A DNA stretch of 31,583 nt, from the IMG/VR virus record IMGVR_UViG_3300009149_000163, positions 1 through 31,583 of that record; one strand, given 5' to 3'. The DNA is from a virus. Below, in pieces: positions 1 to 31,583 of this stretch. How positions within the stretch are numbered: position 1 is the stretch's first letter; every line of letters begins with the position of its first letter. The notes under the pieces were generated by a model, which searched no databases, was not told the origin of the DNA, and was given only the letters and a program-made list of their open reading frames with translations. The position numbers and the translations under genes were made by a program.

Positions 1-631
1 TAGGTTCTGTATAACTAACAACATTATAGGTATTTCCACTAATTTCTAAAACATATTTTTTATATGATGAATAGAAATTTCTTATTGTGTTCGTAACTTC
101 TGTTTTAACATTACTTTTTGGTTCTGTTAAAACAACATCAAGTGGGTTAAATAAAATACTTTTTTGTATTTGAAATGTTGTTGTTTTTGTTTTTAAATTA
201 TAAACTATCGAATCTGCGGTATAACTAGATGTTTTTACTGGTGAACTACCATCAACATACATTGCCGCAGGAAATTTTAATATAATATTTTGTACCGAAA
301 CATTTAACCTACTACGAAGTGAACCATATAACGATGTTGCTCCATCATATTTTGGTGGATTAAACTTTAATTCCCCAGTAGATGTTGTTATAACTTGTGA
401 TGATGTACTTTGTACTTCAGTTTCTTCTTGTCCAATTGTGTCTAAACTTAAAAAATCTGAAAATGGTTGAGTTTGGAAGGTTTTACTATCCTTTTCAGGT
501 ACAATCCTATCAATAGCAAATGAGGTACTAGTCATTTGACTACTACCATCCACGATTTGAAACCCGACTAAATTGTCACTAAATGTATCTTCACCGCTCG
601 CATATTGATTTGGTACTCTTATATTTGCCAT
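1..631 (-). CDS. Virion-type protein, partial (3' end beyond left edge)
   Basis: An ATG at 631-629 opens a frame that stays free of stops to position 1, giving at least 210 residues; the C-terminus lies outside the window. The protein begins MANIRVPNQYASGEDTF and is rich in Ser, Thr, Asn and beta-branched residues, like the structural proteins upstream of it. I see no recognisable domain or catalytic motif. The start codon overlaps the stop codon of the preceding gene by one base (TAATG), which suggests translational coupling and membership in the same late operon. It is most likely a tail or baseplate-associated virion protein; that call rests on context and composition only. Confidence 0.7.
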   Translation of the reverse strand, partial: MANIRVPNQYASGEDTFSDNLVGFQIVDGSSQMTSTSFAIDRIVPEKDSKTFQTQPFSDFLSLDTIGQEETEVQSTSSQVITTSTGELKFNPPKYDGATSLYGSLRSRLNVSVQNIILKFPAAMYVDGSSPVKTSSYTADSIVYNLKTKTTTFQIQKSILFNPLDVVLTEPKSNVKTEVTNTIRNFYSSYKKYVLEISGNTYNVVSYTEP

Positions 632-1539
632 TATTCTGTGATAATATCAAAATTTAATGATTCATCAATTTCATCCTTTTTTTCTCTAATTTCATAAAGG
701 GTTTCATTATATTCATCTTTAACTTCATATAAATTCCATTGTTTATAGATATTATTACTAGCGTCATAAACAGTATAAATTCCGCTTTCAATCGCTTTAC
801 TTTGGTTACTGTATAATGCGTATGATAATGTATCAAAGTCGTGTTCAACTAAGTCAATTTCAATCGTTGTTGGACTGAAAAATGTGTTCGTTATAAGAAT
901 TTTTTGGTTTGGTTGACCAATAAATGGTATAACATTAGGTTTTGACGATGGTGCAGATGACGGTGTTACTGTTAAAAACATTAAATTTGTTGCTACATCT
1001 GAATATCTATATCTTATTGCTTTTTGTGTTGTGTTGGATAAATTTGTTGTTATTGGTTCGCAATAAAATGATGATGTTACTATTCTGTAAACATTTGGTG
1101 TTTTTTCATTAGTTTCTGGGTTGATATATTCAATTCTATACCCAACTAACCCTTGCGGGGTAAATTTATTTCTATCATCACTTGATACATTTGATAAATC
1201 AATTACTAGTCCCCTTACCGATGGTAATGATGATAATACTCCACAATCCGTTATTACTGTTCTAATTTCTTTTGCTCTTATGTATAATGTATAGATTCCT
1301 AATTTATCAAAATCACCCGAATCTAATTTCAAGTTATACATACCACCTAAAAGTTCAACATCCGCTTCCCCACCTGTATTATCATTATGAAATACTGGTG
1401 TTAACACATCTGTTGATACTAATTTCTTTAATGTAACAGGGGCGTTTGATGTCCTTCCTGATACATAATGAAAAATAATGTCCACATCTGCGGGTGAAAC
1501 GTCAGCTGGTCTAACTAATCCATATGCTCCAACACTCAT
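631..1539 (-). CDS. Putative virion structural protein (302 aa)
   Basis: This 302-residue protein has no motif I recognise. It is beta-rich, with many Thr, Ser, Asn, Val and Ile, and ends in a highly charged, probably helical tail of about 30 residues rich in Glu, Lys and Asp. It has no signal peptide or membrane segment. The ATG at 1539 is preceded by a 48-base gap, the largest within this downstream tail block, which contains an exact TATAAATA; the stop overlaps the start of the next gene. Its position several genes after gp6 suggests a baseplate-periphery or fibre-attachment role such as the T4 gp8 to gp11 group, but I see no similarity that would fix an identity. Confidence 0.7.
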   Translation of the reverse strand: MSVGAYGLVRPADVSPADVDIIFHYVSGRTSNAPVTLKKLVSTDVLTPVFHNDNTGGEADVELLGGMYNLKLDSGDFDKLGIYTLYIRAKEIRTVITDCGVLSSLPSVRGLVIDLSNVSSDDRNKFTPQGLVGYRIEYINPETNEKTPNVYRIVTSSFYCEPITTNLSNTTQKAIRYRYSDVATNLMFLTVTPSSAPSSKPNVIPFIGQPNQKILITNTFFSPTTIEIDLVEHDFDTLSYALYSNQSKAIESGIYTVYDASNNIYKQWNLYEVKDEYNETLYEIREKKDEIDESLNFDIITE

Positions 1540-1569
1540 TTTGTTATTTTTTTATATAATCTTATTGCT

Positions 1570-1577
1570 TATTTATA
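1570..1577 (-). promoter_or_regulatory. Candidate T4-type late promoter element (TATAAATA)
   Basis: Reading the minus strand, an exact TATAAATA lies about 30 bases before the ATG of the 302-residue virion gene and just after the stop of the preceding gene. T4 late promoters consist of a single TATAAATA element recognised by gp55, so the match and the place fit. It is the core of a 12-base palindrome (TATTTATAAATA), so it reads the same on both strands. In DNA this AT-rich an 8-base match can arise by chance, so the call is tentative. Confidence 0.3.
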
Positions 1578-1587
1578 AATACAATTT

Positions 1588-2511
1588 TTATAGTTTTCGT
1601 ACATTAAAATATCCATTACCATAATTTTCCATTTCACCTATACTATCAATTTCTGATAATCTTAAATTTCTTTCCATTACACTTAGTTGTCCTCTTTCTA
1701 CGAAAACATCTGAAAATATCTGTACTTCTTCGACAAAACCTATGAAATGTTCATTTCTTGTTATCATTCCATTATATACTTCTTCATTATAAAAGTCCGC
1801 TGTTGTACCTGTAATAATAGTATCACCATCTGGTGTGTCGACATACGTTAAATCATCAATTGTATATCCTGTATAACCTGATACTATGGTTAATTCGGTC
1901 ATGTCATATCCCTTATTCGTTCCATATAATTTAAATTCATCAACCCTACTTGCACCTACCGCTCTAAATCCGATTACCGCTCCTGATGTTTGTCCTGTTA
2001 GTTCAGTATAATCTTCTAAATAAGTTTGTTCAGCGGTTTCAACAGGGTCACTATATGGTACTTCAAATGTTAATGTACCAAAATCCGTTGGGAAACCAAA
2101 TGATTGTACAAATGGTATATTAACTGTTTTTGTTACTTCTTCTACCGTCCACGGTGACTGTACCGTTATTTTCACTTCGGTTTCACCTGTGGTTGTATAT
2201 GTATGCGACGCACTTGATAAATTAACATCATTTACACCTGTCATCGCTAATGTTTCAGAATCCCCATCACCCCACTCAATCGTAAATGTAGAATCAACAA
2301 AAAAGGCAAACTTATTTGTGTTCACAGTATTATATACTATCAATGTGTTAGTATTACCACTATATGTAAAATTTGATTTTTCTACAACCTGTGATACATT
2401 ACCATCAAAACCAATCATATTACCTAATTGTTCCGCATTTTCGTCAAGAAATATCGGAACATTATAAGTTGTACCTGTTTGTTTTAATACTCTATATTTA
2501 TTGTCTTCCAT
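1588..2511 (-). CDS. Virion protein with PKD/Ig-like domain (307 aa)
   Basis: Residues about 74-134 look like a PKD (Ig-like beta-sandwich) domain: a strand ending in IEWGDGD (78-84), then SHTYTTTGE (102-110) and a closing strand EVKITV. The WGDGD...HTY spacing is the usual PKD signature. The rest is beta-rich and contains several Gly-Tyr-Thr turns. The C-terminus has an Arg/Glu-rich stretch around NLRLSEID and then YGNGYFNVRKL, which looks like a conserved assembly end. PKD domains in phage tails are generally exposed and often mediate surface or carbohydrate contact, so a decoration, fibre-attachment or adhesin role is possible. It follows the 271-residue gene after 6 bases. Confidence 0.72.
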   Translation of the reverse strand: MEDNKYRVLKQTGTTYNVPIFLDENAEQLGNMIGFDGNVSQVVEKSNFTYSGNTNTLIVYNTVNTNKFAFFVDSTFTIEWGDGDSETLAMTGVNDVNLSSASHTYTTTGETEVKITVQSPWTVEEVTKTVNIPFVQSFGFPTDFGTLTFEVPYSDPVETAEQTYLEDYTELTGQTSGAVIGFRAVGASRVDEFKLYGTNKGYDMTELTIVSGYTGYTIDDLTYVDTPDGDTIITGTTADFYNEEVYNGMITRNEHFIGFVEEVQIFSDVFVERGQLSVMERNLRLSEIDSIGEMENYGNGYFNVRKL

Positions 2512-2517
2512 TTAATT

Positions 2518-3333
2518 TTAATCTCCTCCCGCAATTTCATAAAATTTTATTGGGCTATCTGTTTTTCCTATTCTATTTCCTTGTGTTCCATTAAATTCAA
2601 ACACCTCATATGTATAATCTGTCCAATCAAAAACATATTGATAATATATTTCGTTATTTTCATTTATATTATCGGTAATCGATTTTGGTGTATTCGAAAA
2701 ATTTGATATCGATCCATCATCACCATTAAAAAATCGTGCTGTCATATAAAATGTGTCACCTATTAATATTGTTTCTTCTAATACACTATCGTCTTGAAAC
2801 CAAAACAAGTACATATTTTCTTTATTCTTAAAATTTGATCCTGTAAAAACAGGGACATATATTAATTCATTAATATTTTCGTAAAATACCCTTTCACCTA
2901 ATGGTAATGATAGATTTTTCGCGAAAACTAACCTTCTATTCATTCGTTCAGGTTTTTCACCTTCAGGAACTTTGTAAAATTCCAATCTGAAAAAACTTTT
3001 TGTTGCTTGTTTTAACATTTTTGAATTTTCTGATATATCAATACCAACTAAACTATAATCTAACCCACCAATATGTGTTGGGGTACTACTATCATTATAA
3101 AAATAGAATTGAAACCATATATCACATTGTAAATTCGATGGGTCGCCTAAATAACCTGTATATGGTTTATGCATAAACCTAGATGTTTCATAATTTTCAA
3201 TTGGATTAATAATATCCCTTAATGTTTCTTCTTCAAATTTCTTTAAACTTTCTTCTTTACCCAAATCAAGTTTAAAATCTGTTGGAATATTAATATTCAA
3301 TGTTTGGTCAGTATTTAATTGTCTAATTTTCAT
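2518..3333 (-). CDS. Putative virion structural protein (271 aa)
   Basis: No domain is recognised. The N-terminus (about 1-50) is charged and likely helical; the rest is beta-rich with many aromatic residues (for example DIWFQFYFYND near residue 90 and MYLFWFQDD near 175). There is no signal peptide or membrane helix. Its ATG overlaps the stop of the 584-residue gene by one base (TAATG), so it is probably co-translated with it. Context places it in the baseplate/tail block downstream of gp6. Confidence 0.7.
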   Translation of the reverse strand: MKIRQLNTDQTLNINIPTDFKLDLGKEESLKKFEEETLRDIINPIENYETSRFMHKPYTGYLGDPSNLQCDIWFQFYFYNDSSTPTHIGGLDYSLVGIDISENSKMLKQATKSFFRLEFYKVPEGEKPERMNRRLVFAKNLSLPLGERVFYENINELIYVPVFTGSNFKNKENMYLFWFQDDSVLEETILIGDTFYMTARFFNGDDGSISNFSNTPKSITDNINENNEIYYQYVFDWTDYTYEVFEFNGTQGNRIGKTDSPIKFYEIAGGD

Positions 3334-5087
3334 TAACAGTTGATTTTATTACTTGAGTTAAAGTCAGATAAATCTGTTGGTTTATTTTGATATATTTGTT
3401 CATTCTTTAAATAGAAATTTATATCATTTTTTATATAATGAATATTATTAATAAATGGATAATCTGTCCCATTTCCTAAGTCATCGGTATATCCGTGTTT
3501 ATATAAATCCCTCCATTTCCATAATCCATCAACGCCAAAATATTTTGCGTTTTGTGGTAAATTTTCTATTTCATATACATCAGATGTTTCCACATATGGT
3601 GATAATTCACGTAATTTCACCCTATAATGAGGTTGATAAAAATACCCAAATGGATTTGTTAATGTTGCTCCTGTAAATGTGGATGTGTAACCAGTTTGTC
3701 CATAGTCAAAATTATCTATATTAGTGTAAAACTTATATATTGATTCAGAAATGATTCTTTCTTTCATTTCTATTGGGTTATATTCGATAAATGCTCCTGT
3801 TAATTCTGTACCAATTGGAACACTGCTCCCAGATGTAAACCAGTATGGGTCACCATCAGCTTCCCTATAAAATGTTGTTCCTACTAATGTTGTTTCCTGT
3901 GAATTTGAACCGTCAAAATGGTCATCGACATATGTATCGTGAAAATTAAAACTATATCCCACTTTTGGTGGGTATTCAAAATAACCATTACTATTTCTTA
4001 AAATAACAGACACATACACTTCTGTTGGAAGATACCCTAAATTATTAGTTAATCCAGTTAACACAAATGGTTCTTTAAAATCATATAATAATGATTCCAT
4101 TCTATTTCTTTCAACTAATACATTATTATCACCATAAATGTTTTCAAAAACTAATTTTTTTTCATCTTCCCATATTGGCGATTCGAATCCTGCTTTATCT
4201 AAAATATATCCATCAACATCTGTTAATGTTTTGTGCTTATGAACATAATATTGTGATGTTGTTCCTGTTAAATTATTTTTATCGGTACATCTTTTTCCCG
4301 TAACAATCACATTGCTAGTAAGACCTGTTTCACCAACAGGAACTTGGCTTTTTAAAATGTTAATAACATATTTTTCTGAATTATAATTTTCATTACCAAG
4401 TAAATTTACATAATAAGGATAATCATCAATAATAATATATTCCCCTTGATTCATTCCGTGTTCAACGGGGCTTATTAACCTATAATATGGTTTAATATAA
4501 TTTACCCTGAACGGAATACCGTCCTCACTAACAAAAGATAATGATGTTTCATCACTTAATGTATATGTCATTGTGTGTCCAGTATCTTGTGAATCGATAT
4601 ATGAAAGATATAAATTCCAATTGAATTTTGACGAATCTAATGATGTGATAGTGTTATGTGTTGTATCTCCGACTATCGTTGTATTAAATCCATCAAAAGT
4701 TGATAACCCAATTTCATCTAAGGTCGGTACGACCGGTTCTTCTCTTAAAACATCTTTTCTTAAAAACGCAAATTCGTCATATGGCATATAACCATAAAAC
4801 CTGTAACTTGACCCATCATCTAATATATATAGTTTGTCGTTTAATGGGCGATAACTTGTCCATCCTGAATACATATTTCGGAAAATCATTTTAATTTTAC
4901 CGTGTATTTTATAAATGTCACTATCTTGCCTTTCTTCGTCAAATAACTTAGCAACATTAAGAACCGTATCCCTTTCATCATTCGTTAATAACTTCCTTTT
5001 TCCTTGAAGTTTAACTGAAAGCGACATATCCTCGGTTGGTGCCTTTTCGTATCTTTTTTCTGGTAATATTATTCTTTTATTTTTCAT
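3333..5087 (-). CDS. Putative baseplate-associated virion protein (584 aa)
   Basis: This 584-residue protein has a basic, helical N-terminus (about 1-70) followed by a long beta-rich, Tyr-rich body. The last 110 or so residues are dense in Tyr, His, Asn and Trp (for example GLWKWRDLYKHGY), typical of a protein-protein contact surface. I do not recognise a family. It is joined to its neighbours on both sides by TAATG overlaps, so it is part of a translationally coupled series after the 1377-residue gene. By position it could correspond to T4 gp8 (a 334-residue wedge protein), but the length differs and no motif supports that. Confidence 0.7.
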   Translation of the reverse strand: MKNKRIILPEKRYEKAPTEDMSLSVKLQGKRKLLTNDERDTVLNVAKLFDEERQDSDIYKIHGKIKMIFRNMYSGWTSYRPLNDKLYILDDGSSYRFYGYMPYDEFAFLRKDVLREEPVVPTLDEIGLSTFDGFNTTIVGDTTHNTITSLDSSKFNWNLYLSYIDSQDTGHTMTYTLSDETSLSFVSEDGIPFRVNYIKPYYRLISPVEHGMNQGEYIIIDDYPYYVNLLGNENYNSEKYVINILKSQVPVGETGLTSNVIVTGKRCTDKNNLTGTTSQYYVHKHKTLTDVDGYILDKAGFESPIWEDEKKLVFENIYGDNNVLVERNRMESLLYDFKEPFVLTGLTNNLGYLPTEVYVSVILRNSNGYFEYPPKVGYSFNFHDTYVDDHFDGSNSQETTLVGTTFYREADGDPYWFTSGSSVPIGTELTGAFIEYNPIEMKERIISESIYKFYTNIDNFDYGQTGYTSTFTGATLTNPFGYFYQPHYRVKLRELSPYVETSDVYEIENLPQNAKYFGVDGLWKWRDLYKHGYTDDLGNGTDYPFINNIHYIKNDINFYLKNEQIYQNKPTDLSDFNSSNKINC

Positions 5088-8000
5088 TATTCAACTGTTG
5101 TAAATGCGTCTTTAGGTCCGAATCTTGATATTAACATATCTAATCCTGTTTTCCCAGGTCTTAATCCAAAATAGAACATAAATGGTGTAGATAATATTTG
5201 TTTTTGAGTACTATATGGGTCTGATGTTGGCCATATTGTTGGGTAAGTATAATCCCAATTATTTAAATCATCTGTGATATCAATATCTGGATTGTCTGTA
5301 AAAGATGTAAATAAACTCCAATTTCCTGCGTCCCCTAATCTAACATATAACCTACCCTTTTTAGGGTTCATAATATTATCGTTTGGTGCGTCTTGATATT
5401 CTGTTGCTAGAAGAACCGTAAACATATGATTTTGGGTGTCATAATCTTTTAAAACATCATCATAATCATCAGCTGGAAGTGCTGGCGTTTGTGTTATAGG
5501 TATAACAATATCAAATTCTTCAGATGTACTACCACCAGCCGCAGATGTTAATGTTAATCCATCTTCTAAATCATAACTTATTGGGGGTAATAAGTATGGG
5601 TCATCAACATCTGTTTCACCACTAGGTGGAAAATCTGTAAATTTATATCCATAAGTCATTCCTTGTAATTTTTGTGTAACAACACGAGTATAATCCCAAC
5701 ATTGGTCATCAAGGTCTTTAATGGCTGGGTCGCCACTAAGCCCATACGGTCCAAATCCAGTTCCTCCTTTATCCCAATAATAAAATGGGACAACTTGTGA
5801 TGCTTCGGTCAAATAACCGGGAGCATTTAAACATTGACGAATCCTAACTCCGTCATCTTCATATTTTAATGTCACGGGTGTCGGACCCCATATTGGTGTC
5901 CCATCTGGATTAGTACCATTAGAAAATATATCTAAATGTTCTTCAGGATCTAAAACAGACATACTATATCCTGCATATTTTTGATTTTGTAAATCAAAAC
6001 CATCAATTCCCGCTTCTGAATTTATTGATATTAATTGTGAAACGTCCCCGTTGAATATTTGTCCAAAAAATCTATTACTATTTTCATTATAAAACCCTTT
6101 ATTCTTGAAAAAATCATTAATAATCATATCAGCATTTCTAACATCCATTTTATAATTAACCGCAAATGCGACTAATTCACCAAAACTTTTATATGATGTT
6201 ATACCGATAGAACGAGAAACAGAACAATTTGGGTCAAGGTCAGGGTCATTACAAATTTCTTTAATAAATTCATCTCTTGGACCTAAATCAACAAATGTTG
6301 TTGGGTGACCTATATAATAATCATTATCTTTTTCGTTATCGATTCCCCATGTGGTCCCCCTAAGTCTACACGACCTATAATAAAATCTTTCATGTTCTGG
6401 CTTATCCATATATATAACAACAGTATCACACGATTTTATTTTTGTGTAATCTGTTTTTTCTTTAATTTTCGCTTTAAATTGGAAAAAATACAATGATCCT
6501 GATAACCAATTATCAACAAAAGCATAATTAACTATCCCACCACAAAAATTTAAACCAATTATTTTTCGTCTATACCATTCTCGTAATCCATCTCGATTTT
6601 TCTGACAAAGACCATTTCTTGAAGGGACGATTGTAAACACACCATCCCTAAATTCTGAACGTCCTGTTTTTGTTTTTCTATTATAACTTGTTGGGTCGAG
6701 TTTTCTCCAGTCATCTTTATACTTTGGTAATCTTTCATTATCACAATGAAAAACACTTGCCCCTATTGACCATCCAGATTCTGGTGGTACTTCTGGTAAA
6801 ATATTAGTTTTGACTTGTTCTTTAACATTAATGTCATTTACAGCTCCTGTTGTTGTTGGTGTTTCAAAATTATAATCAGTATTTTCGGGGTCAACCCACA
6901 AATAATCCCTTATCGTTTCTTCATTATATAATGTATCGTAAATATCACAACCCTCTTCAGTATCTATCCCGCCATACGCTGTAGATGTTTTTTCAACTGC
7001 TCTATCTAAAATATAACCACTCGTTGTTTTAGGTGTTGTTTCAAATAGTGCGTCCGCACCATCAATATCAAATATTGCTGACATTTGGTCGTTAGTAAAT
7101 GTAAATCCAGTTGATGGTGTACCATCAATGGTATAACCAGTAACTGGGTATGTGTCATAATCACTTTCAGGATCCCATATTAAAAATTCCGCTCTTACGA
7201 CATATGAACTGGCAAGTCCACCAATAAACATTTTAAATCGTGGGTATGATATTGACGATACATCCCAAGTTTCTGAATTCATATCATTATATCCATCAAC
7301 AGTCACCTGCCACGAATCACAACATTCATCATCATTAACACAATCTCTGGCCGCTCCACTATCATATAATGATGAACCATCAGTAGTGTCTTCATTTGCG
7401 GTTAATGTAAAGTATGTTAAATTATTTACCGAGTTTCCACTAATTTCAATATTAAATTCCCCTATTTTACAATAATCATTTTCGTCATACCCTTTAACAT
7501 ATTCTTCATCATCTGTCGTGCATTCATCACATGTATCATAAATCGTAAGTGGTAATTGCATTTGTCCCGCTTCTTGTATTTTAATGGCACTATCATAAAA
7601 TTTTTCTCCCCAACTTTTATTAACTGAGAATAGTAACCCCCCAATATCATTAAATATTTTTGCTAAAAATTCATAAACAGTTAGTGAAACCATCGAAAAT
7701 GTAAATTGTATAAACGCTAAAACTAATGCTAATAATAATTGGAAATTAAATGATGTATTTCTAATACCCATATTAATAGGAAATGTATTAACAGTACTAT
7801 TACAATCCTTATCTTCAGATGGGGCGATATCATTTATCGCTAAAGTTCTTTTAGGTGAATCAAATAATAAACTTTGGAATGATGATACGGTATATACTTT
7901 ACCATATTGGAATCTATAAAAATAATCCTGTGGGTAAAATTCACCATCAACACTATTAAAAATAATGTTATTATCCCAATCCGTTGCATCGTCTGGGTAA

Positions 8001-9220
8001 TCATTCCAATCAATTGACCAAGCATAAGAACTCGCCTCATCCCCTTCATATTCACGGATGTTTGGTAAAAGGTATGACCCCCTTGCTCTAACACGCTCAA
8101 GACCTTCATCTTTTAATGTTACTCGTAATCGATAACAACTTGTGGTTGGGATACCTTTATTTGGGTCATTTGTATAATCGCTTTCACCAAATTCATTGGT
8201 ATATAGGAAATTCATATTCATAGGAAGACGAATTAAAAATGAACCATCTTCGTTAATTTCATCATCTACTGTAAACTTTTCTAATTGAGGATAATATCTA
8301 TTATCTAAATCATTATGTATTGTATCTGGCGTAAATCGAATTGCTTCTACGATACCTGCTTGGGTTGTCATATCACATTTCTTACCCATATTTTTTCGTG
8401 GTTTACAACTCTTATTTATAGAATTTTTACCATCATCACTAAATGTACCACCAATTACAATCGCACTTGGTTCGATTTTAATGCCCTTTTCAGATAAATC
8501 AAAATCGGCTCTTGTTATTCCAATTTCACATAAATCATCATTTCCCCAAAATGGATATACTTCAATTCCTCTATCAAATGTTACTATTTGTGGTAAAGAA
8601 TCGATATCTTCACTTGCTTTATATTCATATGGTGATTTAAATTCTTTTGGTCCAACTCCTGTACCTAAAAGGTCGTCAGGTCGTAATGAAAAACAACCCA
8701 TATCGGATATATCTAAATCCACATGTAATAATTGTTCACCTAATGGAACACCCCAAATCATAAAATCACCAGAATCGTTTGTTTTAACTGTATATTTGTA
8801 ATAATTTTCAAATACTTCAAGTACTTCTTCTCGAGCAATTATATCTGTTTGGTCGGGGAATGTACCTGTTGGTTCGTGACCACCATGTTGTTGTCTTGAC
8901 GGTAATAAATTATACCTATACCCGTCTTCATTTCTTTCACTTACCGATTTATATGGGTATAATTCAGAAATTATTGGATCATTTTCATGGATTTCTAATT
9001 GCGGGATAAATATTGATACTTTAGCGTTTGGAACACCGTACCCATTATTCACACTTATTCTTCCACAAACAACTCCATAGTCTGAACATAACGATGTGTA
9101 AATGTCTTGTTGTGATAATTTTAACGATAAAACTTCTAATAAACCAAAATCTTGTTTTAGTTCAACAGTTAGTTTTTGGTCTTTACCAATATTTGTTCTA
9201 ATTCTTTGCTTTTGTCCCAT
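5087..9220 (-). CDS. Large baseplate protein in gp7 position (1377 aa)
   Basis: The gene lies directly after gp6, where T4 has gene 7, the large wedge protein (1032 aa); by size and place it is the best gp7 counterpart, though I see no diagnostic gp7 motif. Residues about 50-170 resemble a carboxypeptidase-regulatory-like Ig fold: GRISVNNGYGVPNAKVSIF, then TNDSGDFMIWGVPLGEQLL and a strand HVDLD. Residues about 490-531 form an unusually hydrophobic stretch, followed by a Cys cluster (C564, C567, C584, then C627, C633, C634). The C-terminal half is beta-rich with many Asp and Thr. The ATG at 9220 follows a 59-base gap without a clear Shine-Dalgarno, and the stop overlaps the next start. Confidence 0.65.
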   Translation of the reverse strand: MGQKQRIRTNIGKDQKLTVELKQDFGLLEVLSLKLSQQDIYTSLCSDYGVVCGRISVNNGYGVPNAKVSIFIPQLEIHENDPIISELYPYKSVSERNEDGYRYNLLPSRQQHGGHEPTGTFPDQTDIIAREEVLEVFENYYKYTVKTNDSGDFMIWGVPLGEQLLHVDLDISDMGCFSLRPDDLLGTGVGPKEFKSPYEYKASEDIDSLPQIVTFDRGIEVYPFWGNDDLCEIGITRADFDLSEKGIKIEPSAIVIGGTFSDDGKNSINKSCKPRKNMGKKCDMTTQAGIVEAIRFTPDTIHNDLDNRYYPQLEKFTVDDEINEDGSFLIRLPMNMNFLYTNEFGESDYTNDPNKGIPTTSCYRLRVTLKDEGLERVRARGSYLLPNIREYEGDEASSYAWSIDWNDYPDDATDWDNNIIFNSVDGEFYPQDYFYRFQYGKVYTVSSFQSLLFDSPKRTLAINDIAPSEDKDCNSTVNTFPINMGIRNTSFNFQLLLALVLAFIQFTFSMVSLTVYEFLAKIFNDIGGLLFSVNKSWGEKFYDSAIKIQEAGQMQLPLTIYDTCDECTTDDEEYVKGYDENDYCKIGEFNIEISGNSVNNLTYFTLTANEDTTDGSSLYDSGAARDCVNDDECCDSWQVTVDGYNDMNSETWDVSSISYPRFKMFIGGLASSYVVRAEFLIWDPESDYDTYPVTGYTIDGTPSTGFTFTNDQMSAIFDIDGADALFETTPKTTSGYILDRAVEKTSTAYGGIDTEEGCDIYDTLYNEETIRDYLWVDPENTDYNFETPTTTGAVNDINVKEQVKTNILPEVPPESGWSIGASVFHCDNERLPKYKDDWRKLDPTSYNRKTKTGRSEFRDGVFTIVPSRNGLCQKNRDGLREWYRRKIIGLNFCGGIVNYAFVDNWLSGSLYFFQFKAKIKEKTDYTKIKSCDTVVIYMDKPEHERFYYRSCRLRGTTWGIDNEKDNDYYIGHPTTFVDLGPRDEFIKEICNDPDLDPNCSVSRSIGITSYKSFGELVAFAVNYKMDVRNADMIINDFFKNKGFYNENSNRFFGQIFNGDVSQLISINSEAGIDGFDLQNQKYAGYSMSVLDPEEHLDIFSNGTNPDGTPIWGPTPVTLKYEDDGVRIRQCLNAPGYLTEASQVVPFYYWDKGGTGFGPYGLSGDPAIKDLDDQCWDYTRVVTQKLQGMTYGYKFTDFPPSGETDVDDPYLLPPISYDLEDGLTLTSAAGGSTSEEFDIVIPITQTPALPADDYDDVLKDYDTQNHMFTVLLATEYQDAPNDNIMNPKKGRLYVRLGDAGNWSLFTSFTDNPDIDITDDLNNWDYTYPTIWPTSDPYSTQKQILSTPFMFYFGLRPGKTGLDMLISRFGPKDAFTTVE

Positions 9221-9279
9221 CTACAATAAATAGAATACAATCTGTTTTTTATTTTTACATAAGATAAAGAAAAAACAAA

Positions 9280-11112
9280 TTAATATGTAGTGGATGATAG
9301 ATTTTTTAATCTTACCTTAATATCAGATGATGGATATCTTATTTGGAAAATTTGATTAGACTTCATATAAATCGTCATATCAACCTGAGATATCTCTTTT
9401 GTATCAACATCTGAATATGGTTGTGCGACCTCTGCTGTTGAATATTTACCACCAACTTTATTAAATATTCTTACATCAACCACATTAACTACACCAGCAA
9501 CATTACCAATTTCTCTTTCTAAATCACCCACAAATAATGGGTCACCCATTTTTCTTTTATTAATTGAGAAAAAGTCAGTTGTTGTCGTGATTATTTGTTT
9601 TGCGATGTCTGTTTGGTTTTCATTTTTATTCGATATAACATCTATTTCGACACCTAAATCAACAACTTCACCAGCAACAATGTCAACATAATCATTTAAC
9701 ATTCTATATCTTGTTAAATAATTTAGAATATTTGACTTTAATGTACTTGATACTAAGTCGGTTAGATTTCCTTCAGCATCATACGATACTAATTTAATTC
9801 TTATTTTATTATCTTCTTCCATTACATTTACTTTCGCGGGTGCTCCATATGTAGATGGCATATTTTCTATAATCGATTTATAATCATTTAAAGTAACCGC
9901 TCTATTTTGTGCGGCGAAATTATAAGCGACCATATTTCGAATTTCCTCAACTGTTGGTGCATCCGCTCCACCTATCGCTGGGGTTATATTACTTGCGGTT
10001 AATGATTTATAAACATTATCATTAATTGCTCTATTTGGCCCATTTAATGCGAAATCAATTGATTCAATTGATGTTATAACATTAACACCAACATTAGAAT
10101 CTTTACCACCACCAATTCTATATTTTACGAATAGTGTTGTGTTTGATTTAGGTACATTACCTAATGACATATTATTTAAAAATGATGCGATATCAACCTT
10201 CATCGTTCCATCCATGTAATTGTCCAAATTATCCATTGGGTTTACATTTCCTGACCCGAATGTTATTGAAAAATACCCCTCTGGTGAATATTCAGTTATA
10301 AATTTATTTGTAACAGGGAAATAATCCCCAGCGGTAAAGTTATCATCATCGGATATTGATGTTGTATTTTCCATAAAAACTTCATCTTCAACTAATGATT
10401 TTACTTCATACCACTTATTTTTTGAATTTATGAATTCTGAGTATGTTGGGTTTGTACCATAATTTGTACCGTTCTTATGAATTATTGCTGTAACACCTAA
10501 AATATTTTTTTCAGGTAAGTATAATTTTAAAAATGGTTTTTGGTCTAAATCGGTAATAACTCTTCGGTATATTTTAGTTACACCATTAACAACCGCTTCC
10601 CTTTTTGTTATGGTATATGATATTAATTTATTATTATTGTCGAAATTAGGTATTTTTAATCTATTTGGTTCACCTTTTTCATTAAATGGTGACGAGAAAT
10701 CAATATCGGTAGTTGTTTCAAATATTTGTCCACCACCCGATACTTGAGCTCCCGCCCTTAATGTCCCTTCATATCTTTCATCGTCTTTATCACCCCTTAC
10801 AGGTACATTTATATTAAAATCACATAATGCGATAGATGGTCTTAACCCCGGAACTCTTAAACCATATGTTTTTGCTATGTGGAATAATGATTGTCTTTGC
10901 TGTGCAAAATCTAACATTGTTTCTTGCCATACCCTATCAATATGAAAATGTAGGTTATCCGAAACCGCAGCGTTCATATCCAATAATACTGAATATATTG
11001 AGGCATCGTTAAAATTACTTATTAAATCAGGGTAATATTGTTTGGTCATATTAACCAACTCTTCTCTTAACCCCGCAAAATCTCTTGTTCCGTATGATAT
11101 ACTTTTTTCCAT
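9280..11112 (-). CDS. gp6: Baseplate wedge protein gp6-like (610 aa)
   Basis: This is the gp6/baseplate J-type wedge protein that, in T4, forms the inner ring of the baseplate and binds gp25, gp53 and gp7. The N-terminus carries the typical pattern: RDFAGLREELV, then a Tyr-Pro-Asp and FNDASIYSVLLDMNAAVSDN, then a helix covering HFHIDRVWQETML and the sequence THGLR-type turn TYGLRVPG. The middle contains AQNRAVTLNDYKSIIENMP (near 410), the region before the C-terminal domain in this family. The length (610) is close to T4 gp6 (660). Its neighbours gp25 and the gp7-position gene agree. The ATG at 11112 has an A/T-rich leader without a Shine-Dalgarno. Confidence 0.9.
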   Translation of the reverse strand: MEKSISYGTRDFAGLREELVNMTKQYYPDLISNFNDASIYSVLLDMNAAVSDNLHFHIDRVWQETMLDFAQQRQSLFHIAKTYGLRVPGLRPSIALCDFNINVPVRGDKDDERYEGTLRAGAQVSGGGQIFETTTDIDFSSPFNEKGEPNRLKIPNFDNNNKLISYTITKREAVVNGVTKIYRRVITDLDQKPFLKLYLPEKNILGVTAIIHKNGTNYGTNPTYSEFINSKNKWYEVKSLVEDEVFMENTTSISDDDNFTAGDYFPVTNKFITEYSPEGYFSITFGSGNVNPMDNLDNYMDGTMKVDIASFLNNMSLGNVPKSNTTLFVKYRIGGGKDSNVGVNVITSIESIDFALNGPNRAINDNVYKSLTASNITPAIGGADAPTVEEIRNMVAYNFAAQNRAVTLNDYKSIIENMPSTYGAPAKVNVMEEDNKIRIKLVSYDAEGNLTDLVSSTLKSNILNYLTRYRMLNDYVDIVAGEVVDLGVEIDVISNKNENQTDIAKQIITTTTDFFSINKRKMGDPLFVGDLEREIGNVAGVVNVVDVRIFNKVGGKYSTAEVAQPYSDVDTKEISQVDMTIYMKSNQIFQIRYPSSDIKVRLKNLSSTTY

Positions 11113-11126
11113 TTTTTATTTTATTT

Positions 11127-11816
11127 TTATGAGTAATATGATGTATATACTGATTTATTTAAACCAAAATCAATTAAAACTAAATATTCCCCATCTTCTC
11201 GTTTAACTTTACCCCAAGAACTTATTCTTCTAATATCCCCTGGTGGTGCTGATGAATCCAAAACAAAAGAACATAATAATTGAACCTCATGTGATTCATC
11301 TAACACATCTTTAACATCATCATCAATACCAAACATAGGTCTTTTACTATGATTTAGATTATAAAAATTAGTTATATAAAATCCTAAATTCATAAAATCA
11401 ACACCCCACATTGTTTTAAAATCACTTTTTTTGGCTTTAAATGCTAATTCCATTTCAACCCAAAGATGGTCATGTTCATCAAAATCATGAACTTTAGCTA
11501 TAATTTCACCATAATATGCATCATTAGTCCAATCAGTTTCAGCATCGTTTTGTGCAACCCCTTTTTTGTTTTTTGCTAATTTTAATACTTTAGTTTCGTC
11601 TACTCTATAAACAGTTCTTGCTGAACCACTACCAATAGGTTTCCCTAAATGTTCTCGAGCATATCTTAATTTCCCAGCATATGACCAAATTTTTTTAAAT
11701 TCAGATAAATCAAAACCAACTGGGTAATCCTCGGTTAATTCAGATTCAACAAAACCTTCAAACATGTCCCTTTCGGATTCCTTTATAATATCAAGTAATT
11801 TAAAATTTTTAGTCAT
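11127..11816 (-). CDS. Small protein-kinase-fold-like protein (229 aa)
   Basis: The sequence shows kinase-fold landmarks in the right order. A Gly-rich loop IGSGSARTVY spans 61-70, and a candidate VAIK-type lysine is K79 in VLKLAKN. A Glu at 93 in QNDAETDW could be the helix C partner, and a hinge-like WVEMELA spans 119-125. A degenerate catalytic-loop region PPGDIRRISSWGKV (D194) follows, and a DFG-type LVLIDFGLN spans 212-220 (D216). There is no room for a full C-lobe beyond DFG, so it is a minimal or atypical kinase. The gene lies between gp25 (one-base TAATG overlap) and gp6 (14-base gap), so it is co-expressed with baseplate genes. Whether it is an active kinase or a structural use of the fold is unknown. 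Confidence 0.6.
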   Translation of the reverse strand: MTKNFKLLDIIKESERDMFEGFVESELTEDYPVGFDLSEFKKIWSYAGKLRYAREHLGKPIGSGSARTVYRVDETKVLKLAKNKKGVAQNDAETDWTNDAYYGEIIAKVHDFDEHDHLWVEMELAFKAKKSDFKTMWGVDFMNLGFYITNFYNLNHSKRPMFGIDDDVKDVLDESHEVQLLCSFVLDSSAPPGDIRRISSWGKVKREDGEYLVLIDFGLNKSVYTSYYS

Positions 11817-12265
11817 TATATATTAATAATTATAAAATCCGATGTTGAGAATGCTCCATTATTTACAGTATAATCAATTTTTACAACTGCGGTATACGGT
11901 CTTGCAGAATCAGGTGTTACCCTGAATAATCTTTCATCTTCATCTTCACTTATTGTTCTTACTTTATCAGGATCATCTTCCGCTGACATTATATCGATAC
12001 TGTTTATATCTAAATTAGGTATATACTTCTTTACCGCGTCCCTTATTTCCTCTTCAATATGACTATGTGAAACTGTATCGTTCTGTTCAAAAATATGTTC
12101 ATATAATCGTGTTCCAAAATCAGGTAAAAAATACCTACTTCCTTTCCTTGTTAATAATAAATGAATTAGGTCTGCTCTAACCTCCCTTTCTGGGGTACTT
12201 GTCATCTTTAAATAATCACCAACTGGACTATCACGAAACGGAAAATCTATACCATATGTTGTCAT
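11816..12265 (-). CDS. gp25: Baseplate wedge protein gp25-like (149 aa)
   Basis: This is the gp25/gpW-like wedge component that joins the baseplate to the sheath; despite its lysozyme-like history the role is structural. The family signature is clear: a helix with REVRADLIHLLLTRKGSRY, then FLPDFGTRLYEHIFE (about 57-71), then a helix with HIEEEIRDAVKKYIP and a strand pattern ending ...VVKIDYTV. The length fits T4 gp25 (132 aa). Adjacency to gp6, separated only by the kinase-like gene, matches known contractile-tail operons. The ATG at 12265 follows a 60-base gap with A/T-rich sequence. Confidence 0.9.
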   Translation of the reverse strand: MTTYGIDFPFRDSPVGDYLKMTSTPEREVRADLIHLLLTRKGSRYFLPDFGTRLYEHIFEQNDTVSHSHIEEEIRDAVKKYIPNLDINSIDIMSAEDDPDKVRTISEDEDERLFRVTPDSARPYTAVVKIDYTVNNGAFSTSDFIIINI

Positions 12266-12325
12266 ATTAATAAATATAAAGAATAAGAAAATTAGAATAA
12301 ACGAACAACAGTATATTTAGAACTT

Positions 12326-13009
12326 TTATTTTTTTGATATTTTCCTTGCTATTTTCCTTGCTATTTGTTTGTCTCTTATCACATCAAATGCCTCATCCTC
12401 CATTTTATCATAATTTTTTAACATAAAATCCGTAAACTCGTCTAATTGCATATGATTTTGTTTTTTGAATTTTATTTTTTGTGAATTTGAGTCGTCAATA
12501 AGTTCCATAAATGTTTTTGACAAATGTATGCCATTTGATGCTATAAATTCACCTTCTAACAATAAAAAATACGCTACTTCAATGTCGAAAACATTTTTTA
12601 AGTCTAAACTAGTAAATCGACAATTTAAAATGTCTTGTCTTTCTATATCTTTATTGTTGGGGACATTTAATACCCTTTTTATGTTTTCTATTGTTTCTGG
12701 TGTTGCGGATTTTGTATTCATTCTTTTTGCAAGTCGTTTTGCAATCAATCTTCTATCTGATTTAATATTAATATCAAAATTTCCGTATTTTCTATTGGGG
12801 GATGTTCTTCCATCAATTTTTGGTTTATCTTTTCTTTTAACCGCACCAATATCTGACAAATAGTCGGTATTTGAATTTATACCAAGACCTGAACGGTAAC
12901 CGTGTGTCCCTAAATTTGTTGGCCCATAAGCATCATTATAATTTTGCTCATTAAAAATTTTATTTAAATCTTTAATTCGTTCTATTTGTTCTGTTAGTTT
13001 TTGTTTCAT
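12326..13009 (-). CDS. Unknown basic protein (227 aa)
   Basis: I do not recognise this protein. I prefer the ATG at 13009, giving 227 residues and the N-terminus MKQKLTEQIERIKDLN. A longer frame from 13054 would start inside the terminator stem of the preceding gene and add a hydrophobic, unlikely leader. The N-terminus is an amphipathic helix; residues about 75-110 are strongly basic (SDRRLIAKRLAKRM) and the C-terminus ends with a repeated Ile-Ala-Arg-Lys. It could be a nucleic-acid-binding or internal virion protein. It is the first gene after the terminator of the replication cassette and precedes gp25, so it probably belongs to the tail transcription unit. Confidence 0.65.
   Translation of the reverse strand: MKQKLTEQIERIKDLNKIFNEQNYNDAYGPTNLGTHGYRSGLGINSNTDYLSDIGAVKRKDKPKIDGRTSPNRKYGNFDINIKSDRRLIAKRLAKRMNTKSATPETIENIKRVLNVPNNKDIERQDILNCRFTSLDLKNVFDIEVAYFLLLEGEFIASNGIHLSKTFMELIDDSNSQKIKFKKQNHMQLDEFTDFMLKNYDKMEDEAFDVIRDKQIARKIARKISKK
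12341..12364 (-). repeat. 12-base perfect tandem repeat (2 copies)
   Basis: The plus strand reads tttccttgctat twice in a row inside the 3' end of the 227-residue gene, encoding the repeated Ile-Ala-Arg-Lys at the C-terminus. It keeps frame, so it looks like a recent in-frame duplication that adds one helical basic turn. Confidence 0.8.
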
Positions 13010-13039
13010 TATAATAATAAATACCATAATATCATAAAT

Positions 13040-13065
13040 AAAAAAAACGGACATAAATGCCCGTT
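13040..13065 (-). terminator. Intrinsic terminator after ribonucleotide reductase
   Basis: On the minus strand an 8-base-pair stem (AACGGGCA with TGTCCGTT, including one G-U pair) with a TTTA loop is followed directly by a run of eight T. The stem covers 13046-13065 and the T run 13040-13047. On the plus strand the G-U pair becomes an A-C mismatch, so the element is built for minus-strand transcription. It lies about 30 bases after the reductase stop and before the next start. Confidence 0.8.
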
Positions 13066-13093
13066 ATACCCCTTTGATGCCCCTTATATTATT

Positions 13094-15769
13094 TTATCCG
13101 CATTTGGAATACCCACAACTTGTGCAGGAAAGGCAACCCTCCTTATATTCGAAATTTTCATTACCACATTCAGGACATTGACTTTGTGCTTTTTCACCAT
13201 CTTTTATATATCGCTTAATAACACGAGCAACGCCATTTTTCCAAGTATTAATGTAATCTTCCTTAAAGGTTAATGAATCTATTAAGTGATGAACATATAT
13301 CATCGGCATCCCGTGTCGTAAAATTCCTGATAGTAACTTAGCATAGTTCCAAAATTCTGGGTTAAATGATGAATTTAAACCCTCGTGTACGACTTTCTCC
13401 CCATTACTGTCAGTATACTCCATATCGTACCTTTTTCGTCTTAAACCGTCTTTATCTTCATATCTTACTTGTACGACTTCACACTCTTTTACCGATACAG
13501 GTAATTTACTTAAACCATTTTCAAGTCTACCTGTAAAAATTTCATAAGGTCTACCATCTCTCATACCCACAACAGCAATCCATTTTTCTAAATTATTTTG
13601 AAATCTATGTACTTCACCTTTTAATCTTTTTGGTCTTCGTGGTGCGTGGTTATCTTTAACATATGTCGGTTCTTTTTTAGTATCAGCAACAAGAACCCCA
13701 CTACGAGAACCCTCACGATATACTGTAATACCTTTACATCCTGACCTCCATCCTGATTCATATACCTTTGAAACCATATCTTCGGTAGCATCTTCTGGTA
13801 AATTAACTGTTACAGAAATTGAATGGTCTATATGTTTTTGTAATCTACCTTGCATTTCAACTTTTTTCACCCAATCGACATCACTTGATGTTGCTTTATA
13901 ATATGGTGACACCTTTATTATTTCATCAAGTTCTTCTTTTGACATTTTTTTAATTTCATTGATATCATAACCTTTTACTTCTAACCATAATTTAAAATTA
14001 TGATGAAAAACGGGATATTCTGTCCAAGCAATTCCCTCATTATCGACAAAATCAATAGAAACATCTTTTTCCTGTGGATTAATTTTTCTTCTTCTCATAT
14101 AAACAGGAAGAAATGCTGGTTCGATACCTGAAGTTGTTTGTGCTTCAATAGAAACACTTCCGGTTGGGGCAATAGTTAATAATGCAATGTTCCTACGACC
14201 ACTATGTGCCATATTATTATATAATGTTGGATCTTCTTTTTTTATTCGTTTAATAAATGGATTATTCACTTCTCTACTATGGTCATATACAAGAAATGAA
14301 CCTCGTTCCCTTGCCATATTTACTGAAGATCTATATGCGTTGAGTTTTAATGTTCTATGTATATTTTCATTAAAATCCGTAGCATCGTCAGTCCCGTAAA
14401 TAAGTCCTAATGATGCTAACATATCACCTTCCCCTGTTACCCCTAGACCCGTTCTTCTTCCTTGAAGGTTTTTTTCTTTAATCTTTTCCCAAAGATTAAG
14501 TTCATATAATTTAATAAATTCGTCTTCGGGATCAGATTTAATTTTTTCAATAATACCATCAATTTTTTCTATTTCCAAATCAATAATATCATCCATATAT
14601 CGCTGTGCTTTTTGGACATCTGAAATAAATAAACCATAATTAAACATAGCGTTATCCTCAAAAGGATTTTCGACATACCCAAATAAATTTAAAGCTAATA
14701 ACCTGCAACTATCATATGGACATAAGGGAATTTCACCACATGGGTTGGTACTAACCGTTTTAAATCCAAACTCTTGGTAAGAATCAGGAATACTTTCCTT
14801 TATTACGGCATCCCAAAATAAAATTCCCGGTTCTGCTGATTTCCAAGCATTATGTATAATTTTTTTCCATAATTTATTAGCGTCAATCATTTTGACATAT
14901 CCAATTTTTTCACCATCGTCATCAAAAATATTAGATAATTCATTAAATTCTCCCTTTAGTATTGAATCCACTTGTAATCTAAAATATGTGGTTGCTTCTT
15001 TTCCTTCAGTATGGTCAAATAATGTTATTGGGTATCTTTGTAAGTAAGGCTTATTATTAATTGCCGCATCCATAAATTCATCATCAAGTTTTACAGAAAC
15101 ATTTGCTCCCGTTATCTTCCCTTCTTCTAACTTAGCATCAATAAAATTTTCAGCATCGGGATGTTTTATACTTATGCTTAACATTAATGCACCCCTTCTT
15201 CCATCTTGTGCCACTTCTTTTGTTGTATTAGAATATCGTTCCATAAATGGTACAATTCCCGTACTTGTAATTGCACTATTCTTTACTGGACTCCCTGATG
15301 GTCTTATGTGTGATAAATCATGACCGACACCACCCCTTCGTTTCATTAATTGGACCTGTTCTTGGTCAATCTTCATAATCCCACCATATGAATCAGAATA
15401 TCCATCATTACCAATAACAAAACAATTTGATAATGATACTACCTGAAAATTATTTCCAATCCCTGACATTGGGGACCCTTGTGGGATTATTCTTTTAAAA
15501 TTTTTAATTGTATTATATATTTCACTTTCTGATATTGGATTTGGATACTTCTGTTCAATCCTTGCCAATTCCTTAGCAATTCTTCGGTGCATATCATCAG
15601 GTGTTAACTCATAATAATTTTCATCATCCTTTAAACAATATTTTTTTATCCAAACATCAGTCGCTAAGGAATCACCATTAAAATATTCAAGTGTTGCTTT
15701 TTCGACTTCTTCTTTGGTGTATGTTTTTAATTTTTTGGCTATATCTGTTTCTAAAATTTCATTCTCCAT
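13094..15769 (-). CDS. nrdJ: Class II ribonucleotide reductase, B12-dependent (891 aa)
   Basis: The enzyme reduces ribonucleotides to deoxyribonucleotides using adenosylcobalamin to make the thiyl radical. The active site is complete: N342 and C344 and E346 in NPCGEIPL, where C344 is the radical cysteine. C116 (in SLSNCFV) and C355, eleven residues after C344, form the redox pair, as in Thermotoga NrdJ. APTGSVS (534-540) and GRRTGLG (437-443) are also family motifs. The C-terminal tail CPECG...CTSCGYSKCG carries the metal-site cysteines and the mobile redox pair (C885, C890). The N-terminus matches the class II pattern without an obvious ATP cone. No NrdB-like gene is present, as expected for class II. 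The gene follows the helicase by 21 bases and is closed by a terminator. Confidence 0.93.
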   Translation of the reverse strand: MENEILETDIAKKLKTYTKEEVEKATLEYFNGDSLATDVWIKKYCLKDDENYYELTPDDMHRRIAKELARIEQKYPNPISESEIYNTIKNFKRIIPQGSPMSGIGNNFQVVSLSNCFVIGNDGYSDSYGGIMKIDQEQVQLMKRRGGVGHDLSHIRPSGSPVKNSAITSTGIVPFMERYSNTTKEVAQDGRRGALMLSISIKHPDAENFIDAKLEEGKITGANVSVKLDDEFMDAAINNKPYLQRYPITLFDHTEGKEATTYFRLQVDSILKGEFNELSNIFDDDGEKIGYVKMIDANKLWKKIIHNAWKSAEPGILFWDAVIKESIPDSYQEFGFKTVSTNPCGEIPLCPYDSCRLLALNLFGYVENPFEDNAMFNYGLFISDVQKAQRYMDDIIDLEIEKIDGIIEKIKSDPEDEFIKLYELNLWEKIKEKNLQGRRTGLGVTGEGDMLASLGLIYGTDDATDFNENIHRTLKLNAYRSSVNMARERGSFLVYDHSREVNNPFIKRIKKEDPTLYNNMAHSGRRNIALLTIAPTGSVSIEAQTTSGIEPAFLPVYMRRRKINPQEKDVSIDFVDNEGIAWTEYPVFHHNFKLWLEVKGYDINEIKKMSKEELDEIIKVSPYYKATSSDVDWVKKVEMQGRLQKHIDHSISVTVNLPEDATEDMVSKVYESGWRSGCKGITVYREGSRSGVLVADTKKEPTYVKDNHAPRRPKRLKGEVHRFQNNLEKWIAVVGMRDGRPYEIFTGRLENGLSKLPVSVKECEVVQVRYEDKDGLRRKRYDMEYTDSNGEKVVHEGLNSSFNPEFWNYAKLLSGILRHGMPMIYVHHLIDSLTFKEDYINTWKNGVARVIKRYIKDGEKAQSQCPECGNENFEYKEGCLSCTSCGYSKCG

Positions 15770-15790
15770 TTTTAAAAAATAAGGTGTATT

Positions 15791-18493
15791 TTATTGGTTA
15801 TTGTTTTCTTTTGCTTTTCTTGCTTTTTTTCTTAGATTTTCGGCTCTTTTATCAGCATCTAATTTCCTTTTATCTGCTTTCGCCTCACCTAATGTTTTTT
15901 CTGTTGTTACTATTTTTTCTGGTTTGACAACCCTATCTTGATTTTCGTTATTTTCATCTTTAGGTTGTTCGTTAGATAGATTATCGATTTCATAATTAAC
16001 CCTTTCTGATTTTTCATCATCAAAATCTAATGTAATTTTGATGTCGTTTACCCCTTCACGCTGTTTTCTTCTCGCTTCTCGTAATGCTTCAGGTCCTCTA
16101 TTTCTTTTTCTTTCTTCTTCTTTTTCTTCAGCACCAAACATTGTATCTTGATTATCTGCATCAAAAATTAAGTATTCGTTATCAAATATACAATTTGAAA
16201 ATACAATACCATCAGGTCCAATACGGGATTTTAAAATCGCCATTGTCGCTAATTTATTTTCTTTTTGTTCAAGAGTTTTACCTACTGAAATTACAATATG
16301 ACCAATCTGTGCTTTTTTAATCGAACCACCCATTAAATTAGTGGTGACAAGTTCCGTTTGTATTGATTCCCTATTTCCTTGGGTAGCCGCCCACATTGCA
16401 ACATCAAATTCAGTAGTCATTGCTTCTAAATGTCTCATTATATTACCCTCACCTTTCCATTCTTCCCCAGGTGGAGCTTTTTCAGGAACAAGACAATCAA
16501 CATAATCAAGTAAAATTAAATCAGGATTAAACCCTTCCGATTTAAGTTTTCTTATATTAGATTTTAATTCAGAAATTGTGACTGAATCACTTGGTAATTT
16601 TAATATTTTTAATGTTCCTTTTGACTTACTTCTCTTATCGGTAGCTATTTTAATAACTTCTTCTTCTTCCATATGTAAATCATCAGGATGAATACTAGTC
16701 CAAATTGTAAAATGTTTTTTCATTACACTTTCTACATTATCTTCAAAAATAATTTGTAGTACATTGGCGTTATCCATAAACCCCGCATTACCGAACATCG
16801 TTAATAATGTTGTATTATGCGTCAAAACATAATCACTTGTCACATATAATTCATCTAAATTAGATACTTTCACACAAACAGCTTCTTCGTTATGTGAAAA
16901 CTCTATTGATTTAATAAATTTCTGTTCTTTATATTTTGTTCTTTTATGATAACGAGTTATTTTTCTTTTCAACCTAAATGGAACAATATCATTAGCAAAT
17001 GATATTGTTATGGTATATGATAGTTGTCCGTATTTCTTTTTACCTTTATATTTATATATTGGGGATTTTTCATTTACGCTAACTGTCCCACCCAAAGATA
17101 AAACTAGTTCCCTTACATCCATTGACAATTGTTTTGAACAGGTTGTATATTGCGATATACCCCTCTTTGAAACATATCCATCACTATCCATTAATCCTTG
17201 TAATAATTTTATTCTAACATTAATAGAATTATATAAATAATCTTTTGGGATAAATTTATTATTTGATTTTTTACCCAATAATTCATATTCTAACAATGGT
17301 TTGTTAAACTCTTTTTTAAACCTAATAACTTTAATTGTTTTGTTATCCCTATTATAATTACCATAACTTGTGGAATAGGTTGATTCAGAAATAACATTAA
17401 TAATATCATCATCCTTTGTTGATAATGTAGCATTATCTTTTTCTGGTAAATAACCATCCCCAATTAATAACCCAAGAATATAAGGGTCAATTAATACATT
17501 TTTTTTATTAAATTCAACAGGTTGTATTGTTGGTAATCTATAATTTGAATATCCTCTTTTTGATGTTGTTTTCATCATATCAGAGGTTTTTATTACCACA
17601 TATTCATCTTTTGGTTTATACACCGATTTTCCATGTATTCGTGTTTTAAATTCCCTCATATTTCGTGTATTAACACACCAAAGATGATTTTCATCACACA
17701 TTACTGACGTTTTATCAGTAAATTTTATATTATATATTGGACGAACACCTTGTGGATATACCCCTAAAATATGCTGTATTTGACCATTTGACCCAATAAC
17801 ATTATCTCCTATTTTAATATTACCAATTTTTTCCCATCCTGTTGGTGTTAATATTAATTCACTTACTGGTTGTGCTTTACCAACTCCAGTTGGTGCTAGT
17901 AGAACACCCAACTCACATTTCCCTAATCCACCTTTAAGTATACTATCAACACGACCAATTCCTGTTGGTATTGGTCTTCGTGAATTTGGTCTTATCGTTT
18001 CTTTAATATTATCAAAAATATCTCGAGCATCACTTGTTAATGTACCAACTAATAACGCTTTTGTTATTATATCCTCAATTTGTGGGTATGCCCCAAAATC
18101 ACCCCTATCAATAATTGATTGGACAACTTTAAGTTCCCTTTTCATTACTTGTTGTCTACAAAAATCAAGTGCGGTATCTTTAATTTGCTCCGCATTTTCC
18201 ACATCAGCATTTTTAACCAAATTAATGGTGTCTAAATGCATTTTTGAAGATGTGTCATTTTTATTTTCTTTGTTTATTTCAAGAATAACACTATCGTAAC
18301 TTGGGACTTGATTGTATTCTTTAAAATAATCACTCATTATTTGAACAACATATCTAAAAGATCCTGCATCAAAATAATGGGAGTCTAAAATTTCAAGAAT
18401 TATTGAACCGAATTTTTTATCGGTGAGTATTACTTTCATTAAGGATAGTTGATAATCTGCCCCTAAAGAACCAAAATTATGTTCTGCCGTCAT
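15791..18493 (-). CDS. gp41: Replicative DNA helicase, gp41/DnaB-like, with intein (900 aa)
   Basis: The host protein, about 546 residues after removal of the intein, is a hexameric RecA-fold helicase like T4 gp41 (475 aa). The N-terminal helical domain (1-150) has the DnaB/gp41 look (YQLSLMKVILTD, then SFRYVVQIM). The Walker A motif is APTGVGK (200-206) joined after splicing to TT (561-562). Walker B is DLILLDYVD (658-666), and WAATQGNRES (701-710) and KKAQIGHIVISVGK (726-739) fit the sensor and C-terminal core. The last 110 residues are very charged (Lys, Arg, Glu) and longer than in T4, possibly a primase or loader contact. An intein fills residues 207-560. The gene sits between the 152-residue unknown (3-base gap) and the reductase. 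Confidence 0.92.
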   Translation of the reverse strand: MTAEHNFGSLGADYQLSLMKVILTDKKFGSIILEILDSHYFDAGSFRYVVQIMSDYFKEYNQVPSYDSVILEINKENKNDTSSKMHLDTINLVKNADVENAEQIKDTALDFCRQQVMKRELKVVQSIIDRGDFGAYPQIEDIITKALLVGTLTSDARDIFDNIKETIRPNSRRPIPTGIGRVDSILKGGLGKCELGVLLAPTGVGKAQPVSELILTPTGWEKIGNIKIGDNVIGSNGQIQHILGVYPQGVRPIYNIKFTDKTSVMCDENHLWCVNTRNMREFKTRIHGKSVYKPKDEYVVIKTSDMMKTTSKRGYSNYRLPTIQPVEFNKKNVLIDPYILGLLIGDGYLPEKDNATLSTKDDDIINVISESTYSTSYGNYNRDNKTIKVIRFKKEFNKPLLEYELLGKKSNNKFIPKDYLYNSINVRIKLLQGLMDSDGYVSKRGISQYTTCSKQLSMDVRELVLSLGGTVSVNEKSPIYKYKGKKKYGQLSYTITISFANDIVPFRLKRKITRYHKRTKYKEQKFIKSIEFSHNEEAVCVKVSNLDELYVTSDYVLTHNTTLLTMFGNAGFMDNANVLQIIFEDNVESVMKKHFTIWTSIHPDDLHMEEEEVIKIATDKRSKSKGTLKILKLPSDSVTISELKSNIRKLKSEGFNPDLILLDYVDCLVPEKAPPGEEWKGEGNIMRHLEAMTTEFDVAMWAATQGNRESIQTELVTTNLMGGSIKKAQIGHIVISVGKTLEQKENKLATMAILKSRIGPDGIVFSNCIFDNEYLIFDADNQDTMFGAEEKEEERKRNRGPEALREARRKQREGVNDIKITLDFDDEKSERVNYEIDNLSNEQPKDENNENQDRVVKPEKIVTTEKTLGEAKADKRKLDADKRAENLRKKARKAKENNNQ
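16814..17875 (-). other. Class 3-type intein with LAGLIDADG homing endonuclease
   Basis: The 354-residue insert (A207 to N560 of the helicase) interrupts the P-loop between GVGK and TT; removing it restores a normal Walker A. It starts with Ala, not Cys or Ser, with block A reading SELILTPTGWEKIG. Block B contains NHLW (H270, W272), block F contains AVCVKV (C540), and block G is VLTHN followed by Thr+1 (T561). Trp, block F Cys and Thr+1 form the WCT set that defines class 3 inteins, which splice through the block F cysteine instead of residue 1. Two dodecapeptides, ILGLLIGDG (D346) and LQGLMDSDG (D438), keep their catalytic Asp, so the homing endonuclease looks intact. Splice points are read from the sequence, not tested. 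Confidence 0.9.
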
Positions 18494-18496
18494 ATA

Positions 18497-18955
18497 TTAT
18501 TTTCTCACATTTTTTAAATTATATCCCAAATAATCTAATTCGAGATTATCAGAAGACAGCACACCAGTTAGCCTTGCTAGTATATTTCGTACTTTTGGTC
18601 TTATGTCAACAGTATACCTCACTTTTGGATGGTATATATGTGCTGGAAATATTCTTGATATAAATATACGATTTTCTACTTTAATTTCAAGTAAAAAATG
18701 TTCTTCTTGTAAATTTGTTTCATTTTCCACATCATCAATATCATAATAAAAGTTTCGATTCTCGAGTAGATAGTCGATAGTTTTTGTTTTCAAATCACTA
18801 GATATTTCGTAGCATATTTCTGACACCACATCGTTTAAGTCAATTGAGTTTAATGCGTCAAAATTAAAGTCTTTTACATTAAAAAATCTTTGGATAATAA
18901 TGTTTCCTTCTAAAGTTAGTAAAAATTCTACTTTAGTTAATTCTTCTCTATTCAT
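18497..18955 (-). CDS. Unknown protein in replication cassette (152 aa)
   Basis: This 152-residue protein has no motif that I recognise. It is acidic in its middle, with a patch around YDIDDVENET (about 72-81), and has a basic C-terminal third including HPKVRYTVDIRPKVRNILARL. It looks like a mixed alpha/beta domain with no signal peptide or membrane segment. It lies 3 bases upstream of the helicase start and 16 bases after the 5' nuclease, in a tightly packed replication operon, so a role beside the helicase (for example loading or regulation) is plausible. T4 uses gp59 (217 aa) for loading, but I see no similarity to it. Confidence 0.7.
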   Translation of the reverse strand: MNREELTKVEFLLTLEGNIIIQRFFNVKDFNFDALNSIDLNDVVSEICYEISSDLKTKTIDYLLENRNFYYDIDDVENETNLQEEHFLLEIKVENRIFISRIFPAHIYHPKVRYTVDIRPKVRNILARLTGVLSSDNLELDYLGYNLKNVRK

Positions 18956-18971
18956 AATTTATTATTTTATT

Positions 18972-19985
18972 TTATTTATGCCTTTTAAACCTATGTTTAT
19001 TTTTCTCCTTGCGTGTTAATTTTAAAAATGGACTAAGGAAGTTTAACCAAGCGTCATCCCTTTTAGGTAATAAAAGGAATATTCCATCTTCCATCATCAT
19101 TTTCATCGTATTTTTATATGACCTACCCTCAGTATCCATTTTTTCATATATCAAATCGTTAATTTCGGTCCGTGCTTCGTCAGTTAATAATGGATTGGAT
19201 AAATCTATCAATTCTTGATTTATTTTGTAAAATTCATCACCAAATACCCCTAATTTGGATACCCCTGTTAATACATTCTGTATTGTTTTATTATCTTTGT
19301 TTTCCTCGAACAATAAATTACTTTTTTCAAGTATATCTTCAACACTTAATTCGGTTGTTCTAACTTCAGGATATAATTTAACAAAGGTTTTTATTCCTAA
19401 ACTCCATATTCCATAAATGTTATCGGAATAGTCACCACAAAGAATTTTCGCTAATTTTACATTTTCAATTAATATATCTTCGTGTTGGTAAGTTATAATA
19501 CTACCTTTAGTATATAATTTTCTGTGTGATGGGTTATATATAGAAACATCATCATTAAGTAGTTGGGGTAAGTCCCCATCAGATGAATATATTATAATTT
19601 TCTTTTCGTTGGTTGTGTGAACATAATATGCAATATTATCATCTGCTTCACAATGATAATATTCGCCTTGTCGAATATATAATTCCTCTAAGTATTGTTT
19701 AATTCTTATTCGTTGGCGATTATAATCACTTTCTTCTGCTTCTGTTTTAAACCGGTTTTTTCGATGGGCTTTATAATGGTGAGAAATTTTCTTTCTATGA
19801 TATGCCCCGTCTTCCCCATCCCAAAAAACAACTACTTTATCTAGCCGATGTTCATTAATAAATCGTTTAAGAGTGTTTATAAAATGATATAAACCACCAA
19901 TATGACGACCTTTATAAAAATGATTTTTTAATCCATAGAAACCTATGGTCAGTAAATTATCACCATCAACTAATAAGACAGACAT
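18972..19985 (-). CDS. rnh: 5'-3' exonuclease/flap nuclease, T4 RNase H-like (337 aa)
   Basis: This is a FEN-family nuclease that removes RNA primers and 5' flaps on the lagging strand. All expected metal-binding acids are visible in order: D7 and D9 (LLVDGDNL), D56 (FWDGEDG), E113, D115 and D116 (CEADDN), D136 and D138 (SSDGDL), and D185 and D188 (CGDYSDN) at the start of the helix-hairpin-helix. The basic helical arch region is present (HRKKISHHYKAHRKNRFK). The length of 337 is close to T4 RNase H (305). It is 8 bases after the recombinase gene and ends in a basic tail. Confidence 0.9.
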   Translation of the reverse strand: MSVLLVDGDNLLTIGFYGLKNHFYKGRHIGGLYHFINTLKRFINEHRLDKVVVFWDGEDGAYHRKKISHHYKAHRKNRFKTEAEESDYNRQRIRIKQYLEELYIRQGEYYHCEADDNIAYYVHTTNEKKIIIYSSDGDLPQLLNDDVSIYNPSHRKLYTKGSIITYQHEDILIENVKLAKILCGDYSDNIYGIWSLGIKTFVKLYPEVRTTELSVEDILEKSNLLFEENKDNKTIQNVLTGVSKLGVFGDEFYKINQELIDLSNPLLTDEARTEINDLIYEKMDTEGRSYKNTMKMMMEDGIFLLLPKRDDAWLNFLSPFLKLTRKEKNKHRFKRHK

Positions 19986-19993
19986 TTCATAAT

Positions 19994-21013
19994 TTATTCT
20001 GGTTCAACATCAGTCACAACTTCTAATTTTTCGATGTCTGCGACAGTAACACCTAATCTTCCGCTAATATAATCCGCGGCGAATTTCTTGTATTCCGCAA
20101 TTGAATTATCCTTTTCTGTTTTATCTTTACCCGCCATAAATCCATGTGCGGTTATAATAATCTTTCCATCTTCAAATCCTAAACCATTTATATGGTTTTT
20201 CATAATTGAAACCTTTGTCCATGTTGCTAATCTTGTTTTACGAGTATCTTTTGTTATACTAATCTTAGTGATACCAGCATTTTTTTGATTACCAAACAAG
20301 AACACTAATGATGAATTTAACCAAATCGATTCCCCACCTTTTGCTTTAATTTTTGGTTGACCAAATGGATTATCAGGTAGTTCTACCCACGGTTGATTAA
20401 CAACGACAAGGGTATTCGTATATTCAGATTCACTTTTTCTTGACCCTGTTATTCTTTGATTTAGACCCATACCGATTTTATCCGCTAAGGTCGATGCGTT
20501 ATGTTGTTTTCCACCTTTACCTTCAAATGTCATTTGACAAGGAACAGAACCTACCGAATCCCATAAAAATAATAAGTCATATGGTAAATCCCCTTTCTTT
20601 TGGTCATCTAAAAGACTATTAATGAACTTCGTAATTTCTTCAATAGTGTTAAAATCATTATGGAAAAGAAAAAATCCATCCCATTTTGAATCTCCTGTTT
20701 CTTTATTAATTGTTTCTTCACAATCGAATCCCATTAATTTTGCGTGTTCAAAACTCCATTTTTGTTCCGTTATAATAATAACAGGTAAAATATTTTTTTT
20801 CTGAGCATCAACTGCCGCTTTTACTAATGCGGTTGTTTTTCCTGTGTCGGTGTGCCCAAGAAACATATTTAAATGTCCCATCGCAGGACCCGGTAATCCA
20901 CAAGCATCTAAAAAGTCAGGACCTAAATCAAAAAACCTTTGTGGTTTATATGATGCCGTTTTGGAATGTTTGTTTTTAATATCTGCGAATGTTTTTTTCT
21001 TAATATTTGCCAT
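19994..21013 (-). CDS. uvsX: RecA-like recombinase, UvsX-type (339 aa)
   Basis: The protein would form filaments on single-stranded DNA and carry out strand exchange for recombination-dependent replication and repair. Walker A is GHTDTGKTT (53-61), the likely catalytic Glu is E83 in IITEQKW, Walker B is DLLFLWD (146-152), and a Gly-Gly loop KAKGGESIW (223-231) precedes the core strands. The start of the core, FFDLGPDFLDACGLPGPAMG, resembles the UvsX N-terminal segment. At 339 residues it is shorter than T4 UvsX (391). It lies between gp32 and the nuclease; a stable hairpin occupies the gap to gp32. The ATG at 21013 has no Shine-Dalgarno. Confidence 0.88.
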   Translation of the reverse strand: MANIKKKTFADIKNKHSKTASYKPQRFFDLGPDFLDACGLPGPAMGHLNMFLGHTDTGKTTALVKAAVDAQKKNILPVIIITEQKWSFEHAKLMGFDCEETINKETGDSKWDGFFLFHNDFNTIEEITKFINSLLDDQKKGDLPYDLLFLWDSVGSVPCQMTFEGKGGKQHNASTLADKIGMGLNQRITGSRKSESEYTNTLVVVNQPWVELPDNPFGQPKIKAKGGESIWLNSSLVFLFGNQKNAGITKISITKDTRKTRLATWTKVSIMKNHINGLGFEDGKIIITAHGFMAGKDKTEKDNSIAEYKKFAADYISGRLGVTVADIEKLEVVTDVEPE

Positions 21014-21054
21014 AGGTGTATTATATTTTAAATGTGTGTTTTAGTCTTAGTAAA

Positions 21055-21095
21055 GGGAACATAGACACCAACATATACGTGATGTCTATGAACCC
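21055..21095 (-). promoter_or_regulatory. Strong intergenic hairpin between gp32 and uvsX
   Basis: In the 91-base gap between gp32 and uvsX, the minus strand carries CATAGACA and TGTCTATG, a perfect 8-base-pair stem around a 15-base loop. Beyond a 2 by 2 internal loop the stem continues with GGG and CCC. It is not followed by a T run, so it is not a standard intrinsic terminator. It could be an mRNA stabiliser or processing site that sets gp32 above uvsX levels, a partial attenuator, or a protein-binding site. The structure is visible; the function is inferred. Confidence 0.55.
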
Positions 21096-21104
21096 GTGTT
21101 TTAA

Positions 21105-21986
21105 TTAAAATGGTAAATCATCTGCTGTTTCTTCTTCAGCCTGTGGATCTTTAATTTTCGGTTCTTTCTTTTCATCACTTGTTTCTGGTTTTGTGCCACC
21201 ATCTACTGTGGCTTCATCAGTCGTGGTTGAGGTTGAAACATATTTCTTTTGGTCGTTATCCCATCTTGGGACTTCTCCATTAGCAACCATTTCAAGATAT
21301 TCGTTACTTCGTATTGAATAAACATCTTTCCATGTTAAGTCGTCATCAACCCATTCTTTAATTTTTTCTGGGTCAGAATGAAGAGGTGATTTATCATCTG
21401 GGATAATTGCACTAACGATAGAATATTCTTTACCATTATTAGCTTTAGTTAAAGCTAATGTAAGTGATAAGTCACATCCTTCTTCTCCTGTTACATCTGT
21501 AATATCACCTTTTTTTCTAATGATTGGAATAATCTTATCAAAAATACCATCACCTTTTACTTTATTTTTAAATCTCCAGAACTTGGGACCATCTTCTTCA
21601 TTATCTCTATCGATAAGTTTAACAATGAAAAATTTACGTGAATAGTATGATTTTGCTAATTCACTATCACCCTCTTCTCCTGAACTTGCTAATGCATCAT
21701 GGACATCATTAAGAGGTGATGGTTTCCCTTCTTGTGCTGGGTCATACAACTTCAACCATTTACCGTCAACATTTATTTCATGGAATTTTACTTCCACAAA
21801 TGGTGTTGAGCCATCTTTGGTTGGTAGGATGCGAATTCTTCTTTCTTCTTCGCGTTTTCCTTTAGGAATAATTGTGGTAAAGTATTTCTTCATTCTTTCT
21901 TCTTGTGAAGAAAATTTACCTGAATTGCCGCTTGCGGCTTTGTTCTTCTCATATTGAGCTAGAACTGATTGTGCTAAGTCACTCAT
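21105..21986 (-). CDS. gp32: Single-stranded DNA-binding protein gp32-like (293 aa)
   Basis: The length (293, T4 gp32 is 301) and plan fit gp32: a basic N-terminus for cooperativity (about 1-35), an OB-type core with ERRIRILP, PFVEVKFHEI and YYSRKFFIVKLIDRD, and an acidic C-terminal tail from about 250. Two differences from T4 stand out. There is only one cysteine (EEGCDLS), so the zinc site of T4 gp32 is absent. The C-terminus ends ADDLPF, like the tip of bacterial SSB that recruits partner proteins. It is the first gene after the terminator near 22034-22059, so it must have its own promoter or receive read-through. Confidence 0.85.
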   Translation of the reverse strand: MSDLAQSVLAQYEKNKAASGNSGKFSSQEERMKKYFTTIIPKGKREEERRIRILPTKDGSTPFVEVKFHEINVDGKWLKLYDPAQEGKPSPLNDVHDALASSGEEGDSELAKSYYSRKFFIVKLIDRDNEEDGPKFWRFKNKVKGDGIFDKIIPIIRKKGDITDVTGEEGCDLSLTLALTKANNGKEYSIVSAIIPDDKSPLHSDPEKIKEWVDDDLTWKDVYSIRSNEYLEMVANGEVPRWDNDQKKYVSTSTTTDEATVDGGTKPETSDEKKEPKIKDPQAEEETADDLPF

Positions 21987-22033
21987 AGTGTTAAAATTTT
22001 AATTTATTTATTTATTGTTTGGAAAATATACAT

Positions 22034-22059
22034 AAAAAAAACCGGATAACGAAATCCGG
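22034..22059 (-). terminator. Intrinsic terminator before gp32
   Basis: The minus strand reads CCGGAT, a 6-base loop TTCGTT, then ATCCGG, followed by a run of T (plus-strand a run at 34-41). Flanking A-T and G-U pairs may extend the stem to 8. The plus strand also has a T run (22065-22074) a few bases past the stem, so the element could work in both directions. It sits about 50 bases after the stop of the 230-residue gene and 48 bases before the gp32 start. Confidence 0.82.
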
Positions 22060-22109
22060 CTAGTCTTTTTTTTTAATTATTTTCGGAAAAAATTTTAATC
22101 GATTGAATA

Positions 22110-22802
22110 TTAGACGCTAATATCGTCATCGTTTAATCTATCATTAAAAGATTGTTTAATATCTTCTTTATTGTAGTTAGATACATCATCTTTTGTTAGT
22201 ACATATTCATTTTTACCAGCTTTCTTCATCTCATCTTGCTTATGGTCAAAAAATTCATCTGGTTTTTCATTAAATGGATAAGAATCTAAACTTCTCATTT
22301 CTAATTTTTCCTGTGGCGTTTGTGGTTTCATTTCTTCCACCTTCGACCCAAGGGCATCTATTTTACTTATAACATTATCCATATTACTTAACATACCTTC
22401 TAATTCTGCTAATTTTGAAAATACCCCATCCATTTTTTGTATAACATCATTATTTTCTGTTTTAGATGATTCTAAATCTTGTTTAATGTTTTTTGTCATA
22501 TTAACCAAATCAGTAATATCAATTTCTTCAGTTGTATCATCTGCAACAGGGTCTACTGGTTCTGTTTCCGCTGATGGATCGTCCGCCGCAAGTGGGGCGG
22601 TAGTATCTGGTGTATCTGGTACTTCCGGAGTTTCAGGAGCGGGTGGTACTGCACCTTCTCCTGGGGCTGGTGGTAATCCTGAACCACCAGGCACAGGTGG
22701 AATATCCGTTGGCTCCGCTTGTTCCATTAGTGTTAACGCTTTGTTACTAATATCCCTATATCTGGATACTTCTTCCTGTAATCTTTTTTCTATTTCATTC
22801 AT
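22110..22802 (-). CDS. Acidic protein with Pro-rich linker and coiled coil (230 aa)
   Basis: The protein has four visible parts. They are a helical N-terminus (1-30, with KALTLMEQAE), a Pro/Gly/Ala/Asp-rich low-complexity linker (31-92), a coiled-coil-like region (about 98-158, with heptad-type spacing in VFSKLAELEGML), and a charged C-terminus (168-230, with DSYPFNEKPDEFF). I do not recognise a family. Such architecture suits a tether, scaffold or assembly chaperone. It is 4 bases after the 67-residue gene and ends before a terminator, so it closes the first tail block. Confidence 0.7.
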   Translation of the reverse strand: MNEIEKRLQEEVSRYRDISNKALTLMEQAEPTDIPPVPGGSGLPPAPGEGAVPPAPETPEVPDTPDTTAPLAADDPSAETEPVDPVADDTTEEIDITDLVNMTKNIKQDLESSKTENNDVIQKMDGVFSKLAELEGMLSNMDNVISKIDALGSKVEEMKPQTPQEKLEMRSLDSYPFNEKPDEFFDHKQDEMKKAGKNEYVLTKDDVSNYNKEDIKQSFNDRLNDDDISV

Positions 22803-22806
22803 AATA

Positions 22807-23010
22807 TTAATCAGATAATAATTGTCTACCGTCTTCGGTAATATATTTTTTATTTATTCTTTCAACCAATCCGTCTTTAGAACGAATAATATAACATTCC
22901 CCTGTTTCTAAATCACAAACTTCTTCTTCTTTCCCATCTGCCGATTTAGTTCTAACAATATTTTTTTTCCCTAAAAATTTGTCAAGTGTTTCTGTAATAT
23001 CTTTTTCCAT
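22807..23010 (-). CDS. Small unknown protein (67 aa)
   Basis: A 67-residue, charged protein with two cysteines in VCDLETGECYII and a likely beta-hairpin there (EVCDLETGECYIIRSKDGLVERINKK covers it; key residues C32 and C39). It is flanked by tight spacing: 43 bases after the 1923-residue gene and 4 bases before the 230-residue gene. The frame is open, the composition resembles its neighbours, and the coupling supports a real gene. Function is unknown. Confidence 0.65.
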   Translation of the reverse strand: MEKDITETLDKFLGKKNIVRTKSADGKEEEVCDLETGECYIIRSKDGLVERINKKYITEDGRQLLSD

Positions 23011-23053
23011 ATTCTATTTTGTTATATAAATATCAAAAAAAACACAAATAATA

Positions 23054-26000
23054 TCATTTTAATCGAAAATAAACTGTATCATCATTTTCTAACCTTAAAC
23101 TTGTCATTAATTTTCTCGACATTGATACCCCTAATATTGATTGTGGACCAATATGTACAGGTCCACTATATATCTTAGTATCGTGGTCAAAATTAGTATC
23201 AACAGTTATTTGATCCTCGTTTTTTGGGTTTTTAAATATTGTTTGCGGAAATTCTGATAATACATCATTTGGATATAACCCACCACCCCCGGTCATTTGT
23301 CTTAGTAGATGTTCTTGGTCAAATCTACTAGAATAAAATGAATGTGTGTTCGTTGTATTTTTTATTTCTCCCCAAGTTACTTGAGTTTGATTCCCATCAT
23401 TATCACCATACCTAGAAATTATTGACATTGTACTTGAATCATTAAGTGGGTGTGCGGCATCAGCTCCGGGTGCTCCCATTTCTGTAACGGTGGTTCTTAA
23501 CCATTCCACACCATCTTTATCTTTTATTAATAGAATGAATTTTTCACCTTTAAATCCATTATATGGTATTCCATACTCTTTAATTCCAGGTCGATTTATT
23601 AATTTTTCACCCTGAAGTGTACCTAATTCATCCTCCATTGGATTAATTGTGTAAGTATTATCTTTACTATCGGTATATTCGGTTTCATATTGTGTCACGA
23701 TTTTAAATTCAAGTTGTTCTTGTTTAACCCTCGCAACCGCTCTATTAGATAACACATCGAAAAACGCTCGATAACTTGCCAAAAACGAATCTCTTGGGTC
23801 TGGTAGGGATTGTAATGGTATTCTACTTCCCGTAAATGTTGTTTCTATACCGTTATTTCTTATAACATGATTAACTTCAGTTATCCAATAAGAACCCCTA
23901 AACATTGGTACATTTTTAAGATAAAAATACATTGTTGGTTGAATCATAACATTACCCATACATGAAACAGTACATTGATATGATGCTGTTCGATATATAT
24001 CGAATAACCCTATATCTATTTGTGCTGTACTTGAACCACCTTGAGAATTACCTAAATTTTCTAATACTTGAAACGATTCTGATGTATTTCTAATTGTATT
24101 TTGATTTAACTCCAATCCTTTAAATATTGATTGGTTTTGATCACCGAAACTAACCTCAAAAGCTACTACTTTATTCGATTTCGAATAATCTATGTTCCTA
24201 AACACATCTGGAGCGATAACAAGAGGATTATTATTTACAAGACCCATATCAAAACTATCATTCGCAAATTTTGAATCCCTATCAATATCTGACATTTCAA
24301 GTCGTTTTGATAACGGACCTGTGTATTGTAATATAATTTTTGGTGACGATTCCTCATGGTCAACTTCTAAGAATGTCCCAAATAAGTTTCTAGCAACATT
24401 TTTTGATGGGATGGTTTTTCTTGTATTTGAAAAATTAGTACCATAAAAATTAACATATGCGGGTAAAGGTCTAATATCTACCCCACTATTTTTAATTAAA
24501 AGATTAATTAACGAAAATAAATTTACCTTTAATGCGTCCTTTTGTTTTAAAACACCGATTAATCTATCCATAGTTAAATAAACATCATCACCAATATCCC
24601 TGTTTGCTTTATCCAAAAATAAGAATTCTTCCATTAATGTTCTTTGACCTAATGAATTTCCTGCTACCCACTTATCATTAAAGGATTTAAAGAAATCATA
24701 TAATTCAAGTTTTATAATATCATCATTGTACCCACGACTGATTGTTAATGTTTCATCTATATCTAATGTTTCTAATTTCGAAAATCTGTTAATTAATGTG
24801 TCTAAAAATAAACTTCTTCGTTGTAAAATACCACCATAGTTTGGTTCGGTTGCTGTTGCGGTTGTATTTTTGTCTAATACATTATCAATTAAATAATTAA
24901 TAAAAGTATCTTTGTTTGTGACATCAATTCCCGCCGCACTTGCCCCGGCGTATGTGTAAATTAAGAATCTTAAATTTTTAATATTATCTTCATTTAACGC
25001 AATATTATTTGTAGTGAAAAAGTTCAAATAATATAAATCCATATCTTCACCAAGATATAATGTAATGTAATCTAAATTTTCTTGTGTAATCTGTGCTGAA
25101 TAAAATTGTCCAACATCAAAATTTTCACTATCTATTCCAGTAAATCCAAATAATGAATATGGATCGATTTCTTTTGGGTTCGCTAGTGTAAATTTAAGTA
25201 AATTCTTATTACTTAACACTTCTTCAGTAACATCTAATAAAGTTTGTTCTTGGTCATCAGCTAAATCACTAATTGTTGGGTCATCATTTGTTGGTGTTAT
25301 ATAAACCAAATCTTTTAACATTGTTTGAAATGATGAATATTTTACATCATACGGAGTATATTGTGTTTCGTCACTAAGGATTTCAGATGCAAAATATAAA
25401 AATTCTTGTTCAAATATATCTAAAATGTCAGGTTTAAATGTGGCAATTAAATCAATAACTTTTTTATTATTATCACTTAATGAATATGTGTTTCCTGTTG
25501 TTTTAAAATATTGGTCATGTGCGGGGAATGTTTCACCTGTATATGTAATAATATCATCATTATTATTAACCCATAATATTTTTAAATTATCTTGCTCTGA
25601 TTCTTCAAACTCAAATATATCTGAATAAACATTTTTTCCATTTGAAGGTAGGAACGTGTAACCGCTTTGTGTTGGTTCAAATTTTGAGTTATTAATTACT
25701 GATGTCCAAGTACGATTACCATTCATTATTAATTCTTCATTAATTATATTCCCAGCGTCACAAGCGTTTGTATATCCACTTGTTGTTGCCGCTGTTGGGT
25801 CATAAAATGTATACCCATGAATAATTTGATGAAATATTGATTGGTAAAATGGATATAATCCAATATCATCTTCATCTGCTCTATCAATTGTGTATATGCC
25901 AAGTTCACCAAACTCATATGTTCTACCATTATAATTGTCAAACATTAAATCCCCATCGAATTTATCTGTGATATTATCAATTATATCAATTCCATTTGTA

Positions 26001-28825
26001 ATATATGTTTTATACCTATGATATATTGAACCCCATTTTAACATTAAATGGTAAGGGATAAAGTGTGTTGCACCAATTTCCCTAAAAATGGTACTCATTA
26101 ATACTTCCTTACTTGTGCTACTTGTACCTTTATCGCTTTTATATGTTATCGTATCATCCAAATCTTTAAATGGTAAAGAGTTTAGAAATAGATACGATGA
26201 TGATGCATATTTTCCACTTATTTTCCCGTTAATAAAATCGATATATAATTGTTTATGAAAATAAGGTGTGTTTAAAATATGCCTATAATCATCATTAATA
26301 TTAACTCTATATTCAAAAATATTATCAGTATAACCATCTTTTACCCATTCTTCTGTGTTGATTGGTGATGATATGAACGCATCATTTGTTCTTAACCCTA
26401 AAATTCCGTGTAATTCCAATTCATTCTTCCCGAAATTTCCTGATGGTAGATATGATTTGTATGTTGTAGAATTAAATGGGTATATTTGTGTCCTATATCC
26501 TTCTGATTTATAATTATTAAGGTTATCTACGAATTTTTCGTATTTATCCCCAAAATCTATCGTACCTGATGTTTCTTCATATTTTTCTACATTAAAATCC
26601 CAATCTAATGTTTCTGTTATATAAGAAACTGTTGGTGTTTGACTAGTATGATAAGGCCATCTTTCAAATGCAGAATAACTATACATTAAATCTTCAAATT
26701 GAGCAACGGATGTCGCTTGTTGTTTTAATATCTCAATCGCGGTATAGTTTTCTTTTATCTTATTTTCTAAATTTTCGAACTCAATTTCCGCTAATTCTTG
26801 TATTGTTGTTGGGCTGTATGAATCTATTGATGTAATAACACTTGCTCTTTCCCATATTTCATATAAAATAGATGTCATTGATTTATCATAATATGGTGAT
26901 ACGCCTGTTAAATTTGTAAAAGTAGATAAATCATATGTATCTACCTTTTCAGTATCGGTTTCAAAAACATAAGTAACAAGATCCGATGGTCCTTCTTTTT
27001 CTGTTAATGGGTCAGTTTTACGGGTAGCAACCGAGTTGTATTCTTCTACAAACCCTACTTCCGGCCATAATGTTGTATCATCTGACTTTAATTTTTTAGA
27101 TATACTACTCGCTCCAGGATAAATTAATATATTTTGTTTTGTACCGACAGTTGTTTCTTTAACTTCTGGCCATGGGTATATATTATCAGCACCAATGCTA
27201 TCTGTTGAAACATTGCTTAAAACCTCACTTCTATTTTCTGCTTGATTAAATGCGTCTATATGAACTTTTTTTAATAATCTAATGTATGTATCCGCATTTG
27301 CTAAAACAACACCAATAATGTTTCTCATTGTTGGTTCGAATCCAAATCCGGTTTCAGGTTTTTTTACAATTTTATTCATTTCTTCCTGAAGATTTTTTTC
27401 TAATTCGTTGCATTGTTCCGTATAATCTCTTCTAACATTATTTATATCAGATATTAGTTTGTCATAGTCTATTAAAACCTTTGCACCTGTTTGTCTATAA
27501 TATTTTTTAATACTTTCTGGACTTGATTTCCATATTTTATTAAGGGATATTTGTTTAATATCTATTCCATTCTTTTTAAGTAAACTATCGTCCCTACCTA
27601 CACCAAACGCTTGGTTACCGTTTAATTCTTCTGTGTAATTTTTTAATATATGTTCTAATGTACCTGTTGCGTCCCCATCAACTACGAATTCTAATGAATT
27701 TGAGTCGTTATCTGATAACTTATATAAATTAGTACCATCAACTTCTTCAACTTGACCCGATAAGTGTAATTTTTTCCACGAATCAACAGAATTATAAAAT
27801 GATTGTATTAGTTTTTCAAAATCATTAACCCCAGATAATACTTTTGGGTCTACAATTTCACGAAAAATTTCGTTTTCTAGTATTTTATCTAACCTACCAG
27901 CAATTACCGCAATTTCCTGTAATGTTTTAACAGGAAAATCATCAGCTAATAACCCCTTTGATTTATATTCGTCATATACTGATTTTAATGTGACATAACC
28001 TATACTTGTTTTCTTTAATATTTTATCATAAAATCCAGTATTTTCATTATATTGAGCTAATGTCCCTTTTTCACCAGTAGGGTCTGATTCACTATTTACA
28101 GAACGCTCAACCCCATACATATATGGTGCGTTTAATATACCCGCTAATGGAATATCATTTAAAAACGCGAATGTTGAGCCAACAAATGTTGTATCTATAT
28201 CGAAATTACCCGTACCTGAATTAAATGCGGAGTTAAAACTAACCATATGTAACCTATATCGAATAGCTTTACCGTAATATCCCTTAACTGTTAAATAAAA
28301 TATCGGCCATGGGATATGGAAAAATGCTTTATACGGTGAATTTTCAGGTGATTCAAATAATGTTTTACCCCTAACATCAATAAATTTTATTTGTATTTGA
28401 GGAATAAAATTTAAACCAGTTATTTGTATATTAATTTGTTCAATACCAAATGTTTGTGCTGTACTGTCAGATTGATTAAATTCCTTATTATCAGCATAAT
28501 TGGTATTGTCTTTTCCTTTTTTTTCGGTTACATTAGTAAATGAATCAGTCCAAGTAGTGTCATAATCTTTACCTTTATCGTTCTGTAAAAAATTTAATGT
28601 ACCTTTTGCGATAGAAACAAGTTGATTCGTTTCATTACCCGATATAAGTGTGGTTCTAGGAACTAAATCAGCTTCTAAATTCACATAAATGACTAGATTT
28701 TCTGGTTCAACTTCCCTTTTTTGAAGATACCCATTCGACAATACAGTATTGGGATCAATATAAATTAAATTATTTTGGTCCGTTTTTACTAAAATATCCC
28801 CTGAATTTGTTAATTTATCCGCCAT
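23054..28825 (-). CDS. Giant baseplate hub-like virion protein (1923 aa)
   Basis: This is the largest gene in the window. It directly follows gp53, where T4-type phages keep hub genes, and overlaps it by 11 bases. Near residue 135-190 is an assembly-type region (NFIPQIQIKFIDVRGK, then AFFHIPWPIFYLTVKGYYGK). Around residues 1600-1690 a stretch resembles the hub/late-control family: YQCTVSCMGNVMIQP, then FRGSYWITEVNHVIRNNGI and a closing FTGSR, which fits the domain that links tube and spike in gp27/gpD-like proteins. The middle of more than 1000 residues is Tyr/Asp/Asn-rich with no motif I recognise. I see no lysozyme active site. T4 gp27 is only 391 residues, so this is either a much-expanded hub or a fusion. 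Confidence 0.6.
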   Translation of the reverse strand: MADKLTNSGDILVKTDQNNLIYIDPNTVLSNGYLQKREVEPENLVIYVNLEADLVPRTTLISGNETNQLVSIAKGTLNFLQNDKGKDYDTTWTDSFTNVTEKKGKDNTNYADNKEFNQSDSTAQTFGIEQINIQITGLNFIPQIQIKFIDVRGKTLFESPENSPYKAFFHIPWPIFYLTVKGYYGKAIRYRLHMVSFNSAFNSGTGNFDIDTTFVGSTFAFLNDIPLAGILNAPYMYGVERSVNSESDPTGEKGTLAQYNENTGFYDKILKKTSIGYVTLKSVYDEYKSKGLLADDFPVKTLQEIAVIAGRLDKILENEIFREIVDPKVLSGVNDFEKLIQSFYNSVDSWKKLHLSGQVEEVDGTNLYKLSDNDSNSLEFVVDGDATGTLEHILKNYTEELNGNQAFGVGRDDSLLKKNGIDIKQISLNKIWKSSPESIKKYYRQTGAKVLIDYDKLISDINNVRRDYTEQCNELEKNLQEEMNKIVKKPETGFGFEPTMRNIIGVVLANADTYIRLLKKVHIDAFNQAENRSEVLSNVSTDSIGADNIYPWPEVKETTVGTKQNILIYPGASSISKKLKSDDTTLWPEVGFVEEYNSVATRKTDPLTEKEGPSDLVTYVFETDTEKVDTYDLSTFTNLTGVSPYYDKSMTSILYEIWERASVITSIDSYSPTTIQELAEIEFENLENKIKENYTAIEILKQQATSVAQFEDLMYSYSAFERWPYHTSQTPTVSYITETLDWDFNVEKYEETSGTIDFGDKYEKFVDNLNNYKSEGYRTQIYPFNSTTYKSYLPSGNFGKNELELHGILGLRTNDAFISSPINTEEWVKDGYTDNIFEYRVNINDDYRHILNTPYFHKQLYIDFINGKISGKYASSSYLFLNSLPFKDLDDTITYKSDKGTSSTSKEVLMSTIFREIGATHFIPYHLMLKWGSIYHRYKTYITNGIDIIDNITDKFDGDLMFDNYNGRTYEFGELGIYTIDRADEDDIGLYPFYQSIFHQIIHGYTFYDPTAATTSGYTNACDAGNIINEELIMNGNRTWTSVINNSKFEPTQSGYTFLPSNGKNVYSDIFEFEESEQDNLKILWVNNNDDIITYTGETFPAHDQYFKTTGNTYSLSDNNKKVIDLIATFKPDILDIFEQEFLYFASEILSDETQYTPYDVKYSSFQTMLKDLVYITPTNDDPTISDLADDQEQTLLDVTEEVLSNKNLLKFTLANPKEIDPYSLFGFTGIDSENFDVGQFYSAQITQENLDYITLYLGEDMDLYYLNFFTTNNIALNEDNIKNLRFLIYTYAGASAAGIDVTNKDTFINYLIDNVLDKNTTATATEPNYGGILQRRSLFLDTLINRFSKLETLDIDETLTISRGYNDDIIKLELYDFFKSFNDKWVAGNSLGQRTLMEEFLFLDKANRDIGDDVYLTMDRLIGVLKQKDALKVNLFSLINLLIKNSGVDIRPLPAYVNFYGTNFSNTRKTIPSKNVARNLFGTFLEVDHEESSPKIILQYTGPLSKRLEMSDIDRDSKFANDSFDMGLVNNNPLVIAPDVFRNIDYSKSNKVVAFEVSFGDQNQSIFKGLELNQNTIRNTSESFQVLENLGNSQGGSSTAQIDIGLFDIYRTASYQCTVSCMGNVMIQPTMYFYLKNVPMFRGSYWITEVNHVIRNNGIETTFTGSRIPLQSLPDPRDSFLASYRAFFDVLSNRAVARVKQEQLEFKIVTQYETEYTDSKDNTYTINPMEDELGTLQGEKLINRPGIKEYGIPYNGFKGEKFILLIKDKDGVEWLRTTVTEMGAPGADAAHPLNDSSTMSIISRYGDNDGNQTQVTWGEIKNTTNTHSFYSSRFDQEHLLRQMTGGGGLYPNDVLSEFPQTIFKNPKNEDQITVDTNFDHDTKIYSGPVHIGPQSILGVSMSRKLMTSLRLENDDTVYFRLK

Positions 28826-29138
28826 AGTACAATTTATACAAATCTACACTTCTCTTATAATCTTGTAAAGTCGAAAGGAGAGGTAATGGTATTCTTAACA
28901 TAAAATTATCAGGAATTTCAAATTCGATACTACCCGCTAATGGATTTGCTTGTAAAATTAACCAACTGAAGAATGGTGTACCATATTTTTCATCAGATAT
29001 CTTATCAAGTCTTGTCTTACCTTTTTTATACTGCACATATTCATCAGTCCCTTTAATTGGAATTTCAAGACCTGGAACTATTTTAAATGTTCCATCTTCT
29101 TCAAAATATTGGTATCTATCAAAATATTGTGAGCTCAT
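28815..29138 (-). CDS. gp53: Baseplate wedge protein gp53-like, LysM-type fold (107 aa)
   Basis: The 107 residues match the gp53/tail LysM-like pattern: KGKTRLDKISDEKYGTPFF (about 40-58), then WLILQANP, then EIPDNFMLRIPLP. In T4, gp53 (196 aa) is a wedge component that lies beside the hub gene 5; here too it precedes the hub-like gene. The ATG overlaps the previous stop by 4 bases (ATGA). It is shorter than T4 gp53, lacking any C-terminal extension, and could alternatively be a general tail LysM protein. Confidence 0.72.
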   Translation of the reverse strand: MSSQYFDRYQYFEEDGTFKIVPGLEIPIKGTDEYVQYKKGKTRLDKISDEKYGTPFFSWLILQANPLAGSIEFEIPDNFMLRIPLPLLSTLQDYKRSVDLYKLYYGG

Positions 29139-31583
29139 ATCTTATAAAAATTTAATGTTGAACCTAATTCAACTTTATTTGACATTATGTTTGTTAATTC
29201 TGTTATTTCATCCCCCACAAACTCGTAAGGTTCTAAAACTGTGAATATTACGGGATTTGTATCTTTTTGTGTTGGAAATTTCTTTAAATTCACATCTATT
29301 GGGTCTGGTTCTTCTAAGAATTTATCTAACCTTTTATCAAGTTTTGAAATATAATTCGTAAAATTACTATCATCCCTATATAAATTTAAAATTTGTTCCT
29401 TATCTTCATATAATAATAAAGATAATAATTCAGAAAATACACTATCATCCATTTCATCACTTGGTGTAGCGAAAATATATGACGTATCTAAATCATCAGT
29501 AAATCTATCATAATAATCTTGTACATACTCGATAACCTTATCATATTTGTCATAAAAATTCGTATAATCAGTAAATGTAACACCTGTTGTTGAACCATCA
29601 GTTTCGACATACCCATCATGATTATGCTGAACAATAAAATTCAACTTATCAAGTGTAGATATTAAATTATTTCTTGTACTTTCAGCACTTGTAATAGAAC
29701 CATTATCAATAAATTCGTCTCCCCAATCTTTTATTTTTTGTGTAAGATAAATTTGAAGTTTTTGCTCTGATATTGTCATTAATCCTTCACCTAAATCCTT
29801 ATCGAACTTCATTAATTCACTTATATTTGTAGATTGTCTTTTTGTGTCCATTATTGAAATAAAATTACCTACATAATAACCGAAATCTTGATTATTTCCT
29901 TGTGGATATTCACCTAACATTTCCATTGTTTCCGTACCTGACCCTGTTTGAGCGGTATAGTTATACACTTTTCTATATGTTGGAGAAAAGAACATTGATG
30001 ATATTTTTGCTCCGTATTTTTCACTAATATCATATAAAGCGTCTTTATGTGCGTTGAAATAGTCTTCTACTCGTGTAAATGAATCACCAACAATATCCGT
30101 ATATTGTAATGTGGTAACATCATTAACTGTAACTATTTCACCAATATATTGTCCCGCATTAATATTATCTGCTGTGTTAGCGTTCCCTTCTGGTGTTGGT
30201 ACACCATTTGCTTCATTTAATAATTCTTCTAAGAACCCCTTTGTATATTTACTTCTATCTTCTGTCGCTGTTGCTCTATAATCATACATTTCGGTATTCG
30301 CATAGAAATTAGATGATAATGCGTTTTGTAATAATTCCACAGGTTTTTCTAATCCATGACCACCAATAAAACTAATTTGTAATTGAACATCAGCAATCAT
30401 TGGTTGGATACCTATACCTTCAGGGTTTAAATCCCAAGTCGTGTCATCGTATGAAATATTAACATCACGAATAATAACTTTTGAATGATAAAAATCACCT
30501 ATTCTCATAACACATACTGGTGGTGGACCAAATGTTGTATTTCTTGCATTTAAATCGTTTATATCACTAATACCTTTAATCGGAATTGTGTCGCCAGGTC
30601 TAATACATTGATTTAAGAATGTTAATCTAGCATTTAATCCTTCAGGTGTCATTGAATGGAACGCAGGATGAAAATATTTAAGTTTTTCCCTTAATGATTG
30701 AAACGCAACTGGTGAATCTTCTTCAAATTTTTGGAAATAGTAACACTCTGAAAGTGTTTTCATTATTATTCTTTTTAATTCATCCAAAGGTGGTCTTTGT
30801 TCTTGTGGTGTTTTACTATCTATTGGATTTAAAATAACTTTTGGTACATTAGGGTTTTCCGAATCATCTATCGTAGTTGTTCCCTGCACATTACCATTTG
30901 TACTTGCAAGTGTTGTTTTAATATTAACATCTGCTTGTCTACATTGAAATGTTATAGGTGCTGTTCTTTTTATTTCGTCACTAGTAAGAAATGGTTCAGA
31001 ACATTCGCTCGATCCTGTTTCACCTAAATTATTTATTTTTGTAAATATAATATTACCCTCAGCCCAACCATAACCGAGTGACTTTAAAGGTATTGATGGT
31101 AAATTTGATCCATCAGTTGGCCATGACACATCTGGTACACTACCACCATTTATTTTATCTAAAATATCAATAATAATTGAATATGTACGTCTATATGTTA
31201 AATCTTCGTTATAATCATTATTTGCTGGGGATGACGCTGATGATTCTATTTTTATTTCAATATCTTTTACTTTTTTTTCCGTTAATGCATTTTTAATGCT
31301 TGTTAATGTGTTATCATACTCAGTATAATTTGATTCTAGCTCATCAAAATAACCAGATATGGTACTAATTGTATTTGCTGACCAACTCTCAACTTGTGTT
31401 GAATCTAATTCTGGAACATTCCATAATAAATTTGCATCATTTGTTTGTATATCACCTGACGGATATGATATAAGTGTTTGTAATGCTATTGTTAATTCGG
31501 CGATGTAATTACTTTCATTTCCAATATAATTGTTATATATTGTTGTGTATTTTTCCGTTGTTGTTTTATTACCACTTGGTGCA
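29135..31583 (-). CDS. Baseplate/tail-tube-like protein, partial (5' end beyond right edge)
   Basis: The frame is open to the window edge. A GTG at 31129 could be read as a start, but reading upstream gives about 150 more in-frame codons without a stop, so the visible product is at least 815 residues and the N-terminus is missing. Around 31130-31280 the codons give VKDIEIKIESS, then NEDLTYRRTYSI, which looks like an OmpA-type pattern. Around 30340-30540 the stretch VCVMRIGDFYHSKVIIRDV and NPEGIGIQPMIADVQLQISF resembles tail-tube/baseplate tube proteins of contractile systems. The C-terminal half is acidic and helical. It overlaps gp53 by 4 bases. By context it is a tube-baseplate junction protein (T4 gp48/gp54 role), with moderate certainty. 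Confidence 0.6.
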   Translation of the reverse strand, partial: APSGNKTTTEKYTTIYNNYIGNESNYIAELTIALQTLISYPSGDIQTNDANLLWNVPELDSTQVESWSANTISTISGYFDELESNYTEYDNTLTSIKNALTEKKVKDIEIKIESSASSPANNDYNEDLTYRRTYSIIIDILDKINGGSVPDVSWPTDGSNLPSIPLKSLGYGWAEGNIIFTKINNLGETGSSECSEPFLTSDEIKRTAPITFQCRQADVNIKTTLASTNGNVQGTTTIDDSENPNVPKVILNPIDSKTPQEQRPPLDELKRIIMKTLSECYYFQKFEEDSPVAFQSLREKLKYFHPAFHSMTPEGLNARLTFLNQCIRPGDTIPIKGISDINDLNARNTTFGPPPVCVMRIGDFYHSKVIIRDVNISYDDTTWDLNPEGIGIQPMIADVQLQISFIGGHGLEKPVELLQNALSSNFYANTEMYDYRATATEDRSKYTKGFLEELLNEANGVPTPEGNANTADNINAGQYIGEIVTVNDVTTLQYTDIVGDSFTRVEDYFNAHKDALYDISEKYGAKISSMFFSPTYRKVYNYTAQTGSGTETMEMLGEYPQGNNQDFGYYVGNFISIMDTKRQSTNISELMKFDKDLGEGLMTISEQKLQIYLTQKIKDWGDEFIDNGSITSAESTRNNLISTLDKLNFIVQHNHDGYVETDGSTTGVTFTDYTNFYDKYDKVIEYVQDYYDRFTDDLDTSYIFATPSDEMDDSVFSELLSLLLYEDKEQILNLYRDDSNFTNYISKLDKRLDKFLEEPDPIDVNLKKFPTQKDTNPVIFTVLEPYEFVGDEITELTNIMSNKVELGSTLNFYKI

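Follow-up and report, generated by a model that had tools for sequence, protein, structure and literature searches.

A virus sequence of 31,583 nucleotides (IMG/VR record IMGVR_UViG_3300009149_000163; the whole stretch is called the window here) encodes a replicative helicase whose Walker A motif is interrupted by an insert that begins with alanine. The locus raises the questions of which class such an insert belongs to, how it could leave the helicase without the standard start of splicing, and whether it spreads. The preferred answer, which is very probably correct, is that the insert is a class 3 intein that brings along a LAGLIDADG homing endonuclease and separates Lys from Thr in the Walker A motif of a phage helicase of the T4 gp41 type, and that it would splice by the class 3 route and spread by homing.

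The interrupted helicase

The minus-strand ORF 15791-18493 is translated as one unbroken frame of 900 residues. The initial annotation had placed an insert at 16814-17875 within this frame, and the translation, the intein-free orthologues, and a family HMM built here all agree with it. The ORF scores 456 bits with this HMM (E = 5e-139) and the rest of the window at most 1 bit, and the HMM finds no second intein of the same family in the window. A similar intein is encoded in 518 phage records; these records, the HMM score, and intein-free orthologues that close exactly between GK and TT mean that the insert is not a chance feature. The empty orthologues also bear out the position first proposed, exactly between GVGK and TT. 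Walker A is split between Lys206 and Thr561, reading LLAPTGVGK, then AQPVSELILTPTGW ... DYVLTHN as the intein, then TTLLT. The GC content is 27% in the intein against ~32% in the exteins. The Pfam intein splicing model PF14890 gives no match to the window intein and under-calls it.

Table 1. Parts of the helicase precursor and its intein, in window coordinates
Feature	Position	Strand	Details
Precursor ORF	15791..18493	(-)	gp41-type replicative helicase plus intein, 900 aa; intein-free orthologues match phrog_19, PF03796 DnaB_C, and T4 gp41 in PDB
N-extein	17876..18493	(-)	residues 1-206, Walker A end ...LAPTGVGK
Class 3 intein (by signature and tree) with LAGLIDADG endonuclease	16814..17875	(-)	354 aa, residues 207-560
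Residue 1, Ala207	17873..17875	(-)	non-nucleophile; A/S/E/D in same-site orthologues
Block B CDENHLW	17678..17698	(-)	D267 (DxxH), H270 (B:10), W272 (B:12, W of WCT); positions per PMC3196547, PMC6195587
LAGLIDADG homing endonuclease domain	16931..17518, limits approximate	(-)	PF05204 Hom_end and PF14528 LAGLIDADG_3 above cut-off; PI-SceI alignment, fold
LAGLIDADG motif 1, LGLLIGDG	17453..17476	(-)	D346 aligned with PI-SceI Asp218
LAGLIDADG motif 2, LQGLMDSDG	17177..17203	(-)	D438 aligned with PI-SceI Asp326
C540 (intein C334)	16874..16876	(-)	block F:4 (EAVCVKV), predicted initiating nucleophile; invariant in alignments A2 and A4; Asp in class 1 comparators
T558 (intein T352)	16820..16822	(-)	block G:5, T of WCT
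Penultimate His559 and terminal Asn560	16814..16819	(-)	THN in 166/167 family members
T561, +1 residue	16811..16813	(-)	predicted second nucleophile; Walker A Thr of mature helicase
C-extein	15791..16813	(-)	residues 561-900 (TTLLT...) plus stop codon

All 12 intein-free orthologues match phrog_19, and all 12 likewise match PF03796 DnaB_C. A profile of the intein-free orthologues has the 475-residue helicase of 8dtp, which is T4 gp41 (PMC10359460), as its best match among solved structures, over the whole length (E 1e-19, positions 15-429). Judged by these matches, the host protein is a T4 gp41-type replicative helicase, as it had been called at the outset. The genes near the helicase encode a gp32-like SSB, a UvsX-like protein, a 5'-3' exonuclease, ribonucleotide reductase, and baseplate (wedge) proteins. 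The description of the phage as T4-like is fair in a broad sense for a 31.6-kb virus fragment, given its gp41-, gp32-, and UvsX-like replication genes and its baseplate wedge genes. Contigs with related intein-bearing loci reach up to 340 kb.

Two very large ORFs of the window, at 5087-9220 and 23054-28825 (1377 and 1923 aa), match no PHROG or Pfam family. RNA families and tRNAs were found nowhere across the window, and thus no intron- or tRNA-linked mobility is seen.

Class of the intein and its predicted splicing

Class 3 inteins were first defined in a mycobacteriophage DnaB intein, and are proposed to be monophyletic and phage-derived (PMC3196547, PMC4031507). The class 3 triplet WCT consists of Trp B:12, Cys F:4, and Thr G:5 (PMC3196547); it is Trp67-Cys118-Thr137 in Msm DnaBi1 (PMC6195587), and the MchDnaB1 intein has a Cys124-His65-Thr143 triad with Trp67 (PMC7664689). 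The window intein has W272, C540, and T558 at these places, and the class 3 DxxH of block B is present too. The initial annotation had named the Trp and Cys of this set correctly but had taken its Thr to be T561 at +1 instead of T558 at G:5; both residues are Thr, so the signature holds despite the mislabel. The mutant set proposed with it (A207, C540, and T561) is incomplete, as W272 and T558 are missing.

The orthologous helicase inteins at the same site have Ala, Ser, Glu, or Asp as residue 1 (for example Ala in the window, Ser in L001, Glu in L017, and Asp in L100), while His B:10, Trp B:12, Cys F:4, THN, and the +1 Thr are all fixed. This pattern indicates that residue 1 is not the catalyst, in line with the earlier remark that an intein starting with Ala207 has no standard start. 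An N-S or N-O shift is impossible for Glu and Asp, so part of the mutagenesis has already been run by nature. Across 13 divergent phage inteins, Cys F:4 and the T, H, and N residues show no variation.

A wider family set of 167 distinct relatives was drawn from records of phages, viral contigs, and bacterial genomes. THN is present in 166 of them, and the +1 residue is Thr in 150, Ser in 15, and Cys in 2. A GK/GR-type motif precedes the intein in 158 of the 167, and a class 3 intein in a mycobacterial DnaB P-loop has already been published (PMC6195587); the Walker A location, presented at first as something special, is the rule in the family. Ala is residue 1 in the majority (109/158), a count in which the automatic assignment is wrong for a few non-helicase rows (e.g. 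L135, L194, and L216) and the helicase set was checked against empty alleles.

In a splicing-block tree, the window intein groups with 27 class-3-like rows, and these 28 rows are split from 7 class 1 rows (6 from bacterial genomes and gp41-1 from a PDB match) with support of 98/95. The tree is built on 115 columns with modest sampling and without the Bethlehem DnaB prototype. Poor resolution within the class-3-like group and long class 1 branches mean that it shows the class split and not a detailed history. The lack of a Cys, Ser, or Thr at residue 1, the presence of Trp B:12, Cys F:4, and Thr G:5, and the grouping apart from class 1 support the assignment of the insert to class 3, as originally named.

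Residue 1 being Ala could also mean that a class 1 intein has recently lost its nucleophile and now splices poorly or not at all, and Cys F:4 is known in some class 1 inteins (PMC3196547). Such decay is very improbable, as none of W B:12, C F:4, T G:5, and DxxH is missing, the intein is placed in the class-3-like group, Ala1 is the family majority, and the orthologues are conserved. Moreover, an intein that had died in Walker A would leave the replicative helicase inactive. The same Ala1 is found in class 2 inteins, but all reported members of that class are in KlbA orthologues and have Asp F:4, Ser G:6, and attack by Cys+1 (PMC4031507), whereas the window intein has a gp41-type host, Thr+1, His G:6, and Cys F:4; the chance of a class 2 intein here is close to nil.

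Cys at residue 1 occurs together with Cys F:4 and THN in three inteins of the class-3-like group, L093 (Escherichia phage vB_EcoM_EC001), L144, and L168, which could serve as natural test cases for the border between class 1 and class 3. Cys at +1 is seen in the class-3-like inteins L088 (Mycobacterium phage Phrappuccino terminase) and L168; PMC5222942 describes the IcmO intein as the only class 3 intein with Cys+1 known at that time. Trp B:12 is replaced by Ile in L086 (Lactococcus phage 949 terminase) and by Phe in L134, L156, L160, L168, and L172, with Cys F:4 and THN retained, and the W of WCT is thus not absolute.

The splicing steps of the preferred class 3 reading are taken from class 3 biochemistry (PMC5222942, PMC4031507, PMC7664689). 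Assisted by His270 and Thr558, Cys540 would attack the K206-A207 peptide bond, giving the branched thioester at block F, from which the N-extein would be transferred to Thr561. Successively, Asn560 would cyclise with the aid of His559, and an acyl shift would yield a helicase of 546 residues with an intact GVGKTT loop. As Walker A is split in the precursor, the unspliced protein is expected to have no working ATP site and thus no ATPase activity.

By analogy with Msm DnaBi1, the precursor might also be a regulated state, in which oxidation of Cys540 would slow splicing and delay phage replication. In a broader form, the Walker A intein could be a condition-sensitive replication brake in these large phages, where an oxidised block F Cys, possibly with C266 or C273, would keep the helicase unspliced and ATPase-dead until conditions suit. 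The Walker A site and the block F Cys nucleophile are as in DnaBi1 (PMC6195587), and extra cysteines flank the block B His and Trp. On the other hand, C273 is absent from the orthologues compared and there is no Cys at the position of DnaBi1 Cys48; both the regulated precursor and the wider brake are improbable. The only Cys residues of the window intein are at intein positions 60, 67, 246, and 334. C266 and C273 lie on either side of the block B His and Trp (window 17675-17698), and C266 is kept in the orthologues, while C273 is in none of those compared.

Endonuclease and spread of the intein family

The AlphaFold2 model of the intein (35 sequences) has a pLDDT of 91.5 and a pTM of 0.89. The Foldseek ranking for this model places PI-SceI first (E 3e-18), followed by archaeal intein endonucleases, I-DmoI, the class 3 mini-inteins 6riy and 6bs8, and the WCT-grafted gp41-1 6riz; by sequence, the window intein matches the class 3 structures 6rix, 6riy, and 6bs8. 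Both LAGLIDADG motifs keep their catalytic Asp in the sequence alignment with PI-SceI, as first noticed. The endonuclease dN/dS is 0.08 for the L111/L117 pair and 0.07 for L009/L096. These values, taken from close pairs only with distant pairs set aside for saturation, indicate purifying selection on the endonuclease in close family pairs.

With the orthologue L001 as query, 80 helicase loci were collected; the window C-extein as sole query found no viral relative because exact peptide patterns were too strict. The intein carriers among the 80 are L004-L020, where L004 is the L001 contig again and L019 is cut off. The intein-free alleles that the initial annotation had advised seeking in related phages are found at 62 loci covering the site, which read APTGxGK followed by TT or ST, and L080 does not cover the site. 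On the helicase tree the intein is patchy with 7 changes, and 11 intein-free sequences form the sister group of the window and L001.

The closest comparison is between the filled alleles L006-L008 from three metagenomes and the empty alleles L043 and L044 from two metagenomes, with L032 and L033 as slightly more distant empty alleles. The recovery of both the filled and the empty allele from several independent assemblies speaks against an assembly error. L006 and L043 share 4.9 kb in two blocks (3605 nt at 99.0% and 1298 nt at 99.8%), which meet exactly at the insertion point of the 1071-bp intein. On the N side, the nearest 540 nt of the L006-type allele and L044 differ by three synonymous changes only, all within 9 nt of the site (ACAGGTAAA vs ACTGGAAAG), and on the C side the first 720 nt are identical. 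Three mismatches in the last 9 nt, against ~0.07 of 39 expected by chance (Poisson ~6e-5), point to a short co-conversion tract beside the insertion site, as homing would predict. A precise loss of the intein, through recombination with an empty allele, would leave much the same pattern, but the nesting among empty alleles favours gain.

In the L111/L117 pair, the intein has a dS of 0.49 (dN 0.03) against 1.07-1.58 (dN 0.23-0.34) in the exteins, and a nearly identical intein within far more diverged exteins is a clear case of horizontal transfer. In L110, whose helicase branches within a set of intein-free relatives, this Walker A site holds a class 3 intein clearly distinct from that of the window (44% identity), which implies repeated invasion of one site. 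The nearest relative of the window intein is that of L001, with 66% identity in the intein and 53% and 61% in the exteins. The mobility suspected from the intact motifs is well supported as recent by the L006/L043 pair, the patchy tree, and the L111/L117 transfer, at the level of the intein family, in which the window copy has no close pair.

No phage nearly identical to that of the window but free of the intein was found, and the window and L001, both of which carry the intein, are mutually nearest carriers on the helicase tree. These observations would suit a class 3 intein whose endonuclease is inactive in the window copy and which is vertically inherited here. This is rather unlikely, though less so than the other alternatives, because both catalytic Asp residues and an unbroken, high-confidence endonuclease fold are kept, close pairs from other parts of the family show purifying selection on the endonuclease, and the intein is closer to that of L001 than the exteins are. 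With an active endonuclease, as preferred here, the enzyme would cut the intein-free helicase gene at the conserved Walker A codons during infection by two phages, and repair would then copy the intein in, with a very short flank included.

Known inteins and the natural series

The site between the Walker A Lys and Thr is a classic P-loop insertion site (PMC5050341). DnaBi1 of Mycobacterium smegmatis and M. leprae (6bs8) resembles the window intein in being class 3 with WCT, Ala1, and DxxH and in interrupting the P-loop of a replicative helicase of the DnaB family (PMC6195587). In contrast, Msm DnaBi1 lies in a bacterial gene, has Ser+1, and as a mini-intein lacks an endonuclease, and the window has a phage gp41-type helicase, an endonuclease, and Thr+1. 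The Mycobacterium chimaera DnaB1 intein (6rix, 6riy) shares WCT and the Cys-His-Thr triad (PMC7664689) and matches in sequence and fold, but is also a mini-intein of a bacterial DnaB. Class 3 inteins of phage terminases, helicases, and PhoH (mycobacteriophage TerL, Bixzunavirus helicase L084, and Rak2-type terminase) have 30-38% full-length identity, the same motif set, and Walker A sites (PMC5050341), and differ in their host proteins.

The gp41-1 intein (6qaz) is similar in its phage-type origin, gp41 name, high Hint similarity, and THN. However, it is a class 1 intein with Asp F:4, Phe B:12, and no endonuclease, and groups with class 1 in the tree. PI-SceI, the yeast VMA intein, has a Hint domain and a two-motif LAGLIDADG domain whose Asp218 and Asp326 align with those of the window, but is a class 1 intein of a eukaryotic V-ATPase.

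In the open papers searched, no gp41-type helicase was found to be described with a class 3 intein in its P-loop. Class 3 inteins are known, as are the phage origin proposed for them and their P-loop preference, so the window taken by itself adds one more routine example. Of more value is the natural series of one helicase gene with 62 empty alleles, filled alleles with A, S, E, or D as residue 1, and two nearly isogenic alleles set apart by the intein and by three synonymous changes next to it. This series makes the class 3 rule, in which residue 1 is free and Cys F:4 is not, testable without designed mutants, and likewise makes LAGLIDADG homing in environmental phages directly testable.

The annotation of such genes is prone to error. 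The best PHROG of the window helicase is 'terminase large subunit' (phrog_19299, E 8e-46), solely through the intein. Several RefSeq phage records (H8, H34, H45, H51, H53, and H60) name unrelated intein carriers 'DarB-like antirestriction', and the depositor of Phrappuccino names its carrier a terminase.
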